A stretch of DNA of 64,000 bases from positions 992,001 through 1,056,000 of the forward strand of contig NZ_AP019711.1 of NCBI RefSeq assembly GCF_010537335.1. The letters run 5' to 3'. The stretch is from Amedibacterium intestinale. GTDB taxonomy: Bacteria; Bacillota_I; Bacilli_A; Erysipelotrichales; Erysipelotrichaceae. This document shows, piece by piece, positions 1-64,000 of this stretch (position 1 is its first letter; each line of letters starts with the position of its first letter). The translations under genes were made by a program, and so were the position numbers. The notes under the pieces were generated by a model. That model was not told the origin of the DNA. It worked only from the letters and a program-made list of their open reading frames with translations, and made no database searches.

Positions 1-692
1 TCTCCATACGTCTTTATCAACACATTCGCAATATCTGCACCATAGCCTTTTTTCAATCCTTCTTGTGCAATTGCCATATTACAAGAAATCTGCCGTTCTA
101 AAACTTCCCTAACATCTTCAATATCCACACTTTCCGCAAACTCATAGATAGATTTCATTTGTAAAAGCTGATAACGTTCGTCATCGCTGCCATACGTTTC
201 TTCCTTCTTAAAAATGATTTCTCCATCTTTTTCAATGTAGACAACGTTCACATGTTCATTTTGTATTTTTACCTTTGCCTCATGCTCTGCATTACGCAAA
301 ACAATCATAATCTGCAAAGCACAGTTCCCCTTCTCATGAAATACACGAATATCCTTTGTTTCTAAAAAAACATCTAGCTCTTTTAACTGTTCCTCATTTA
401 CATGAGATATAACTTCTAAAAGAAGATCGCTGTTTCCTGCTACAACACCTATTGCAGCTGCAGCTTTTAATCCTTTTTTTCCATTCGTATTAGGAACGGT
501 TACACTTTTTACATTTTTAATAATATTCCCACTGGCATGAATCTCTACTTCTTCAACATCTCCAATCAGATGTTTTCTTGCCAATGCAGATGCATATGCA
601 ATCGCAATCGGTTCTGTACATCCCATTGCTAAAACCAATTCCTTCTTTAAAATTTCTACATATGCCTGATAAATAGGATCTTCTTTTCTCAC
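1..692 (-). CDS. UPF0597 / CyuA-like L-cysteine desulfidase (L-serine dehydratase-like), 3' end outside window
   Basis: Partial gene: about 230 codons are visible and the C-terminal half lies beyond the left edge. The hallmark MGCTEP motif is at residues 23-28, followed by a serine-dehydratase-alpha-like region. Family members such as E. coli YhaM/CyuA are about 430 residues and release sulfide, ammonia and pyruvate from L-cysteine, probably with an Fe-S cluster held by cysteines such as the one in MGCTEP. I chose the GTG at 692 because GGGAGGA lies a proper distance upstream. An in-frame ATG at 707 overlaps that site and is a poor start. A serine dehydratase role cannot be excluded from half a protein. 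Confidence 0.8.
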   Translation of the reverse strand, partial: MRKEDPIYQAYVEILKKELVLAMGCTEPIAIAYASALARKHLIGDVEEVEIHASGNIIKNVKSVTVPNTNGKKGLKAAAAIGVVAGNSDLLLEVISHVNEEQLKELDVFLETKDIRVFHEKGNCALQIMIVLRNAEHEAKVKIQNEHVNVVYIEKDGEIIFKKEETYGSDDERYQLLQMKSIYEFAESVDIEDVREVLERQISCNMAIAQEGLKKGYGADIANVLIKTYG

Positions 693-759
693 ACTATTTC
701 CTCCCATACTTCCTGTTTTTTAAGTATATCATATTCTTATACACACAATCTAGCGTTTC

Positions 760-790
760 AAATACAAAAAAAGCCTTTTACAAGACTTCT
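760..790 (-). terminator. Rho-independent terminator of the YitT-family gene
   Basis: Read on the minus strand, AAGTCTT pairs with AAGGCTT across a short loop and is followed by a run of T. It lies directly after the stop codon of the membrane protein gene. Confidence 0.6.
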
Positions 791-792
791 TT

Positions 793-1656
793 TTATTCTA
801 TAGGTTTCTGATAAAAACGCCCTTCCAAATACTCTGTTTTAGTAACATTCACAAAGGAGGTTGGATCAATTTCACGAATGCGGTTGATAAGTGCTTTAGC
901 TCCAGAATTTTCAATTACTGTGTAAAGCATCGTAACATCTTTTCCATAATATGTACCTTGTCCTTCAAAACGAGTAACACCATGATGTGTTGTATTTTGA
1001 ATTTCTTCAATCACGATATCCGGATGTCCTGTAATGATCAATAACGTCAATTTTTTATATCGTGTATGAACTGTATTTACGATTTGTGTTGAACAAAACT
1101 GGAAAATAATAGAGTATAGTGCTTTATCCCATCCAAATAAATAGCCTGCTACAACAAGCATAATTGCATTCATTGCCAGTACATAATTCCATGCGGGCTG
1201 ATTTGTTTTCTGTGAAATGCCCATAGCGATAAAATCAGTTCCGCCACTGCTTGCATTTCCTTTTAAAGCAATTCCTAAGGCACTTCCCTGTAAAATTCCT
1301 CCAAAAACAGTAATCAGCAAGATATCTTCCGTAATATTCATTACTGGAAGGATATCTACAAATATACCTGTTAACACAATCATGATACAAGAATAAATAG
1401 TAAACTTCTTCCCTACGATTTTAAAACCAATATAAGCAGGTATCGCATTTAATAAAATATTCACCAAAGAATAAGAAACTTCTATTCCTGCATAAGTAGA
1501 AAAGCAGCGTTGAATCAATACGGTTAATCCTGTAAAACCACCTGGAAATAATCCTCCAGCATCAATAAAAGTATTAATATTTACAGCACATAAAAACGAT
1601 GCAATTATCACACAAAGCAAAGTAATAAAATCTTTTTTACTTACTTCCATTTTCAT
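793..1656 (-). CDS. YitT family (DUF161/DUF2179) membrane protein
   Basis: A 287-residue protein with about five to six hydrophobic segments in the first 200 residues. A soluble C-terminal DUF2179 domain follows (about residues 205-287, with the run ITGHPDIVIEEI and a glycine-rich GQGTYYGKD). This layout and length are typical of the YitT/YpjC family, whose transport or sensory role is not established. The reading frame runs further upstream, but the ATG at 1656 has AAAGGGG nine bases before it while the ATG at 1665 touches that site, so 1656 is chosen. It is divergent from the asparagine-synthetase-like gene. Confidence 0.85.
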   Translation of the reverse strand: MKMEVSKKDFITLLCVIIASFLCAVNINTFIDAGGLFPGGFTGLTVLIQRCFSTYAGIEVSYSLVNILLNAIPAYIGFKIVGKKFTIYSCIMIVLTGIFVDILPVMNITEDILLITVFGGILQGSALGIALKGNASSGGTDFIAMGISQKTNQPAWNYVLAMNAIMLVVAGYLFGWDKALYSIIFQFCSTQIVNTVHTRYKKLTLLIITGHPDIVIEEIQNTTHHGVTRFEGQGTYYGKDVTMLYTVIENSGAKALINRIREIDPTSFVNVTKTEYLEGRFYQKPIE

Positions 1657-1764
1657 GGATGTCATCCCCTTTAAAATTAACATGCATATTATACTATGTT
1701 TTCTACAGTATGCAAGGAAATTTTTTTTGTCTTTGTCATACACTAAAAAAGAAAGGGTGAGAAA

Positions 1765-3444
1765 ATGAAAGAAATACTCGCAGGTATTGAAAATGATATA
1801 TTTATGAAAGATGCATCTTTTATCATATATCAAAATGAAGAGTACCAAATCGTCATTGATGGAGAGATATACAATGAAGATGAATTATTTGCCGAATTAA
1901 AAGATATTTATCCAATGCATAACACAACAGAAGAACTTGTGTTTTATGCATGGAAACATTGGGGCATGCAGTTTAGCAACCATTTAGAAGGAGCCTATAC
2001 GTTTCTGATAGGCAATAAAGAACAATTGCTTGTTGTAAAAGATCCTTTAGGACTTCGTCCTATATATTACTGTGAAAATAATGGAAACTGGTATGTAAGC
2101 AACTCCATCAAAACATTATTGAACAAGAGTGAAAAAAAAGCCGTACTTGCAAAAGAAGGAATTTTAGAACTGTTTAGTTTTGGTCCTGGTATAAGTGAAG
2201 ATAAAACTTTACTGAAAGGTATTTTCACAGTCCCTATGGGATCTTATCTTGAAATTAAACATCATACAGCAAATATCTATAAATACTATGAACTGCCTGT
2301 CTATGAACATAAAGATAACGTAGAAGAAACTGCCAAGCATGTTAAAGATCTGCTTCTTCATTCTGTAAATCAACAAAAGCAAGGATGTAAAAGCAGCTTT
2401 TTATCAGGAGGACTAGATAGTTCCATCTTAACAGCTCTTTGTGCACAAAAGGATTGGAATACCTATTCTTTAGACTATGAAGGAAATAAAGAAAACTTCC
2501 ACTCTAATATGTATCAGGTATCTATGGATACCGATTATATAAATATGATGAAAGACAAATACCCTTTGGTTCATCACCATGATCTTATGATTACCCAAAA
2601 AGAACTTGCTTCTTTACTGGAAGAAGCCATGCTGGCAAGAGAGATGCCAGGTATGGCGGATGTAGATTCTTCCCTATTATGGTTATGTAAACAGGTAAAA
2701 CAGCAGGAAGATGTCATTATAAGCGGAGAATGCAGTGATGAAATTTTTGGAGGTTATCCATGGTTTTATCGTGAAGAATTAAAAGATTTAGATACCTTCC
2801 CTTGGCTTCGTTCTACAAAAGAGCGTATTTCTCTGTTAAATAAAAAATATCAAACTTTAGAATTTGAAGAATATATTAAGAAGCAATATAATAATACGTT
2901 AAAAGATATACAGTATCTGGACAGTGATACCCAAGAAGATAAACTTGCCAGAAAGCATACATTGCTTTGCCTTCACTGGTTTATGCAGACATTAGTTGTG
3001 CGTCAGGTATGTGAAGGAAGATGGGCAGGTGTAAACATTCGTGCTCCATTTGCCAATGTACGCCTATTAGAATATGTATATAATATTCCTTGGAAAATGA
3101 AATTTTTAAATGATGAAGAAAAAGGAATTTTAAGAAAGGCATTCGCTGATATTCTTCCAAAAGAAGTATGTGAACGAAAGAAAAATCCATTTCCTAAAAC
3201 CCATAATCCTATCTATGCACAAATTGTATCCGATATAGTAAAAGATACACTGAAAGATAAAAACAGTCCTTTGCATAAGCTGTTTGATGATAAAAAACTG
3301 GATGAACTCATCCAGTCAAAAGGGGAATCTTTCCAGCTTCCATGGTATGGACAGTTAATGAGCGGTCCACAGCTCCTTGCTTATTTATACCAGATTCATT
3401 GCTGGATAAAAGATTTTGATATTGAAATTGAAGAAAGCATTTAA
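1765..3444 (+). CDS. Asparagine synthetase-like protein with incomplete glutaminase domain
   Basis: 559 residues. The synthetase half is well kept: the ATP-pyrophosphatase loop SGGLDSS is near residues 214-220 and SGECSDEIFGGYP near 319-331. The N-terminal half matches the class II glutaminase fold (DGEIYNEDEL, RPIYY), but the protein starts about 50-60 residues late. It lacks the Met-Cys-Gly start whose cysteine attacks glutamine, and the usual RGPD segment is not seen. The frame is open upstream for a short way but encodes no MCG. The likely outcome is an ammonia-dependent or non-canonical enzyme. The start follows GAAAGGGTGAG. Confidence 0.8.
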   Translation: MKEILAGIENDIFMKDASFIIYQNEEYQIVIDGEIYNEDELFAELKDIYPMHNTTEELVFYAWKHWGMQFSNHLEGAYTFLIGNKEQLLVVKDPLGLRPIYYCENNGNWYVSNSIKTLLNKSEKKAVLAKEGILELFSFGPGISEDKTLLKGIFTVPMGSYLEIKHHTANIYKYYELPVYEHKDNVEETAKHVKDLLLHSVNQQKQGCKSSFLSGGLDSSILTALCAQKDWNTYSLDYEGNKENFHSNMYQVSMDTDYINMMKDKYPLVHHHDLMITQKELASLLEEAMLAREMPGMADVDSSLLWLCKQVKQQEDVIISGECSDEIFGGYPWFYREELKDLDTFPWLRSTKERISLLNKKYQTLEFEEYIKKQYNNTLKDIQYLDSDTQEDKLARKHTLLCLHWFMQTLVVRQVCEGRWAGVNIRAPFANVRLLEYVYNIPWKMKFLNDEEKGILRKAFADILPKEVCERKKNPFPKTHNPIYAQIVSDIVKDTLKDKNSPLHKLFDDKKLDELIQSKGESFQLPWYGQLMSGPQLLAYLYQIHCWIKDFDIEIEESI

Positions 3445-3462
3445 TCCATGCTTTCTTCTTTT
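3433..3462 (+). terminator. Terminator overlapping the asparagine-synthetase-like stop codon
   Basis: GAAAGCAT pairs with ATGCTTTC around the stop codon, followed by a T-rich run. It also covers the 3' end of the convergent rmuC gene, whose stop overlaps by four bases. Confidence 0.7.
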
Positions 3463-4532
3463 TTTTCTAATTGAACAGATTCTATTTCATGAAAACGATT
3501 AACGAGTTTTCCTGCTGTTATCTGCAACAAACGCATATCTTCATAACAGCGTTCAAAATCACTGCATACATTCTGATAGCGTTTTTCAAATCGTTGAAAT
3601 TCCTGCTGCAGTTTTCCTAATTCCTTCTGCATAGCTGCCATATTTTCATTTCTTTCAACCCCTAAATAAATCGCTTTGATTGCGGTAATATATGCCATTA
3701 AAGTTGTTGGGGAAACAAGATATACTTTCTTTTCATAAGACTCTTTCACAACCTCATCACAGGCAGCATATATATAAGAAAATATTGCTTCTGCAGGAAG
3801 AAACATATAAGCAAATTCTGCTGTTTCCTGTGGAACGATATATTTTTTCTGAATTGTCTGTATATGTTTTTTTACATCAGAAACAAATAAAGCATGATAT
3901 TTTTTACGCTCTTCTTTACTGGAAGCAGACATTAAACGATTATAATTTTCTAAAGGAAATTTCGAATCAATGCATATCATTCCAAGAGGTTCCTTTCCAA
4001 ATATAACTGCATCTGCAATGAAACCATTGCTTAAACGATATTGTTTTGCATATTGCTTCTCATTGCTGCCCATAGCATTTTCTAAAAGATGATACAATTC
4101 AACTTCTCCAAAAATTCCTCTTGTTTTTTTATCTGTTAAGACATTTTGAATACTGGAAATGGACATAGATAATTCCTTTAAATTTTTTTGTCCTTCATCC
4201 AGTTTTCCTACCTGTTTTAAAACTTCCCCAAATACACGAGTTGTGGTTTCATAACTTTGCTGCATTGAAGAGTGCATATTCTTTTCCATTGTATAAATCT
4301 GCTTTGCCGCCGCATCCTGCATAACCCCCATATCCTGACGAAGCATATTTTGCATAGAAGATAATTCTGCCTTCATTTGCTGCTGAAGAGCAAATAAAAG
4401 ATCCTGCTGACGCTTTTCACTTTCTAACAATTCCTTTTTCATAGAGGGTTTGTTTTGTATACGAAAGAAAAAAACAACAATTACAACAAGCATAATAACG
4501 AAAATACACAACATAAATACTACATATTCCAT
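3441..4532 (-). CDS. rmuC: DNA recombination protein RmuC family
   Basis: 363 residues: one N-terminal membrane segment (about 4-24), a long coiled-coil (about 30-125), then the RmuC nuclease-like core with GIFGEVELYHLLENAM, the run CIDSKFPLENY and FLPAEAIFSYIYA. In the family this is a membrane-tethered protein with a PD-(D/E)XK-like fold thought to limit inversions at short repeats. Length and domain order are usual. It is convergent with the preceding gene, the two stops overlapping. Confidence 0.88.
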   Translation of the reverse strand: MEYVVFMLCIFVIMLVVIVVFFFRIQNKPSMKKELLESEKRQQDLLFALQQQMKAELSSMQNMLRQDMGVMQDAAAKQIYTMEKNMHSSMQQSYETTTRVFGEVLKQVGKLDEGQKNLKELSMSISSIQNVLTDKKTRGIFGEVELYHLLENAMGSNEKQYAKQYRLSNGFIADAVIFGKEPLGMICIDSKFPLENYNRLMSASSKEERKKYHALFVSDVKKHIQTIQKKYIVPQETAEFAYMFLPAEAIFSYIYAACDEVVKESYEKKVYLVSPTTLMAYITAIKAIYLGVERNENMAAMQKELGKLQQEFQRFEKRYQNVCSDFERCYEDMRLLQITAGKLVNRFHEIESVQLEKKEESMD

Positions 4533-4565
4533 AAAATCACCTAGTAATCATTATAACAGAAACAA

Positions 4566-4979
4566 TCAGGTATATGCATAAAGATATTCCATATATTTTT
4601 CACATAACAACATCGAACGCTTTACACAATGCATACTCGTATCTACTTTTATCTTTTCTCCGTTTAAAAATTCAAATACGATTTGCTTATCTTCCTCTGT
4701 ATAGGAAAAAACACCGCGGTAATTGATCCAGACATTTTCCTTGCTGGATAATGCCTTGCATGGAAACATCAAATCTTTTGTCGCTTCACTGATTAAAACC
4801 GGTACTCTTTGATGAGAGTGTAAAATATATCTGGAAGCTTCCAATCTTCCTCTTAACGTACTTCCATGCTGCAGGCACCATGTTTCCAGGAAATGTATAC
4901 TCCCCTGCTTCCAGAAAACAACATGATCTTCCCGCAGGATCTTTCCTTCATCTCTTTGATCCAAAATCGCATAAATCAT
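4566..4979 (-). CDS. comK: ComK-family competence transcription factor homologue
   Basis: 137 residues. The central pattern GSTLRGRLEASRYIL, then VPVLISEATKDLMFPC and ENVWINYRGV, reproduces the ComK layout (glycine/arginine-rich stretch, hydrophobic Pro-Ile segment, FP-T, and a W-I-x-x-x-x-V motif). ComK is a minor-groove DNA-binding activator of DNA-uptake genes. The frame extends 16 codons further, but AGAGGTG stands just before the ATG at 4979, so that start is used. No comS-like or mec gene is visible nearby. The family call rests on motif memory, not on a search. Confidence 0.72.
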   Translation of the reverse strand: MIYAILDQRDEGKILREDHVVFWKQGSIHFLETWCLQHGSTLRGRLEASRYILHSHQRVPVLISEATKDLMFPCKALSSKENVWINYRGVFSYTEEDKQIVFEFLNGEKIKVDTSMHCVKRSMLLCEKYMEYLYAYT

Positions 4980-5052
4980 AATTTCACCTCTATACGATTT
5001 TTTCATAAAACCTCTAAAAAAAGACAAATATGAAAGAAATTCAATAGCAAAT

Positions 5053-5077
5053 AAAAAAGGATGTGTATTTCACATCC
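5053..5077 (-). terminator. Terminator of the RidA-family gene
   Basis: On the minus strand GGATGTG pairs with CACATCC around a five-base loop, followed by six T, directly after the stop codon. Confidence 0.85.
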
Positions 5078-5079
5078 AA

Positions 5080-5547
5080 TTAGCAGCATCCTCCATCGCA
5101 TCCGCCGCCACAGCTTGAGCATCCACCCTGCTGTGCAGCCATCTGCTGTTCGTATACTAAAGTATCAATAACGATACATTCAATTTCTACTTTTACATCT
5201 TTAGGTAAGCGTGCAATCTGTACACAGCTTCTTGCTGGATATGGTTCTTCAAGGTAAGATCCGTATACTTCATTCAAACGGTCAAATTCACTTAAATCAC
5301 TCATAAAAATTGTTGTTTTTACGATGTGACGATAATCAAGTCCCATTTCTTCTAATACAACTTTAATATTTTTCATTACCTGGTGTGTCTGTTCTTCAAT
5401 AGTTGTTCCTTCAATTTCACCAGTTTCTGGATTTAAAGGAATTTGTCCAGATAAATAAACGAAATCTCCTAATTTTACTGCTGGAGAGTAAGGTCCTAAA
5501 GCTTTAGGAGCTTTTTCAGGTTTAATTGCTTTTAAAAATACGTTCAT
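5080..5547 (-). CDS. RidA family enamine/imine deaminase with cysteine-rich C-terminal tail
   Basis: 155 residues. Residues 1-130 are a normal RidA/YjgF domain: GPYSPAVKLGDFVYLSGQIP, then the active-site arginine in RSCVQIARLP, then VEIECIV. RidA hydrolyses reactive 2-aminoacrylate-type enamines produced by PLP enzymes. Family members usually end near residue 125-130. Here about 25 residues follow, finishing with five cysteines among glycines (residues 143, 146, 150, 154, 155), which looks like a metal- or thiol-reactive tail. AGGAGG precedes the ATG. It is a single gene with its own terminator. Confidence 0.92.
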   Translation of the reverse strand: MNVFLKAIKPEKAPKALGPYSPAVKLGDFVYLSGQIPLNPETGEIEGTTIEEQTHQVMKNIKVVLEEMGLDYRHIVKTTIFMSDLSEFDRLNEVYGSYLEEPYPARSCVQIARLPKDVKVEIECIVIDTLVYEQQMAAQQGGCSSCGGGCDGGCC

Positions 5548-5690
5548 GTTGTAACCTCCTATGTGTTTGCAGATTTATTATATCTTAATTATCAAAAATT
5601 TCAATTCAAAAGCATTCGATAAAGTTAAATCTTTCCATATTGTATAATTCCAAATTCCCATCACACAATAGTATCAGGAGGTAAGTAAAA

Positions 5691-5933
5691 ATGAAAAAAG
5701 AAAAAAATTCTAAAACACGTTTTGTAGCTGCTCGTAAAAACAGTGATGGTACTTTAAGTGAATTTAAGGATAACCATGGGAAAACCTATGATTATGAACA
5801 GGCATTAGAAGCTGTTGAACAAGGTTTGATTGAAAATGCACAGCCATTTACAGGCAGAGATGGTGCAAGACACATTCGTGGTGTCAATGACGGAAGCAAA
5901 TCATCAAACTTAAAAAATCTAAAAGATTTCTAG
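5691..5933 (+). CDS. DUF3892 small protein
   Basis: 80 residues matching the DUF3892 pattern: VAARKNSDGTL, a DNHGKTYDYEQAL segment, GLIENAQPFTGRDGARHIRG and an N-L-x-x-L-x-x-F end. The family is found in Firmicutes and has no known function. The gene has an AGGAGG site and a strong terminator, so it is transcribed alone. It is rich in charged residues, with no membrane segment or signal peptide. Confidence 0.8.
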   Translation: MKKEKNSKTRFVAARKNSDGTLSEFKDNHGKTYDYEQALEAVEQGLIENAQPFTGRDGARHIRGVNDGSKSSNLKNLKDF

Positions 5934-5935
5934 AA

Positions 5936-5957
5936 AAAGCCGCAATCAAGCGGCTTT
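5936..5957 (+). terminator. Terminator between the DUF3892 gene and the convergent membrane protein gene
   Basis: AAAGCCGC pairs perfectly with GCGGCTTT around a six-base loop. The T tract is short (TTTCTTTG), and the hairpin can serve both strands. Confidence 0.75.
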
Positions 5958-6473
5958 CTTTGTTATTTGATGAACTTTTTTCTTTATATGATATAGAAGC
6001 AGCAATATAATTATCGTATTGATCAATACTAAAATTACCCCTACTCCTTTAATATAAAACATTCCTTCTTCTAAGCTTGCAGATTGAAGCCCTGTATATA
6101 TACAAAACAAACATCCAACAGTTTCAATCACAAACAAGAAAAGACACCATGTTGTCTGTTTCTTTTCACAAAGCAATGGCCACGCCGCAATAAAAAGTGC
6201 AGCTACCATAACTTCATACCACTGTACTTCTTTTAATACCACATATAAAATATTTGTAAAAGATACCTGACTCATGGAAATAAAATCCATGGATACTCTG
6301 GATAAATATGTCATATGCAATAGTTTTCCATTTAATAAAGTATACAAAGAATCATAATCATCTAAGGTATACAGCGATATTCCCACAACAACATAAAGAA
6401 GTAGAAAGAATACCCATACAGCCAAACATAGAATTAAAAAGCGGGAATATGCATCATCTTTTTTCTTTATCAT
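5946..6473 (-). CDS. Four-helix membrane protein of unknown function
   Basis: 175 residues with four hydrophobic segments (about 11-34, 85-105, 110-130, 140-163) and a lysine-rich end, so probably an integral membrane protein with both ends inside. No family recognised. Its start codon overlaps the stop of trmL by four bases (ATGA type), placing it last in a radical SAM-rdgB-trmL operon. No catalytic motif is visible. Confidence 0.7.
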   Translation of the reverse strand: MIKKKDDAYSRFLILCLAVWVFFLLLYVVVGISLYTLDDYDSLYTLLNGKLLHMTYLSRVSMDFISMSQVSFTNILYVVLKEVQWYEVMVAALFIAAWPLLCEKKQTTWCLFLFVIETVGCLFCIYTGLQSASLEEGMFYIKGVGVILVLINTIIILLLLYHIKKKVHQITKKAA

Positions 6474-6982
6474 TCAACTTCCAGCCAATCTTCTCCCTTG
6501 ATTACCTCAACTCCACTTAAGCCAGGATAATCAAGCTGACGTAAAACTTCATAAACAATAATAGCTGCACAGTTAGATAGATTTAAACTTCTGGCATTTG
6601 CTACCATTGGAAGACGCATACAGTGATTCAAATGTTTTGATAAAATAGTTTTTGGAATACCTGTACTTTCTTTTCCCAAAATCAAGTAAATATCTCCTTC
6701 ACATTTTGTAAAGTCAAACTGACTTGGTGCTTTTTTCCCATAACGTGTCATAAAATAATAGTTCTCACTTGGATTTCTAGAAGTAAAATCTTCCCAGTTT
6801 TCATAAATGGTGTAATCCAAGTCTTTTACATAATCCATCCCTGCTCTACGTAAATGTGCCTCATCTAATGAAAATCCTAAAGGTTTGATCAAATGCATCT
6901 TCGTATTGCTTGCCATGCAGGTACGCATCATATTTCCTGTATTTTGAGGAATTTCCGGTTCAAATAAAACTAAATGCAACAT
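6470..6982 (-). CDS. trmL: tRNA (cytidine/uridine-34 2'-O)-methyltransferase TrmL
   Basis: 170 residues, the usual length for this SPOUT enzyme, which methylates the ribose of the wobble base in tRNA-Leu. Visible signatures are LFEPEIPQNTGNMMRTC at the N-terminus, LILGKESTGIP (the knot loop that binds AdoMet), and RLPMVANARSLNLSNCAAI near the C-terminus. It starts one base after the stop of rdgB, so translation is probably coupled. Confidence 0.93.
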   Translation of the reverse strand: MLHLVLFEPEIPQNTGNMMRTCMASNTKMHLIKPLGFSLDEAHLRRAGMDYVKDLDYTIYENWEDFTSRNPSENYYFMTRYGKKAPSQFDFTKCEGDIYLILGKESTGIPKTILSKHLNHCMRLPMVANARSLNLSNCAAIIVYEVLRQLDYPGLSGVEVIKGEDWLEVE

Positions 6983-6983
6983 A

Positions 6984-7571
6984 TTAATCCTCCTCTGCCA
7001 GATATTCTAATAACATCTGTAACGCTCTTCCTCTGTGACTTACCGCATTTTTCTTATCTTCACTTACATTCGCCAATGTTGTATTGTATGGAGGATAGAA
7101 AAAGATAGGGTCATAACCAAAACCTTTTTCTCCTTGGATTTGTGTTGCCACTTCCCCTTCTACTACTCCACGAAATACCTGTTCTTCTCCATTCGCACGG
7201 ATATAGGCAATTGCACAAACAAACTGACATCCACGATCTGCTTTTCCAGCACATTGTTCAATGATATAAGCATTTTTAATATCGTATGAAGTATCTCGTC
7301 CCATAAAACGAGCAGAATGAATACCCGGTTCTCCATTCATCGCATTCACCATCAAACCACTATCATCTGCCACCACTTCAATATGTAATTTTTCATGAAT
7401 AGCTCTAGCTTTGATCAAGGCATTTTCTTCAAATGTCGTTCCGTTTTCTTCAATATCAATTTCTTCATCTAAATCCAGCAAACTTTTTACCTGGTAGCCT
7501 AAAGGTTTTAACATCTGTTTAAATTCTTCAACTTTATGCGCATTGCTTGTCGCAATCATAATTTCTTTCAT
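6984..7571 (-). CDS. rdgB: Non-canonical purine NTP pyrophosphatase (RdgB/HAM1)
   Basis: 195 residues. Motifs: IATSNAHKVEEF at the N-terminus, VADDSGLMVNAMNGEPGIHSARF in the middle, and GEKGFGYDPIFFYP followed by SHRGRAL. The enzyme removes ITP, dITP and XTP from the nucleotide pool by releasing pyrophosphate. Its ATG overlaps the TGA of the upstream radical SAM gene (ATGA), which indicates one operon. Confidence 0.95.
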   Translation of the reverse strand: MKEIMIATSNAHKVEEFKQMLKPLGYQVKSLLDLDEEIDIEENGTTFEENALIKARAIHEKLHIEVVADDSGLMVNAMNGEPGIHSARFMGRDTSYDIKNAYIIEQCAGKADRGCQFVCAIAYIRANGEEQVFRGVVEGEVATQIQGEKGFGYDPIFFYPPYNTTLANVSEDKKNAVSHRGRALQMLLEYLAEED

Positions 7572-9235
7572 AGCTTCATTTCCTCACATGTCATCATTTC
7601 TAAATCAATAAAATATTGTTTGGGATACGTTTGATGTTCATTATATAAAACAATCTGATATCCCAAAGTATTTTTATACCCAATATCTGCCAATCCATAA
7701 CAGAATAACTGCTGCTGATTAGCTACTCCTTTTTCAAACGCAAAACGAAGAAGTTCGTTTTTCTTTTCCTGTGTTAAATAATTTTGTATAAATCTTTTTG
7801 GTTTTTGTTTAAAACGTCGATTATAATACGTTAAGATAATGGCATCTGCTTCTTTCTTACTACATTTTAATAATGAATACAAACATTGAAACAATTCATA
7901 TGGCTGATATGGACGTTTAAGTTTTGCATACTCTTTCCCTAAATCCATAAACATCAAAAAGGCACTTGTATACCAGTTTTTCTCTAAAACAAGACGTAGC
8001 ACATCGCGACAAACCCCACTGTTCCAAAATTTCTCTACCGCATCTGCACATTGATGAATCTTCCGCATTTCCTCTTGAGAAAGCCATGCTGTCGATACAA
8101 CATCATACGGAGCATGTTCATGATAATCGAAAGAAAACTCTTCCTGTTGACTTCTAAGTTTTGTACCCTTTAAAAGTTTTAAGATACCTAGCTGTACTTC
8201 TCCTGCCTGTAAAGAAAAAAGGGTATTGAAACTTTGTTCAAAGCTTTGCATTCCTTCATAGGGAAGCCCTGCGATCAAATCCACATGAAGAATACATCCC
8301 GCCTGTTTCAAACGATGCAAGACCTCAACCAGTCTGGCATTATTTTGTATTCTTCCAACACTTGCCAGTGTCTTTTCTTTAAAAGATTGAACACCAACTT
8401 CAAATCGAAAACGTGATACATCTGCTTCTTCACAGAAAAACTGCAGCAAATCTTCACTTAACGTTTCCGCAACAATTTCAAACTGAAAGATTTGATTTTT
8501 ACAGTGTTCATTAATATAACGGGCGATTCGTAAAGCCCTTTGCGGATTGCTGTTAAATGTACGATCTAAAAACTTCACCTGTTTGACATCGCTTTTTGAT
8601 ATCTGTTCCAGCAGATTTATGACATAGTCCTCTGAAAACATACGAACACTTCGATCAGTAGAACTTAAACAATACGTACAGCCATAAGGGCATCCTCTGC
8701 TTGTCTCTAAATACAAATAACGTTTTCCCATATCATTTATATCCATAGATAAAAAGTAAGGATCTTCAAAAGTTTCCAGCCATGCCAAATCCACTTTTCG
8801 ATATTCCTTGTTTGGAAACTGCTTTGTATAGATACCACGAATTTCTCTTGGCTTTGTTTCCAGCATCTGTATATATTCCCAGACACTTTCTTCCCCTTCT
8901 CCAATGCAAATCGCATCGACACCTTCCTCAAGCAGTTCAAAAGAAGAAAAACTTACTTCTGGTCCGCCAACGAATATATGTATATCGTTTTGTCTCTTTT
9001 TCAGCTCTTTTATAATTTCTTTGGTTTTTTCAATATTCCATATATAACAGCTAAAACAAACAACTTCTACCTGCATAGATAAAATATCTTCTATAATACG
9101 ATGACTGTCATCTTTAATCGTATATTCTTTTAAGATTACATCTTCTTTATTCGGACAGGTTGTATAAATCCATCTTAATGCCAGATTTTTATGTATATAT
9201 TTCGCATTACAAGTCGTTAGTAATGTTTTCTTCAT
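7568..9235 (-). CDS. B12-binding-domain radical SAM protein (DUF4080 type)
   Basis: 555 residues. An N-terminal cobalamin-binding-like Rossmann region (about 1-140, with IFVGGPEVSF) is followed by a radical SAM core, whose CxxxCxxC cluster motif CPYGCTYC is near residues 181-188. The C-terminal third (about 370-555) fits DUF4080. Substrate unknown; such proteins often modify peptides, lipids or RNA. The start at 9235 is preferred because AGAAGGTGGAG precedes it. It heads an operon with rdgB and trmL, though no functional link is evident. Confidence 0.85.
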   Translation of the reverse strand: MKKTLLTTCNAKYIHKNLALRWIYTTCPNKEDVILKEYTIKDDSHRIIEDILSMQVEVVCFSCYIWNIEKTKEIIKELKKRQNDIHIFVGGPEVSFSSFELLEEGVDAICIGEGEESVWEYIQMLETKPREIRGIYTKQFPNKEYRKVDLAWLETFEDPYFLSMDINDMGKRYLYLETSRGCPYGCTYCLSSTDRSVRMFSEDYVINLLEQISKSDVKQVKFLDRTFNSNPQRALRIARYINEHCKNQIFQFEIVAETLSEDLLQFFCEEADVSRFRFEVGVQSFKEKTLASVGRIQNNARLVEVLHRLKQAGCILHVDLIAGLPYEGMQSFEQSFNTLFSLQAGEVQLGILKLLKGTKLRSQQEEFSFDYHEHAPYDVVSTAWLSQEEMRKIHQCADAVEKFWNSGVCRDVLRLVLEKNWYTSAFLMFMDLGKEYAKLKRPYQPYELFQCLYSLLKCSKKEADAIILTYYNRRFKQKPKRFIQNYLTQEKKNELLRFAFEKGVANQQQLFCYGLADIGYKNTLGYQIVLYNEHQTYPKQYFIDLEMMTCEEMKL

Positions 9236-9308
9236 ACTCCACCTTCTTTTCATCGTTTATTTTATCAAATTTTATAAAAATATGCTATGATAAATGCGGT
9301 GATACAAT

Positions 9309-10139
9309 ATGAAAAACTGGAAGCTCTTAGACACTTTATTTCACTCTTCTGACTTGCAGTTCATCGATATGAAAAAAGGTTTAACAAATACGAATTATTT
9401 ATTAAAAACAAAAGAAGATGCCTACGTTTTGCGTGTTCCTCGAAGTGACAGTGCAAACATCGTACACAGGCACCATGAAACCCTGGCTTTAGAAGCTATC
9501 AAAGACAGTCATATTGATGTAGAAATGCTGTACTATGATGAAAGCAGCGGCTATAAACTTACTCGTTATGTAGAAAATGCGATGACATATCAGGAATGTC
9601 CAGATGAAAATAAGATTGAACAAGTGGCTGCTTTAATGAAGAAGTTTCATAATCTAAATAAACAAATTCATGTATCCTTTGATCCTGTCAAACGTTTGGA
9701 ATCTTATATGCAGCATATTCAAGATCCTATCTATGATTTAAGTCCTTATATGTATTTAAAAGATAGAATAAAAAATCATCCTCATAAAACTTGCCTATGC
9801 CATAATGACTGGGTAGATGGAAATATTTTGTTCACAAAAGAAAACGTATATTTAATTGATTATGAATATGCCGCAGACAATGATCCTTTATTTGATGTCA
9901 TGTCTTTTTTAAGTGAAAACAAAATTTTTGATGAAGAAGAAAGAAAACGTTTCTACACTATATATTTTGAAGGAAAAGAAGTTCCTTATAAAGAGCTGCA
10001 CTTATGGGAGACTTTCATGAATATCTTATGGTGTGCATGGGCAATGATGATGTGGGAGAGTAGAAAAGAAGATGTCTATAAACAAATCGCAGAAGATAAA
10101 TATCATGCACTTCTTGTCTGTTTAAAATCCCATATCTAA
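9309..10139 (+). CDS. Choline/ethanolamine kinase-like phosphotransferase (LicA type)
   Basis: 276 residues with a protein-kinase-like fold: KGLTNTNYLL (nucleotide loop), the catalytic LCHNDWVDGNIL near residues 162-173, and the metal-binding LIDYEYAADNDPLFDV near 182-197. These match choline kinase/LicA, which phosphorylates choline for cell-surface decoration. No other lic genes are next to it, so the substrate (choline, ethanolamine or another small alcohol) is open. Its own start follows a modest GGTGAT site. Confidence 0.8.
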   Translation: MKNWKLLDTLFHSSDLQFIDMKKGLTNTNYLLKTKEDAYVLRVPRSDSANIVHRHHETLALEAIKDSHIDVEMLYYDESSGYKLTRYVENAMTYQECPDENKIEQVAALMKKFHNLNKQIHVSFDPVKRLESYMQHIQDPIYDLSPYMYLKDRIKNHPHKTCLCHNDWVDGNILFTKENVYLIDYEYAADNDPLFDVMSFLSENKIFDEEERKRFYTIYFEGKEVPYKELHLWETFMNILWCAWAMMMWESRKEDVYKQIAEDKYHALLVCLKSHI

Positions 10140-10208
10140 TGTATAAATTTCTATTGAATTCAAAAAAGAAAAAGAGCATAATGAAGATAGAAAGAGAGGG
10201 ATATTTTT

Positions 10209-10553
10209 ATGAAAAAGTCCGATTTTTATCATATTGAAGAAGGCTATATCATTCTTCATGAAAGCAATCATAAGCTTTGTACTACCGATATTAAAAAAGT
10301 AGATGTATCTATTCTTCCTGTACAAAAAAATGCTGGTGAAGAAATAATGAATGCAGCTGCCAATGCACTTAGCTCTTCTTTAGGAAACGCAAATGAAAAA
10401 GTAAATATTTATGTAGAAATTATCCATGGAAATAACATTGACAAAATAAAAGTCAACACGAATCCTCTTATTCGAAACAATTTAGATTATCATGAAATGG
10501 TTACCCATGCCAGAAATCTGCAGGTAGCTATTAAAAAAGATTGTAATTTATAA
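10209..10553 (+). CDS. Small protein of unknown function
   Basis: 114 residues, not recognised. It starts after a good GAGAGGG site and is followed by a strong terminator, so it is a real gene. The sequence alternates beta-like stretches (YIILHESNHKL, VNIYVEIIHG, KIKVNTNPLI) with one helix around residues 47-60. No signal peptide, membrane segment or cysteine motif is seen. It lies 69 bases downstream of the kinase-like gene and may share its transcript. Confidence 0.6.
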   Translation: MKKSDFYHIEEGYIILHESNHKLCTTDIKKVDVSILPVQKNAGEEIMNAAANALSSSLGNANEKVNIYVEIIHGNNIDKIKVNTNPLIRNNLDYHEMVTHARNLQVAIKKDCNL

Positions 10554-10561
10554 ACTCTGAT

Positions 10562-10598
10562 AAAAAAAGATGTGAATACAAAAAATCACATCTTTTTT
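10562..10598. terminator. Bidirectional terminator
   Basis: AAAAAAGATGTGA pairs with TCACATCTTTTTT, giving A/T tracts on both strands. It ends the small plus-strand gene and overlaps the stop codon of the LacI-type gene. Confidence 0.9.
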
Positions 10599-11580
10599 AT
10601 CTGACACTATTTCCTAACTTAAAAGTATAAATATTTCTTTGTTCAGGCATTGGCTTATTCTCTAACAATGCTTCCATAGCCATCATAACATCTTCTGCAT
10701 ATACTTTATAATCTACACTGACACAAGTTAATCTTGGACTTGTTACATTTGCCAAATCATATCCGCAAAATGTTGCCGCAGATACATTTTCCGGAATTGT
10801 TATATGATATTCCCTTGCATATCTGCTTAAAGAAATTCCATATTCTTCTTGACCTAACAAAATCAGATCGACTCTTTTTGTAAAAATATCCTTGATTTTT
10901 TCAAAAGCATCACTGTAGCTTCCATCACACAAAGTAGATACGATATCAATAGGCTGATGTGCCTTTTGATAAATATTTTTAATACCTTTTAATCTGTTTT
11001 CTCCACGTTTTGTTTCACTACCAAGATAATGAAGTGAAAGACATTCTCGCTCTAGAAGATATTTCCCCATCATTTCACCGGCCTGCACCTCATTCATTTC
11101 CATACTGCAGCCTTCTACATGCTCATTTAAGAATAAAACAGGTAGATTTTTTTGTTCTGCATATGCCTGTATTTCAGAAACTGAGGAACAATCCTCTATA
11201 AAAATTGCATCTATACCTGTATCTTTACAATAAGTCACATAGGCTTCTTCCAGTTTTGGATCGTTCTTTGTGATGAAAATCTGAAACAAGAAATTACGTG
11301 CATACAATTCTTTCTCTAATGCATCAAGGATTCGACGAGTACGCCCTCGATTCATATTTTCTACAAAGATAGCAAATGATTTCACAGCTTCTTTCTCTAT
11401 ATTTTCTGCATTTTTATCTGTTACTTCTTGTTCTTTTCTTGTATAACCAATTTCACAGATTGCCTTTTCTATTTTTTCCGCAATTTCAGGTCGAACATTT
11501 TCACCCTTTAAATAACGAGATACTGTAGTTTTTGAAACCTCTGCAAATTGTGCTACATCATTTAGGGTAGCTTTTTTCAT
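10597..11580 (-). CDS. LacI/GalR family transcriptional regulator
   Basis: 327 residues. N-terminal helix-turn-helix TLNDVAQFAEVSKTTVSRYL (about 4-23) with hinge, followed by a periplasmic-binding-protein-like effector domain (about 65-327). The open frame extends 46 codons upstream into the AlkD-like gene, but the LacI domain begins at the ATG at 11580, which has a weak GAAAGTGAG site. No sugar operon is adjacent, so the effector and target genes cannot be named; targets must be elsewhere. Confidence 0.9.
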   Translation of the reverse strand: MKKATLNDVAQFAEVSKTTVSRYLKGENVRPEIAEKIEKAICEIGYTRKEQEVTDKNAENIEKEAVKSFAIFVENMNRGRTRRILDALEKELYARNFLFQIFITKNDPKLEEAYVTYCKDTGIDAIFIEDCSSVSEIQAYAEQKNLPVLFLNEHVEGCSMEMNEVQAGEMMGKYLLERECLSLHYLGSETKRGENRLKGIKNIYQKAHQPIDIVSTLCDGSYSDAFEKIKDIFTKRVDLILLGQEEYGISLSRYAREYHITIPENVSAATFCGYDLANVTSPRLTCVSVDYKVYAEDVMMAMEALLENKPMPEQRNIYTFKLGNSVR

Positions 11581-11668
11581 AAATACCAAACTCACTTTCT
11601 TTTCTATCGCTATTGTATCGTACTTTACTGGAAAAAGCAATTTTCCTTTCTTTCCATAGTACATGCAG

Positions 11669-12337
11669 CTATATATATTTACTGGCTTCTTTTTTACTAA
11701 GATTAGCAAGTCCATCATCGTATCGAGCTAAAAAATCACGTACCCATGCAGGATTGGTTTTCGAATAATCTCGCAAACTCCATCCGATCGCTTTATTAAT
11801 AAAAAATTCACTGCTATTAAGGTTTTTCACTAGAATTTTTTCCAGCAGTACACTATCTGTTTTTTCTTTTTTTCCAAGCTGATGATTTAAAGCGACTCTT
11901 CTAAGCCACATATCTTCATCTTCTGCCCATAAAAGCATGATTTCCTTTACACGCTTATCCTTTAAAGCCATATTTCCTAAAATTTGATTAAAACAGTCTA
12001 CACTGTCCCACCATGATTTTGTTTGTATATACTTTTGTATATTCGAAATATCTTCAAATCCAATATATTTCTGCATCATTCTTAAGTAATCACATACAAA
12101 ATACTGCATTTCTCTATATTCATCTTGATAACACTTATCAAGCAGCTCCCAGTTAATTCGTTTCTGGTTTTTTTCTCTTTTTAAAATTCCTTTATAAACC
12201 TCTTTTCTTTTTGAAGCAGGTATCCCATAAAATAAAAACTTATTTTTCATATAACGTGCCATAGATATTGCTTGCGATTCATTTTTTTGATCTTCTAATA
12301 GTTTTTTAACTTCGTCATATTCTTTATTTATATCCAT
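11669..12337 (-). CDS. AlkD-like DNA alkylation repair protein
   Basis: 222 residues of HEAT-like helical repeats. Signatures of the AlkC/AlkD family are WELLDKCYQDEYREMQYFVCDYL, TKSWWDSVD and the C-terminal INKAIGWSLRDYSKTNPAWVRDFL with LSKKEASKYI. AlkD enzymes excise positively charged alkylated bases (3mA, 7mG) without flipping them. It lies upstream of the LacI gene on the same strand, 88 bases apart. Confidence 0.9.
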   Translation of the reverse strand: MDINKEYDEVKKLLEDQKNESQAISMARYMKNKFLFYGIPASKRKEVYKGILKREKNQKRINWELLDKCYQDEYREMQYFVCDYLRMMQKYIGFEDISNIQKYIQTKSWWDSVDCFNQILGNMALKDKRVKEIMLLWAEDEDMWLRRVALNHQLGKKEKTDSVLLEKILVKNLNSSEFFINKAIGWSLRDYSKTNPAWVRDFLARYDDGLANLSKKEASKYI

Positions 12338-12414
12338 GTTTTTCTCCTATATACTTCCTTTATAATATAATCATTCTGTTTTCATTATTATCAGACGATT
12401 ACAAAAACTTCTAT

Positions 12415-12879
12415 TTACTCCAGCTTCATTATCTTATAAAACCAAAAGATGACATTGATAAATGCAAGAAAAAGGATACCAAAAAATAAAAACACAGGTA
12501 ATTGTATTTGAAAAATCATCTCAAAAGATATATAAGTCAGTACGCAGACCACCAATAACCTTGTTGTGGCAAAAAGATGTTGAATGAAAGAATAAACTTG
12601 TTTCTTGTTTTTCTTTTTTATAATAACAGGATTGTTGTAGATACCAGGAAAATTTATAACAGCTCCAATACCTATATAAACAAACAAAGACATAACAGGA
12701 AACAGCCAGCATTGTGATTTACTTCCCCACTCATCTGCTTCACCCAAAAGATTAAAATGTACAGGTATCTTATTCGGCATTCCTTTCCACATAAATAAAA
12801 GTGCAATGAATGTACAAGCAAACAAGATTAGGCATAAAACATTACAAATCTTATCCATGTTTTTCTGTTGTATTTCCAT
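12415..12879 (-). CDS. DUF1648 domain membrane protein
   Basis: 154 residues with four hydrophobic segments. The DUF1648 signature is present near residues 28-52: W-x-x-MP-x-x-IPVHFN-x-x-G-x-AD-x-WGSK. The family includes parts of SdpI-type immunity proteins and other small membrane proteins. Here only the first module and two more helices are present, without a full SdpI domain. Start at 12879 chosen for the AAAGAGG site; the frame runs 24 codons further. Confidence 0.75.
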   Translation of the reverse strand: MEIQQKNMDKICNVLCLILFACTFIALLFMWKGMPNKIPVHFNLLGEADEWGSKSQCWLFPVMSLFVYIGIGAVINFPGIYNNPVIIKKKNKKQVYSFIQHLFATTRLLVVCVLTYISFEMIFQIQLPVFLFFGILFLAFINVIFWFYKIMKLE

Positions 12880-13000
12880 AAGAAGAACCTCTTTCCCTTT
12901 ATATGTTATAGTATAGCACCACAATATCAAAAAGTGTATTTTACTTTTCATTCTTACATGCTAATGTTACAATATGTACATCATATAAGGAGGTCTTCTT

Positions 13001-13465
13001 ATGTTAGAAACAGGTACAAAGGCAATTGATTTTACACTTCCAGATGAAAATGGAAATTTGATTTCTCTTCATGATTTTTTAGGCAAAAAAGTAGTTGTAT
13101 ACTTTTATCCAAAAGATTCTACTCCAGGGTGTACAAAGCAGGCATGTGCATTTAAAGATGCTTACAATATCTATAAAGAAAAAGATATCGTGGTGATTGG
13201 TATCAGTAAGGATTCCAGTAAATCACATTTAAATTTTAAGACCAAATATGAACTTCCATTTATCTTGCTATCTGATACAGAAACAAAAGTAATTCAGGAG
13301 TATGATGTATGGAAAGAAAAGAAACTGTATGGCAGAACTTATATGGGAGTTACCCGTTCTACTTATGTTATTGATGAAAATGGAATTATTATCAAAACAT
13401 TTGAGAAAGCTTCTCCTGCTACAAATGCACAGGATATCTTAGATTATTTACAAGAGCAGGCATAA
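13001..13465 (+). CDS. bcp: Thioredoxin-dependent thiol peroxidase (Bcp/PrxQ)
   Basis: 154 residues. The peroxidatic cysteine sits in YFYPKDSTPGCTKQAC near residues 36-51, where the second cysteine five residues later is the PrxQ-type resolving cysteine. Family role: reduction of hydrogen and alkyl hydroperoxides using thioredoxin. Preceded by AAGGAGG and followed by a strong terminator, so monocistronic. Confidence 0.95.
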   Translation: MLETGTKAIDFTLPDENGNLISLHDFLGKKVVVYFYPKDSTPGCTKQACAFKDAYNIYKEKDIVVIGISKDSSKSHLNFKTKYELPFILLSDTETKVIQEYDVWKEKKLYGRTYMGVTRSTYVIDENGIIIKTFEKASPATNAQDILDYLQEQA

Positions 13466-13468
13466 AAC

Positions 13469-13510
13469 CAAAAATCTTCTTCTCGTAAAATACGAAAAGA
13501 AGATTTTTTT
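13469..13510. terminator. Bidirectional terminator between bcp and ylmC/ymxH-like gene
   Basis: A long hairpin in which AAAATCTTCTT and TCGTA pair with TACGA and AAGAAGATTTT, flanked by A and T tracts on both sides. Confidence 0.9.
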
Positions 13511-13754
13511 AAGAGTGAAAATGTACCAAAATGACATCTCCATGAATATTTTCTATTTCTGATACCGAAATTTGAATTTGTTCAACTGGGAATATCCATG
13601 GAAATATCTTTTTCACAAAGGATTTGCAAGGTGTCGCATAAATCGCAAAAATCTCAAAAGTTCGTGAATCAAATTCTAAATCTGCGACATGTCCGATTAA
13701 ACACCCATCTGCTATATTAATGACTTCTTTCCCACATATATCGCTAAATCTCAT
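13509..13754 (-). CDS. YlmC/YmxH family sporulation protein (PRC-barrel)
   Basis: 81 residues. It begins MRFSDICGKEVINIADGCLIG and has the PRC-barrel pattern seen in YlmC/YmxH, small proteins usually found just downstream of sigG in spore formers. The position here, 45 bases after sigG on the same strand, is the same. Role not established; PRC-barrels often bind other proteins or RNA. Confidence 0.85.
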   Translation of the reverse strand: MRFSDICGKEVINIADGCLIGHVADLEFDSRTFEIFAIYATPCKSFVKKIFPWIFPVEQIQISVSEIENIHGDVILVHFHS

Positions 13755-13798
13755 GCTTGATCACCTATTCCAGTATATGTATCTATAAGAAAAATGTG

Positions 13799-14578
13799 CT
13801 AACTCTCAAACTCTTTCTTTAACTGTGCAATCGCATTTTTCTCCAATCTAGATACCTGTGCCTGTGAAATTCCTAATTCATTTGCGATTTCCATCTGCGT
13901 TTTATCCTGATAATAGCGTTTCTCAATAATTTCTTTTTCTTTTCCTCTTAACTGGGCAAGACTTCTTTTTAATGCCATCAGATTATTTAAATGTTCCACT
14001 TCATCTTTATCATCCTTAATTTGATCTAACAAATATAATTCATCTCCATCTCCATTATATACTGGTTCAAAAATACTAATTACACTTTGTGTTGAATCCA
14101 ATGCATCAACAATATCCTTTTCCTTTACTTCCAGCTGTTTCGCAAGCCATTTGACAGATGGTTCTTTTTGATGTTCATGCATATATTCTTCTTTTAATCG
14201 AAAAGCTTTATATGCCAGATCTTTTAAATGACGACTTACCCTTATAACCTGATTGTCTCGCAAATATCGTTTGATTTCTCCCATGATCATAGGAACCGCA
14301 TAAGTAGAAAATCGTACTTCATGCGATAAATCAAAATTATCAATGGATTTTACCAGCCCAATACATCCTACCTGAAACAAATCATCCATATTTTCACAGC
14401 GAGATGAAAACCGCTGAACGATAGATAATACAAGCTTTAAATTCCCCTGAATTAACTCCTCTTTCGCATTTTCATCTCCTTCCTTTAACTTAATAAACAA
14501 TTCTTTCATCTGCGTGTTTGTTAAAACATTTAAATCAGAAGTTCGAATTCCACTGATTTCTACTTTATAACGACTCAT
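13799..14578 (-). CDS. sigG: Sporulation sigma factor SigG
   Basis: 259 residues. The N-terminus VEISGIRTSDLNVLTNTQM corresponds to the SigG region that meets anti-sigma factors. Region 2 (DDLFQVGCIGLVKSIDNFD, RFSTYAVPMIMGEIKRYLRD) and region 4 (TQMEIANELGISQAQVSRLEK) are intact. SigG directs forespore genes after engulfment. Together with spoIIGA and sigE upstream it keeps the usual Firmicute order, except for one inverted gene in between. Confidence 0.95.
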   Translation of the reverse strand: MSRYKVEISGIRTSDLNVLTNTQMKELFIKLKEGDENAKEELIQGNLKLVLSIVQRFSSRCENMDDLFQVGCIGLVKSIDNFDLSHEVRFSTYAVPMIMGEIKRYLRDNQVIRVSRHLKDLAYKAFRLKEEYMHEHQKEPSVKWLAKQLEVKEKDIVDALDSTQSVISIFEPVYNGDGDELYLLDQIKDDKDEVEHLNNLMALKRSLAQLRGKEKEIIEKRYYQDKTQMEIANELGISQAQVSRLEKNAIAQLKKEFES

Positions 14579-14731
14579 GTTCAGTTTCCTCCTAGCACAC
14601 TAGGAGTTTTCCCTCACTGCGTTTGCTTATCCCCAAGGATTCCTGTAAGTAATTGGAAGAAGAAAATTCTTGACAAGTTTATATCTAAATCTCCACCTTT
14701 AAAGAAGCAAATTACTTTTATATTTCAGTAT

Positions 14732-14747
14732 TTAAGTATATACTTAA
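14732..14747. promoter_or_regulatory. Perfect 16-bp palindrome overlapping the rhodanese promoter
   Basis: TTAAGTATATACTTAA is its own reverse complement and ends 21 bases before the rhodanese start codon. A -10-like TATACT (14739-14744) lies inside it, so a dimeric regulator bound here would block transcription. The regulator is not identified. Confidence 0.5.
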
Positions 14748-14768
14748 TATATAACAGGAGGTAAATTT

Positions 14769-15071
14769 ATGTTATTTAAGAAAAAACCATCATTTGATGC
14801 CTATGTAGAACAAGGAAAAGTCGATCCAAATATCGTATTTATAGATGTAAGAGAAAAAGAAGAATATCTTCAGGGACATGTAAATAAAAGCATAAATATT
14901 CCGCTTTCAAATATTCAAAATATTAAAATAGAGAAATCCAAATCTCTTTACGTATACTGTCTGAGTGGGGCAAGAAGTAAAATGGCATGTATGTATTTAA
15001 AACAAATGGGATACCATGATATAACAAATATTGGAGGTATTGCGAAATCTAAAAAAGGATACCTGCAATAA
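14769..15071 (+). CDS. Single-domain rhodanese-like protein
   Basis: 100 residues. The rhodanese pattern is clear: FIDVREKEEYLQGHVNKSINIPL and the active loop YCLSGARSKMA with the persulfide-forming cysteine near residue 60. Such single-domain rhodaneses carry or transfer sulfane sulfur. It has a strong AGGAGG site and a palindromic promoter region. It sits on the plus strand between sigE and sigG, breaking the usual sporulation cluster. Confidence 0.92.
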   Translation: MLFKKKPSFDAYVEQGKVDPNIVFIDVREKEEYLQGHVNKSINIPLSNIQNIKIEKSKSLYVYCLSGARSKMACMYLKQMGYHDITNIGGIAKSKKGYLQ

Positions 15072-15089
15072 TATCAGATATTGACTTTT

Positions 15090-15119
15090 AGAGAATCTTT
15101 CAACGAGGTTCTCTTTTTT
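15090..15119 (+). terminator. Terminator of the rhodanese gene
   Basis: AGAGAA pairs with TTCTCT across a loop of about 18 bases, followed by six T. Confidence 0.6.
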
Positions 15120-15122
15120 CGT

Positions 15123-15159
15123 AAAAAAAATACGAAGAGATATAAATATTTCTTCGTAT
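15123..15159 (-). terminator. Terminator of sigE
   Basis: On the minus strand ATACGAAGA pairs with TCTTCGTAT and is followed by eight T, overlapping the sigE stop. Confidence 0.85.
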
Positions 15160-15863
15160 CAAAACTGTTTCTTTTTCAGCTGTATTTTTAACTTCTCTAT
15201 AATTTTCTTTTCTAGACGTGAAATATACGATTGAGAGATTCCCAGTTTCTGCGCAATATCTTTTTGGGTTAATTCTTCTTGTCCAATACCATAACGCATT
15301 TGTAAAATCTGGCGTTCTCTTTCTTTTAAGGTAGCCATTGCCTCCATCAATTCTCTTTTATTTTCCTGTTTTTCAAATTCTTTCGTTACTAAATCATCTT
15401 CTGTACCAAGAATATCAGATAATAAAAGTTCATTCCCATCATAATCAATATTTAGTGGTTCATCAAAGCTTACCTCCACTTTTCTTCTGCTTTTTTTACG
15501 TAAAAACATTAAAATCTCATTTTCTATACAACGTGATGCATACGTTACGAGTTTAATATTTTTATCTCTTTTAAATGTATTTACAGCTTTAATCAGCCCA
15601 ATTGATCCAATACTAATTAAATCTTCCATAAACACAGGATTTGTTTCATAACGTTTTGCGATATATACAACTAAACGAAGATTGTGTTCTATCAAAGTAT
15701 TTCTTGCCTCTTCATCTCCTTGTTCAAGCGCAATCAAAGCTTTTTGTTCTTCTTCTTTCTCTAATGGCTTTGGAAGTACATCTCCCCCCTGTATATAAAA
15801 CACTTCGCTTCTTTTCTCTGGTATAAATAAAAACTCAAAAATCTTCCATAACTTTCTTAACAT
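15159..15863 (-). CDS. sigE: Sporulation sigma factor SigE (pro-sigma-E)
   Basis: 234 residues. A short hydrophobic/basic pro-sequence (about 1-25) is followed by the processing neighbourhood [16 protein letters not shown], which resembles the known SpoIIGA cleavage region. Region 2 ([17 protein letters not shown]) and region 4 ([23 protein letters not shown]) are complete. SigE drives early mother-cell genes. It lies four bases after spoIIGA, whose product activates it. Confidence 0.95.
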
Positions 15864-15867
15864 ACCT

Positions 15868-16605
15868 TCACCCCATCATCATAAGATTCATATTTAAAAG
15901 CACCTGTGCATGCATTGGAAGCCTTATTTCCTGCTGTAAACAAATATATACCTCATGTTTCTGACATCCAGCTAAATATACCTGTGTCTGGATTGTTTCA
16001 ATTGTATTACTGTAGGAAATACCTTCCATTTGTATATAGTGTATGTCTTTATCTTTAAATACAGAACCATACTTTTTATGAAGAAACAGTACTGGCAATC
16101 CATTTTCCTGTAATAAATTTCCACTATCTAAATACCCTTTCATCTTTTTCCATCCAAGTGATGTTAAAACATAGATCGTATATAGACAAGATCGTTTTGC
16201 TACCCACAAATTCCATTTTTTATATAAAAGAAGAAAAGTAAAGCTGCATCCTATCCATATATACAAGAAAGGACAGTGAATCGGTACAAACCAAGTAAGA
16301 TTATGAAAGCTTCCTTGCCATACAACAAAGCACGTTAACATCAAAAGCCATCTATACAGGTATGCAAATATCCATGTTTTTATCGCATATTTAAACAATG
16401 TCAGACAAAATAGAAGTTCTAAAGTGATAAGCATATATACACTCCATTTTTCCCAAAGCATAACCGAAAATAATGATATTAATAATGCATAACATATAGA
16501 ATTTTTTGTATCTACAGGTCGAAGGGTAATATATTGTGCAATTTGTACAGACAATAAAATAATAAATCCGTTTGTTAGAAAGGTAACTTCTATATAGCTT
16601 TCCAT
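15868..16605 (-). CDS. spoIIGA: Sigma-E processing peptidase SpoIIGA
   Basis: 245 residues: five hydrophobic segments in the first 120 residues, then a soluble aspartic-protease-like domain with GYLDSGNLL near residues 157-165 (catalytic aspartate about 160). SpoIIGA sits in the septal membrane and cuts the SigE pro-sequence on a signal from the forespore. The N-terminal half is poorly conserved, as usual, so the call rests on the DSGN motif, topology and position directly upstream of sigE. Confidence 0.9.
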
Positions 16606-16671
16606 AATCTTTCCTCCAACATGTATCAGTATAGCATGTGGTAGAGATGGAAGTTGTCATAATATGCGGAT

Positions 16672-16693
16672 AAAAAAAAGGTCTAAACAGACC
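16672..16693 (-). terminator. Terminator of the ECF S-component gene
   Basis: On the minus strand GGTCT-GTTT-AGACC is followed by eight T. Confidence 0.85.
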
Positions 16694-16708
16694 ATAAGAC
16701 AATTCGTA

Positions 16709-17260
16709 CTAAGACATCTTTAAGTTAGAAATAGTTTGTATTTTTCTGTTTTGACATAAAACTTTCCACACAGCAATTGAAATAATAAAATCAACAGAAC
16801 TGTGAAGAATCGTTCCTATTCCCGTTAACCCAAAAATCATATACACCATATTTACACTATCTCCATTTGTAAAATATAGAAAAGTAACTGCCATTTCCAG
16901 CAATGCATGCAAAAGAGCAATTCCTAGATTTAAAAAAAACATTTGCTTTCCTGATTTTCCCATATCTTTATGTTTGCTGATATACCATGCTGCACCATAT
17001 GCCCATACAACATGTGTAAATGCTCGAAGTACAACTGGCAAAGGAAATCCTGCAAGTAAAAAACCAACTGTCGTTCCTAAAGCCGTTGAAAGTGCTACTT
17101 CTTTAGAAATAAAGATAGCAACCATTATAGCAACATGTGATGCAAGTGTAAATGACATTGGTTCTATAGTTATTTTAATCGGAGAAATAATAGGAATAAT
17201 AATACCAATTGCGACTAGCATCGCAGTTAAAGATAATTGATACACATTTTTATTAGTCAT
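16709..17260 (-). CDS. ECF transporter S component, probably niacin (NiaX-like)
   Basis: 183 residues with about five to six membrane segments. The pattern SPIKITIEPMSFTLASHVAIMVAIFIS near the N-terminus and the alanine/glycine-rich following helices are typical of small S components, which bind a vitamin and pair with a shared EcfAAT module (not in this window). Two facts suggest niacin: a NiaR-type repressor is encoded 1.5 kb away, and the promoter carries a perfect palindrome at its start site. Substrate is an inference. Confidence 0.75.
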   Translation of the reverse strand: MTNKNVYQLSLTAMLVAIGIIIPIISPIKITIEPMSFTLASHVAIMVAIFISKEVALSTALGTTVGFLLAGFPLPVVLRAFTHVVWAYGAAWYISKHKDMGKSGKQMFFLNLGIALLHALLEMAVTFLYFTNGDSVNMVYMIFGLTGIGTILHSSVDFIISIAVWKVLCQNRKIQTISNLKMS

Positions 17261-17292
17261 AAAAAAAGAACACCCCTTAATATCAAGTTATA

Positions 17293-17338
17293 TGTCATGA
17301 CACTTATCTATACTATTATTTTTCTATCTAAAAGTCAA
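17293..17338 (-). promoter_or_regulatory. Promoter with palindromic operator for the ECF S-component gene
   Basis: On the minus strand a -35 TTGACT (17333-17338), 17-bp spacer and -10 TAGTAT (17310-17315) are followed at about +1 by the palindrome TGTCATGACA (17293-17302). The placement is that of a repressor operator. NiaR is the obvious candidate, but I cannot confirm its motif. The rest of the 17339-17643 gap is AT-rich and shows nothing else I can support. Confidence 0.6.
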
Positions 17339-17643
17339 TAAAAAATACATATATTTCTTTCCCTAAAATAAAACCTTGTTCCAAATTTTGCCATTTGTTT
17401 TTAAAATAAGAAGCTATTGTAAAACATATTTTAAACAAAAAAACTAAATTTTTGTATTTTTACCTATTGGTTTCGTATATGTATAGTGAAAAGGATAAAG
17501 TGTATCCAATCATGCTTTCCATATATCACGATATCGGTATAGACAAACAATATTCTTATTTTATAATGAAGATGGATATCTCTTATCTTTCCTTCATCAA
17601 TATTATATCCGATCAAGAAGTATCAAAAGAGGAGCTGATGAAT

Positions 17644-18639
17644 ATGGGAAAACAGGATATCGCACTAAAATCTTATTTCAAAAATAATGATCGCTTTGCG
17701 GATTTAATTAACACAGGCATATACAATGGTATACAGGTTGTTAAACCTGATGATTTGGAAGAACTTGATACGGATTCATCGCTGTATATCCATACGCAGG
17801 GGATGAAGATTCCCCTTGCAAGAGTAAGAGATGTTATCCGAAAATCTGCAGGAGATTGTGAATATGTGATTTATGGGGTTGAAAATCAATCCAGTATCCA
17901 TTATGCAATGCCTTTGCGTGTGATGATGTATGATACTTTGACCTATGAAGCAGAATGCAGACAGTTTGTAAATGCGGGAAGAAACAGGAAAGACAGTGAA
18001 TATCTTTCTAAAATGCGAAAAAAGGATCGTATTCATCCAGTATTTACACTAGTCATATATTATGGAGAAGCACCATGGGATGGGGCAAGAAGTCTGAAAG
18101 ACATGATGGTGGATATGCCGAAATGGATGGAAAAAAGATTCAATGACTATCCTATGAAGCTGCTGGAAATAGGAACCTGCAGAAATACATTTCAAAATCA
18201 GGATATCTTCAATTTCATAAAGATCATACAGCTTTTATACAGTGATAAAGTAGAAGAACTGCAAAGGTATTATGCGAATGTAAAAGTAGGAAGAGATACA
18301 GCAGAACTGGTAGGAACAATAACGGAAAATGAAGAAATATTAAACTATGTAAAAGAACATAAAGATGAGGAGGAAATCAACATGTGCGAAGCAACGAAGA
18401 GATGGGAACAAAGATGGACACGAAAAATTACAGATGGATTCATCAATATGATGGGAGTAAGAAAAGAAGGAGAAGAAAACCTTGCCCCTGAAGAGGCCAT
18501 CGAAAGACTAGAATCAAAAGGCAGGATAGAAGGCGAAAAGAAAGGCATAGCGAAAGAGAAAATGGAAATAGCACAGAAAATGAAAAAGGAAGGCTGCAGC
18601 AAAGAACTTATAGAAAAAGTTACAGGTATCCTTCTTTAA
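17644..18639 (+). CDS. Rpn family recombination-promoting nuclease / transposase_31-like protein
   Basis: 331 residues. It begins MGKQDIALKSYFKNNDRFADLIN, a standard Rpn start. The PD-(D/E)XK core shows YVIYGVENQSSIHYAMPLRVMMYD near residues 73-96 and HPVFTLVIYYGEAPWDG near 135-150. A charged C-terminal tail (about 270-331, rich in E/K/G) follows. Rpn proteins are DNA endonucleases that vary in copy number within genomes. The frame is open 64 codons upstream to 17452, but AGAGGAG precedes the ATG at 17644 and homology begins there. Confidence 0.85.
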   Translation: MGKQDIALKSYFKNNDRFADLINTGIYNGIQVVKPDDLEELDTDSSLYIHTQGMKIPLARVRDVIRKSAGDCEYVIYGVENQSSIHYAMPLRVMMYDTLTYEAECRQFVNAGRNRKDSEYLSKMRKKDRIHPVFTLVIYYGEAPWDGARSLKDMMVDMPKWMEKRFNDYPMKLLEIGTCRNTFQNQDIFNFIKIIQLLYSDKVEELQRYYANVKVGRDTAELVGTITENEEILNYVKEHKDEEEINMCEATKRWEQRWTRKITDGFINMMGVRKEGEENLAPEEAIERLESKGRIEGEKKGIAKEKMEIAQKMKKEGCSKELIEKVTGILL

Positions 18640-18681
18640 TACATAAAAAGATAATTACTTAAAATTGTATGAAAACAATTG

Positions 18682-18716
18682 AAAAGCAAGGGATATGAAA
18701 GTATCCCCTGCTTTTT
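18682..18716 (+). terminator. Terminator of the Rpn-family gene
   Basis: AAAGCAAGGGATA pairs with TATCCCCTGCTTT (one mismatch) and is followed by a T run. Confidence 0.85.
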
Positions 18717-18792
18717 ATTATATTAGCTATTTTCTAAGTGATATTCTATGTTTTATAAAAACTGCACAAGTAAAAAAGAAAATTATGAAACA

Positions 18793-19287
18793 TTATGCGT
18801 GATATAAAAACCCCTTTTCCTCCAAAGCCTTTTCAATTCTATGAAAGGTTTCTTCATCTGGAAATGTAATGGTATGTAAATGCAATCCATGAGTGAGATA
18901 CGACAATGGTTCTACCTGCTGTACACGTTTTAAAAAACAATCCACATCATATCGAGATGCTATATGCATCTTTCCGCACAGTTCTCCATAAACTTCATGT
19001 TCCACAATTACATCCTTAACAAAACCGCCCATATCAACAATTGTATATAATTCTTCCTGAATTTGTTCCTTCGTATGACAAACAGCAATTTTTCTTTCTA
19101 GTACTTTTTTCTCTTCTAATACGTAACCGCGAGGTGTCGCAATTATCTTATTTCCTTCTGCTCTTAACAAAGCAACATCTCCAACAATAATCTGTCTCGA
19201 TACATGAAATTTTTTCGCAAGTGTTCCTGCTGAAACAGGAACATCACTCTTTTTTATTTCTGTTAATATCTCATCTCTTCGACTCAT
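18793..19287 (-). CDS. niaR: NiaR-type transcriptional repressor of niacin genes (HTH + 3H domain)
   Basis: 164 residues. A winged helix-turn-helix (about 1-55, VSAGTLAKKFHVSRQIIVGDVALLR) is followed by a 3H domain (about 70-164) containing IVEHEVYGELCGKMHI and LTHGLHLHTI with its conserved histidines. This is the NiaR/YrxA architecture, which represses NAD synthesis or niacin uptake genes when nicotinic acid is present. No nadABC genes are beside it; the ECF S component 1.5 kb away is the nearest likely target. Confidence 0.88.
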   Translation of the reverse strand: MSRRDEILTEIKKSDVPVSAGTLAKKFHVSRQIIVGDVALLRAEGNKIIATPRGYVLEEKKVLERKIAVCHTKEQIQEELYTIVDMGGFVKDVIVEHEVYGELCGKMHIASRYDVDCFLKRVQQVEPLSYLTHGLHLHTITFPDEETFHRIEKALEEKGFLYHA

Positions 19288-19360
19288 ACTTCCACCTTTC
19301 TTCTATCTTTTTTATACTACCATAACATTATAAAACAAAAAGTAATGGAAGTGAATTTAA

Positions 19361-19392
19361 AAAATAGAAACGGATAATCTGTCCGTTTCTAT
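19361..19392 (-). terminator. Terminator of the CofE-like gene
   Basis: On the minus strand ATAGAAACGGA pairs with TCCGTTTCTAT and is followed by a T tract. Confidence 0.85.
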
Positions 19393-19402
19393 ATGTAACT
19401 AA

Positions 19403-20593
19403 TTAATTTGTGAAATTATCAAAGTATCCCTGTACTAAAACAATTGGAGTTCCTTTATCACCAGAACCACTTGTCAAGTCACATAAAGAACCAATCAAAT
19501 CAGTAAGTTTTCTAGGAGTAGTCCCCTGAGAAGCCATATTTCCTTTTAAGTTATCATCTTTTTCTTTGATTTTTTCTTCAATGGCATGCTGCAGTTCTTC
19601 TCCATTTAAATCCGCAAAATCATTATCTGCTAAATATTTTAATTTTAATTCATTTGGAGTTCCTTCCAAACCACTTGTATAAGCAGGAGATACAACTGGA
19701 TCAGCCAATTCCCAGATTTTACCTTGAGGATCTTTAAATGCACCATCCCCATATACCATAACTTCAATATGTTTCCCTGTTTTTTCTTTAAGAGATTTCT
19801 GAATATCTTCAACTAAATCCTGACACTCTCTTGGGAACAGTTTAACCATATCTTCTGTTGATTTATTTGAACCTAATAATCCATATTTTTCATTATATCC
19901 GCTTCCATTAACAGAAGAAGTCATAAGATCATCAAGTCCACATACTCTTTCAGCACCATGTTTTAGAAGAATACGTTTTGTACGTGCTCTTGTGTGAATA
20001 TCACAGTTAATTACATTTTTTGTATAATTCAAAATTGTTTTTGGATTATTCGCAAAAATAATTTCTACTTCTGCACCGCATTCACGAATCAAGTTGCCAT
20101 AGTATTCTACATAGTCTACTCCAGTAAACTCATGTTTGTTTTCTCCAAATAATTCACGATATTTTTCTAGTGTTAAAACATCACTGTATGGATTGATGCC
20201 TGCATCATCAAGTTTCTCAATGCTTACAAGTTCATTTCCAACTTCATCACTTGGATAACTAAGCATTAAAACGATTTTCTTTGCCCCTTTCGCAATACCG
20301 CGAAGACAGATAGCAAAACGGTTACGACTTAAAATTGGGAAAATAACACCAACAGTTTCTCCTCCCAGTTTTTCTTTGACATCCGCTGCAATTGCATCAA
20401 CACTTACATAATTCCCCTGTGATCTAGCCACAATAGATTCTGTAACTGCAACAACATCACGATCACGAAGTGCAAAACCTTCTGATTCAGCCGCTTCCAT
20501 CACACTGTTTACTACAATGTTTGCCAAATCATCTTTCTCACGAATAATTGGGCATCGTACACCTCTTGAAATTGTTCCTACTTTTCTTTCCAT
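19403..20593 (-). CDS. Coenzyme F420-0:L-glutamate ligase-like protein (CofE family)
   Basis: 396 residues. The first 250 residues resemble the F420 ligase domain: VRCPIIREKDDL, DVVAVTESIVARSQGNYV, RNRFAICLRGIAKGAKKIVLML. CofE adds glutamate to F420-0, but no other F420 gene is visible and this lineage is not known for F420. Homologues of unknown role occur in gut Firmicutes. The C-terminal part has MVYGDGAFKDPQGKIWELADP and ends TPIVLVQGYFDN. Family membership is fairly clear; the substrate is unknown. Confidence 0.72.
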   Translation of the reverse strand: MERKVGTISRGVRCPIIREKDDLANIVVNSVMEAAESEGFALRDRDVVAVTESIVARSQGNYVSVDAIAADVKEKLGGETVGVIFPILSRNRFAICLRGIAKGAKKIVLMLSYPSDEVGNELVSIEKLDDAGINPYSDVLTLEKYRELFGENKHEFTGVDYVEYYGNLIRECGAEVEIIFANNPKTILNYTKNVINCDIHTRARTKRILLKHGAERVCGLDDLMTSSVNGSGYNEKYGLLGSNKSTEDMVKLFPRECQDLVEDIQKSLKEKTGKHIEVMVYGDGAFKDPQGKIWELADPVVSPAYTSGLEGTPNELKLKYLADNDFADLNGEELQHAIEEKIKEKDDNLKGNMASQGTTPRKLTDLIGSLCDLTSGSGDKGTPIVLVQGYFDNFTN

Positions 20594-20633
20594 ATTACAT
20601 CCTGCACCTTTCTATTTGCATAAACACAAGAAA

Positions 20634-20652
20634 AACCGTAGCCTGTACGGTT
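20634..20652 (-). terminator. Terminator of the YfcE-like phosphodiesterase gene
   Basis: On the minus strand AACCGTA pairs with TACGGTT around a five-base loop, followed by T-rich sequence. Confidence 0.7.
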
Positions 20653-20663
20653 ATCTGCTATCA

Positions 20664-21146
20664 TCAGAAAAACTTACTTTTTTTCTGTGGGAGAAAAATG
20701 AACTCTACATCAACGTTTTCTTCATTAAGAGTAAGGATTGCATAGGATGGAGCTCTTCCATCTCTGCTTCTCCATAAAGAACCTGGATTAATCAAACGAA
20801 CACCATCTATCGTTTCATCCTTTGCGACATGCGTATGCCCATAACAGAAGATGTCACAACGATTTTCACGTGCTGTTTTTGCCATTTGTTCCAATCGATG
20901 AAGATAAGAAAAGCTATGTGAATGCGCCATATAAATACGATGTTTTCCAACCTCTAGAATGCGATAATCCGGATAGTCGTAAAAAAGATCGTTATTCCCT
21001 CTTACAATTGTATATTCCGGATAGTATTCCTGTGGTGCATCTATATCCCCGCAATGAAGATATGCAGCAGCATCTGGATGCTTTAAAACAATTTCTTCCA
21101 GGATATCTGCTTTTCCATGACTGTCGCTAACGACAACTAGCTTCAT
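20664..21146 (-). CDS. YfcE/MJ0936-type metallophosphoesterase
   Basis: 160 residues. Metal-binding motifs of the calcineurin fold: VVVSDSHG (residues 3-10), HCGDID, RGNND, MAHSHSF and YGHTHVA. Members hydrolyse phosphodiesters; the natural substrate is generally unknown. GTG, ATG and ATG occur in frame at 21155, 21152 and 21146. The last has AGG eight bases upstream and the motif begins right after it. In many Firmicutes such genes follow rdgB, but here it is separate. Confidence 0.9.
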   Translation of the reverse strand: MKLVVVSDSHGKADILEEIVLKHPDAAAYLHCGDIDAPQEYYPEYTIVRGNNDLFYDYPDYRILEVGKHRIYMAHSHSFSYLHRLEQMAKTARENRCDIFCYGHTHVAKDETIDGVRLINPGSLWRSRDGRAPSYAILTLNEENVDVEFIFLPQKKSKFF

Positions 21147-21212
21147 TTTCATCACCTAGTGTTAGTATACCATATTTCTAGAGTACATACCTAGAAAAAT
21201 TTACGAAATTAT

Positions 21213-22181
21213 TTAAAAACGCACTTCATTATAAACAAGATCATTTACAGAAATACTATTTTTGTTTTCAAAAGGAGAGAGGATAACTCCATCTACTTTT
21301 ACCTGCAGTTCTTCAACTCCCTCCAGCATAGATAAAGAAAGTATCAGACAATTATATGCATCTTGTTTTATTTCACGATCACTTCCTAAAAGATTTCCCT
21401 TCACATCAACACTAAGCACTCCATTTTCAAAATGACTCGAATGCAAAGTAATATTATCATCATATAGAGGCTGACTTAAATTGGCAGATACCTGTACATC
21501 ACTTACGATTTGCTCGATTTCTTCTTCCATCGTATTTACATCATAAGGCACTCTTCTACTTTGCGGTACCATATAAACCACTCCATCGATCTTTCTTGTC
21601 GCAAAGACAGTTATTGTATGAGAATCATGCAGAGTAGAAGCCTTTGTTTCAAAATGATTGATACCTATTTGTCTATTTAAAGTTGCAGGAATTGGTGTAT
21701 GATCTAACGGCATTTCTTTTAACTCCTGATTATCCAGCATCAGCTTTACATCTGTGATATCTGAAAACTGTGTAACTCCCCAAGCCAAAGACTCTAATAA
21801 GCGTAATTCCTGTTTTTTATCATAATTTTTAAAAGATTCATTAAAATACAATACAGCTGTATGATCTTGTAATGAAACTGTTTTTAAAATACATTCTTTT
21901 TTAAATAAGGGCTTAAAGTTATCAATTTTCTGTTTTCCACTCATATACGCTATCAGAAGCTGTAATTTATCTTCAATACTTGTATCCGGATTTACAGAAA
22001 TGCTTACAGGGACCAATGTATTTTCTTTATCCAGCAAATATACCTGCATATAAGATTCTTCTTCCTGCAAAGATAAAACAGGTGTATCCTGCGTTTTAAA
22101 AGGAAAATAAGTAAATGAAAGATAACTGACAAGTGCCAGTCCCCCAAACAACAAGGCAATTTTTTTCTTAAGTTGTTTCAT
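21213..22181 (-). CDS. GerMN-domain lipoprotein-like sporulation/germination protein
   Basis: 322 residues. An N-terminal membrane anchor (about 7-25) has no clear lipobox cysteine, so it is more likely a signal-anchor. Two tandem GerMN/sporulation-type domains follow (about 45-175 and 185-320), each with the pattern of an N-terminal strand pair and a VKLMLDNQEL or LQVKVDGVIL strand. GerM-type proteins act between mother cell and forespore at the cell wall. The neighbouring VanY-like protein and gerE support a sporulation role. Confidence 0.78.
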   Translation of the reverse strand: MKQLKKKIALLFGGLALVSYLSFTYFPFKTQDTPVLSLQEEESYMQVYLLDKENTLVPVSISVNPDTSIEDKLQLLIAYMSGKQKIDNFKPLFKKECILKTVSLQDHTAVLYFNESFKNYDKKQELRLLESLAWGVTQFSDITDVKLMLDNQELKEMPLDHTPIPATLNRQIGINHFETKASTLHDSHTITVFATRKIDGVVYMVPQSRRVPYDVNTMEEEIEQIVSDVQVSANLSQPLYDDNITLHSSHFENGVLSVDVKGNLLGSDREIKQDAYNCLILSLSMLEGVEELQVKVDGVILSPFENKNSISVNDLVYNEVRF

Positions 22182-22216
22182 GTATTCACCTCTACCCCAT
22201 GGTATGTATACCTGTA

Positions 22217-22244
22217 TAAAAAAAGAACATACTAGCTGTTCTTT
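22217..22244 (-). terminator. Terminator of the VanY-like gene
   Basis: On the minus strand AAAGAACA pairs with TGTTCTTT across a seven-base loop, followed by a T run. Confidence 0.8.
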
Positions 22245-22246
22245 CT

Positions 22247-23269
22247 TTAAGAGAATTCTTCTATATCTTTCTCACTGAGTTCTTCCATAACGATTCCTTT
22301 ATCATGCATATATTTTGCACACTCTTCTCCAACATAGCGAAGAATATAAGGCTGATAGGCTTTATGTGTTACATCTTCTTTCTGTTTAGGATAGCGAATA
22401 ACAAATCCATATTTATAAGCGTTATCTTTTAACCAGATAGCCTGCTCCTGTTCTTCCTTTTTTGTTTCTTCCTTATTTTTATTTTTACTATTTTCTTTTG
22501 GAAGAAGTTCTATCGTATACCCAAGCTGTGCTTCATTTCTCCCTGGATAATCAGTATAAGAAAGTGCCTCATCTTTATATTTTTTTACAGCTTCCTCATA
22601 TAAGGAGACCTGGTTTTCATAGGAAATATACCCTGCTGTGACCTCCATATCCCCAAAGGTCTTATTATTAATTTCTTTCGCATCCTTTGCCATCTTCTGC
22701 AATGGCTGTAAAACCTCTTTTTTTATTTTAATATTCTTGTTTTTAACAGGAACACCGCTCACATTCACAAGATTATCAGGTTCATATGTATAAAATGTTT
22801 CTTTATTTTTTAATACTTCTAATTTCATAGAAGGATCTGGTACAAGAATGCTTTCACTTTGATAACCATCTCCCTCATCAAAATATCGTGTCAGCACATT
22901 ATACGAATATGTTTTTAATAAAGAATCTAAAGTTGTATATTGCAAATTCGAGCGATATTTATTTATGAAAGAAACAATATAGCTTTTATCTTCCTTTCTA
23001 GCATGATAAGCCTTATCATACCATAACGTATTTTCTACCTGAAATCCTTCAATATCAATATATGGTAAAAACTGGGAAGGTTCAATTTTCTGTGAAACCA
23101 AAAAATCGATTTCTTCTGTATCCATATGTTTTAAAACTAAAGAACGTTCTTCTTCATTCAGCTCGTATGGATATCTTGCCAGTTCGTCATAATGCTCATT
23201 CATTTTAAAAAAACAAATAACAAATAAAACAAGCAACGACACTAGAAATAATGTACGTTTTAGCTTCAT
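22247..23269 (-). CDS. VanY-like (M15) protein lacking the zinc ligands
   Basis: 340 residues: membrane anchor (about 7-24) and a large extracytoplasmic part. The C-terminal third follows the D-Ala-D-Ala carboxypeptidase layout: TAGYISYENQVSLYEEA, PGRNEAQLGYTIEL (about 240-253), WLKDNAYKYGFVIRYP, and QPYILRYVG (about 308-316). In active VanY/DacY enzymes the second and fourth motifs read SEHxxGLAxDI and EPWHxRYVG. Here histidine is alanine, aspartate is glutamate and the last histidine is isoleucine, so zinc binding should be lost. Start at 23269 follows GAGGTG. Confidence 0.75.
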   Translation of the reverse strand: MKLKRTLFLVSLLVLFVICFFKMNEHYDELARYPYELNEEERSLVLKHMDTEEIDFLVSQKIEPSQFLPYIDIEGFQVENTLWYDKAYHARKEDKSYIVSFINKYRSNLQYTTLDSLLKTYSYNVLTRYFDEGDGYQSESILVPDPSMKLEVLKNKETFYTYEPDNLVNVSGVPVKNKNIKIKKEVLQPLQKMAKDAKEINNKTFGDMEVTAGYISYENQVSLYEEAVKKYKDEALSYTDYPGRNEAQLGYTIELLPKENSKNKNKEETKKEEQEQAIWLKDNAYKYGFVIRYPKQKEDVTHKAYQPYILRYVGEECAKYMHDKGIVMEELSEKDIEEFS

Positions 23270-23302
23270 AAGCAACACCTCATTTTTCATTATACCATGT
23301 TT

Positions 23303-23755
23303 TTATATTTCTGTCTTATCTTGAAAACCAACAACAAGATAAATTGTATGCTTTCTGATAAATAACAAACTGGTAACAACTTCATAATGAAAAAGCAAGG
23401 GGACTCTTTGCCAATGGTATTTGACATGCAAAAGCGGATATAAGGAAATTCCTCGCCATCGAAAATTTTGTAATACATCCCTGCAAATATAAATTGCTTT
23501 TGTATCCTGCTGTTCTTTCATTTTTTGTTTTTTCAGCTGTTTCCACATAGCATATACTTCTTGTTCATGCATCATTTTCATATACTTTTTTTGATAAGAA
23601 AGCATTTCTTTATACAACAAAGAATCATTAATTTCTGGCTGCTTTTGTATTTTCTTTTGAAAGTAAGCATGCATATGATGCGTTTTTTTAATTTCATTTT
23701 CCAGATATCGATATTGTGTATGATTCACACGTAAACAATAAGTGACTTTCTGCAT
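23303..23755 (-). CDS. Hypothetical protein, basic and helix-rich
   Basis: 150 residues, not recognised. The start follows GAGAGGAG at good spacing, so it is probably real. The first 90 residues are strongly basic and helical (many K, Q, M, H, Y), and the last 50 are hydrophobic/aromatic. It lies between gerE and the VanY-like gene on the same strand, so it may belong to the late sporulation set. A nucleic-acid-binding role is possible but unsupported. Confidence 0.5.
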   Translation of the reverse strand: MQKVTYCLRVNHTQYRYLENEIKKTHHMHAYFQKKIQKQPEINDSLLYKEMLSYQKKYMKMMHEQEVYAMWKQLKKQKMKEQQDTKAIYICRDVLQNFRWRGISLYPLLHVKYHWQRVPLLFHYEVVTSLLFIRKHTIYLVVGFQDKTEI

Positions 23756-23829
23756 ATAGTTCACTCCTCTCTATAAAGAGATACGAGTGAAACAGGAAAA
23801 AACCCTAAAAATTTTAAAGAAATTAAAAA

Positions 23830-23848
23830 AAGGATATCTTTCGATACC
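23830..23848 (-). terminator. Terminator of gerE
   Basis: On the minus strand GGTATC-GAAA-GATATCC is followed by seven T, immediately after the stop codon. Confidence 0.85.
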
Positions 23849-24079
23849 CTACTGCAGATGCAGCTCTTCATTTCGTAACAGTTCTACAACCGCCTGTGCT
23901 CTTCCTTTAACGCCTAGCTTCAACATTACATTGGAAATATGATTGCGAACGGTTTTATCAGAAATGTGCATCTTTTCTGCAATTTCTTTTGTACTGTAAT
24001 TTTCAATGAGAAGAGAAAATACCTGCTTCTCTCTTGGTGTCAAGATTTTCTGCGTAAGCAATTCCCCCTTGTCTTTCAC
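23849..24079 (-). CDS. gerE: Spore germination/coat regulator GerE
   Basis: 76 residues consisting only of a LuxR-type helix-turn-helix: LTPREKQVFSLLIENYSTKEIAEKM, then ISDKTVRNHISNVMLKLGVKG and RAQAVVELLR. Size and near-identity to Bacillus GerE (74 residues) in the recognition helix and the GRAQAVVELLRNEELHL end make the call firm. GerE works late in the mother cell with SigK to control coat genes. It is directly downstream of uvrC, as in some Bacilli. Confidence 0.93.
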   Translation of the reverse strand: MKDKGELLTQKILTPREKQVFSLLIENYSTKEIAEKMHISDKTVRNHISNVMLKLGVKGRAQAVVELLRNEELHLQ

Positions 24080-24120
24080 ATCTACGTTATCTTATGCGAC
24101 AAGTTTCGTTTTGCTCTGTA

Positions 24121-25884
24121 TTAATTTTGTTCAGCGTGTAAAATCTGATATAAATCTTCTGCCACTTTTAAAGGAATTACTTCTGCAATTTCCTCTACAC
24201 TAGCTTCTTTTAATCGTTTTAATGATTTAAATTGTTTCCATATTTCTTTTTTACGAACTTCTCCAATACCTTCAACTTCATCTAAAATCGACTTTGTCAT
24301 AGCCTTCCCACGAAGTTTTCGATGAAAAGAAATCGCAAAGCGATGCACTTCATCCTGCATTTGTGTTAATAAAAAGAATAAAGAACTTTCTCTTTCTACA
24401 GGAAGGATATTTCCATTTCGATCCATTAAATTGGCAGTATGGTGATTATCATCTTTTACCAAGCCACATAAAGTGATATCTACATCTAAGGCATCTAAAA
24501 TTTCTTTTGCGGCTTCTATTTGTAAATAACCCCCATCCACAATCAGTAAATCAGGAAATCTTCCTCTTTCCTTTAATAAACGAAAATATCTTCGATACAC
24601 AACTTCCTTCATGGAATCCAAATCCGATACATATTCTTTCAAACGATAGGTTCGATAATCTTTTTTACTTGGTTCTCCATCTACAAATACAACCATACCA
24701 CTGACATTAAATGCCCCTGAAATATGCGAGTTATCAAATAATTCAATACGATGAATTTCTTTCTTCAACAATGCTGATAACTGCTTCATCGCCTCTTCTT
24801 TTCGATGATCTTTACGCTCTACTAATTCAAATTTCTGCTGGTGAGCATTTTTCGCATTTACCAAAACCATTTCAACCAGCTTTAGTTTATCCCCACGTAA
24901 TGGCTGTATGATCTTCGCATTTAAAATCTCCTGTAAATGTGTTATATCATATTCTTTTGGAATTAGTATTTCACTAGGAAGTGGATTTGCTTCATAATAC
25001 TGCAAGATAAAAGAAACAAAGGCATCCATTGCATCTTCATACAAAGGGGTAATGGACAAGGTTCTTTCCAGCATCTTTCCTCCACGAAGAAAAAATCCCT
25101 GAATTGAAATATATCCTTTATCTACATAATACCCAAATACATCACGATCTTTACGATCTTTAAAATCAATTTGCTGTTTGGCTGTTACATGTTCAATAGA
25201 ATGAATCAAATCCAGTTTTTCTTTTGCTTTTTCAAACTGCATTTCTTCACTTGCTTTCTGCATTTCAGCATATAAATTTGAAACAATTTCTTTCACATCT
25301 CCATTTAAAAATTTTCGTATTCCTAAAGCCATCTGCGTATATACACTTTCATCAATATCCTTTACACATGGGGCAAGACATTGTCCCATGTGATAATACA
25401 GACATTCTTTTTTAGGAAGACGTTTGCATTTTCTTAATGGGTAAAGCTGATTTAAAAGCTTCATTGTTTCCCATGCAGCAGAACTGTCTGGAAAAGGTCC
25501 AAAGTACTCTGCTTTTTTATCTTTCGTGTTACGTACAACACGAAGAATAGGAGCTTTTTCCTTAGAAAGTTTTAAATATGGATAGCTTTTATCATCCATA
25601 AACATGATGTTATAAGGAGGAGTATGTTTTTTTATCAAATTAATTTCCAGCAGAAGTGCTTCTTTTTCACTGCCGCATACAATATATTCAAAATCGTCAA
25701 TATTAGAAACAAGACGAGTCGTCTTAAAATCATGCGCGCCTACAAAATACTGACGCACACGATTTTTTAACTTTTTCGCTTTTCCTACATAGATAATATC
25801 TCCCTCTTTGTTTTTCATCAAATAACAGCCAGGAAGTGCTGGCAAAATTGCCAGCTTATCTTCAATTTTTGCCATATTTGCCAT
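24121..25884 (-). CDS. uvrC: Excinuclease ABC subunit C
   Basis: 587 residues, normal length. N-terminal GIY-YIG nuclease (about 12-95: LPGCYLMKNKEGDIIYVGKAK), UVR motif (about 195-235), the RNase H-like 5' nuclease (about 370-520: IELFDNSHISGAFNVSGMVVF, LLIVDGGYLQ, DDNHHTANL) and the C-terminal helix-hairpin-helix (EVEGIGEVRKKEIWKQF). UvrC makes both incisions in nucleotide excision repair. It is 10 bases downstream of mutS2, so probably co-transcribed. Confidence 0.97.
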   Translation of the reverse strand: MANMAKIEDKLAILPALPGCYLMKNKEGDIIYVGKAKKLKNRVRQYFVGAHDFKTTRLVSNIDDFEYIVCGSEKEALLLEINLIKKHTPPYNIMFMDDKSYPYLKLSKEKAPILRVVRNTKDKKAEYFGPFPDSSAAWETMKLLNQLYPLRKCKRLPKKECLYYHMGQCLAPCVKDIDESVYTQMALGIRKFLNGDVKEIVSNLYAEMQKASEEMQFEKAKEKLDLIHSIEHVTAKQQIDFKDRKDRDVFGYYVDKGYISIQGFFLRGGKMLERTLSITPLYEDAMDAFVSFILQYYEANPLPSEILIPKEYDITHLQEILNAKIIQPLRGDKLKLVEMVLVNAKNAHQQKFELVERKDHRKEEAMKQLSALLKKEIHRIELFDNSHISGAFNVSGMVVFVDGEPSKKDYRTYRLKEYVSDLDSMKEVVYRRYFRLLKERGRFPDLLIVDGGYLQIEAAKEILDALDVDITLCGLVKDDNHHTANLMDRNGNILPVERESSLFFLLTQMQDEVHRFAISFHRKLRGKAMTKSILDEVEGIGEVRKKEIWKQFKSLKRLKEASVEEIAEVIPLKVAEDLYQILHAEQN

Positions 25885-25894
25885 ATAAAATCCT

Positions 25895-28210
25895 CTATTT
25901 CTTTTGTTTCAATTTCACAACGGTAGCACCAAGTCCCCCTTCGCCTTGTCCTCCCATCATATAGCTTTCTACATTCTGGTTTCGTTTTAAATAATCATGG
26001 ACACCTTTTCTTAGCTTGCCTGTCCCCATTCCATGAATGATACGAACCTGATATACTTTCGCAAGAATCGCATTATCCAAATATTTATCAATGACAGGAA
26101 TCGCTTCGGCAACACGCATACCAATGACATTGCATTCCATGGAAAAGGAAGTAATACGACTTTTGGAAACACCACTTTTTTTCTTTTTCTGTACTTGACG
26201 TGTTGCATGTGTAATTTCTTTTGTAGTTGTATTCATCTTCATATGATTTGCCAATACACATACTTTATCTTTTTGAATCGATAAAATTTCTCCATAATAA
26301 TTCAATTTCTTTAACTGAACATAATCCCCTACCGCAAAACTTTCTTCTTTTTCTTCTTCTGCCTCATTTTCTTCCACTTCAATATTAGACAAACGAGATT
26401 TTAAGGCACTGATTTCATGCGGTTTTGCGTCACTTTGTAACTGTTTTAACTGTTCCAGCACTTCATATGCTTCTTCTTTTGTTTCCTCAAGCTGTTTTTG
26501 TGCTTCATCTTTTACTTCCTGTAAGATCTTATCTTTTTCTTTCTGAAGGTGTTCTTTTTCTTTTTCAAGTTTTTCCTGCAGCTGTTTTACATCTTGTAGT
26601 TTTTCTTCCAGTTTTAGTTTTGCATCATGATGTTCCATTGCCAAGCGTTCTACTTTTTCTAAAGCAATGTCCGTATCATTTTTTTGTTCCTCTTTCATAT
26701 TTTTGGCATGTGCAATGATGGATTCTTTTAGTCCATAACGTTTCGCGATTTCAAAAGCATAAGACTGCCCGCTCATACCTTCAATATAACGATAAGTCGG
26801 TTTCATCGCATCCACATCAAATTCTACACTGGATAGTAAAATATCCTCATGCTGAGAAGCATATGTCTTTAAAGCAGAATAATGGGTTGTCGCTATAACC
26901 ATAGCCTTGTTTCTTCTTAATTCATCCAAAATCGCAACCGCCAAAGGCTCTCCTTCTTTTGGATCGGTCCCACTTCCCAACTCATCCAGTAAAACCAAAG
27001 AATGCTTTCCAGCATGTGCACAAATTTGGGCCATTTTTGAAATGTGAGAAGAAAAAGTAGATAACGATTCCTGAATAGATTGTTCATCTCCTATATCTAC
27101 AAATATATTGGTAAATAAAGGTACGATTGCTTCCTGCGCACTTACCGGCATTCCACACATTGTCATTGCGACAAACAAACCGATAGTTTTTAACGTAACC
27201 GTTTTCCCTCCGGTATTACTTCCTGTAATCAATAGACTATGATGAGGAGAAGCAATTTCATACGTATTGGCAACTACCTTTTCTGGTTCAATCAAAGGAT
27301 GACGGGCATCTTTTAAATACAAATGTTCATCTTTTGTATCTAGAGTAGCAACACATCCATCCATTTTCTTTGCCCAGGCACCTTTCGCAAAAATACTATC
27401 CAAAAGTGCCATCGTATCTAAATTACCTAACAATTCATATGCGACCGTTTTTACACCTTGACTTAATCCAAATAAAATCTTAGCGATTTCTTCCTGCTCT
27501 TTTGATACAAGACTTTGCAAGCGATTGTTTAAGACAAGAAGACTTCCAGGTTCAATATACGCAGTTTGTCCTGACGCACTTTCCCCATGAATAAATCCAT
27601 CAACACTATTTTTCTCTGCGATTTTTACAAGCACACAAGTTCTTCCATTTCTTTGTGTCGTAATCGTATCCATTAATTTTGATGCATTTCTTGCGATAAA
27701 ACGCTGTACTTCCTTGTTGATATCTCCCTCACATATACGAATAGATTTACGTACAGATTTTAATTCTGCACTAGCGCTGTCCATCACCTCATAATTAACA
27801 GAAATACAGCGTTCAATTTCACTTGCTGTTTTTCTTTGATCGCTAAAAGAATCAACAAGTTCTTTTAAAGATGGAGTTTCTAAATCACACCCCTTAAAAT
27901 AAGATGTAATGTGCTCACAAGAACGTATTCCATCCGCGATACGACGTAATTCCATAGCGCTTAATGTAGCATCTTTCTTACTTGCTTCAATACTTTCCTG
28001 TGTATCATGAAGACCTTGAAAAGAAGGAGCCCCATAACGTATCAATAAATCATAGGCTTCCTTTGTTCTTTGCAGTTCACGCTTGACCCACAATTCTTCA
28101 AAACGTGGGGAAAGTTGTCGTATTTTCTTTTTTCCCAGGGAAAAGCAGCAATGCTGGGCGATCTGTTCCTTTACATTCTGCAATTCTAATGATTCAAATC
28201 TATCTTTCAT
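25895..28210 (-). CDS. mutS2: Endonuclease MutS2
   Basis: 771 residues. MutS-type core with the ATPase Walker A SLLITGSNTGGKTVTLKT, signature and Walker B LVLLDELGSGTDPKEG, a coiled-coil region (about 510-620) and a C-terminal Smr nuclease domain (about 695-771, VRIIHGMGTGKLRKGVHDYL). MutS2 lacks the mismatch-recognition domain of MutS. It acts on branched DNA and, in some species, on stalled ribosomes. Start at 28210 chosen for GGGAGGAAG. It overlaps cvpA by 11 bases. Confidence 0.97.
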   Translation of the reverse strand: MKDRFESLELQNVKEQIAQHCCFSLGKKKIRQLSPRFEELWVKRELQRTKEAYDLLIRYGAPSFQGLHDTQESIEASKKDATLSAMELRRIADGIRSCEHITSYFKGCDLETPSLKELVDSFSDQRKTASEIERCISVNYEVMDSASAELKSVRKSIRICEGDINKEVQRFIARNASKLMDTITTQRNGRTCVLVKIAEKNSVDGFIHGESASGQTAYIEPGSLLVLNNRLQSLVSKEQEEIAKILFGLSQGVKTVAYELLGNLDTMALLDSIFAKGAWAKKMDGCVATLDTKDEHLYLKDARHPLIEPEKVVANTYEIASPHHSLLITGSNTGGKTVTLKTIGLFVAMTMCGMPVSAQEAIVPLFTNIFVDIGDEQSIQESLSTFSSHISKMAQICAHAGKHSLVLLDELGSGTDPKEGEPLAVAILDELRRNKAMVIATTHYSALKTYASQHEDILLSSVEFDVDAMKPTYRYIEGMSGQSYAFEIAKRYGLKESIIAHAKNMKEEQKNDTDIALEKVERLAMEHHDAKLKLEEKLQDVKQLQEKLEKEKEHLQKEKDKILQEVKDEAQKQLEETKEEAYEVLEQLKQLQSDAKPHEISALKSRLSNIEVEENEAEEEKEESFAVGDYVQLKKLNYYGEILSIQKDKVCVLANHMKMNTTTKEITHATRQVQKKKKSGVSKSRITSFSMECNVIGMRVAEAIPVIDKYLDNAILAKVYQVRIIHGMGTGKLRKGVHDYLKRNQNVESYMMGGQGEGGLGATVVKLKQKK

Positions 28211-28820
28211 GTTCTTCCTCCCTGTTTTGTACACCATATATTTCTGTATTTATATCCATTGATTGTAACGCCTCTTCAAATTTCTGAAGCTCTTTCATTG
28301 GTTCTTCTAAATAAAACATTAGCTGATCACTAATTGGAATGCTGTAGCGAAGAATCGATTGTCTTCCGATCTGTGACCAGTCATTCCAAAACAAAAGCTG
28401 TGTAAACAAGAACGCCACCAGCATCAAAAAGCATGACTGGACAATACCTAAAAGTGCTCCTCCCACTTTATTTAACCATGATACTATCGGAATTTTCTGT
28501 ACTAGTTTTGCGATTGGTTTTAATAATAAAATCAGGAAATTTCCTATAATAAATAAAATAACAAACCAGGCTAAACGATTTATCGTTGTATACAGCATTG
28601 CATCCATCAAAAGTGAAGCTGATGTCAACATTTCCTGCTGATAAAGTGGAATCGACTGTGCAAAAGGAACAGATAAGTTCCATGCAAGAACGCCTGTGAC
28701 AAAGAATCCTAATAGACTTAATAGTTTCCATAAAAAACCATTTTTCCAGCCAGTATATATACAAACGGCTATTACGATAACCGCAATAAAATTAACAACA
28801 AATACTGCATTTACTTCCAC
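28200..28820 (-). CDS. CvpA family membrane protein
   Basis: 206 residues with four membrane segments in the first 150. The CvpA pattern is present: a short first helix, GWKNGFLWKLLSLLGFFVTGVLAW, then VSWLNKVGGALLGIVQSCFLML. Family role is uncertain (colicin V production, envelope stress, biofilm). Located directly before mutS2, the usual Firmicute neighbour. Confidence 0.88.
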   Translation of the reverse strand: MEVNAVFVVNFIAVIVIAVCIYTGWKNGFLWKLLSLLGFFVTGVLAWNLSVPFAQSIPLYQQEMLTSASLLMDAMLYTTINRLAWFVILFIIGNFLILLLKPIAKLVQKIPIVSWLNKVGGALLGIVQSCFLMLVAFLFTQLLFWNDWSQIGRQSILRYSIPISDQLMFYLEEPMKELQKFEEALQSMDINTEIYGVQNREEEHER

Positions 28821-28965
28821 ACGATCACCTGTATCCTTTCAATTTTTTATTTTATCATATTTTAAAAGTGAATGTAAAATACTTAACGAGTTAACAAATA
28901 CAACATTTTATTATCCAACCCCTCTAGTTTATGGTAAAATAAATAGCACACCAAGGAGGTTACCT

Positions 28966-29844
28966 ATGTCAACCTATACGAAAACTATGAATCCTGCACA
29001 AATTGAAGAATTAGAACATCGACTAAAAGACTGTACAAAACGAAAAACTCCTCCCTATGCATTGTATCAGTATAAAACATCCGATTGTGTGATTACTGCT
29101 TATGCTTCTGGAAAAGTTGTTTTTCAGGGAGAAGGTGCTGATTTTTATATAGATTCACTGCCATCTGAAAAAAAATCTACTCCTGCAGCTTCTATAAAAG
29201 AACAATTTCCGCAATGTGGAAGTGATGAAGTTGGTACAGGAGATTATTTTGGTCCAGTAGTAGTATGCGCAGCTTATGTAAAACAAGAACAAGTTTCCTG
29301 GTTAAAAAGCCTGGGGATACAAGATTCCAAGGCAATGGATGATGCCTATATACGAAAAATAGGAAATCAGGTAATGAGTGAAATCCCTCACAGTCTGTTA
29401 ATTTTAAACAATGCAAAATACAATCAAATTCACTCTTCGCATAATATGGTTGCGATAAAATCAAAACTGCACAATCAGGCTTATGTGCACTTACAGAAAA
29501 AAATAGGAATGCTTCCTTCCCTTTGTGTTGTCGATCAGTTTGTGGCAGAAAATTCTTATTATCGTTATTTAAAAAATGAAAAAGAAGTAATCAAAAATCT
29601 GCACTTTGAAACAAAGGCAGAAAATAAATATCTTAGCGTTGCCTGTGCATCTTTAATTGCGCGTTATGCATTTCTATTGTCCTTTGATGCCATGCAGCAG
29701 CGCTATAACTTTTCTTTTCCTAAAGGTGCTGGAAAAAACGTAGACATCAGTATTCAGAATTTTGTAGAAAAATATGGAAAAGAAGAACTGTACAATATCG
29801 CAAAACTTCATTTTGCGAACACAAACAAGGCAAAAATCATGTAA
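28966..29844 (+). CDS. rnhC: Ribonuclease HIII
   Basis: 292 residues. N-terminal TBP-like substrate-binding domain (about 1-75), then the RNase HII/III core with CGSDEVGTGDYFGPVVVCAAYV near residues 84-105 (first Asp-Glu pair), SKAMDD, CVVDQF, and KAENKYLSVACASLIAR. Degrades RNA in RNA-DNA hybrids. Divergent from cvpA-mutS2-uvrC, a common arrangement. The frame is open 90 codons upstream across the promoter, but AAGGAGG marks the ATG at 28966. Confidence 0.95.
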   Translation: MSTYTKTMNPAQIEELEHRLKDCTKRKTPPYALYQYKTSDCVITAYASGKVVFQGEGADFYIDSLPSEKKSTPAASIKEQFPQCGSDEVGTGDYFGPVVVCAAYVKQEQVSWLKSLGIQDSKAMDDAYIRKIGNQVMSEIPHSLLILNNAKYNQIHSSHNMVAIKSKLHNQAYVHLQKKIGMLPSLCVVDQFVAENSYYRYLKNEKEVIKNLHFETKAENKYLSVACASLIARYAFLLSFDAMQQRYNFSFPKGAGKNVDISIQNFVEKYGKEELYNIAKLHFANTNKAKIM

Positions 29845-29855
29845 GGAGAATGCTT

Positions 29856-30149
29856 ATGAAAAGAAAATTACCTGGAATAATAATATTACAAAGTGGAAAA
29901 CCAACAATAGAAATAGAAGGCAAAATATATTCTTTAAAAAGAACTTATCGAAGACTGCAGGTTGCTTATCAAGTTGCTTTTTGTATCCTTGCTGTACTTA
30001 TGATTTTGTTTCTTCCTGATTATCTTCCTTTTCCTTTTTTTGTTTCATTAGGAATTATGATCCTTGCTGTATTGCTTCTATGGTTTCTTTTGCCTTTTTT
30101 ACTTGGCTTATTTATGCCTAAGAAATCTTCTGCATATATTGAAAAATAA
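29856..30149 (+). CDS. Small two-helix membrane protein
   Basis: 97 residues, no family recognised. A basic N-terminal stretch (about 1-38, with a short beta-like IIILQSGKPTIEIEGKIYSL) precedes two strong hydrophobic helices (about 41-60 and 65-88). AAGGAG precedes the ATG, 11 bases after rnhC, so it is expressed with it. A terminator follows directly. Confidence 0.65.
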   Translation: MKRKLPGIIILQSGKPTIEIEGKIYSLKRTYRRLQVAYQVAFCILAVLMILFLPDYLPFPFFVSLGIMILAVLLLWFLLPFLLGLFMPKKSSAYIEK

Positions 30150-30172
30150 ACCAGCTCTCGCTGGTTTTATTG
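30148..30172 (+). terminator. Terminator after the rnhC operon
   Basis: AAACCAGC-TCTC-GCTGGTTT with a T-rich tail. It may also serve the convergent dCMP deaminase gene. Confidence 0.85.
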
Positions 30173-30655
30173 TATATTTTCTTCTTTTTCTACACACAGA
30201 TTCACTTTATAAGGAAGCTGCTGCAATATTACCCCTGCTGCACGCAGCATCTTTTTACTTGCAATTGTCGCATCGGTATTTGCATACTTATCAGATTCAT
30301 AAACGATACGGCTGATGCCACTTTGTATGATTGCTTTTGCACATTCGTTACATGGAAATAAAGAAACATATAAACTGCATCCTCGCAAATCATTTTTACT
30401 ATTTAATATAGCATTTAATTCTGCATGAACAACATATGGATATTTCGTATTGCCAAACTCTCCTTCACGATCCCATGGAAACACATCATCACTGCATCCA
30501 TTTGGAAAGCCATTATACCCAATACTTACCACGCGATGCTCATTACTAACAATAACCGCTCCTACCTGTGTGCTTGGATCTTTGCTGCGCATAGCACTTA
30601 AATGTGCCAATCCCATAAAATATTCATCCCAAGTAAGTACATTTTTCCTCTTCAT
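30167..30655 (-). CDS. dCMP deaminase (ComEB family)
   Basis: 162 residues. Zinc and catalytic motifs are VHAELNAI (about residues 87-94) and FPCNECAKAI (about 113-122). SKDPSTQVGAVIV and NGFPNGC are also typical. The enzyme makes dUMP for thymidylate synthesis and fits functionally with the dUTPase at 40.3 kb. Monocistronic. Confidence 0.95.
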   Translation of the reverse strand: MKRKNVLTWDEYFMGLAHLSAMRSKDPSTQVGAVIVSNEHRVVSIGYNGFPNGCSDDVFPWDREGEFGNTKYPYVVHAELNAILNSKNDLRGCSLYVSLFPCNECAKAIIQSGISRIVYESDKYANTDATIASKKMLRAAGVILQQLPYKVNLCVEKEENIQ

Positions 30656-30797
30656 GCTATCGACCTCTCATTGCTTTTAGTATACCATATCTTCTAAATA
30701 TCCAAAAGTATAAATATCTTGATATATATTGCAGCCATTCAAATGGCTTATAAATTTTCTTAAACCTATAATATTCTGTATTCTTCTATTTTCTTAT

Positions 30798-32036
30798 TTA
30801 CTGCAATTTATACTGCTTATTGTATGCCTTTTTTAATGTTTCTGCATAATCCATATATCCATATTCCTTGAAAGTTTCTATCACTTGCTTATCAACATTT
30901 TTTTCTAAAGGTTCTACACGCTTTGTCTGATAAGTTGTATATACTAATCCGCTAGTAAATATAAGTAGCGCAAAACAAGTTTGCAGCCGAATATAATGCC
31001 ATTCTTTTTTTCTAGAAAATAGGATGCCTAATAAAAAACCAGTGACACCTCCGCCAATATGAGAAAAGACAGATAGACCTGGAAGAAGGCATACAAGAAG
31101 ATCTAGTGCCAAAAAGCGTAAAAGTATTTTTTGTATGAATGGTGCTTCATATCTTTTTCCTTCCAGAACCCATGCAAAATAAGAACCTGTCAATCCAAAA
31201 ATAGCAGCTCCGGCACCAAACCCAACTGCATTCGCTTCTCCTACCAGCATAAATACATTTCCAACTAAACCAGATATTATGAAAATTAGAAAGAATTGAT
31301 ATTTTTTAAATATTGGTTCACAAATTTTACCAACACTATATAAAGCATATATAGAAACAGGGAAAAGCAGCAAATCCCCTTGAACAAACATAGAAGTAAA
31401 CAATCGAAAATATTCATGATTTGCCACAACATTCATTTTATAGTAACATCCGCTTAAAATCCATCCAGCTAAAGAACTGTTCAAATATATCCCCAATAAA
31501 AAAGAAATGATTGTAAAGCTACTGCATACAAACACAAGAAAAAGAGTTAAATACGGATATATTTTTTTCAGCGTAGACTTCAGCAGTTTCTTTTGATTTT
31601 TCAACTGTACACTTTCAATATGTCCGCTAATATGAACAAATTCATTTTGTAAATCTTCAACATCATGCAGTACGCGATTCAATTTTGGAAATAATTTTAA
31701 AATAGATACATCACTAACACCATCTTTATGTACAAATACCTGCTTCAAAGGAGCTGCATGATCCATATGATTATCTATTGTCGATAATTCTAATGGTTCT
31801 CCCTGCTTTTGAATCAGTGAGTAAAGCATCATAAAAACCGGATGTACATAACTATCCCAAGAAGCATCATCATCTTTCTCATAGATGACATGAATCACCG
31901 GATGCTGTTTGTGCTTTGGATTTGCCAGCCATATTTCATGCTTTTCTTTTGCGACTCGCATGATTTGATAATTATGTTCACAAACAAGATATTCTACAAT
32001 CTGATAAGCAGAAATGAATGCTTTAGAATATTCCAT
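30798..32036 (-). CDS. Rhomboid-family membrane protein lacking the catalytic serine
   Basis: 412 residues. A soluble N-terminal domain (about 1-150) as in YqgP-type rhomboids is followed by about seven membrane segments. The serine-loop motif, normally GxSGAIFG, here reads GAGAAIFG (about 270-277), with glycine at the serine position. The histidine motif is kept (SHIGGGVTGF, about 326), and the NHEYFRLFTSMFVQGD segment matches the first-loop region. It is probably a pseudo-protease. Located immediately downstream of the RluD-type gene on the same strand. Confidence 0.8.
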   Translation of the reverse strand: MEYSKAFISAYQIVEYLVCEHNYQIMRVAKEKHEIWLANPKHKQHPVIHVIYEKDDDASWDSYVHPVFMMLYSLIQKQGEPLELSTIDNHMDHAAPLKQVFVHKDGVSDVSILKLFPKLNRVLHDVEDLQNEFVHISGHIESVQLKNQKKLLKSTLKKIYPYLTLFLVFVCSSFTIISFLLGIYLNSSLAGWILSGCYYKMNVVANHEYFRLFTSMFVQGDLLLFPVSIYALYSVGKICEPIFKKYQFFLIFIISGLVGNVFMLVGEANAVGFGAGAAIFGLTGSYFAWVLEGKRYEAPFIQKILLRFLALDLLVCLLPGLSVFSHIGGGVTGFLLGILFSRKKEWHYIRLQTCFALLIFTSGLVYTTYQTKRVEPLEKNVDKQVIETFKEYGYMDYAETLKKAYNKQYKLQ

Positions 32037-32038
32037 TC

Positions 32039-32956
32039 TTATTTCTGTTCCTTTCTTAATTCTTCTAAAATATCTTCAAATTGTTTTGGAAGCGGCGCTT
32101 CTACCGTAATTTTTTCATTTGTGGAAGGATGAACAAATGTTAACTGATGAGCATGTAAAAGCTGTCCTCCACAATCCATTGTTTTACGATAAGAATATTT
32201 CTCATCACCAACAACGGGATGTCCGATGTATTGCATATGTACACGAATCTGATGCGTTCTTCCTGTCTCCAAACGACACTCTACAAGTGTATAATTTTTA
32301 AAACGTTCAATAACTTTAAAATGCGTACGTGCGTCTTTTGAATTTACTTCTGTAACAGCCATTTTCTGACGATCTTTTACATCTCGTCCAATCGGCGCAT
32401 CAATTGTACCAAACTCATGTTCAATTACTCCATGTACCAAAGCATAATATAAACGATTTACCGTTTTGCTTTGCAGCTGTTCACTTAAACTAACATGTGC
32501 TTTATCATTTTTCGCAACAATTAATAATCCTGTTGTATCTTTATCAATACGATGAACGATTCCCGGACGAAGAACACCATTAATACCAGATAAATCTTTA
32601 CAATGGTACAACAAACCATTCACCAGTGTTCCAGTTTGATTTCCAGCAGCTGGATGTACAACCATATTGCGAGGTTTATTTATGACAATGACATCACTAT
32701 CTTCATAACGAATATCTAAATCCATTTTTTCAGGCTTTGCTTCTAATTCTACTTCATCATCAAAGCAGGCATAGATATGATCCCCTGTTTTTACTTTGTA
32801 ATTTGCTTTTGAAACTTTGTCATTCACAAGAAGCACTCCATCCTGCAATAATGACTGAACACGACTTCTTGACAGGTCTTTTTCTTTATCACTTACATAC
32901 TTATCCAAACGACATAATGCATCTTCTTCTAATACCGTTAAATCTATTTTTCGCAT
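32039..32956 (-). CDS. RluD-type 23S rRNA pseudouridine synthase
   Basis: 305 residues. N-terminal S4 RNA-binding domain (about 12-75), then the RluA-family catalytic core with PGIVHRIDKDTTGLLIVAK (catalytic aspartate in HRIDKDT), RTHQIRVHMQYIGHPVVGD. RluD modifies helix 69 of 23S rRNA; closely related RluA/RluC paralogues cannot be separated by eye. It overlaps lspA by 13 bases, a very common Firmicute pair. Confidence 0.92.
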   Translation of the reverse strand: MRKIDLTVLEEDALCRLDKYVSDKEKDLSRSRVQSLLQDGVLLVNDKVSKANYKVKTGDHIYACFDDEVELEAKPEKMDLDIRYEDSDVIVINKPRNMVVHPAAGNQTGTLVNGLLYHCKDLSGINGVLRPGIVHRIDKDTTGLLIVAKNDKAHVSLSEQLQSKTVNRLYYALVHGVIEHEFGTIDAPIGRDVKDRQKMAVTEVNSKDARTHFKVIERFKNYTLVECRLETGRTHQIRVHMQYIGHPVVGDEKYSYRKTMDCGGQLLHAHQLTFVHPSTNEKITVEAPLPKQFEDILEELRKEQK

Positions 32957-33420
32957 CTATGAAACCCTCCATAACTTTCTAAAAAAATGGACACAAACAA
33001 TAAAAATACTCCAATACATAGCGCCATATCGGCAATATTAAATACTGGAAAATCATATCCTAAAATTATAAAATCGAGAAAATCACGTACATATTGAAAA
33101 CATAAGCGATCAATAAAATTACCTATCGTTCCTGCAATCATGAACACAAGTGCATATTGTGTAATCTTATCTTTTTTATCCATTGTAAAATAAAAATAAA
33201 ACATAATCCCTAAAGCAAGCAAGGTTACAATATAGAAAAAAATCATTTTTCCTTCCATCATGCTCCAGGCAGCACCTGTATTATGTACATACGTCAAATT
33301 AAAAAAGCCTGGTATAATTTCCTTACTGTCCCCTAACGCAAATGTATTGCTGATTCCTATTTTACTTAGCTGATCCGCAACTATTAACAAAATTCCTACT
33401 GCTATATGTTTAACTCTCAT
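32944..33420 (-). CDS. lspA: Lipoprotein signal peptidase (signal peptidase II)
   Basis: 158 residues, four membrane helices. Catalytic aspartates are in GTIGNFIDRL (about 110-119) and VFNIADMALCIG (about 135-146). LspA cleaves prolipoproteins before the lipid-modified cysteine. The start follows AAAGG at longish spacing. Confidence 0.95.
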   Translation of the reverse strand: MRVKHIAVGILLIVADQLSKIGISNTFALGDSKEIIPGFFNLTYVHNTGAAWSMMEGKMIFFYIVTLLALGIMFYFYFTMDKKDKITQYALVFMIAGTIGNFIDRLCFQYVRDFLDFIILGYDFPVFNIADMALCIGVFLLFVSIFLESYGGFHRCEK

Positions 33421-33558
33421 AACGATTGTATCCTTTCTAAAAATGGTGTTACCATTTTACATAAGCGAACCAATTATAACAAAGTTTTATACTATCGTCC
33501 ACCATACATTTCAGACATTTTAACTATTAAAAGTTAAACATCATAAATAATAGAATAT

Positions 33559-33825
33559 TTATATATTTTCAAAAAGACGTATAAAAAACATTTTAAAACC
33601 ATCTTCTAGAGCAGATGTACTTACATCCTTTGCGGCAATATCATAGTAATATTTTCCACTTGCAATATCTTTAGACAAGGAATCTAAAGGAAATCCATGT
33701 ACTCGTTTTCTATGAGGTTTTGAAACGAGCAAAAATGGCTCTGTAGCTAGTGAATCATCCATGCTTGAATAACAAGTATTTTCATTAAATACAAAGGATA
33801 TTGTATTTCTATATCTACCAGTCAT
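33559..33825 (-). CDS. Small hypothetical protein
   Basis: 88 residues, not recognised. GGAGGAG stands at good distance before the ATG, so translation is plausible. No membrane segment, signal or motif is seen. It lies alone between lspA and the interrupted aldehyde-type operon, in an AT-rich stretch, and could be a remnant of a longer gene. Confidence 0.4.
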   Translation of the reverse strand: MTGRYRNTISFVFNENTCYSSMDDSLATEPFLLVSKPHRKRVHGFPLDSLSKDIASGKYYYDIAAKDVSTSALEDGFKMFFIRLFENI

Positions 33826-33960
33826 TTCTCCTCCATGTTTCTCAATTTACGAATAAATAAGGGATTTATGATTAATATTCTACTCATATAAAAGTTTTTT
33901 ATAAGTACACTATCAAGAATACATATTCATTTTATTTAATAAATCCAATTTAATATTATT

Positions 33961-34809
33961 TTATTTTTGACCTTCGACATTGGGACGCCACGTTGCAAAA
34001 CGTTTTAGCGCTTCTTCATCTCTGCCATAAAAAGGCTGATTTTTATCAATACTTGCAATTTTCATCATATCCTCTTTCGTCAAAGTGAAATCAAAAATAT
34101 CAATATTTTCTTTAATGTGCGGCTCTGACTTAGAGCCTGGAATCACAATAACATTCATCTGCGTATGCCATTTCAGCACAATTTGTGCTGGACTTTTTTT
34201 ATATTTATCTGCTAACTCCTCAATAACTCTTTCTTTCAAAATTGATTTGTTATCACGACCACCTAATGGATACCATGCTTGCATAACAATGTTGTTTTTT
34301 GAAAGTAGTTTTTTCAGCTCTGTCTGTGGATAATAGGGGTGTGCTTCTACTTGAATTAATGCAGGGACAACTGAGCAATTATCTAATATTTCCTGAATTT
34401 CTTGGATATTAAAATTGGAAATTCCTATCGCTTTGAGTTTTCCCTCCGTATATGCTTTTTCTAATTGTCTATAACCAGCCAGATAATTTGCAGAGGGCTG
34501 ATGTAAAATCATCAGGTCTATATATTCTGTATCTAACCTCTTTAATGTTTCTTCTATTGCATCTTCATCTTCATAGAAGGATGGCCATAATTTAGTTTCA
34601 AGAAATATCTTATCACGAGAAAGTCCCGATTTTTTCATTCCTCTTCCAACAGCTTTTTCATTAACATATGCATTAGCAGTATCTATTAATTCATATCCAT
34701 TTTTCAATGCATATGTGACAGCATTTTCAGCATCATCTGGCGAAAGTAAATATGTACCTAATCCAATCATAGGCATCTTAATGCCATTATTTAAAGTAAT
34801 ATAATTCAT
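33961..34809 (-). CDS. Aldo/keto reductase
   Basis: 282 residues. The AKR catalytic tetrad can be placed: Asp and Tyr in LIDTANAYVNE, Lys in FLETKLWP, His in MILHQPS. NADPH-binding C-terminus with VIPGSKSEPHIKENIDIFDF. Reduces aldehydes or ketones. It is the last gene of an operon starting with a MerR-type regulator, which suggests detoxification of reactive aldehydes. Confidence 0.93.
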   Translation of the reverse strand: MNYITLNNGIKMPMIGLGTYLLSPDDAENAVTYALKNGYELIDTANAYVNEKAVGRGMKKSGLSRDKIFLETKLWPSFYEDEDAIEETLKRLDTEYIDLMILHQPSANYLAGYRQLEKAYTEGKLKAIGISNFNIQEIQEILDNCSVVPALIQVEAHPYYPQTELKKLLSKNNIVMQAWYPLGGRDNKSILKERVIEELADKYKKSPAQIVLKWHTQMNVIVIPGSKSEPHIKENIDIFDFTLTKEDMMKIASIDKNQPFYGRDEEALKRFATWRPNVEGQK

Positions 34810-34825
34810 AACTCTGTTCTCCTTT

Positions 34826-35410
34826 TTATTCTTTTTGTTTATCTGGGTCTTGATAACGAATTATTTTCGCAGGAACTCCTCCTACTACTGCATAGTCTGG
34901 AATATCTTTTGTTACTACTGCTCCTGCTCCTACAACAGCATATTTGCCAATAGTTACCCCAGGACAAATCGTTACATTCATACCAATCCATGCATTTTCT
35001 TTAATGGTAACCTTTCCATATGTATAAATGGTATGTCGTTCGTTCATGTCATGATTAATTGTTGCAATCCGAACACCTGGTGCAATCATAACTCCATCTT
35101 CAAATTCAATGCCACCAGATGACGATAAAATAGCAGAATGATTAATAAAAACGTTTTTTCCAAACTTCACACGATTACCAAAATCACAAATAAATGGTGT
35201 TAAAATTCTAACATCTTTAAGACTTTTTCCAAACAGTTCCTCCAAATATTGAATATATGACGGATCATCTGGCAATACTGCATTTGCTTTAGCACAAAGC
35301 GTTCTTGCACGAAGCATTTCATCAGCAGCTTCTTTAAAATAACCTTCACATACATCAGTCGGACCGCCTTGTTCCATTAAACTATATACGTATCCTTTTT
35401 CATAATTCAT
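34826..35410 (-). CDS. Maltose/galactoside O-acetyltransferase-like hexapeptide transferase
   Basis: 194 residues. N-terminal Mac domain (about 1-60), then left-handed beta-helix repeats (FGNRVKFGKNVFINH, GVRIATINHD, ENAWIGMNVTICPGVTIGKYAVVGAGAVV). The catalytic histidine lies in INHD. Uses acetyl-CoA to acetylate a sugar or similar acceptor. It overlaps the flavodoxin gene by 11 bases and lies 16 bases before the aldo/keto reductase. Confidence 0.9.
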   Translation of the reverse strand: MNYEKGYVYSLMEQGGPTDVCEGYFKEAADEMLRARTLCAKANAVLPDDPSYIQYLEELFGKSLKDVRILTPFICDFGNRVKFGKNVFINHSAILSSSGGIEFEDGVMIAPGVRIATINHDMNERHTIYTYGKVTIKENAWIGMNVTICPGVTIGKYAVVGAGAVVTKDIPDYAVVGGVPAKIIRYQDPDKQKE

Positions 35411-35908
35411 TTTTTACCCACCTTTCAATTATATCTGTTGCTTCATCTACCGAACCTCCCAATATTGCAAGTCCTGATGATACTTTTGAACCTTTGGCAA
35501 ATTGTGATATTTCTTTTTCTGTTGAAGAAAGACCGCTTCCTTCATGTGTACAAAAAGGGTGTATTACCTTACCCTTAAAATCAAACGCTTCTAAAAATGT
35601 ATATACTGCCATAGGCATAGTTCCCCAATAATTTGGATAGCCTAAATATATTTCATCATAGTTCTCAAAATTTTTTGGTAAAGAAATAAGTGGAGGTCTT
35701 GCATTTGCTTGTAAATCTTTCTTTGCTTCTTTAACGCAAATATTATAATCACTGTTATAGGGGTTCTTTTGTTCTAATTTAAATAAATCAGCACCTGTAA
35801 ACTTAGCAATTACTTTTGCAACTTTTTCGGTATTTCCAATCTTTATATACTTCATTACACCATTGAAGTAATTCTCGTCTGCCCTTGAATAAAACACCAC
35901 GAGTTGAT
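35400..35908 (-). pseudogene. Flavodoxin gene, 5' end cut off by IS3-family insertion
   Basis: About 168 codons of a flavodoxin_4-type protein: QLVVFYSRADENYF, NTEKVAKVIAKFTGADLF, GYPNYWGTMPMAVYTFLE, FCTHEGSGLSSTEKEI. The first 16 bases of the gene, with its ATG, are on the other side of the element at 37688-37703. Joining the halves across a GATC target site gives M-K-K-L-D-Q-L-V-V in frame. A GTG inside the element end (35930) could start a 176-residue hybrid, so some function may persist. The native start overlaps the MerR stop (ATGA). Confidence 0.88.
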
Positions 35909-35909
35909 A
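35906..35909. repeat. Left target-site copy (GATA) flanking the IS3 element
   Basis: GATA here faces GATC at 37688-37691. Removing the element and one copy restores the flavodoxin reading frame, so these are an insertion duplication with one altered base (or a 3-bp duplication GAT). Confidence 0.65.
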
Positions 35910-35945
35910 TGATCCCACTAAAGTAGACACACGAAATAAACAAAC

Positions 35946-36689
35946 GTGTATCTATGGAGGTGGGATTTTTCTATGGGAAGAAAGCCAAAGTTATCAACAA
36001 AAGAAAAAGTATATATTTGTGAACAATATTTAAACAGAGAGAAAAGTGTAAGAGAGCTTGTCAATGATTTTAATATCGATAAGAAGACAATAAGTACATG
36101 GATAAAGATGTATCAGTCATTGGGACCTAGATGTTTCAACCATAAAACACATAATGCAAAATATACTAAAGAGTTCAAACAACAGGTAGTTCAAGCATAT
36201 TTTGCAGGAGAAGGTTCTCTCGTAGATATTGCCATCAAATATGAAATTCCTTCATACAGTACTGTCAGAAGCTGGATTAAGAAGTATAATAACCTTGAAG
36301 AACTTAAGGATTATGATCCTAAGCCGGAGGTTTATATGAAAGATCGCAGCAGAAAAACAGCAAAAGAAGAACGTATTAAAATCGTAAATTACTGTTTGGA
36401 ACACAACAAGAATTATAAGGAGACAGCTGAACTATTTGATATTTCATACACGCAGATATATCAATGGGTTAGAAAATATCTATCAGCTGGAGAGGAAGGT
36501 CTTATCGATCGTCGCGGACAGCACAAGACTGAAGAACAGCTAAGCGAAACAGAGAAACTGCAACGTAAGGTAAAACTTCTTGAGCATCAGCTTAAGGAAA
36601 TGGAAATGGAGAATGAGCTCTTAAAAAAAGTACAGGAAATCGAAAGGAGGCGGTATTCTCCAAAACGAAAAACGAAGCGAAATACTTAG
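35946..36689 (+). CDS. IS3 transposase OrfA with multiple helix-turn-helix modules
   Basis: The real start is probably the ATG at 35973, after GGAGGTGGGA (MGRKPKLSTKEKVYICEQY), though the frame opens at 35946. Three helix-turn-helix modules in series are visible (VRELVNDFNIDKKTISTWIK, LVDIAIKYEIPSYSTVRSWI, YKETAELFDISYTQIYQWVR), then a leucine-zipper-like end (LQRKVKLLEHQLKEMEMENE). It is longer than most OrfA proteins. A run of seven A at 36623-36629 near its end is a slippery site for -1 frameshifting into orfB. Confidence 0.88.
   Translation: MYLWRWDFSMGRKPKLSTKEKVYICEQYLNREKSVRELVNDFNIDKKTISTWIKMYQSLGPRCFNHKTHNAKYTKEFKQQVVQAYFAGEGSLVDIAIKYEIPSYSTVRSWIKKYNNLEELKDYDPKPEVYMKDRSRKTAKEERIKIVNYCLEHNKNYKETAELFDISYTQIYQWVRKYLSAGEEGLIDRRGQHKTEEQLSETEKLQRKVKLLEHQLKEMEMENELLKKVQEIERRRYSPKRKTKRNT
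36623..36630 (+). promoter_or_regulatory. Probable -1 ribosomal frameshift site of the IS3 element
   Basis: A-AAA-AAA-G read in the orfA frame is a canonical slippery heptamer. After a -1 slip the frame is open without stops into orfB. An AAAGGAGG follows about 15 bases downstream. The fused product would be the active transposase. Confidence 0.7.
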
Positions 36690-36733
36690 CTATCAGAGAA
36701 CTTCATGAAGCAAAGAAATATAGTATCAGCTGG

Positions 36734-37633
36734 ATGTGCAAACGATTAGGTGTTAAACGTTCAGCCTATTATAAATGGCTGAATCGCTCTATTACAGCCA
36801 ATGAACAGGAAGATATGAAACTAGCAGAAATCATCATGGAATATCATCAGAAATATGGTGGGATTTTAGGTTATCGCAGAATGCGTATCTTCATCAATCG
36901 TAAATATAATAAGCACTATAATACGAAACGTGTTCGTAGAATAATGAGGATTCTTGGGATTCATTCTGCAATCAGAGGAAAAAGAACCTGTTGTACGGTT
37001 TCAAACAAGCTGAATCAAAAAGCTGAGAATATACTCCACCGAGAATTTGAAGCATCTGGACCAAATGAAAAATGGACAACCGATGTAACGGAGTTCAAAG
37101 TCCCACATTCGCAAGAAAAACTATATCTTAGTGCATTTTTCGATCTGTATGATCGTTCTATTATCGCATGGTCTATTAGTAATCGAAATGATAATGCACT
37201 TGTGTTAGACACCTTCAATCAAGCAATCAAGCTAAATCCAGATGCTCACCCGCTATTTCATTCAGATCGGGGTTTTCAATATACAAGCCCGGTATTCCAG
37301 CACAAGCTGAAGGAACAAGGAATGACGCAGTCCATGTCAAGAGTAGCGTGTTGTCTGGATAATGGTCCAACAGAAGGTCTATGGGGAATCATTAAAACAG
37401 AAATGTATAAGATATATGATATCCATAATAAAGAGAGCTTGGTGGAAGCAATTAGCAAATACATCGATTTCTATAATCATCAACGTTATCAAACGAGATT
37501 TGATTCAAAAGCACCAATGGAAGTAAGAATAGAAGCTATCAATAATGAAAAACCAAAACATTATCCAATCGCATTTAATCCAAGAATCGCAAAATATAAG
37601 GAGTCACTCAAAAACAAAACCCAATCAGCATGA
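36734..37633 (+). CDS. IS3 transposase OrfB (DDE integrase core)
   Basis: 299 residues from the first ATG, though the natural product is probably the OrfAB frameshift fusion beginning near 36629. An HTH_21-type region (YGGILGYRRMRIFINRKYN) precedes the integrase core with its DDE residues: first Asp in WTTDVTEF, second in LFHSDRGFQY, Glu in DNGPTEGLWGIIK. All three are present, so the element may be active. Confidence 0.92.
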   Translation: MCKRLGVKRSAYYKWLNRSITANEQEDMKLAEIIMEYHQKYGGILGYRRMRIFINRKYNKHYNTKRVRRIMRILGIHSAIRGKRTCCTVSNKLNQKAENILHREFEASGPNEKWTTDVTEFKVPHSQEKLYLSAFFDLYDRSIIAWSISNRNDNALVLDTFNQAIKLNPDAHPLFHSDRGFQYTSPVFQHKLKEQGMTQSMSRVACCLDNGPTEGLWGIIKTEMYKIYDIHNKESLVEAISKYIDFYNHQRYQTRFDSKAPMEVRIEAINNEKPKHYPIAFNPRIAKYKESLKNKTQSA

Positions 37634-37699
37634 TGCCAATTGGGTAATAAATTTTACTTATTTAGTGTGTCCACTTGACAGGGACCAGATCAAGTTTTT

Positions 37700-38089
37700 T
37701 CATTCTTTTTTTTCTTTTTTCCATATCAATTTTCCTGTCCTTAACGCTTCCTCATAACGAAAAATTTTAAATGATAATTTATCCATAGTTTTTTCGATGT
37801 TGTTTTTTTGTTCTTTTAATATCTCCATTTGACTATTTAAAAGTTCTAATCTTGCTGGAATTGTCTTATCTCCCTGTTGAAACAGTCTTACATATTCAAT
37901 CATAGCTTCAATAGGTAATCCTGCACTTCTCATACAAATTGCCAATTCTACCCACTTTAAATCTTCTTCTTGATAGTCACGTATTCCACCAGATGTTCTG
38001 GTAACTTCAGGTATCATTTTAATTCGTTCATAATATCGCAAAGTATCTTGACTAATATGATATTTTTCTGCAACTTCTTTGATTGTCAA
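37700..38089 (-). CDS. MerR family regulator (AdhR/NmlR-like)
   Basis: 129 residues. Winged HTH IKEVAEKYHISQDTLRYYERIKMIPEVTR at the N-terminus, then a dimerisation helix. A cysteine in ELAICMRSAGLPIE (about residue 52) matches the thiol used by AdhR-type sensors of aldehydes. The start is a TTG at 38089 with GGGAGG upstream; no ATG is available. Its stop overlaps the native flavodoxin ATG. It probably controls the whole operon, now separated from it by the IS3 element. Confidence 0.85.
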   Translation of the reverse strand: MTIKEVAEKYHISQDTLRYYERIKMIPEVTRTSGGIRDYQEEDLKWVELAICMRSAGLPIEAMIEYVRLFQQGDKTIPARLELLNSQMEILKEQKNNIEKTMDKLSFKIFRYEEALRTGKLIWKKEKKE

Positions 38090-38114
38090 TTTTCAATCAC
38101 CTCCCGCTGAAAAC

Positions 38115-38145
38115 ACTATACAACTTAGAGTTTACTCTAAGTCAA
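38115..38145 (-). promoter_or_regulatory. MerR-type promoter with 19-bp spacer and palindromic operator
   Basis: Minus strand: -35 TTGACT (38140-38145), 19-bp spacer, -10 TATAGT (38115-38120). A palindrome with 9-bp arms, ACTTAGAGT and ACTCTAAGT (38123-38142), lies between. The long spacer and operator between the two boxes are the hallmark of promoters that MerR proteins activate by DNA distortion. Confidence 0.85.
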
Positions 38146-38249
38146 GAAATTTTCTTATTTTTTTATGTGATTTTTATTCTTATAGCAATCAAATTGTATA
38201 TGAAACAGATGGAGTCTTTGTCGAATTGTCAATGGGTTTGACAATTATA

Positions 38250-38470
38250 CGCCATTTCTTCCTCCTGTTAGCACAGAAAAAGGAAAAGGGGATATTCGTT
38301 CTAACAATTTTTGAAACTTCAAATGCTGGATAAATTTTTTAAGTGGATAAAAATCATACACATGTATACTCTTTCCATTGATATAGTCTGTTATATACTT
38401 GCGTAGCTGTTCTAACTCATCTTCCAGACATTCTTCCTCGCTGTCAAAGAAATTATCATAAATAAACGTC
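38250..38470 (-). pseudogene. Reading-frame remnant without start codon
   Basis: After a TAG near 38473 the minus strand reads about 72 codons (beginning TFIYDNFFDSEEECLEDEL, ending FSVLTGGRNGV) to a TAA. It has protein-like composition and no ATG. The end LTGGRNGV recalls the start of a P-loop, but no family can be assigned. Confidence 0.3.
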
Positions 38471-38494
38471 TAAAAAGAAAACCGATAGAGATAG

Positions 38495-38728
38495 ATACAC
38501 AACAATTTATTCTCCTGCATGGTAAAGAACTATAACAAACACCACGCAGACAATCCCCTGCCATATATCTATCACATCGTACATACTACGCCTACGTTCT
38601 GTACAAGATTGGCAAGCAGGAACATGAAACCGAAATATTTACAATACATCATGACACATTCCAACTTCAGTTTCACGATGAACTGGTATGCTTATGCATC
38701 CATAGATACCGCAAAATCAGAGGTTTGA
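38495..38728 (+). pseudogene. Tyrosine recombinase (integrase) C-terminal remnant
   Basis: About 78 codons resemble the end of Tn916/phage-type integrases: VKNYNKHHADNPLP, then HIVHTTPTFCTRLASRNMKPKYLQYIMTHSN and TMNWYAYASIDTAKSEV. In active enzymes these read H-x-L-R-H-T-FCTR and IMGHSN...Y. Here the arginine of HxxR is histidine, extra residues follow and the glycine before HSN is threonine. The N-terminal 300 residues are missing. It marks a former integrative element. Confidence 0.75.
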
Positions 38729-39034
38729 CGTCTTATTACATAAGAAGGATTTACCACGATTGACAGAGAAAACATAAAAAAACCGCCATAAGCAGTTTTT
38801 CGTTCTTCCTTTTTATAAAAGAAATGGAATTAGGAAAGTATGTGCATCAAGGAGGATGAACTTGACAAAAGTTTTTCTTTTATAAAAAGTATATAAGATT
38901 TCTTTAAATCTTGTACATACTTTATCACACATAAAAATAATTTTCAATATTTTTCTGTAAGAAAATGCTTTTATTTATGAAAATAATTTCAAAAATACAT
39001 TCTTTTTCCATAAATCGATAAAACAACTTTCAAT

Positions 39035-39850
39035 TTACACCTTTCTTTTCCATAAACATTTATAAGATATATAGATAAACAGCATAAATATAAGACTAGT
39101 GCCAGAGAAAATCATCAAAAAAAGCAAAATAGAAGTATTATAAATAGCCGACCAATTTACTATAAATGATAAGGAATAAAAAGCAAAGCTTAGCAGTATT
39201 ATCATACATAGGAAAAAACTTCTTTTTACCGATAAAAGCTCCTTCCAATTCCCTTCATTTAGTACATGAAGATTAAAATTAGAAAACTTAAGTTCTTTTA
39301 TGCTTTCCCCCTGGTATTTTTCAATACGCTTTTTTAATGCTTTCATTAGCGTAGAAACAAAAACTAAGATATAAATCACATTAACCAGTACTTCCCATGG
39401 TTTTATTAATAACTTACCTATATCATATCCTAAAACACCATTTAACAAACCCGATCCTAGAATAGATATTAGGTTAAAGGGAATCCTTAATAATAGAAGC
39501 AAAACAAGAACAACAAAAATCTCAAACAAGAAACTTAAAATCTTTCCTAAATCCATAGAAAACAAGGAACAAACTATCCTTTTACAATTTTCTAATACAA
39601 AATTCAAACTTCTATCCTCTTGCTCACTTGTTTGTTTCATTTCTTCAACATTGATTTTATAAGCATCCAAAATTTCATCAACCAATTCATTGAAATCTCC
39701 AAAATCCTGTATTGCTTCTTCTTCATCTTTTCCTTCCTGCATCTTCATTTCAATATGCGTACGATATTCATCCAGAATGTCCTGTCGCTCCTTTTCATTT
39801 AGAATATGCAAACGTTTTTCTAGCAGGCTTAGAAATTCATCTTTTTTCAT
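39035..39850 (-). CDS. DUF1700 membrane protein
   Basis: 271 residues. The N-terminal DUF1700 domain (about 1-75: MKKDEFLSLLEKRLHILNEKERQDILDEY, EEEAIQDFGDFNELVDEIL) is followed by four to five membrane helices. Usually the middle gene of a PadR-DUF1700-DUF4097 set. Here PadR is present upstream with a 14-base overlap, but the expected DUF4097 gene is absent and the decayed region begins instead. Confidence 0.85.
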   Translation of the reverse strand: MKKDEFLSLLEKRLHILNEKERQDILDEYRTHIEMKMQEGKDEEEAIQDFGDFNELVDEILDAYKINVEEMKQTSEQEDRSLNFVLENCKRIVCSLFSMDLGKILSFLFEIFVVLVLLLLLRIPFNLISILGSGLLNGVLGYDIGKLLIKPWEVLVNVIYILVFVSTLMKALKKRIEKYQGESIKELKFSNFNLHVLNEGNWKELLSVKRSFFLCMIILLSFAFYSLSFIVNWSAIYNTSILLFLMIFSGTSLIFMLFIYISYKCLWKRKV

Positions 39851-40166
39851 CTGTATCACTCTCCTCTATAAACCGATTCACTCTTTCATAAAATGTATGC
39901 CAATCTTCCAATAAAGCTTTCATACGTTCTTTTCCAATAGCTGTCATTCGATAATATTTTCTAGAAGGTCCTTCTTTTGATTCTACCAGATATGTTTCAA
40001 AATAATGTTCATTGGTAAGTCTGCGAAGCAAAGGATATAATGTCCCCTCATTAACATCAACAATCTTTCCTACCTCTGATACAAGTTCATATCCATACTT
40101 ATCTTTATTGTTTAAAGACAATAAAACAATAAGTTCTAATACTCCCTTTTTAAATTGAGCATTCAT
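39837..40166 (-). CDS. PadR family transcriptional regulator
   Basis: 109 residues: winged helix with FKKGVLELIVLLSLNNKDKYGYELVSEV and VNEGTLYPLLRRL, then a C-terminal dimerisation helix (about 80-109). PadR proteins are mostly repressors of their own operon, here including the DUF1700 gene. The start at 40166 follows AGAGGTGATG. Confidence 0.92.
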   Translation of the reverse strand: MNAQFKKGVLELIVLLSLNNKDKYGYELVSEVGKIVDVNEGTLYPLLRRLTNEHYFETYLVESKEGPSRKYYRMTAIGKERMKALLEDWHTFYERVNRFIEESDTDEKR

Positions 40167-40188
40167 GGCATCACCTCTTTGCAGATAT

Positions 40189-40218
40189 ATTCTACCCCTC
40201 ACTACTGTGCAATGTCAA
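40189..40218 (-). promoter_or_regulatory. Promoter of the PadR-DUF1700 operon
   Basis: Minus strand -35 TTGACA (40213-40218), 18-bp spacer, -10 TAGAAT (40189-40194), 23 bases before the PadR start. Confidence 0.7.
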
Positions 40219-40240
40219 GTACTGTATATATTATAATACT

Positions 40241-40288
40241 AAAAAGCAGATGATTTTAATCTTTTACGATTTCTTTCATCTGCTTTTT
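40241..40288 (-). terminator. Terminator of the dUTPase gene
   Basis: AAAAAGCAGATGA pairs with TCATCTGCTTTTT; the loop is about 22 bases. It ends the five-gene set 40292-42493. Confidence 0.85.
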
Positions 40289-40291
40289 ATA

Positions 40292-40804
40292 TCATTTATT
40301 TGTACTTCCAAATCCGCCATTTCTTATTTCTTTTACATCATCATCTTCACAAATACCAAAAGGAAGAAAAATACCCTGCATAAATCCAGCTTGTGCTTTC
40401 AATTCAACAACCTTTTGTTCTGTTGTATCATTTGTTAATTTTGAAAACATATGTCCTTCATTATCAGAATAGAAATAATCACTGTCAATAATTCCAACTG
40501 TGTTGTTTAACTGTAAACGATATTTAAACCCTAATGAACTTCTTGGAAACAGCTGCAAGACCCAGCCTTCTGCTATTTCTACACGTATTCCTGTAGGTAT
40601 CTTTATAATTTCTTTTGGCTGTAAAACAATATCTATAGGCAAAAAGAAATCATATCCTGCAGAACCACTGGTAGCTCTTCTTGGAAGCTGAATACTTTCA
40701 TAGATTTTCACCACTTCATCTTTTGAAGTATTTGGAAAAGTATCTAACCAGTCTTTTTCAAACTGTTCATAACTCACTTTATAAAATTTCGCAATTCTTT
40801 GCAT
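40292..40804 (-). CDS. dUTP diphosphatase, trimeric dUTPase family
   Basis: 170 residues, somewhat long because of an N-terminal extension (about 1-40). Motifs: RATSGSAGYDFFLP (motif 1), FPRSSLGFK (motif 2), NNTVGIIDSDYF (motif 3, catalytic Asp), FLPFGICEDDD and NGGFGSTNK (motif 5). Converts dUTP to dUMP, complementing the dCMP deaminase at 30.2 kb. Confidence 0.93.
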   Translation of the reverse strand: MQRIAKFYKVSYEQFEKDWLDTFPNTSKDEVVKIYESIQLPRRATSGSAGYDFFLPIDIVLQPKEIIKIPTGIRVEIAEGWVLQLFPRSSLGFKYRLQLNNTVGIIDSDYFYSDNEGHMFSKLTNDTTEQKVVELKAQAGFMQGIFLPFGICEDDDVKEIRNGGFGSTNK

Positions 40805-40815
40805 ATCATCACCTG

Positions 40816-41070
40816 CTATCCTTGTTTCTTATACTGCTGCAATGCCTTTGAAATCTGATCTGGGCAGGAAGTAGCTTTCCCTCCGCAGCGAACCCCGCAA
40901 AATGCATCAATCACTTCATCAATTGTTTTGTTTTCAAGAATACGTGAAATTCCTAAAAGATTTCCTGGACATCCTCCAACAATTGTAACATGTCGAATAA
41001 TATCTCCATCCATTTCAAAACGCATTTCTCTTGAACATACCCCTTGCGGTTTATAAATAAATGTTTCCAT
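40816..41070 (-). CDS. TSCPD domain protein (TIGR03905 type)
   Basis: 84 residues. The pattern KPQGVCSREMRFEMDGDIIRHVTIVGGCPGN and FCGVRCGGKATSCPDQI, with six cysteines, matches the TSCPD family, named for that motif and found fused to ribonucleotide reductases or free-standing. A nucleotide- or metal-related role is likely but unknown. Lies between the dUTPase and Gx-transporter genes in one operon. Start at 41070 chosen for AAAGGATG spacing. Confidence 0.85.
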   Translation of the reverse strand: METFIYKPQGVCSREMRFEMDGDIIRHVTIVGGCPGNLLGISRILENKTIDEVIDAFCGVRCGGKATSCPDQISKALQQYKKQG

Positions 41071-41089
41071 ATCTTTCATCCTTTCCCTA

Positions 41090-41593
41090 TCATAGTCTAT
41101 GCTGTAATCGCTCTACAACAGAATCTGCTAAAAAAGCAATAAACAATCCACTTGGAATCCCTAATAAGATCAAAAGTGGTAAGATTGCCTGCATAAAAAA
41201 CTGCTGATATATAAATGTTACCATTATGACCTGTCCAATCGCATGAAAAACACTTCCTGCAACACTAACCCCATAGATACTCATAGGGGTAAACTTTTTA
41301 GCAAGCAAACATGCAATTGAACTTAATATCACGCCACTTAAAGAAAGCCAAAATCCTGTTCCAAACAAAGTTCCTTTCAATAAAGATGCAAAAATCACTC
41401 TTGTTAAATTTACACCTATCATAATTTTAAAATTAAACAAATATAAGGCAATCAACCCTACAATATTTGCTAAACCTAAACGAAAACCTGGTACAGGAAG
41501 AGGCAATGGTATCATTGATTCAACCATATGAAACAAAACACTTAATGCCACCAGCATCGTAATTGTCGTCATTTTCTTTGTCTTATTCATCAT
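41090..41593 (-). CDS. Gx transporter family membrane protein (Hpre_diP_synt_I)
   Basis: 167 residues, five to six membrane helices, with VESMIPLPLPVPGFRLGLANIVGL near the N-terminus and the paired NLTRVIFASLLKGTLFGTGFWLSLSG motif. The family was once annotated as heptaprenyl diphosphate synthase component I but looks like an ECF-type S component. It often accompanies NusG domain II and FMN-binding proteins, as here. Overlaps the NusG-II gene by four bases. Confidence 0.85.
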   Translation of the reverse strand: MMNKTKKMTTITMLVALSVLFHMVESMIPLPLPVPGFRLGLANIVGLIALYLFNFKIMIGVNLTRVIFASLLKGTLFGTGFWLSLSGVILSSIACLLAKKFTPMSIYGVSVAGSVFHAIGQVIMVTFIYQQFFMQAILPLLILLGIPSGLFIAFLADSVVERLQHRL

Positions 41594-41964
41594 TGAATCA
41601 CCACATCCACATCCCCTTCTTCAGAAGAGAAAATCTGTACTACAATATCATTGGGAAGACATACGATTGGACGATTCACATCATCTACCCAGCCTTGAAT
41701 AGAACATAAATGATTAGGAGATGTTTCTTTTTCAACACGAACTTCTCCATCTTTTACTTCTACATGTACAACCCCCAAAGTTCCTTCTACTTCATAGGTT
41801 GCATCTTCATTTAACGGTTTACGCAGCACTTCCTTATCTTTATAATTTACGACGACTTCTTTTTCACTGTTTTGTGTAAGCATTTGTTTCCATAAAGAAG
41901 GAAGATACAAACCAAAAGCTATAAAAACTACCAATAGGATAAATATTTTATCCGCTTTATTCAT
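41590..41964 (-). CDS. NusG domain II-containing exported protein
   Basis: 124 residues: signal-anchor (about 5-25), then a beta-rich domain of the NusG-II type with VVNYKDKEVLRKPL, GTLGVVHVEVKDGEVRVEKETSPNHLC and PIVCLPNDIVVQI. Two cysteines, in the NHLCSIQGW and IVCLP segments, are typical. The family is extracytoplasmic and is linked by neighbourhood to flavin-dependent electron transfer. Start at 41964 after GAGGAGG. Confidence 0.85.
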   Translation of the reverse strand: MNKADKIFILLVVFIAFGLYLPSLWKQMLTQNSEKEVVVNYKDKEVLRKPLNEDATYEVEGTLGVVHVEVKDGEVRVEKETSPNHLCSIQGWVDDVNRPIVCLPNDIVVQIFSSEEGDVDVVIQ

Positions 41965-42036
41965 ACACTTTCCTCCTCTTATAATATTTAGCCATTCTAT
42001 TATAACTGGGGAAGGTATGCATTGCAAATACTATTT

Positions 42037-42068
42037 AAAAAAGACAACGATTATTATGAATCATTGCC
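42037..42068 (-). terminator. Hairpin after the FMN-binding-like lipoprotein gene
   Basis: Minus strand GGCAATGATT pairs with AATCGTTGTC (including G-U pairs), followed by six T. Partial termination may separate the lipoprotein from the downstream genes. Confidence 0.65.
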
Positions 42069-42070
42069 TT

Positions 42071-42493
42071 CTATTTCTTATTCTTTGCATCCATTTCTGC
42101 TTGTTTGATTGCTTCTATAAAAGTATCTACACGAATTGTACAGCCTGTTTTTAAATCTTCATTAACACTTTTTCCTTTTTCATCTGTTTTAATATTTTCG
42201 ATTCCATGCGTTTTTACATAATCTTCAAAAAACAAGACTTGCTCATACCATTCTTTTCCAATGCTGCTAGCCTGTTTCATTCCATAGCTATTTTGCAGCT
42301 GCTTCTTTGTTTTATCAACATCGGCTACAGTTTCATCTATCGACACTTCCTGAATTTTATTGTCTTTTAATATAACTTTTGCAGTTGTGATTTCTCCATT
42401 ATCTTGCGTAACTTGTGCACTGCCTTCCATTTTTGAACTGCATCCGCAAAGAAGAAAAGAACAGACCATTATAAAGAAGAATTTCATAATCAT
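42071..42493 (-). CDS. FMN-binding-like lipoprotein with flavinylation-type motif
   Basis: 140 residues. Lipobox LLCGC places the lipidated cysteine at residue 18. The mature part resembles the small FMN-binding repeats of extracellular electron-transfer lipoproteins (NSYGMKQASSIGKEWYEQV) and ends with DLKTGCT (113-119), close to the D-x-x-[ST]-G-A-[ST] sequence that ApbE transferases modify with FMN on the last threonine. No apbE gene is in the window. Whether it is flavinylated is an inference. Confidence 0.7.
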   Translation of the reverse strand: MIMKFFFIMVCSFLLCGCSSKMEGSAQVTQDNGEITTAKVILKDNKIQEVSIDETVADVDKTKKQLQNSYGMKQASSIGKEWYEQVLFFEDYVKTHGIENIKTDEKGKSVNEDLKTGCTIRVDTFIEAIKQAEMDAKNKK

Positions 42494-42542
42494 ATATCAT
42501 CCTTTCTTTATTAATATGTTCTCTTTTCTTTATCTTATTCAT

Positions 42543-44024
42543 TTAAAACTGTAATACTGCATGAATTGCTTTTTTCCATTTTGTTAAGTTTGTTTCTCTT
42601 GTTTGTGTATCCATCTTTGGTGTAAAACAAGCGGATACTTGAAAATACTTTCGTATTTCTTCCTGATTTTTCCAAAACCCACAGGCAAGTCCTGCTAAAT
42701 AAGCAGCACCAAGTGCTGTTGTTTCAAAAATGACTGGTCGAATAACCTGTGTCTTTGTAATATCACTTTGAAACTGCAACAAGAAAGAATTCGCAGAGGC
42801 ACCTCCATCTACCTGCAGTTTTTCTATCTGCATATTACTATCTTCCTGCATAGCACATAATACATCATTTGTCTGATAAGCCAAAGATTCTAATGCAGCA
42901 CGAACAATTTGTTCTTTGCTTGTTCCTCTGGTAAGTCCAAAAACAGCACCTTTTACATCTGGTTTCCAATAAGGAGCACCTAACCCTGTAAAAGAAGGAA
43001 CAAAGACAACACCGCCATTATCTTCACAATGTACTGCCATCTTTTCACTTTCGCTGCTATCAGAAATGATTTGTAAATTATCTCTTAGCCACTGAATCAC
43101 TGCTCCAGCTATAAAAACACTGCCTTCTAAAACATACGTGCACTCTCCCTGTATGCTCCACCCTGCACATGTCAATAAACCATGTTTTGAGTGAATTCTT
43201 TTATTTTTGGTATTCATCAGCAAAAAACAACCTGTTCCATATGTATTTTTTACACTTCCTGCTTCAAAACATGTTTGTCCAAATAAAGCAGCCTGCTGAT
43301 CTCCAATCATTGAAGCAATTGGAATTGGCTGTGCAAATAACCCCTTTACATGACCAAATATTTTAGATGAATCTACGATTTCAGGAAGCATACATTTTGG
43401 TATATTCCAAAGTTTTAGTAATTCTTCATCATATTGCAATGTATCTAAATTCATTAACATGGTTCTTGAAACATTGGAAACATCACTCATATGACATTCT
43501 CCCTGTGTTAGTTTCCATAACAGCCAGCTATCCATCGTACCAAACAATAATTCTCCTCGTTCTGCTTTTTCCTGTGCCCCTTCCACATGGTCTAAGATCC
43601 AGCGAATTTTACTTGCGGAAAAATATGGATCAAGTAAAAGACCGCATTTTTCCTTAATCCACTCTTCTTTTCCTTCCTGTTTAAATTTTTCACAATAGGA
43701 ATTGCTTTGCCTAGACTGCCAAACGATTGCGAAATAAATAGGCTGTCCACTTTTTTTATCCCATACAACCGTGGTTTCCCTTTGATTTGTTATCCCAATA
43801 GCCGCAAGTTCTTCCTCCTTGACACCTGTTTTTGCCAGCACTTCAAACATGACACCAACCGTACTTGCCCATACATCATTTGCATTTTGTTCAACCCATC
43901 CTGGATGAGGATAATAGTTTTCTATTTCTTTTTGTGCAATTCCTACCATATTGCTGTCATGGTCAAAAAGAATTGCACGTGTACTTGTCGTACCCTGATC
44001 AATTGCCATTATATATTTTTTCAT
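42543..44024 (-). CDS. glpK: Glycerol kinase
   Basis: 493 residues. FGGY-kinase signatures: MAIDQGTTSTRAILFDHD at the start, WVEQNANDVW, TNQRETTVVWDK, MIGDQQAALFGQ, NTYGTGCFLLMNT, and GGVVFVPSFTGLGAPYW. Phosphorylates glycerol to glycerol-3-phosphate. No glpF or glpD gene is adjacent. Start at 44024 after GAGGAGG; the frame is open 22 codons upstream into the preceding terminator hairpin. Confidence 0.97.
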   Translation of the reverse strand: MKKYIMAIDQGTTSTRAILFDHDSNMVGIAQKEIENYYPHPGWVEQNANDVWASTVGVMFEVLAKTGVKEEELAAIGITNQRETTVVWDKKSGQPIYFAIVWQSRQSNSYCEKFKQEGKEEWIKEKCGLLLDPYFSASKIRWILDHVEGAQEKAERGELLFGTMDSWLLWKLTQGECHMSDVSNVSRTMLMNLDTLQYDEELLKLWNIPKCMLPEIVDSSKIFGHVKGLFAQPIPIASMIGDQQAALFGQTCFEAGSVKNTYGTGCFLLMNTKNKRIHSKHGLLTCAGWSIQGECTYVLEGSVFIAGAVIQWLRDNLQIISDSSESEKMAVHCEDNGGVVFVPSFTGLGAPYWKPDVKGAVFGLTRGTSKEQIVRAALESLAYQTNDVLCAMQEDSNMQIEKLQVDGGASANSFLLQFQSDITKTQVIRPVIFETTALGAAYLAGLACGFWKNQEEIRKYFQVSACFTPKMDTQTRETNLTKWKKAIHAVLQF

Positions 44025-44057
44025 AGAAACCTCCTCTTTATATATTTTATTATATAT

Positions 44058-44088
44058 GAAAAAACAGCTCATCGAAAGCTGTTTTTTC
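44058..44088 (-). terminator. Terminator between the TPR gene and glpK
   Basis: GAAAAAACAGCT pairs with AGCTGTTTTTTC around a seven-base loop, just after the TPR gene on the minus strand. Confidence 0.85.
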
Positions 44089-44095
44089 ATATCCT

Positions 44096-46033
44096 CTATT
44101 TATTAGAATGTATATTTCCAGACATAACTTCTTTTATCTTCTTAATATGTTTATGCAGATAACTCATTGCCTGATTACAGATATCCACTTCCTGATATAA
44201 GAAAGCATCTTCACTGGCAAATGCCATTTCTTTTACATCATGATATATAGATAAAGCATTTTCATACCCTATTAAAGCCTTATCATAATCTTTGATTTCT
44301 TCATAAATAGATGCCATTTCTTTAATACCGTTTGCTAATTCTTTGTTCTCTATATCTTTATGTAAACGTATATCATATCCATTTTGATAAAAATAAAGAG
44401 CTTTATCAATATTGCCATTTAAGTGGTACAATGCCCCAACACGATCACTTGCATCTGCTGCTGCCATTGCCTCCATATAGCCTTGTCCCATTCTTTCTGC
44501 CTGCAAAAGATAATGATTCAAAATTTCATATGCCTTTTCAGCCATATCCAAAGCTTGCTGAAGCTGATGGTTTTTTTCCAGTAAAACAGAATACTGCAAA
44601 TATTCTTCTGCTGCTATACTGCTGTATTCCCCATATTCTTTTTGAATCCAAGACAAATATACTTTGAAATGAACAATAGCCTTTTCATAGTCTTTATTAA
44701 GTTCGTAAATATCTGCAAGACGAAGATGAAGATCCGCTATTTCTTCTTCGTTATGGGTATCAATTGCCTCTTTTAATCCTTCTTCCAGCATCGCGATACC
44801 TTTATCACGATAAGCTTCCTGCTCCCCATACATAATAGCTATACTTTTTTGTATAAGTGATGCTTTTTCACATCCTGTTCCCATTTCTTCCTCATAAAGC
44901 TCTATTGCCCGCTCATAATATAGAAGTATTTCTTCTACACCTACTTCTTCCAGTACTCCTGTATCCAAGTGAAGGCCATCCGCCAAAAGCGCATAAGCAT
45001 CTCCAAGCAATTCCTTATGTTCTATATCTTCATCTAATAGTTCTATCACATATTTTGCAGTGGAACATGTTTTTTCTACATCTTCTTTCATAAGATAAAT
45101 CTTTGCGATTTCCAAAAGGATAGATGCATGAACCGCCGTATTTGTTTTATCCACCAGCAATTGTAAAGAATATGCCATCTGCAGGTAATACATCGCCTGT
45201 TCCAATTTTCCATTTTCTCTTGCAGATATTCCATGATAATATATAAATTCAAGTTCTTCTTTTGATGGAGCAGATAACAGTTTTGTATGATATTTGCTGT
45301 ACTCCTGCAATCCTTCCATAAGAGAAAACTGCTGGTCACATGGCTTACAGGTAAAATTGCCATATATATATGGCAGCATCGAATTTAAATCTTCTTCCTG
45401 CATTTCATCTAAATAATGTTTAAACATAAAATAAGGATCATACACACCTGCATGCTCTTTTCTAAATACCGGCTGAATTTTTCCTTCACTTTCATCTCCT
45501 GGAAGCAAAGAAGGAAGTTCATATACACGTCCGCAATAAGGGCATTGAAAAGAAGCACCAGAAGAAAACAGACCATGTACAAATAAAAGCAAGCCATCAA
45601 CCCCAAAATCCATTAATGAAAAATACACATGTGCAAGATATGTTTTATCTTCTTCTGCAATATCGATTAACTGCTTTGGATACATGAGAAAACGCAAACG
45701 ATATCGTAAAAAGCAAAGACTGTCATGATACATCGTATAAATTTCTTTTCCAAATCCAAACAGGTTGATCTGCATAAAACGGCATTTTTGCATTGCTAAA
45801 AATACAATCAGCTGCAAGATATCAGGACTCTCTTCTTTTTCATTAAGCAAAGAAGAAAGTTCTGTAAAAAGCAACACCATACTCTCTACATTAAATTCCT
45901 GTTCCATTCGCTCCTGTATTTCTTTTAATACAGCAGCCAGTTCATTTCCACTTGCCTCATAAATACGTTTTCTATACTGCTTCATTTCTTTTTGAAGCTT
46001 TATATCCTTTTTATCTTCTATTCTATCCTTCAT
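44096..46033 (-). CDS. Tetratricopeptide-repeat protein with CxxC pairs
   Basis: 645 residues. The N-terminal 250 residues hold two CxxC pairs (FQCPYCGRVY about 161-164, TCKPCDQQF about 227-230) that could form one split zinc ribbon. From about 255 to 640 there are TPR-like helical repeats (ARENGKLEQAMYYLQMAYSL, KDYEKAIVHFKVYLSWI, GNIDKALYFYQNGYDI, KDYDKALIGYENALSIY). No signal peptide. Function unknown; probably a protein-interaction scaffold. A TATAAT 20 bases before the ATG at 46033 argues against the upstream ATG at 46063. Confidence 0.75.
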   Translation of the reverse strand: MKDRIEDKKDIKLQKEMKQYRKRIYEASGNELAAVLKEIQERMEQEFNVESMVLLFTELSSLLNEKEESPDILQLIVFLAMQKCRFMQINLFGFGKEIYTMYHDSLCFLRYRLRFLMYPKQLIDIAEEDKTYLAHVYFSLMDFGVDGLLLFVHGLFSSGASFQCPYCGRVYELPSLLPGDESEGKIQPVFRKEHAGVYDPYFMFKHYLDEMQEEDLNSMLPYIYGNFTCKPCDQQFSLMEGLQEYSKYHTKLLSAPSKEELEFIYYHGISARENGKLEQAMYYLQMAYSLQLLVDKTNTAVHASILLEIAKIYLMKEDVEKTCSTAKYVIELLDEDIEHKELLGDAYALLADGLHLDTGVLEEVGVEEILLYYERAIELYEEEMGTGCEKASLIQKSIAIMYGEQEAYRDKGIAMLEEGLKEAIDTHNEEEIADLHLRLADIYELNKDYEKAIVHFKVYLSWIQKEYGEYSSIAAEEYLQYSVLLEKNHQLQQALDMAEKAYEILNHYLLQAERMGQGYMEAMAAADASDRVGALYHLNGNIDKALYFYQNGYDIRLHKDIENKELANGIKEMASIYEEIKDYDKALIGYENALSIYHDVKEMAFASEDAFLYQEVDICNQAMSYLHKHIKKIKEVMSGNIHSNK

Positions 46034-46084
46034 ATTCTTACACCATTCCTGTCTATAACCCATTATAACATGTTTTCTTTTAGC

Positions 46085-47452
46085 TTATCCACAAGACATC
46101 TCATCTATAATTTCTTTTAAATAAAGAAGTGCTGTTCTCATATTTTTCTGAGAGATAGAGGCAAAAGAAAGCATAAGTTCATGATGGTTTGCTGTATTGA
46201 GATAAACTCCTTTTTCTTGAAGTCGAGATTGTATATACTTGCTATTACCTTTTGGCAGTTCTAAATGAAAACATAATGCCGCTTCTTCCAGCCATACAGA
46301 GGTATTTGGAAATATTTCTTTTAATACATCTTCCATCTCCCTGCAGCGTTTCCCATACTGTTTTGATAGACGTTTTACATGTTTTTCTAAATGTCCATCT
46401 ATGATATACTGAGCCAATGCCATTTGTTCTATTTTACTGGCAGTAGGAGCATAGCTTTTCTTGCGCTTTTCATACTCTTTTAAATAAGGAAGAGGCAATA
46501 CCAGATAACTTATACGAAACGCAGGAGGTAAAATTCTTGAAAAAGAGCCAATATAAAACACATGTTTACCAACATCCATACCTTGCATTGAAGGCTGTAT
46601 ACGACTTCGATAACGCAATTCACCATTATGATCGTCTTCTAAAATATAAGAATTTGTTTTTTCTGCCCAGTGCAGCAATTCTATTTCCTTATCTTTGGAT
46701 ATCGGTTTATAGGTAGAGGTAAACGCTCCGCTATGAACGTATAATAAGGTAATATCGTAACGATACAATTCATCCATATTGTATCCATCCTCTGTTTTGC
46801 TTATGTATTTTATGGTAAAACCAAAATCCTGAAAAACTCGCTTTGCCTGTATAAAGGAATTGGATTCCATCGCAATCACACTATTTTTGGGAAGCATTCC
46901 ACATATGATATAAAGCAGTGACTGAAAGCTGGAACCAATAAGAATCTGTTTTATATCACATAATACCCCACGCATACTATAGGCATACTTTTGTAATGCC
47001 AAACGAAGTGTATATTCCCCCTGAGCATCACCATAAGTCGAAATCAGTTCTTTATTCTGCAGCACTTCTTTTAAATATTTTTTCCATAATACTTTATCAA
47101 AAAGTTCTACATCAATTGTTCCAGTCTGCAAATCGAAAAGAATATTCTGTTGTTTTTTGGAAAGAGTTTCCTGCATTAGCTGTTTTCGAAAGGCAACACT
47201 TTCTTTTTCAACATCAACATAGAATCCTTTATGTTCTAGCGCATATACATACCCTTCATCTATCAGTCTTATATAGGCTTTCTCTATACTTGTTCTTGAT
47301 ACTTTCCACATCTGTTCACACTGTCGTATACTTGGAAGTTTATCCCCTTTTTTTAAATAACCATGTAAAATATCTTCTTTTATTTTATCATAAATCTGTA
47401 GATATACATATTTCCCTTTCTTTTTTTCAAAACTAATATTCTGTATATTCAT
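46085..47452 (-). CDS. MocR/PdxR-type GntR regulator with aminotransferase-like domain; PLP lysine replaced
   Basis: 455 residues. GntR winged helix (about 14-80: LQIYDKIKEDILHGYLKKGDKLPSIRQCEQMWKVSRTSI split over two helices), linker, then a fold-type I aminotransferase domain (about 110-455) with ILEDDHNGELRY. In MocR proteins the PLP-binding lysine sits in the sequence GTFSKTL. Here it reads GSFSRIL with arginine at residue 306. It is divergent from an ECF S component gene, the typical place for a vitamin B6 regulator. Confidence 0.88.
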   Translation of the reverse strand: MNIQNISFEKKKGKYVYLQIYDKIKEDILHGYLKKGDKLPSIRQCEQMWKVSRTSIEKAYIRLIDEGYVYALEHKGFYVDVEKESVAFRKQLMQETLSKKQQNILFDLQTGTIDVELFDKVLWKKYLKEVLQNKELISTYGDAQGEYTLRLALQKYAYSMRGVLCDIKQILIGSSFQSLLYIICGMLPKNSVIAMESNSFIQAKRVFQDFGFTIKYISKTEDGYNMDELYRYDITLLYVHSGAFTSTYKPISKDKEIELLHWAEKTNSYILEDDHNGELRYRSRIQPSMQGMDVGKHVFYIGSFSRILPPAFRISYLVLPLPYLKEYEKRKKSYAPTASKIEQMALAQYIIDGHLEKHVKRLSKQYGKRCREMEDVLKEIFPNTSVWLEEAALCFHLELPKGNSKYIQSRLQEKGVYLNTANHHELMLSFASISQKNMRTALLYLKEIIDEMSCG

Positions 47453-47482
47453 ATAATCACTTCCATAGCTAGTATAACATAA

Positions 47483-47532
47483 AACTGTGTACTAAATATT
47501 TATATAATTTGTGTATTTTTTAATGCACAGTT
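47483..47532. promoter_or_regulatory. Inverted repeat in the MocR/ECF divergent promoter region
   Basis: AACTGTGTA (47483-47491) and TGCACAGTT (47524-47532) form an inverted repeat (eight of nine positions) separated by 32 bases. It lies between the two start codons and over the likely MocR promoter, so it could be the MocR operator. Two further GTGTA copies lie between or within the arms. Confidence 0.45.
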
Positions 47533-47564
47533 CTTTGTTAGAATAAACAGGAAGGAGGCTTATT

Positions 47565-48047
47565 ATGAAAAATGATACAGTAAAAGAACTTGTATGGTCC
47601 TCTTTGGGTATTGCTTTAGTCTTTTTGGCAACATTTTTATTAAAAATCCCAAATGGCATTCAAGGCTATGTCCATATGGGAGATGGGTTCATCATGCTGT
47701 TTTCCAGCGTCTTATCACCTTTATGCGCAGTTCTGGTTGCCGCAGCAGGAAGTGCACTTGCAGACATCGCTGGAGGATATGCATATTTTGCTTTGTTTAC
47801 GCTCATAATTAAAGGACTGGAAGCATTTCTTATAGCAAAGATTTTCCAAAAAAGCAAGTTACGTTTTGTAAGCTATTTTACAGGTTCAATCGTTATGATT
47901 TTTGGATATTTTTTAACTGATGCCTTTATAAATCAGAGCTGGTACTTAGCACTTACTGGTATTCCAGGAAACATCATACAGGCAGCAGTTGGCATTATCA
48001 TAGCTTTCCTGATTTATCCTCTTTTTATCTCTAATTTTAAAAAGTGA
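47565..48047 (+). CDS. ECF transporter S component, probably pyridoxine (PdxU2-like)
   Basis: 160 residues, five to six membrane helices. The motif VHMGDGFIMLFSSVLSPLCAVLVAAAGSALADIAGGYAYF, split here for reading, is characteristic of small S components with a GDG loop. The divergent MocR regulator suggests vitamin B6 as substrate. The shared energising module EcfAAT is not in the window. Strong GGAGG before the ATG. Confidence 0.75.
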   Translation: MKNDTVKELVWSSLGIALVFLATFLLKIPNGIQGYVHMGDGFIMLFSSVLSPLCAVLVAAAGSALADIAGGYAYFALFTLIIKGLEAFLIAKIFQKSKLRFVSYFTGSIVMIFGYFLTDAFINQSWYLALTGIPGNIIQAAVGIIIAFLIYPLFISNFKK

Positions 48048-48070
48048 TACATCGTTTATCGCTTTTTTTA
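48037..48070 (+). terminator. Terminator of the PdxU2-like gene
   Basis: AAAGTGATA pairs with TATCGCTTT (one G-U) around a loop of about seven bases, followed by seven T. Confidence 0.75.
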
Positions 48071-48192
48071 TTTTCACTAGAAAATAGATGTAAGTAAAAT
48101 ATTTTAAAATGTAACCGCTATTTCAATAAAAGGGATTGTCTTTTAAAAAAAAGAGGAGTACAATGACGGAGTTCGAAAGGAGTCGACAAAAA

Positions 48193-49467
48193 ATGGAATA
48201 TGGTTTTATTTTTGATGTGGCACTTATTCTGGCTACCACTAAAATTTTAGGTATGGCAACTCGCCGCGTGAAACTTCCTCAGGTTGTTGGTGCGTTATTG
48301 GCTGGTTTGATTCTTGGTCCTGCCTGTTTAGGGATTCTTCATGAAACAGAGTTCATCAACCAGCTCGCAGAATTAGGTGTTATCGTCTTAATGTTTGATG
48401 CCGGATTGGAAACCGACATTAATGAGTTGAAGAAATCCGGCAAAAATTCCTTCATTGTTGCGACATTGGGGGTTATCGTTCCATTCGTTGGAGGATTTCT
48501 AGTTGCTCAGGCTTATGGATTAGGTACTACAGATGTATTGAGAAGTGTATTTATCGGTCTTATCTTAACAGCTACTTCTGTAAGTATTTCTGTTGAAACT
48601 TTAAAAGAAATGGGACGTTTATCCACTCCATCTGGAAACATTATCTTAGGAGCTGCTTTAATTGATGACATTTTGGGAGTTATTTTATTAACTGTTGTTA
48701 CAAGTTTTGCAGATCCAAATGTAAACATTGCAATGATGGCATTTAAAATCATCGCCTTCTTTGCATTAAGCGGTGTAGTAGGTTTCTTATTACACAAAGG
48801 ATTCCAGGTTTGGATGCAGCGTCATGATCGTGATTTAAGAAGATTTGCTGTTTTCTCATTTGCTTTCTGTTTGCTTTATTCATTTATTGCAGAAGAATTC
48901 TTTGGTGTAGCAGATATTACAGGTGCTTTCCTTGCAGGTTTGATTATTTCTAATACCTCAAGAGCTACCTATGTTTCTTCTCGTGTTGGAATCTTATCAT
49001 ATATGCTGTTATCACCACTGTTCTTTGCTAATATCGGTTTAAAGGTAGTTCTTCCTCAAATGAATTTTATGATCGTTTCCTTTACGATTATCATTTGTAT
49101 TGTTGCAATCTTATCTAAAGTTATCGGTTGTGGACTTGGTGCTAAGCTATGCGGGTGTCCAAATACAAGAGCTTTACGTGTTGGTGTAGGTATGATTTCT
49201 CGTGGTGAGGTTGCCTTGATCATCGCAATGAAAGGAATCGCTTTGGGTATGATGGATGAACAGTTTATTGCCCCTGTGATTCTAATGGTTGTTGTAACAA
49301 CAGTAATCACACCAATCTTGTTGAAATTTGTTTATAATCCTAAATACGACACGGTTGAATATCAAAGCAGTAAACTTGTTGATAGCTATGAAAAATCAAA
49401 AGACTTTGAACGTGCTTCACAGGCACTGTTACGTCAACATGATCAGGTCAATACTGAAAACAAATAG
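48193..49467 (+). CDS. Cation:proton antiporter, CPA2 family
   Basis: About 424 residues with about twelve membrane helices. The family start (ATRRVKLPQVVGALLAGLILGP), the GVIVLMFDAGLETD helix, and the LIDDILGVILLTVV motif with the tandem aspartates needed for ion binding are all present. No TrkA-N domain follows. Two starts are plausible: ATG 48193 with AAAGGAG ten bases away, and ATG 48163 with GAGGAG four bases away. The first fits the family better. Confidence 0.88.
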   Translation: MEYGFIFDVALILATTKILGMATRRVKLPQVVGALLAGLILGPACLGILHETEFINQLAELGVIVLMFDAGLETDINELKKSGKNSFIVATLGVIVPFVGGFLVAQAYGLGTTDVLRSVFIGLILTATSVSISVETLKEMGRLSTPSGNIILGAALIDDILGVILLTVVTSFADPNVNIAMMAFKIIAFFALSGVVGFLLHKGFQVWMQRHDRDLRRFAVFSFAFCLLYSFIAEEFFGVADITGAFLAGLIISNTSRATYVSSRVGILSYMLLSPLFFANIGLKVVLPQMNFMIVSFTIIICIVAILSKVIGCGLGAKLCGCPNTRALRVGVGMISRGEVALIIAMKGIALGMMDEQFIAPVILMVVVTTVITPILLKFVYNPKYDTVEYQSSKLVDSYEKSKDFERASQALLRQHDQVNTENK

Positions 49468-49480
49468 TATTTTATAAACT

Positions 49481-49506
49481 AAGATGCCACACAGGCATCT
49501 TTTTAT
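49481..49506 (+). terminator. Terminator of the antiporter gene
   Basis: AGATGCC pairs with GGCATCT around five bases, followed by T-rich sequence. Confidence 0.85.
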
Positions 49507-49527
49507 TTACCTGCTAATACGCTGGAT

Positions 49528-49560
49528 TAAAAAAAGTATCGCTTTACTTGTGATACTTTT
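49528..49560 (-). terminator. Terminator of the DNA glycosylase I gene
   Basis: Minus strand AAAAGTATC pairs with GATACTTTT, followed by T-rich sequence. Confidence 0.8.
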
Positions 49561-50113
49561 ACTTATGATATAGATAACAGTCTTTTGTATGATCATTAAC
49601 AATTCCTATTGCCTGAAGATACGAATAAATAATCGTTGAACCTACAAAAGACATTCCTCTTTTCTTTAAATCCTTTGATATAGTATCCGATAATGGTGTA
49701 GTAACTGCTACCTCATCTCCCTCTAAATATATGATATTTCCATTCGTAAACTTCCATATATAAGAAGAAAAAGAGCCAAATTCCTTTTGTATGCAAAGAA
49801 AAACCTTTGCATTCTTAACAGCTGAGCGTATTTTTAAACGATTACGAATAATCCCTTTATCCTGCATCAACGACTCTATTTTATCTTCTTGATACAAAGC
49901 TATTTTACATGCATCAAAGTTATCAAAAGCTTTACGAAAGTTTTCCCGTTTTTTCAAAATCGTAAGCCAGGATAATCCTGCCTGAAATGATTCCAGCAAA
50001 AGCATTTCAAATAGTTTGGTATCATCATAAACAGGTTTTCCCCATTCCTCATCATGATATCGAACATAAATATCTTCAGTATCTTGAGCCCATTTACACC
50101 TTATCTTACACAT
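49559..50113 (-). CDS. tag: DNA-3-methyladenine glycosylase I
   Basis: 184 residues. RCKWAQDTEDIYVRYHDEEWGKPVYDDTKLFEMLLLE at the N-terminus, with the catalytic-pocket SFQAGLSWLTILKKRENFRKAF and MSFVGSTIIYSYLQAIG near the end, is the Tag/AdiA family. Removes 3-methyladenine from DNA. Zinc-site residues (N-terminal Cys, two His at the C-terminus, HTKDCYLYHK) appear present. Overlaps the DUF47 gene by eight bases. Confidence 0.95.
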   Translation of the reverse strand: MCKIRCKWAQDTEDIYVRYHDEEWGKPVYDDTKLFEMLLLESFQAGLSWLTILKKRENFRKAFDNFDACKIALYQEDKIESLMQDKGIIRNRLKIRSAVKNAKVFLCIQKEFGSFSSYIWKFTNGNIIYLEGDEVAVTTPLSDTISKDLKKRGMSFVGSTIIYSYLQAIGIVNDHTKDCYLYHK

Positions 50114-50729
50114 ACTTCATAGACATGCTTTCTACTAAATGCCCTACTTCTTCACATGCATCGCATGCTTTTTCCATTCGATCATAAATCGACTTCCACT
50201 GTATAACTTCTATTGGATCCATGCCAGAAGAAAATAACTTTCTTGTTGTATCTGCAAAAAGTAAATCTCCTTTATCTTCTAACAAATCAACCGAACGGAT
50301 ACAATCCTCCACTTTTTCATTGTATTCCATTTTTTCAATGGCCTTCATTAACTGTGAAACAGCATCACAGCATTTCACAATAACTTTTCCATATGCCTGT
50401 GCATCTTCTTTGATTTCTTTAATGTTATAAATATGAAGTCCAATAGAAACATCTTCAACCATATCTACAACATCGTCCAGCGCATTGCATAAGGCCGCAA
50501 TATCTTCATGTTCAAATGGCGGTCGATTATCTTTAGCAAGTGCACTTAACACATCATGTTTACGCTGATCTGCATCATTTTCATAATGATGCATCGTCTG
50601 TAAATGTGCTTCCATCATCGATGGATCATAATTTTTTAAAACCTTCATCAATTCCAATGCACATGAACATGCTGTATCTGCCATCAACTGAAATGTTAGA
50701 TAATAATTGAATCTTTTTTTCTTAATCAT
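50106..50729 (-). CDS. DUF47 (PhoU-like) protein
   Basis: 207 residues, all-helical, with YDPSMMEAHLQTMHHYENDADQRKHDV in pieces, PPFEHEDIAALCNALDDVVD and the C-terminal WKSIYDRMEKACDACEEVGHLVESMSMKYV. DUF47 proteins usually accompany PiT phosphate transporters and may gate them, but no pit gene is here. No membrane segment. Confidence 0.88.
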   Translation of the reverse strand: MIKKKRFNYYLTFQLMADTACSCALELMKVLKNYDPSMMEAHLQTMHHYENDADQRKHDVLSALAKDNRPPFEHEDIAALCNALDDVVDMVEDVSIGLHIYNIKEIKEDAQAYGKVIVKCCDAVSQLMKAIEKMEYNEKVEDCIRSVDLLEDKGDLLFADTTRKLFSSGMDPIEVIQWKSIYDRMEKACDACEEVGHLVESMSMKYV

Positions 50730-50825
50730 ATTTTATACCTCTATATCCCCTAAACAAATATAAAGATATTTTAACACAAATAACCTTTCAACTCAATTTT
50801 ATTTACAAGAATACTATAAGCAATT

Positions 50826-51464
50826 TTAACTCATTCGATAATGTCCAACAAGATCTTCTCTTTTTTCTAAAATATCTTCCTCATAATTGAATTGGAAAGA
50901 ATGCTCATGGTGAATGATAAAAGGAATTCCTTTCTTATTTCTTTTATTGGATACAATTCCTATATGATTTTTAAATACAACAATATCTCCTCCCTGCCAG
51001 TTTTTTATATCATAAATATCTGTTGTAAGAGATTTTGCGTTATGATCAAAAAACACTTTCAAATTTCTTACTCTTCGAAAATCAATGTTTTTATCTATAA
51101 TATCAATCTGATATTCTTTTTGGTTTTTCTTAATATCTTCATCTACAAGCTCCATAAGGTCATATCCTGCATCTTTTAAACCAAAGGCTACTACATCGCT
51201 ACATACACCATATTCATCATCCGGATACCCACCACTATAATACTTGCTTTTATATTTTGGCTTTGTAGCTATATAACTTCTTACATTTTGTAAAATATCA
51301 CTTTGGTCATCCATTCCATCTTTATCTTTGTCTATTGTACTTTTATATGTAACAATATTAAAATCTTCATCTGTATATTTCTTATGCGGCAATATATGAA
51401 AACTATTCATAAAATACCAGCATAAAAAAATTCCTGCAATAACAAATCCTACTTTCTTTTTCAT
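50826..51464 (-). CDS. DUF1287 exported protein with calcium-binding-like loop
   Basis: 212 residues: signal-anchor (about 5-22), then a DUF1287 domain with YSGGYPDDEYGVCSDVVAFGLKDAGYDL, NIDFRRVRNLKVFF, WQGGDIVVFKNHIGIVSN and the final HYRM. DUF1287 is an NlpC/P60-like cysteine hydrolase fold; a Cys (GVCSD) and His (NHIG) can be matched. Residues about 45-57, DKDKDGMDDQSDI, fit an EF-hand-type calcium loop, which is unusual for this family. Confidence 0.8.
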   Translation of the reverse strand: MKKKVGFVIAGIFLCWYFMNSFHILPHKKYTDEDFNIVTYKSTIDKDKDGMDDQSDILQNVRSYIATKPKYKSKYYSGGYPDDEYGVCSDVVAFGLKDAGYDLMELVDEDIKKNQKEYQIDIIDKNIDFRRVRNLKVFFDHNAKSLTTDIYDIKNWQGGDIVVFKNHIGIVSNKRNKKGIPFIIHHEHSFQFNYEEDILEKREDLVGHYRMS

Positions 51465-51569
51465 ATTTCTCCCTGCTTTCTTTCTTTTAGATTACACTAT
51501 ACAGGGATTTTATATATAAAGAATTTCTTACATCTTTCATACAAAATGTTTGCCAAAGCAGAAAAAGAA

Positions 51570-51588
51570 AAGCTCCTCATGGGAGCTT
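51570..51588. repeat. Left copy of 19-bp duplication (pyr operon terminator hairpin with T tract)
   Basis: AAGCTCCTCATGGGAGCTT, itself a hairpin, is found again at 53235-53253. On the minus strand this left copy is followed by TTCTTTTT, so the working T tract stayed on this side of the element. Confidence 0.85.
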
Positions 51589-53234
51589 CAGGTTGTTGAC
51601 AAAGTAGTCGACAACCATTTTTAAATATGATAATATAAACACGGCAGAAAGATGACTTCGTAAGCCAAAAAATTGTTGCTCTTTCTGCCTTTTATTGTGC
51701 GAAGATGATATAATTATAATGGCTTACGGAGGAGATTTTATATGGCAATGACAAGAAGAAATAACAAAAACGATAGTATTATATTAAATACAATAGAAGA
51801 ATTAGTACCGCAGGATCATGATATCAGAATGCTGGAAAGCTGTATCGACTGGAATTTTATCTACCCTCTTGTAGAAAATCTTTACAGTGATGTTGGAAGA
51901 CCAAGCATAGATCCTGTGGTTCTTTTTAAAATGATCTTCATCAATATTATTTTCGGAATAGGTTCAATGAGAAAGACCTGCAGAGAAATACAGGTAAACC
52001 TTGCGTATCGCTGGTTTCTGGGAATCTCCATGGATGAAAGGGTGCCAAATTATTCTACCTGGAGTCAAAACTATATCCGAAGATACGGTGACAGTGAAGT
52101 GTTTGAAAAAATATTTGATCAGATATTGAAACAGGCAATCTCTTATGGCTTTGTAGATATGGAAACTGTATATGGAGACTCCACACATCAAAAGGCAAAT
52201 GCGAATAAAAACAAGTATACAGATGAAGAAGTTGAAATTATGAAGAAGATATATGAAAACGATCTGCTGGATGAGATAAACAGGGATCGTGAAGAACATG
52301 GGAAGAAACCAATTAAAAAAAACGAAAAAGAAGAATTAAATTTTGATGAAGAAACGGGAAAACTGAAAAGGGACATACAAACAAAGCATATCAAAATCAG
52401 TAAAACAGATTCGGAGAGTGGCTGTTTCCATAAAGGTGAAAAAGAAAAATGTTTTGCTTATTCACATCAAACATTTTGCGATAGAAATGGATTTGTACTG
52501 GCAAGCGTATGTGTTGCGGGAAACGTACATGACAGCGTATCTTTCTTTTCAGCGTATAAAGTATTAAACGATAAATATATGGATCAAATAAAAAATGTAT
52601 GTCTGGATGCAGGATATATAACACCAGCAATATGTAAGACGATATTAGAAAATGGGCAAAAAATGTATGCGCCTTATAAAAGACCAATGACAAAGAAAGG
52701 ATATTATAAGAAGTACGAGTATGTATATGATGAAGGATATGACTGTTATCTGTGTCCAAATAATAAGGTGCTGTCATACAGCACGACAAACAAGCTTGGA
52801 TATAAAGAATACAAATCAAATCCAAAGGATTGTGAGAACTGTCCTTTAAGAGGAAGATGTACATCATCAAAGAACTTTCAGAAAGTAGTGACACGTCATG
52901 TATGGGAGGAATACCGGGAGGAGGTAATGGATGAGATAAGACATACACCGGAATGGAAAGAAATCTATCCAAGGCGTAAAGAAAGCATAGAGAGGGTGTT
53001 CGCAGACTGTAAAGAACATCACACGTTGAGATATACCAGAGTAAGAGGGCTACAAAAAAATCAGCATCAGTCGCTGATGATTTTTGCGTGTTATAATCTA
53101 AAAAGAATGTCCAGATGGAGGTGGAAAAACCTCTCTAAAACTGTACAAAATCTAATAAAAAGCACAATTTTAAATTATTTTAAGAAAAAAGAAAAGCGAT
53201 ACTTGTTTATAAGTACCACTTTGTCAACAATCTG
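51589..53234 (+). mobile_element. IS1182-family insertion sequence, complete
   Basis: 1646 bp bounded by 17-bp terminal inverted repeats (CAGGTTGTTGACAAAGT, and CAGATTGTTGACAAAGT on the other strand; one mismatch). Flanked by a 19-bp direct duplication that is the terminator hairpin of the pyrimidine operon. IS1182 elements are known to favour such palindromic sites. One intact transposase gene. Confidence 0.93.
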
Positions 53235-53235
53235 A
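51742..53235 (+). CDS. IS1182 family transposase
   Basis: 497 residues. N-terminal DUF772-type domain (LVEDLYSDVGRPSIDPVVLFKMI region, VNLAYRWFLGISMDERVPNYSTWSQN), DDE residues in VYGDSTHQKANANK, VCLDAGY and ERVFADCKEHHTLRY, and the cysteine-rich DDE_Tnp_1_6 segment (CYLCPNNK, CENCPLRGRC). The TGA stop takes its final A from the flanking target repeat, so the end of the gene coincides with the end of the element. GGAGG precedes the ATG. Confidence 0.94.
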   Translation: MAMTRRNNKNDSIILNTIEELVPQDHDIRMLESCIDWNFIYPLVENLYSDVGRPSIDPVVLFKMIFINIIFGIGSMRKTCREIQVNLAYRWFLGISMDERVPNYSTWSQNYIRRYGDSEVFEKIFDQILKQAISYGFVDMETVYGDSTHQKANANKNKYTDEEVEIMKKIYENDLLDEINRDREEHGKKPIKKNEKEELNFDEETGKLKRDIQTKHIKISKTDSESGCFHKGEKEKCFAYSHQTFCDRNGFVLASVCVAGNVHDSVSFFSAYKVLNDKYMDQIKNVCLDAGYITPAICKTILENGQKMYAPYKRPMTKKGYYKKYEYVYDEGYDCYLCPNNKVLSYSTTNKLGYKEYKSNPKDCENCPLRGRCTSSKNFQKVVTRHVWEEYREEVMDEIRHTPEWKEIYPRRKESIERVFADCKEHHTLRYTRVRGLQKNQHQSLMIFACYNLKRMSRWRWKNLSKTVQNLIKSTILNYFKKKEKRYLFISTTLSTI

Positions 53236-53253
53236 AGCTCCTCATGGGAGCTT
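53235..53253. repeat. Right copy of 19-bp duplication (pyr operon terminator hairpin without T tract)
   Basis: Same 19 bases as 51570-51588. On the minus strand this copy directly follows carB but is now followed by the IS1182 end instead of T residues, so it should terminate poorly. Confidence 0.85.
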
Positions 53254-53259
53254 AACTTC

Positions 53260-56200
53260 TTACTTTTCTAGTTCATTCATAGAAATTGTTGTAAAGTTTA
53301 AAGATTCTAATACTTTTAGAATTGCATTTGCTGTATCAAAAGATGTAAAGCAGCTGATGTTATTTTCTGCCGCAACACGACGAATCAAGAATCCATCATT
53401 TGTAACTTCTTTGTCATTTGACATCGTATTTACAACATAATTTACCTGTCCCTGACGAATAACATCAAGTACATTCATTTCATCGCCTTCTTCAGAAATC
53501 TTGTTTACAACTTTTACATACAATCCGTTTTCTTTTAAATAACTTGCTGTCCCAGCAGTTGCACAAATTCCATAGCCGATAGAAGAGAAACGTTTTGCTA
53601 TTGTTAATGCTTCTTCCTTATCCTGATCCGCAATCGTCATCAAGACAGTACCATGATTTGGAATTTTAATTCCGCTTGCAAGAAGAGCCTTATACAATGC
53701 TTTTTCTAATGTAATATCTCCTCCAAGAGCTTCTCCAGTAGATTTCATTTCTGGGCCTAATACTGTATCAACACTTCTTAATTTTGCGAAAGAGAATACT
53801 GGTGCTTTTACAAACACTCTGTTTTCTTCTTCTTTGACACCTTCTTCATATCCCTGTTCTTTTAAAGAATGACCAAGAACACAACGAGTAGCGATATGGC
53901 TCATAGGAACTCCTGTGATTTTGCTTAAGAATGGAACGGTACGAGAAGATCTAGGATTTACTTCCAGTACATATACATTATCATCTTTATCTACGATAAA
54001 CTGAATGTTATATAAACCTACAAAGTGGAATCCTTTCCCAATACGCATACCATAATCGATAATTGTATCTTTTACTTTCTGTGAAATGCTTTGTGGAGGG
54101 TATACAGAAATAGAGTCTCCAGAGTGAATTCCAGCACGCTCAATATGTTCCATTACTCCTGGAATATAAACATGTTCTCCATCACAAATCGCATCGATTT
54201 CCAACTCTTTACCAACGATATATTTATCTACTAGAATTGGTGCATCATGACTGATTTCTTTTACTGCAGTTGCCATATATACACGCAAATCATCATCGTT
54301 ATGTACAATTTCCATTGCACGTCCTCCAAGTACATAAGATGGACGTACCAACACCGGATATCCAATACGATTTGCAATCTTAACAGCTTCTTCTACTTCT
54401 ACAGCGGTTTCTCCTTTAGGCTGAGGAATATCTAATTTATGTAACATTGCCTCAAACTCATGACGATCTTCTGCGCGGTCAATATCTTCCAAAGTCGTAC
54501 CTAAAATCTTAACGCCTCTATCTACTAATTTATCCGCTAAGTTTATCGCTGTTTGTCCTCCAAACTGTACGATTACACCTAATGGCTGTTCCAAATCAAC
54601 GATATGCATTACATCTTCAATCGTTAACGGTTCAAAATATAATTTATCAGAAATAGAGAAATCAGTTGAAACAGTTTCTGGATTGTTATTAATAACAATT
54701 GCTTCATAACCAGATTCACGAAGTGTCATAACGCAGTGAACAGTCGCATAGTCAAATTCTACACCTTGCCCAATACGGATTGGACCACTACCTAATACAA
54801 TGACTTTTTTACGATCACTTCGAACAGACTCATTTTCCTGTTCATAAGTAGAGTAGAAATATGGTGTTGCACTTTCAAATTCTGCAGCACACGTATCTAC
54901 GATTTTATATACAGGAATGATTCCATTTTCTTTACGAAGATTGTATACTTCTTTTTCATCCATTTCCCATTTTCTTGCGATATAGGAATCTGCAAAACCA
55001 TTCTTTTTAATTTCTTTTAAAACTTCCACATCTTTTGGATGTGCCATCATTTTTTCTTCTAAAACAATTAAATTATTGAATTTATGCAAGAAGAAATAGT
55101 CAATTTTTGTAATTCTGTGAATTTCTTCCATAGATTCTTTTCTACGAAGAAGTTCCGCAATCGTAAACATTCTTAAATCGTCCTGCACATGTACTTTTTC
55201 CCATAATTCTTCTGTTGTTAACATCGCAATGTCTTTATTTTCAATATGGTCACATTTCATTTCCAAAGAACGAACTGCTTTTAAGAAACTTTCTTCAAAT
55301 GTACGTCCAATTGACATAACTTCCCCTGTTGCTTTCATCTGTGTTCCTAAACGACGATCTGCATTTGGGAATTTATCAAATGGGAAACGTGCAAGTTTTG
55401 TAACGATATAATCTAATGCAGGTTCAAAACATGCATAACTTGTTTTTGTAATTGGGTTAATAATTTCATCCAAAGTCATACCTACTGCAATTTTTGCGGC
55501 AAGTTTTGCGATTGGATAACCTGTTGCCTTACTTGCTAAAGCACTAGATCTAGATACACGAGGGTTTACCTCAATGACATAGTATTTAAAAGATTTTGGA
55601 TCAAGTGCCAGCTGTACATTACATCCACCACAGATTTTCAATGCACGAATGATTTTCAAGCTGGCATTACGAAGCATTTGATGTTCGCGATCACTTAATG
55701 TCTGTACAGGTGCAACAACCATGGAATCTCCTGTATGAATACCTACTGGATCAATGTTTTCCATGTTACATACAACAATAGCATTATCATTGTAATCACG
55801 CATAACTTCGTATTCAATTTCCTTAAATCCTGCAATACTTCTTTCAATTAGACACTGGTGTACTGGTGATAATTTTAATCCATTATCCGCAATGCTGCGA
55901 AGTTCTTCTTCATTATCCGCAAAACCTCCACCAGTTCCTCCTAATGTATAAGCAGGACGAACGACAACTGGATAACCAATTTCTTCCGCGAATTTTACAG
56001 CTTCTTCTACACTATGTACAATATCACTTTCTGGAACCGGTTCATTAATATCATACATCAATGCACGGAACAACTCACGATCTTCTGCCTTATTGATAGC
56101 TTCTAAATCTGTTCCAAGAATTTCAACACCATATTCATCTAAAATACCAGAATTTGCAAGTTCAACAACAAGGTTTAATCCTGTCTGTCCACCAAGACTT

Positions 56201-56463
56201 CCAAGAATTGCATCTGGACGTTCTTTATTAATGATACGACTTGCAAAGTCTAATGTTAAAGGTTCAATATATACTCGATCGGCAATAGCTGTATCCGTCA
56301 TGATCGTTGCTGGATTGGAGTTAATCAGAATTACTTCATATCCTTCTTCACGAAGTGACTGACATGCCTGGCTACCTGCATAGTCAAATTCCGCAGCCTG
56401 TCCAATAACGATTGGACCGGAACCGATGACCATGATTTTTTTAATATCTGTACGTTTTGTCAT
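53260..56463 (-). CDS. carB: Carbamoyl-phosphate synthase large subunit
   Basis: 1067 residues, full length. Two homologous ATP-grasp halves, each starting with a GSGPxxIGQ loop ([22 protein letters not shown] and [21 protein letters not shown], shown in part), and a C-terminal MGS allosteric domain (about 930-1067). Makes carbamoyl phosphate for pyrimidines and arginine. The ATG at 56463 is used: AAGGAG is ten bases before it, while the ATG at 56472 is only one base from that site. Last gene of the pyr operon. Confidence 0.98.
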
Positions 56464-56464
56464 T

Positions 56465-57541
56465 TTAACCATTCTCCTTTTCCATCAGTTCCATAAATTG
56501 ATCAAATAAGTAATTGCTGTCTTCTGGACCAGGTGCAGCTTCTGGGTGATATTGAACAGAGAAGACAGGATATTTCGCATGACGCACACCTTCTACACTC
56601 TTATCATTTAATGCCTGATGTGTCATAACCAAATCTGTATTTTTCAAGCTTTCCATTTCTACTGCATATCCATGGTTTTGTGATGTCATTTCTACTTTTC
56701 CTGTTTCTAGATTTAAGACAGGATGATTGCATCCACGATGTCCAAACTTCAATTTTACGGTATTGGCACCATTCGCTAAAGAAATCAGCTGATGTCCTAA
56801 ACAAATACCAAATACAACAACTTTTCCCATCAATTCACGAATGGTTTCAATAGCTTCCACCATATCTTTTGGATCCCCTGGACCATTACTTAACATAACG
56901 CCATCTGGATGAAGTGCCAAAATACTTTCTGCACTGGTATTATATGGAACAACGATCAAATCACAGTGTCTTCTTGACAATTCACGAATAATTCCATGTT
57001 TCGCTCCAAAATCCATCAAGACTACTTTACGTCCACGTGCAGGAATTGGGAAAGGTTTCTGTGTAGAAACTCTGGCAACCTGATCATGCATAAGTTCAGT
57101 TGCTTTTAACATTTGAACAACTTCTTCTACATTCGCATCTTCATCTGCCATAATTGCACGCATTGTACCGCTGCTTCTTAATTTACGTGTAATAGAACGT
57201 GTATCTACTCCATAAATTCCTGGAATATTTTTTAGTTTCAAAAATTCATCTAATGTTAAATCACTACGGAAATTACTTGGCATTTCGCAGCATTCTCTTA
57301 CTACAAAACCAAAAACCGCAGGATCAAGACTTTCAAAATCATCACGGTTGATACCATAGTTTCCAATCATTGGATATGTCATCATAACGATCTGTCCACA
57401 ATAAGACAAATCAGACAACACTTCCTGATATCCACTCATTCCTGTATTGAATACCAATTCACCAACCTGATAATTATCGGAACCGAAAGCATACCCTTCA
57501 TAGACACTTCCATCCTCCAAGATCAGTTTTCTTTTCTTCAT
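56465..57541 (-). CDS. carA: Carbamoyl-phosphate synthase small subunit
   Basis: 358 residues. N-terminal CPSase domain ([25 protein letters not shown]) and a class I glutaminase with the nucleophile cysteine in [15 protein letters not shown] (about 240-254) and the Cys-His-Glu partner in [12 protein letters not shown]. Supplies ammonia from glutamine to CarB. Its stop lies one base upstream of the carB ATG. Confidence 0.98.
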
Positions 57542-57577
57542 ATATCCTCCTTGCATATGTATAAGCTGTTTTTCAGA

Positions 57578-58216
57578 TTATTTATTCATCCAAGATTCAT
57601 CATTTGGATCCTGTTTCCAAGCAAGCAGTTTTTCCATATCGCTTTCCTGGATATAATCCATTTCTTTTGCTACTTCAACTAATACATCATAGTTGCTTAA
57701 TGTTTTAAAATCACAGTTGATAGATGTAAATAACTGTGTAGATGCAGGTAACAAATAAGTAAAGATAGCAACAACACCTAACACTTCTGCACCAGCTTCA
57801 CGAAGTGCTTCTACTACACCTTTCACAGAACCACCTGTAGAAATCAAATCTTCTACGATAACAACTTTTGCCCCTTTTGGCAAATTTCCTTCAATTTTAT
57901 TTCCTTTTCCATGGTCTTTGTTAGAACTTCTAACATATCCCATAGGAAGTTCCATTTTATCCGCAACAAGAGCTGCCCAGGAAATTCCTGCAGTTGCTGT
58001 TCCCATTAAGATTTCAGCTTCTGGATATTCTTTTTTGATCAATTCTACAAATCCCTCTACTACTGCTGTTCTTTTTTCTGGGTAAGACAATACTAGACGA
58101 TTGTCGCAGTAAATTGGTGATTTAATTCCACTAGCCCATGTAAATGGTTCATTAGGACGTAAAGATACCGCTTTGATATCAAGTAAGTTTTTCGCAATTT
58201 TCTTTTCTACATTCAT
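57578..58216 (-). CDS. pyrE: Orotate phosphoribosyltransferase
   Basis: 212 residues. The PRPP-binding motif [21 protein letters not shown] (about 120-140, shown in family form) and the N-terminal [22 protein letters not shown] are clear. Adds ribose phosphate to orotate, giving OMP. One base separates its ATG from the pyrF stop. The open frame extends 19 codons into pyrF, but GGAGGG marks the ATG at 58216. Confidence 0.97.
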
Positions 58217-58217
58217 C

Positions 58218-58918
58218 TTATTTTCCCTCCATGATAGCTTCAATTTCATTATATGTTTTATATGGATCTTCACTCTTTGTAATAGAGCGTCCTACAACAA
58301 TATAGTCACAACCTTCTTCTTTCGCAAATGCAGGTGTTGCGACACGTTTTTGATCATCTTTTGAATCCTCTGCCAAACGAATTCCAGGTGTTACTGTTAA
58401 AAAGTCATTTCCACATGCTTCATGAATTCCTTTTGCTTCATGCACAGAGCAAACAACCCCGTCAAGTCCACTTTCTTTTGCCAGTTTTGCATAAGAAATA
58501 ACGACATCTTTTACATTTCCTGGAATTAACAATTCTTCATTCATAGCTTCCTGAGATGTGCTTGTTAACTGTGTAACTGCGATACACAAAGGACGTTTTC
58601 CATTAACTGCACCTTCTTCTAATCCTTCCATAGCTGCTTTCATCATGGCACTACCACCAGCTGCATGAAGATTTACAATATCTACATCTAATTTCGCAAG
58701 ATTTTTCATACCATTTTTTACTGTGTTAGGAATATCATGTAATTTTAAATCCAAGAAGATTTTATGTCCTCTTGCTTTGATTTCACGAATCATTTCAAAA
58801 CCAAACGCATACGTTAATTCCATACCTACCTTTACATAAATAGGTTTGTCAAACTTATCTAAAAAATTTAATACATCCTCTTTTTTAGAAAAATCAAGTG
58901 CTACAATTGTTCTACTCA

Positions 58919-58919
<1 letters not shown>
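58218..58919 (-). CDS. pyrF: Orotidine 5'-phosphate decarboxylase
   Basis: 233 residues, TIM barrel. [18 protein letters not shown], the catalytic [13 protein letters not shown] (about 57-69, with the Asp-Lys-Asp charged set), and VTPGIRL near residue 180. Produces UMP. Its ATG shares a base with the pyrD stop. Confidence 0.97.
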
Positions 58920-60592
<1,673 letters not shown>

Positions 60593-60593
<1 letters not shown>

Positions 60594-61885
60594 TATTTTC
60601 TCATCCCTTTCTTGGCATCATACACACATTCTCCCATGATGAAGGTTTTTTCAATCCATCCTGTACAGGAAATTCCATCAAATGGTGTATTTTTTCCTTT
60701 GGAATAAAATTCTCTTTTATCAATTGTTTTATATGTATCGGTATCTACCAAAATCAAATCTGCATCATATCCGACTTCGATTTTTCCTTTATGTTCCATA
60801 CGGAAACGTTTTGCAGGTGCTTCACTCATCCAGTGTATCAACTGCTGCATTGTAAACAGCTTTTCTTCTTTTACAAATTTTGTATACAGCAATGGAAATG
60901 CTGTTTCTAAAGCAACGATTCCAAAAGGAGAAAGTTCCATACCTCTGCTTTTCTCTTCTTCACTATGTGGTGCATGATCATTGGCAATCATATCAATCGT
61001 TCCATCCAGCAACCCCTGAATCAGAGACTGTCGATCTTCTTCACTTCTAAGAGGTGGATTCATTTTATGATTTTCATTTTCTACTGCCATTTCATTTAAC
61101 AGCAAGTGATGTGCAGTTACTTCTCCACTGCAGTCGACTCCCATTGCCTTATATTCTTTTAAATACTGTACACTTTTTTTCGCACTCATATGGCACACAT
61201 GATAGCGTACACCTACTTCTTTTGCTAAATCCAGATCTCTTTTTAACTGTGCATATTCACATGCACTTGGTATACCTATTAATCCCAGTTCTTTATTTCG
61301 AATTCCTTCATGCATACATGCTTTTGGTGCACGATAACGCATATCTTCTGTATGGGCTACAATCATGCCATCAACTTTTTTACAAGCTTCCATTGCCTGT
61401 TTCATCATAGCAGCAGTTGCAACACCAACTCCATCATCACTAAAAGCATGAATTCCTAACTTGGATAATTCTTCCATATCGCTAAGTTCTTTGCTTGCTT
61501 CTGCTTTAGTAATCGTTCCATAAGGAATCACATGAACCAGCGCATCCTGTTCAATCTTTTTTTGATAAGCCTTCATCGTTTCCGCATTATCTGGAAAAGG
61601 AAGAACATTTGGCATTGCCATGATAGTCGTAAATCCTCCATGAGCTGCCGCTTTTGTACCAGTAGAAATTGTTTCTTTATGTTCATGTCCTGGTTCACGT
61701 AAATGTACATGAACATCAATAAGTCCAGGCAGTAACAGTTTCCCCTGTGCATCGATTACTTCTTTATCAAAGTTTTCTATATGTTTTTGGATATCTTTAA
61801 TTTTACCATCTTCCACTAAGACATCCATGAACTCTGTTTCATTATCATGCATCAAGATTTTTGCATTTTGAATTAGTGTTTGCAT
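60593..61885 (-). CDS. pyrC: Dihydroorotase
   Basis: 430 residues, class I dihydroorotase. Metal ligands in LIDVHVHLREPGHEHKETI, in HTEDMRYRAP and HVCHMSA; catalytic aspartate in DMIANDHAPHSEEEK. Cyclises carbamoyl aspartate. The start at 61885 is preceded by TAGGAGAATACGT; the frame extends 14 codons into pyrB. Confidence 0.97.
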
Positions 61886-61895
61886 ACGTATTCTC

Positions 61896-62890
<995 letters not shown>

Positions 62891-62918
62891 ATTTTAAAGG
62901 GCCTTTTCATTCTTTAAT

Positions 62919-62946
62919 ATTTTACCACATATATAAAAGAATACAA
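62919..62946 (-). promoter_or_regulatory. Promoter of the pyr operon
   Basis: Minus strand -35 TTGTAT (62941-62946), 16-bp spacer, -10 TAAAAT (62919-62924). Gives a leader of about 120 bases before pyrB. Confidence 0.7.
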
Positions 62947-62994
62947 GATTTTTTTAAGCATTCCCTTACGAAAATCTAACGTTCGAAAGATATC

Positions 62995-63939
62995 TTACAT
63001 ATTTGTTCTGCATAGACACAATATATTTTTCAACAAAGTTATTTCTAACTTTTCCCTTACATATTTCTGTTTTTTATTATGCTCAATGATGAATTGTGCT
63101 TCCTCTTTTTTCATATCAATATGAAGAAAAAATTGGCTTTCCTGATAAGGATACAACACTTTATCTATAAGAATTCCTTTTTCTTTTATTTGAAGCGAAA
63201 ACAAATGTTTTTCTTTTACTATATCCAACACATCATCCTGCATATAAACTTTCACAAATGAAGAAAAAACTTGTGGAAACTCTTTATTTATCTGCTCTAT
63301 CAAACGCTTTTTCTGTTTTTGCATAGAGGCTTCCTGTTTTTCTTTTTTACGCAAATATATTTGTTTTACACCTTCATGATGGATTTCATCTTTGTGTAAA
63401 TACGCTTTATGTAAATGCATCAAATCAAGTGCATCACTCAATGCATTATGATCCACTTCCCCTTTTTGTCCATAAGCTAGCTTCATATCATCTAACGACA
63501 AGGTTGCAGATAAAACCTCTCCATTCCATAGTACTTGTTTAGACATCGTTTTCTGCAAATCTTTCATATCTTCAAATAGTTTTGTTTTTACATTGCTGCG
63601 TCGTGCATTTTCCAGTAAAGTCCTTTGATCATCCGGTCCAAACCCATACAATAAAATTCCTTCTTCTTTTCGTCTATGCTGCTCTATCCATAAAAAGAAA
63701 TGTTTCATGACCAAAGAAAATGACTCTGCACTTAAGATTTCTTTATCTGATAGTTTTGTCATTCGTTTCACAACAGGAGTCAAGCGCTTAAAACCTGTCG
63801 GTCTTACCAATTCATAAAAACGATCTATTTCTACCAGTTCACTATCCAGCATTACAGCACCAATACTAATAATTGACTGCACATAACGCCCTTCCTGTTT
63901 AATTGCATCAAATTCTGTATCTACGTATATATGTAACAT
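62995..63939 (-). CDS. DEDDh-type 3'-5' exonuclease
   Basis: 314 residues. Exonuclease core (about 1-180): HIYVDTEFDAI with the first two acidic residues, YGFGPDDQRTLLENA with the third, and VDHNALSDALDLM with the catalytic histidine and last aspartate. The remaining 130 residues are lysine-rich and unfamiliar. Related proteins (KapD, RNase T-like) trim RNA or DNA; the substrate here is unknown. AAGGATGG precedes the ATG. Confidence 0.85.
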   Translation of the reverse strand: MLHIYVDTEFDAIKQEGRYVQSIISIGAVMLDSELVEIDRFYELVRPTGFKRLTPVVKRMTKLSDKEILSAESFSLVMKHFFLWIEQHRRKEEGILLYGFGPDDQRTLLENARRSNVKTKLFEDMKDLQKTMSKQVLWNGEVLSATLSLDDMKLAYGQKGEVDHNALSDALDLMHLHKAYLHKDEIHHEGVKQIYLRKKEKQEASMQKQKKRLIEQINKEFPQVFSSFVKVYMQDDVLDIVKEKHLFSLQIKEKGILIDKVLYPYQESQFFLHIDMKKEEAQFIIEHNKKQKYVREKLEITLLKNILCLCRTNM

Positions 63940-63962
63940 ATAAAACCATCCTTATACGCTCC

Positions 63963-63991
63963 ATTATAGAAATTTTTTCATAGAAATGCAA
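63963..63991 (-). promoter_or_regulatory. Promoter of the DEDDh exonuclease gene
   Basis: Minus strand -35 TTGCAT (63986-63991), 17-bp spacer, -10 TATAAT (63963-63968), about 25 bases before the start codon. Confidence 0.7.
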
Positions 63992-64000
63992 CAAACTCTT

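Follow-up and report, generated by a model that had tools for sequence, protein, structure and literature searches.

A VanY-fold protein of Erysipelotrichales without its catalytic residues, a putative pseudoenzyme of the cell envelope

Introduction

In the L,D-carboxypeptidase LdcB, the functional residues comprise the zinc ligands His153, Asp160 and His207, the catalytic Glu204 and the substrate-binding Arg120 (PMC4087270), a set referred to below, in sequence order, as R/H/D/E/H. Inactive homologues of metallopeptidases were reviewed in 2024, and in the accessible part of that review the M15 entry consists of Hedgehog only (PMC11266112). Bacterial pseudopeptidases on the VanY/LdcB fold appear to be undescribed so far; a targeted search of the openly available literature returned no description of such proteins. 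In the order Erysipelotrichales repeated loss of sporulation is known, and the order is said to be without many of the usual wall hydrolases (PMC10868615). For the sporulation side of the locus described below, the reference is GerM of Bacillus subtilis, which helps to assemble the SpoIIQ:SpoIIIAH platform (PMC7924749).

Here we describe a gene from a stretch of 64,000 nucleotides of the Amedibacterium intestinale genome (hereafter the window), whose product, termed pVanY, shares the VanY/LdcB (M15B) fold and has lost all five functional residues. Our analysis suggests that pVanY probably represents a dedicated pseudoenzyme family, which would serve vegetative cells as a membrane-anchored, non-catalytic adaptor of the envelope.

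Results and discussion

The pVanY gene and its locus

The gene occupies exactly the coordinates of the original prediction, which had left the strand unstated (minus; Table 1). Translation starts at the ATG at 23269; an in-frame ATG further upstream at 23290 would give 347 aa, and the orthologues align from the motif MKxKR. The N-terminal helix (residues 2–26) is hydrophobic in every aligned orthologue, and the helical domain that follows is the most conserved large part of pVanY in the main clade of the window's own family (f1). For this domain we obtained no Pfam match, and a Foldseek search revealed no fold relative in the PDB, the only hits being insignificant ones to helical-repeat and designed proteins.

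On the minus strand the genes follow each other in the order uvrC, gerE, a 153-aa ORF, pVanY, gerM and yfcE. The gene had initially been placed between a GerMN protein and gerE, which is correct for gerM as the direct downstream neighbour, while gerE is separated from pVanY by the 153-aa ORF (23764-23303), whose matches (27–37%) are confined to the closest relatives. The terminator-like hairpin at the stop codon folds with −15.4 kcal/mol (z = −2.0) and was not picked up by a consensus terminator scan; a promoter scan with a sigma-70-type consensus gave no excess over shuffles. The order in B. subtilis is gerE, ysmB, racE, gerM, rph, ysnA, ysnB, which resembles the pVanY locus, and the latter therefore looks like an old sporulation neighbourhood. 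The racemase gene murI, identified by Pfam, adjoins pVanY in many relatives from three families, yet is missing between pVanY and gerM in the window (22181-22247). An F420-0:gamma-glutamyl ligase-like protein is encoded near the locus (19403-20593, minus strand; PF01996, E = 1e-59) and likewise near that of the closest relatives L031, L032 and L114 (85–87% identity).

Table 1 Features of the pVanY locus, in window coordinates and in minus-strand order.
Feature	Position	Strand	Basis
uvrC, upstream end of the conserved locus	24121..25884	minus	blastp synteny in both families
gerE-like LuxR-type regulator	23849..24079	minus	Pfam GerE, E = 7.1e-21
153-aa ORF without Pfam family, between gerE and pVanY	23303..23764	minus	ORF call
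pVanY, 340 aa	22247..23269	minus (23269 -> 22247)	ORF; Pfam VanY, E = 4.6e-21
pVanY N-terminal predicted TM/signal-anchor helix, residues 2-26	23192..23266	minus	AF2 helix 2-26
pVanY all-helical N-terminal domain, residues 28-132	22874..23188	minus	AF2, conservation, profile A3
pVanY pseudo-carboxypeptidase domain (VanY fold), residues 160-330	22280..22792	minus	Pfam 180-314
Ile215, column of substrate-binding Arg (SpLdcB Arg120)	22625..22627	minus	alignment
Ala247, column of zinc ligand His153	22529..22531	minus	alignment
Glu254, column of zinc ligand Asp160	22508..22510	minus	alignment
Gln306, column of catalytic Glu204	22352..22354	minus	alignment
Ile309, column of zinc ligand His207	22343..22345	minus	alignment
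Terminator-like hairpin and U-run at pVanY stop codon, before gerM	22217..22249	minus	RNA fold
GerM, two Germane domains, downstream neighbour	21213..22181	minus	Pfam PF10646, E = 4.8e-18
YfcE/YsnB-type phosphodiesterase, downstream end of the conserved locus	20664..21155	minus	TIGR00040; synteny

Retained fold and lost catalytic residues

pVanY matches the Pfam VanY family (PF02557) with E = 4.6e-21 and 75.4 bits at a cut-off of 25. Its best phmmer match in the PDB is YodJ (4ox3, E = 1.9e-23), with an alignment that spans both motifs, PGRNEAQLGYTIEL and QPYILRYVG, which the original prediction had named and which are present in the protein. The comparison of a predicted structure with VanY, suggested at that stage as a check, also came out in favour of the fold: AlphaFold2 on nine orthologues gave a model of good confidence (pLDDT 89, pTM 0.78) with the VanY fold kept, which aligned to 4ox3 in Foldseek with E = 9.9e-13 and a TM score of 0.73 on the target, and whose significant matches were VanY/LdcB structures only. 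In the LdcB columns, the zinc ligands read A247, E254 and I309, precisely the exchange of His/Asp/His for Ala/Glu/Ile claimed before, and the catalytic Glu (Q306) and the Arg (I215) add two further losses, so that five functional positions are lost as opposed to the three first reported. Two VanY paralogues encoded in the same genome (L066, L067) have R/H/D/E/H intact.

Orthologues and proposed order of loss

Orthologues were collected as full-length proteins in the same family first and then in a second family (f2) via the regions around gerM. The f2 proteins have likewise lost the zinc ligands, and both families of the order share the common arrangement uvrC-[gerE]-pVanY-[murI]-[gerM]-yfcE. 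A profile of the N-terminal domain, applied to a class-wide sample, added a third family of the class (f10), in which pVanY has lost its ligands and adjoins murI. A few weaker profile matches in f9 and f17 turned out to be VanYs that retain all five residues and whose N-terminal domain is similar; hhalign related the N-terminal part of pVanY to them at 96%, as compared with a weak match (probability 53) to the order's own catalytic paralogues.

By the profile of the N-terminal domain alone, 45 of 60 relatives carry pVanY, in one copy each; the gene is absent from the remaining 15/60 and hence dispensable within the group. In some small-genome f1 members (L105-L107, L116, L117) pVanY adjoins yfcE and not uvrC, while in G011 (L046) it adjoins neither. 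Among named species, Longicatena caecimuris is the closest (61%), according to a tight pVanY alignment with which eight named loci were recovered. The Traorella proteins (L076-L078) are without the C-terminal segment, which would hold the third ligand and the RYVG motif; their frame is open, and the truncated gene is under purifying selection in the one pair tested.

In a tree of 50 pVanY orthologues and 15 catalytic VanYs, calculated by a quick method after removal of the five functional columns and with many deep branches poorly supported, the pVanY orthologues form a single clade (SH-aLRT 99), and a smaller tree also places them in a clade of their own. The Arg is replaced in all 50 orthologues (by Lys in two), the catalytic Glu is lost in nearly all, and the full R/H/D/E/H set is found in none. 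Orthologues with His/Asp/His, which the original prediction regarded as evidence against its claim, do exist (7/50, all f1: L043, L044, L046, L048, L106, L107 and L116), but they lie on other branches than the window's gene, none has the full set, and only L046 among them has kept the Glu. The triad is lost in the window's clade and separately in the clade of f2 and f10 on this tree, where the state with all three ligands lost requires six changes; as far as alignment and tree can tell, it is thus lost in more than one pVanY lineage. Because the intermediates keep the triad without the Arg, the losses would have occurred in the order Arg, Glu and zinc triad.

The kept fold and the seven relatives with a zinc triad could be taken to mean that pVanY is still a working peptidase that uses different metal ligands or a different mechanism. 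However, the orthologue alignment contains no conserved alternative His or Cys in the domain and no conserved His/Cys/Asp/Glu set that could form an alternative metal site, the only strongly conserved acid being E246 (0.94). The residues at the lost positions are mostly aliphatic or varied among orthologues. Together with the loss of Glu and Arg and the missing third-ligand segment in Traorella, this makes residual peptidase activity hardly credible, and the sequences strongly support the prediction that pVanY is non-catalytic.

Selection and constraint

Pairs of close species gave dN/dS values of 0.05–0.19 for the whole pVanY gene and 0.04–0.17 for its dead half, compared with 0.15–0.18 for gerM and 0.04–0.06 for uvrC. 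These values (NG86; five pairs of relatives, with the window's gene itself not among them) are rough, as synonymous distances were near or above 1, while their sign is clear. Since the VanY domain is still under purifying selection, we consider pVanY a working pseudoenzyme, and the non-catalytic role originally proposed for it is borne out by this selection along with the lost triad, Glu and Arg, the lack of alternative His/Cys residues and a set incomplete in 50/50 orthologues.

The same data bear on the very improbable alternative of a decaying, functionless gene that persists because it lies within a housekeeping operon. Such decay would fit the absence of the gene from a quarter of the relatives (15/60), a VanY domain that has eroded in certain lineages, and the two carriers with damaged genes, namely G058 with a broken frame and G003 with a truncated one. 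Yet dN/dS well below 1 in both halves of all five pairs already disfavours it, as do open frames of more than 300 aa in the other carriers (43/45) and the persistence of fold and core residues across long evolutionary distances. In G003 (L065:7178-7585) pVanY is cut to a 135-aa N-terminal part, the stop codon TAA of which overlaps the start ATG of yfcE.

The distribution of conservation differs from that of active enzymes. In the catalytic paralogues, the VanY domain is more conserved (0.60) than the N-terminal domain (0.35), whereas in the f1 main clade of pVanY the N-terminal domain (0.46) exceeds the VanY domain (0.36); in f2 the difference is slight (0.55 versus 0.50). R32, F76 and Y84 of the N-terminal part are invariant and D28 is nearly so. 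Judged by these alignments, constraint in pVanY is moved to the orphan N-terminal helical domain.

Relation to sporulation

pVanY was detected in 24/24 SpoIVA-positive and 26/27 Spo0A-positive relatives, but also in 19/33 Spo0A-negative ones, two of which are single-contig genomes (G041, G050); its range thus takes in almost every spore former of the group and extends beyond them. Germane domains occur in 21/27 Spo0A-positive and 2/33 Spo0A-negative genomes, in neither of the latter two at the pVanY locus. In the asporogenous loci that were fetched, gerE and gerM are absent and pVanY still adjoins uvrC and/or yfcE, frequently with an overlap of a few bases with yfcE.

These counts are relevant to the proposal that pVanY works with GerM in sporulation only, as a non-catalytic scaffold or a protein that binds peptidoglycan. 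Its neighbours gerE and gerM, its near-complete presence in spore formers and the role of GerM at the SpoIIQ:SpoIIIAH platform (PMC7924749), combined with a reduced spoIIIA set, speak for such a link. As pVanY outlives the surrounding sporulation genes, however, its role cannot be sporulation alone, and we regard sporulation specificity, and with it the specific role first suggested, as unlikely. Regarding the spoIIIA set itself, SpoIIIAE (PF09546) was found in 0/60 genomes (G000 and 59 relatives), and SpoIIIAH matches were obtained in most spore formers, the one in G000 (C1:705120-705530) being weak. Erysipelotrichales seem to have a reduced sporulation channel.

Proposed function

Since the catalytic machinery is lost while the gene is intact and stays at the same spot across the order, including non-spore-formers, the job of pVanY is probably structural or partner-binding, located in the envelope and not spore-specific. 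The N-terminal helix would hold the protein in the membrane, with the helical domain and the dead VanY domain facing outside. There, pVanY may act as a non-catalytic adaptor or scaffold of the vegetative envelope, with a partner protein and/or the stem peptides of peptidoglycan as its ligands. Its main function would lie in the N-terminal domain, and the VanY fold would hold the partner or the peptidoglycan; in spore formers it may additionally work beside GerM. We infer this adaptor function from catalytic loss and conservation, both of them read from sequence. Several observations speak against it: the substituted positions vary freely and so give no hint of a new conserved site where zinc was once bound, a quarter of the relatives do without the gene, and the N-terminal domain resembles that of the order's catalytic paralogues only weakly, although its match to the f9 and f17 VanYs is good.

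A partner within the same enzyme family is conceivable, as pseudoenzymes often regulate active relatives (PMC11266112), and 10 of 12 genomes checked encode one to four other VanY-family proteins beside pVanY. The latter could thus influence the active VanY/LdcB carboxypeptidases of its own cell as an activator, decoy or competitor. In G012, a genome 97% complete in ~10 contigs, no VanY-family protein other than pVanY is encoded, so that pVanY needs no catalytic VanY to act upon. Regulation of catalytic VanY was therefore rejected as a general role, the activator function once considered is unlikely in this sense, and we deem the regulator explanation as a whole improbable.

Returning to the envelope adaptor, a broader picture can be drawn, which we put forward tentatively as being about as open to error as to confirmation: pVanY may be an order-wide family of envelope pseudo-carboxypeptidases, retired stepwise (Arg first, then Glu and finally the zinc site, which was lost on more than one occasion), whose function moved to the N-terminal membrane-proximal domain, and which could mark a vegetative envelope complex that was recruited to, and is not specific for, sporulation in the thin-walled Erysipelotrichales.

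Significance and comparison with known systems

The intermediates, from proteins without the Arg that keep the triad to those in which everything is gone, offer a natural record of a wall enzyme turning non-catalytic, and the conservation of the locus suggests a role in the envelope of a group said to be poor in the usual wall hydrolases (PMC10868615). Nearly all pVanY members tested exceed the Pfam VanY cut-off and could therefore be labelled D-Ala-D-Ala carboxypeptidase or VanY, a label that would distort surveys of resistance and wall biology in gut bacteria. In the NCBIfam VanY/VanXY models, pVanY reaches ~48–71 bits and stays below the cut-offs of 250–500; it should not be annotated as resistance.

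Compared with the M15B L,D-carboxypeptidases YodJ/LdcB (PDB 4ox3, 4ox5, 4mph), pVanY has the same fold and motif framework (SYxxQ, PGxxExQxG, YGFxxRYP, RYVG), but is without the zinc triad, the catalytic Glu and the substrate Arg and has an extra N-terminal helical domain. The VanY/VanXY carboxypeptidases of glycopeptide resistance belong to the same Pfam family and fold; in contrast to them, pVanY is without the catalytic residues and its locus contains no van cluster. SpoIIQ, a LytM/M23 protein in degenerate form that belongs to the sporulation channel, resembles pVanY in its dead metallopeptidase fold, in its link to GerM and in its membrane anchor, which for pVanY is a predicted one, but has the M23 fold and is sporulation-specific.

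The N-domain of Sonic hedgehog is, like pVanY, a pseudopeptidase on an M15-type fold, and its partners bind at the dead site; it differs in being an animal protein that keeps the zinc triad (PMC11266112). In Foldseek, the pVanY model gave no significant Hedgehog match (E ~3). A functional precedent is provided by BA0330 and BA0331 of Bacillus anthracis, inactive polysaccharide deacetylases that are attached to the membrane and have a peptidoglycan-binding and wall-stabilising role (PMC4505593), although these are lipoproteins and their fold is unrelated to that of pVanY.

Follow-up and report, generated by a model that had tools for sequence, protein, structure and literature searches.

An insertion sequence of the IS1182 family has entered the terminator hairpin behind carB and is bounded on both sides by an exact copy of that hairpin. 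The same outcome is found at almost every assessable site of its transposase clade, where the duplications vary in length from site to site and are symmetrical about a hairpin, where empty sites carry a single hairpin, and where many of the elements themselves contain terminator-like hairpins facing inwards. We propose, with a probability of about 0.8, that the transposase takes hairpins, most of them intrinsic terminators, as its target, and that the target would be cut as a cruciform at its 5' feet, with duplication of the whole hairpin as the result.

The insertion behind carB

In the window, i.e., the whole 64-kb stretch of DNA analysed, the 19-bp hairpin AAGCTCCTCATGGGAGCTT is found as two exact copies, at 51570-51588 and 53235-53253. 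The earlier note on this DNA had reported the same hairpin at both ends of an element, and both this observation and the span it gave, 51570-53253, proved correct. No other match to AAGCTCCTCATGGGAGCTT with up to two mismatches was found in the window (0 expected in shuffles) and no further exact copy in the 2.49-Mb genome. The features of the site are as follows.

51560..51569, minus strand: native T tract, TTCTTTTTCT on the carB strand, present solely at the distal hairpin copy
51570..51588, no strand assigned: target duplication, carB-distal copy of the 19-bp hairpin AAGCTCCTCATGGGAGCTT, exact repeat
51589..53234, plus strand: IS1182-family insertion sequence, 1646 bp, with inverted ends and bounding direct repeats, identical at 1646 of 1646 positions to the copy at genome position 1604029
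51589..51605, plus strand: left inverted repeat CAGGTTGTTGACAAAGT
51591..51616, plus strand: inward-facing terminator-like hairpin on the left inverted repeat, tail ATTTTTAAAT, z -5.6
51742..53235, plus strand: transposase, 497 aa, stop TGA completed by a hairpin base
53193..53222, minus strand: inward-facing terminator-like hairpin of the right end, 12 pairs, tail TCTTTTTTCT (53183-53192), facing carB transcription
53218..53234, minus strand: right inverted repeat, minus-strand sequence CAGATTGTTGACAAAGT
53235..53253, no strand assigned: target duplication, carB-proximal hairpin copy, without a T tract on the carB strand, 6 nt past the carB stop
53260..56472, minus strand: carB, carbamoyl-phosphate synthase large subunit

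The inverted ends of the element are CAGGTTGTTGACAAAGT and ACTTTGTCAACAATCTG, with 15 of 16 terminal bases matching, and they enclose a single DDE transposase gene, the one 497-aa ORF. The assignment to the IS1182 family holds, since this transposase scores 415 bits against NF033551, well above the curated cut-off of 270; at the domain level, matches to DUF772 and DDE_Tnp were scored. Its TGA stop codon crosses the right-hand boundary of the element, and the A belongs to the hairpin copy there, of which it is the first base. Rfam gave zero matches over 51000-53800.

On the minus strand, the hairpin copy adjoining carB has no T tract and is followed directly by the element, whereas the distal copy, read on the same strand, is followed by TTCTTTTTCT, so that the T tract is indeed kept by the carB-distal copy alone, as had been noticed before. 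At the reconstructed carB site a GC-rich stem is followed by this tract, which makes the site a predicted intrinsic terminator. A genome of the same genus (G001) has a single terminator hairpin behind carB, of unrelated sequence.

The genome contains seven copies of the element, and all seven are flanked by an exact duplication, each of a different hairpin, with lengths of 19, 25, 35, 19, 21, 20 and 19 bp. Transposition must be recent because the carB-site copy and the copy at 1604029 are identical over their whole length and three other copies are at most one base apart from one another.

The duplication follows the hairpin across the clade

Relatives of the element were gathered from whole genomes of the order and the phylum and from named genome contigs, plasmids and phages; the scan of genome contigs gave seven loci, all in other genomes, and no relative was found in viral contigs. 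The clade considered here is a single transposase clade with the ends CAG-YTGTTGACAAA, and it includes ISEfa7. Element ends could be set at 58 non-redundant loci of this clade, 39 of them with a duplication, and the 37 measured sites are these 39 minus L192, a repeat of one site, and L148, a composite.

Over the 37 independent insertions the duplication is 17-35 bp long (median 21). Its centre coincides with the dyad of the best hairpin (offset 0) at 34 sites and lies within 1 nt of it at all 37. At 22 of the 37 sites the stem score exceeds the 99th percentile of host windows of equal length, taken as the null; by itself it fails to part all targets from the background, and it is the centring of the duplication that discriminates. 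A and T tracts often lengthen the stem past the edge of the duplication, in which case the cut would lie inside the lengthened stem. The transposase frame reaches a stop inside the element at some of the 37 sites and makes use of target bases at others.

The 19 of 58 loci that have no duplication lie for the most part at a contig edge or between two different hairpins, and at L185 and L187 no hairpin was found. Two unlike hairpins flank L014, L069, L073, L086, L088, L093 and L097. In genome G079 two copies with mismatched hairpins are related to each other, the left hairpin of L139 being the right hairpin of L144, and no partners were found for their other two flanks. Copies of this kind are consistent with recombination between copies, for which G079 provides part of the evidence. 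At L071/L141 (Merdibacter massiliensis, G256) the same 30-bp hairpin is present on both sides with its loop in opposite orientation (AAAA versus TTTT), which might be the result of an inversion of one copy.

Hairpin shape as the probable target

A T tract is present on at least one strand at 35 of the 37 sites (on the transposase strand alone at 7, on the other strand alone at 5 and on both at 23), and 25 of the 37 targets lie between genes, no more than 100 nt from an ORF stop. Nearly all targets, then, are terminators behind genes, with T tracts, and the target could be tied to transcription termination itself, through a paused polymerase, an R-loop or a hairpin on the displaced strand, and not to extruded DNA. 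We consider this rather improbable, as there is no clear orientation bias with respect to the T tract (7 sites versus 5 among those with a tract on one strand only) and as the target of L134 is a hairpin without a T tract inside a 491-aa ORF. Because of its position and its lack of a T tract, the L134 hairpin points to hairpin shape, rather than terminator function, as the feature that is targeted, terminators being simply the commonest hairpins. The enzyme seems to pick and cut its target by the shape of DNA, not by sequence or at a fixed length.

Most DDE transposases have a target stagger of constant length. An ordinary enzyme of this kind, with a mere preference for hairpins, would make the match between hairpin and duplication incidental, and a sister clade does behave in this way. 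A tree of 48 transposases places the hairpin-duplicating clade on one branch (support 100/99) and the sister clade, with the ends GAGGCCACTGAAAA, on a separate one (support 100/100); among its other members are IS1182 (L212) and, beside fabI, the element TnSha1/IS1272 (L213). Sister-clade duplications are 8-9 bp long with or without a hairpin: they are centred exactly on the hairpin loop at L117, L199, L200, L207 and L209 and are at most 1 nt off the loop centre at L198 and L211, and no clear hairpin was found at the insertions L205, L206, L208 and L210. For the clade of the carB element a fixed stagger is nevertheless very unlikely, since it cannot yield duplications that range from 17 to 35 bp and are yet centred on the dyad at every one of the 37 sites.

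At the five sister-clade insertions that are centred exactly on the loop, the terminator is split there, and its stem arms now lie 1.7 kb apart, with the 8-9 bp duplication.

Empty sites

Two insertions could be compared with their exact empty sites. For L188, an ISEfa7 insertion in the E. faecium plasmid p2, the flanks joined with one hairpin match 463 of 463 bases (100%) in 15 of 15 plasmids among the matches listed, and the joined-site query gave 60 records with at least 80% query coverage. For L194, in Streptococcus phage Javan87, the joined one-hairpin site matches Javan90 at 466 of 466 bases. Since both empty sites carry a single hairpin, the insertion turns one hairpin into two. In a related species that lacks the element, one orthologous site has a single, diverged terminator hairpin; at a second orthologous site, in G114, the centre is deleted and unalignable. 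For the E. casseliflavus, phiJH1301-3 and YS387 insertions no record spanning the joined site was found.

That the hairpins are part of the element, or that two adjacent hairpins were present before it arrived, is hardly credible, for although some draft copies (L014, L069, L073, L093 and L097) have two different hairpins, the hairpin sequence is unique to each site, the empty sites hold exactly one, and the sharing of a hairpin between the left side of one G079 copy and the right side of another is expected from recombination. The proposal of the earlier note that the element had entered the carB terminator and duplicated the whole hairpin is thus borne out, both by the 37 independent sites and by the single-hairpin empty sites of two of them.

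Proposed mechanism

Wan et al. (2017) drew three outcomes of insertion into a cruciform, in which the element is joined to the 3' feet, to the 5' feet or to the loop; joining at the 3' feet was observed, and joining at the 5' feet was their hypothetical 'pathway b' (PMC5678879). The product of that pathway, an entire stem-loop duplicated at both ends of the element, is what we find, centred on a hairpin at 37 of 37 sites, and cutting of a cruciform at its 5' feet would be the best model for it. According to this model, inverted repeats able to extrude as a cruciform would be the target of the transposase, which would cut at the 5' feet of both cruciform arms, and the 3' ends of the element would be joined to these feet as in pathway b. 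Gap repair would then copy the entire hairpin, leaving one copy at each end of the element, and the duplication would be as long as the hairpin for this reason. At carB, such an insertion would have split the terminator into a bare hairpin beside the gene and a hairpin with the T tract at the far end, and the uninterrupted site would have consisted of one hairpin followed directly by TTCTTTTT. Judged from the insertion sites, the second of the three outcomes would appear to be a firm rule in this clade, and the third, joining at the loop, would be represented in part.

Inward-facing terminator-like hairpins and carB transcription

It had been suggested that read-through from carB would either run antisense to the transposase or be stopped at the far hairpin copy alone. 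This suggestion is weakened by a hairpin of the element itself, located on the minus strand at 53222-53193 and followed by the tail TCTTTTTTCT, which starts 12 nt inside the carB-side junction and has a predicted stability of about -11.6 kcal/mol, against about -9.1 kcal/mol for the native carB terminator. Inward terminator-like hairpins are common in the clade: among 41 distinct elements they are present at the left end in 25 and at the right end in 29, with 0.6-0.7 expected from base-shuffled ends, and the sequences of their stems differ. These internal hairpins are predicted to act as terminators, and carB transcripts that get past the first hairpin would probably end no more than about 80 nt beyond the carB stop instead of crossing the transposase in antisense for 1.6 kb. 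With predicted inward-facing terminators of its own beside the inverted repeats, the element would most likely stop carB transcription a short way inside its border, and its insertion would be close to neutral.

Relation to known systems

The statement of the earlier note that IS1182 members are known to target stem-loops is right as far as IS1272, which targets hairpins, is concerned, but in the stem-loop-replacing transposition of IS1272 the hairpin is lost, wholly or in part, and no duplication arises (PMC5678879, PMC4923244). The outcome described here thus differs from the textbook one. IS1272/TnSha1 and our clade have in common an IS1182-family transposase and inverted repeats as targets, i.e., hairpins, many of them terminators, without a sequence consensus (PMC5678879, PMC4923244). 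The IS1272 transposase may also be without a stop codon of its own (PMC4923244), and the carB-site copy likewise borrows a stop base from the hairpin. In contrast to IS1272, where the hairpin is lost, the clade studied here duplicates the whole hairpin: exact duplications and single-hairpin empty sites are found in place of hairpin removal. The terminal sequences and the branches of the tree (L213 versus group A) also differ. The event at carB is hairpin-targeting IS1182 transposition, but with duplication instead of hairpin loss.

ISEfa7 of Enterococcus and a streptococcal phage element annotated as IS1562 belong to the same clade (44-49% identity), make hairpin duplications of 18-26 bp and differ by sequence divergence only. 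Insertion sequences that target REP palindromes are similar in entering palindromic intergenic DNA, although their targets are described as named repeat families (PMC1525189), whereas any hairpin serves here and the duplication is centred on it. IS200 has its own stem-loop, which stops impinging transcripts (as reviewed in PMC3196728), and the element-borne hairpin described here would stop incoming transcription in a similar way; IS200, however, uses another class of enzyme, and in the present element both ends have a hairpin beside the inverted repeat. In the papers searched, none was found in which duplication of a whole hairpin had been observed.

It may be, at roughly even odds, that the way of cutting a cruciform is a clade trait within one family: at the 5' feet in the first clade, with the whole hairpin duplicated and the target determining the length; in or near the loop in the sister clade, with 8-9 bp duplicated; and at the 3' feet in IS1272, with the hairpin lost. 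The first clade would add inward-facing terminators of its own and would thus swap one terminator for another, remaining near-silent behind genes. As the length of the duplication tracks the size of the hairpin, structure-guided target cutting becomes testable from sequence alone, and the insertions would provide natural evidence that such hairpins are cruciform, or equally accessible, in cells. They also suggest a route by which an element may multiply with little harm, landing behind genes and bringing its own predicted terminators. Some elements of this clade are common on enterococcal plasmids and occur in streptococcal phages as well.

Other features of the elements

In the transposase leader of the carB-site copy (51650-51735, plus strand) a foldback can pair the ribosome site GGAGGAG with an upstream stretch (leader z -4.9), and transcripts coming from outside would be silenced by it. 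We considered this foldback as a conserved feature of the clade and rejected it, as it is strong in near relatives and absent as a general trait across the clade. Two shortened derivatives, L151 (557 bp) and L152 (822 bp), are present in G201. Their ends are intact, as are their hairpin duplications of 26 and 23 bp, respectively; they are perhaps internally deleted or non-autonomous copies.
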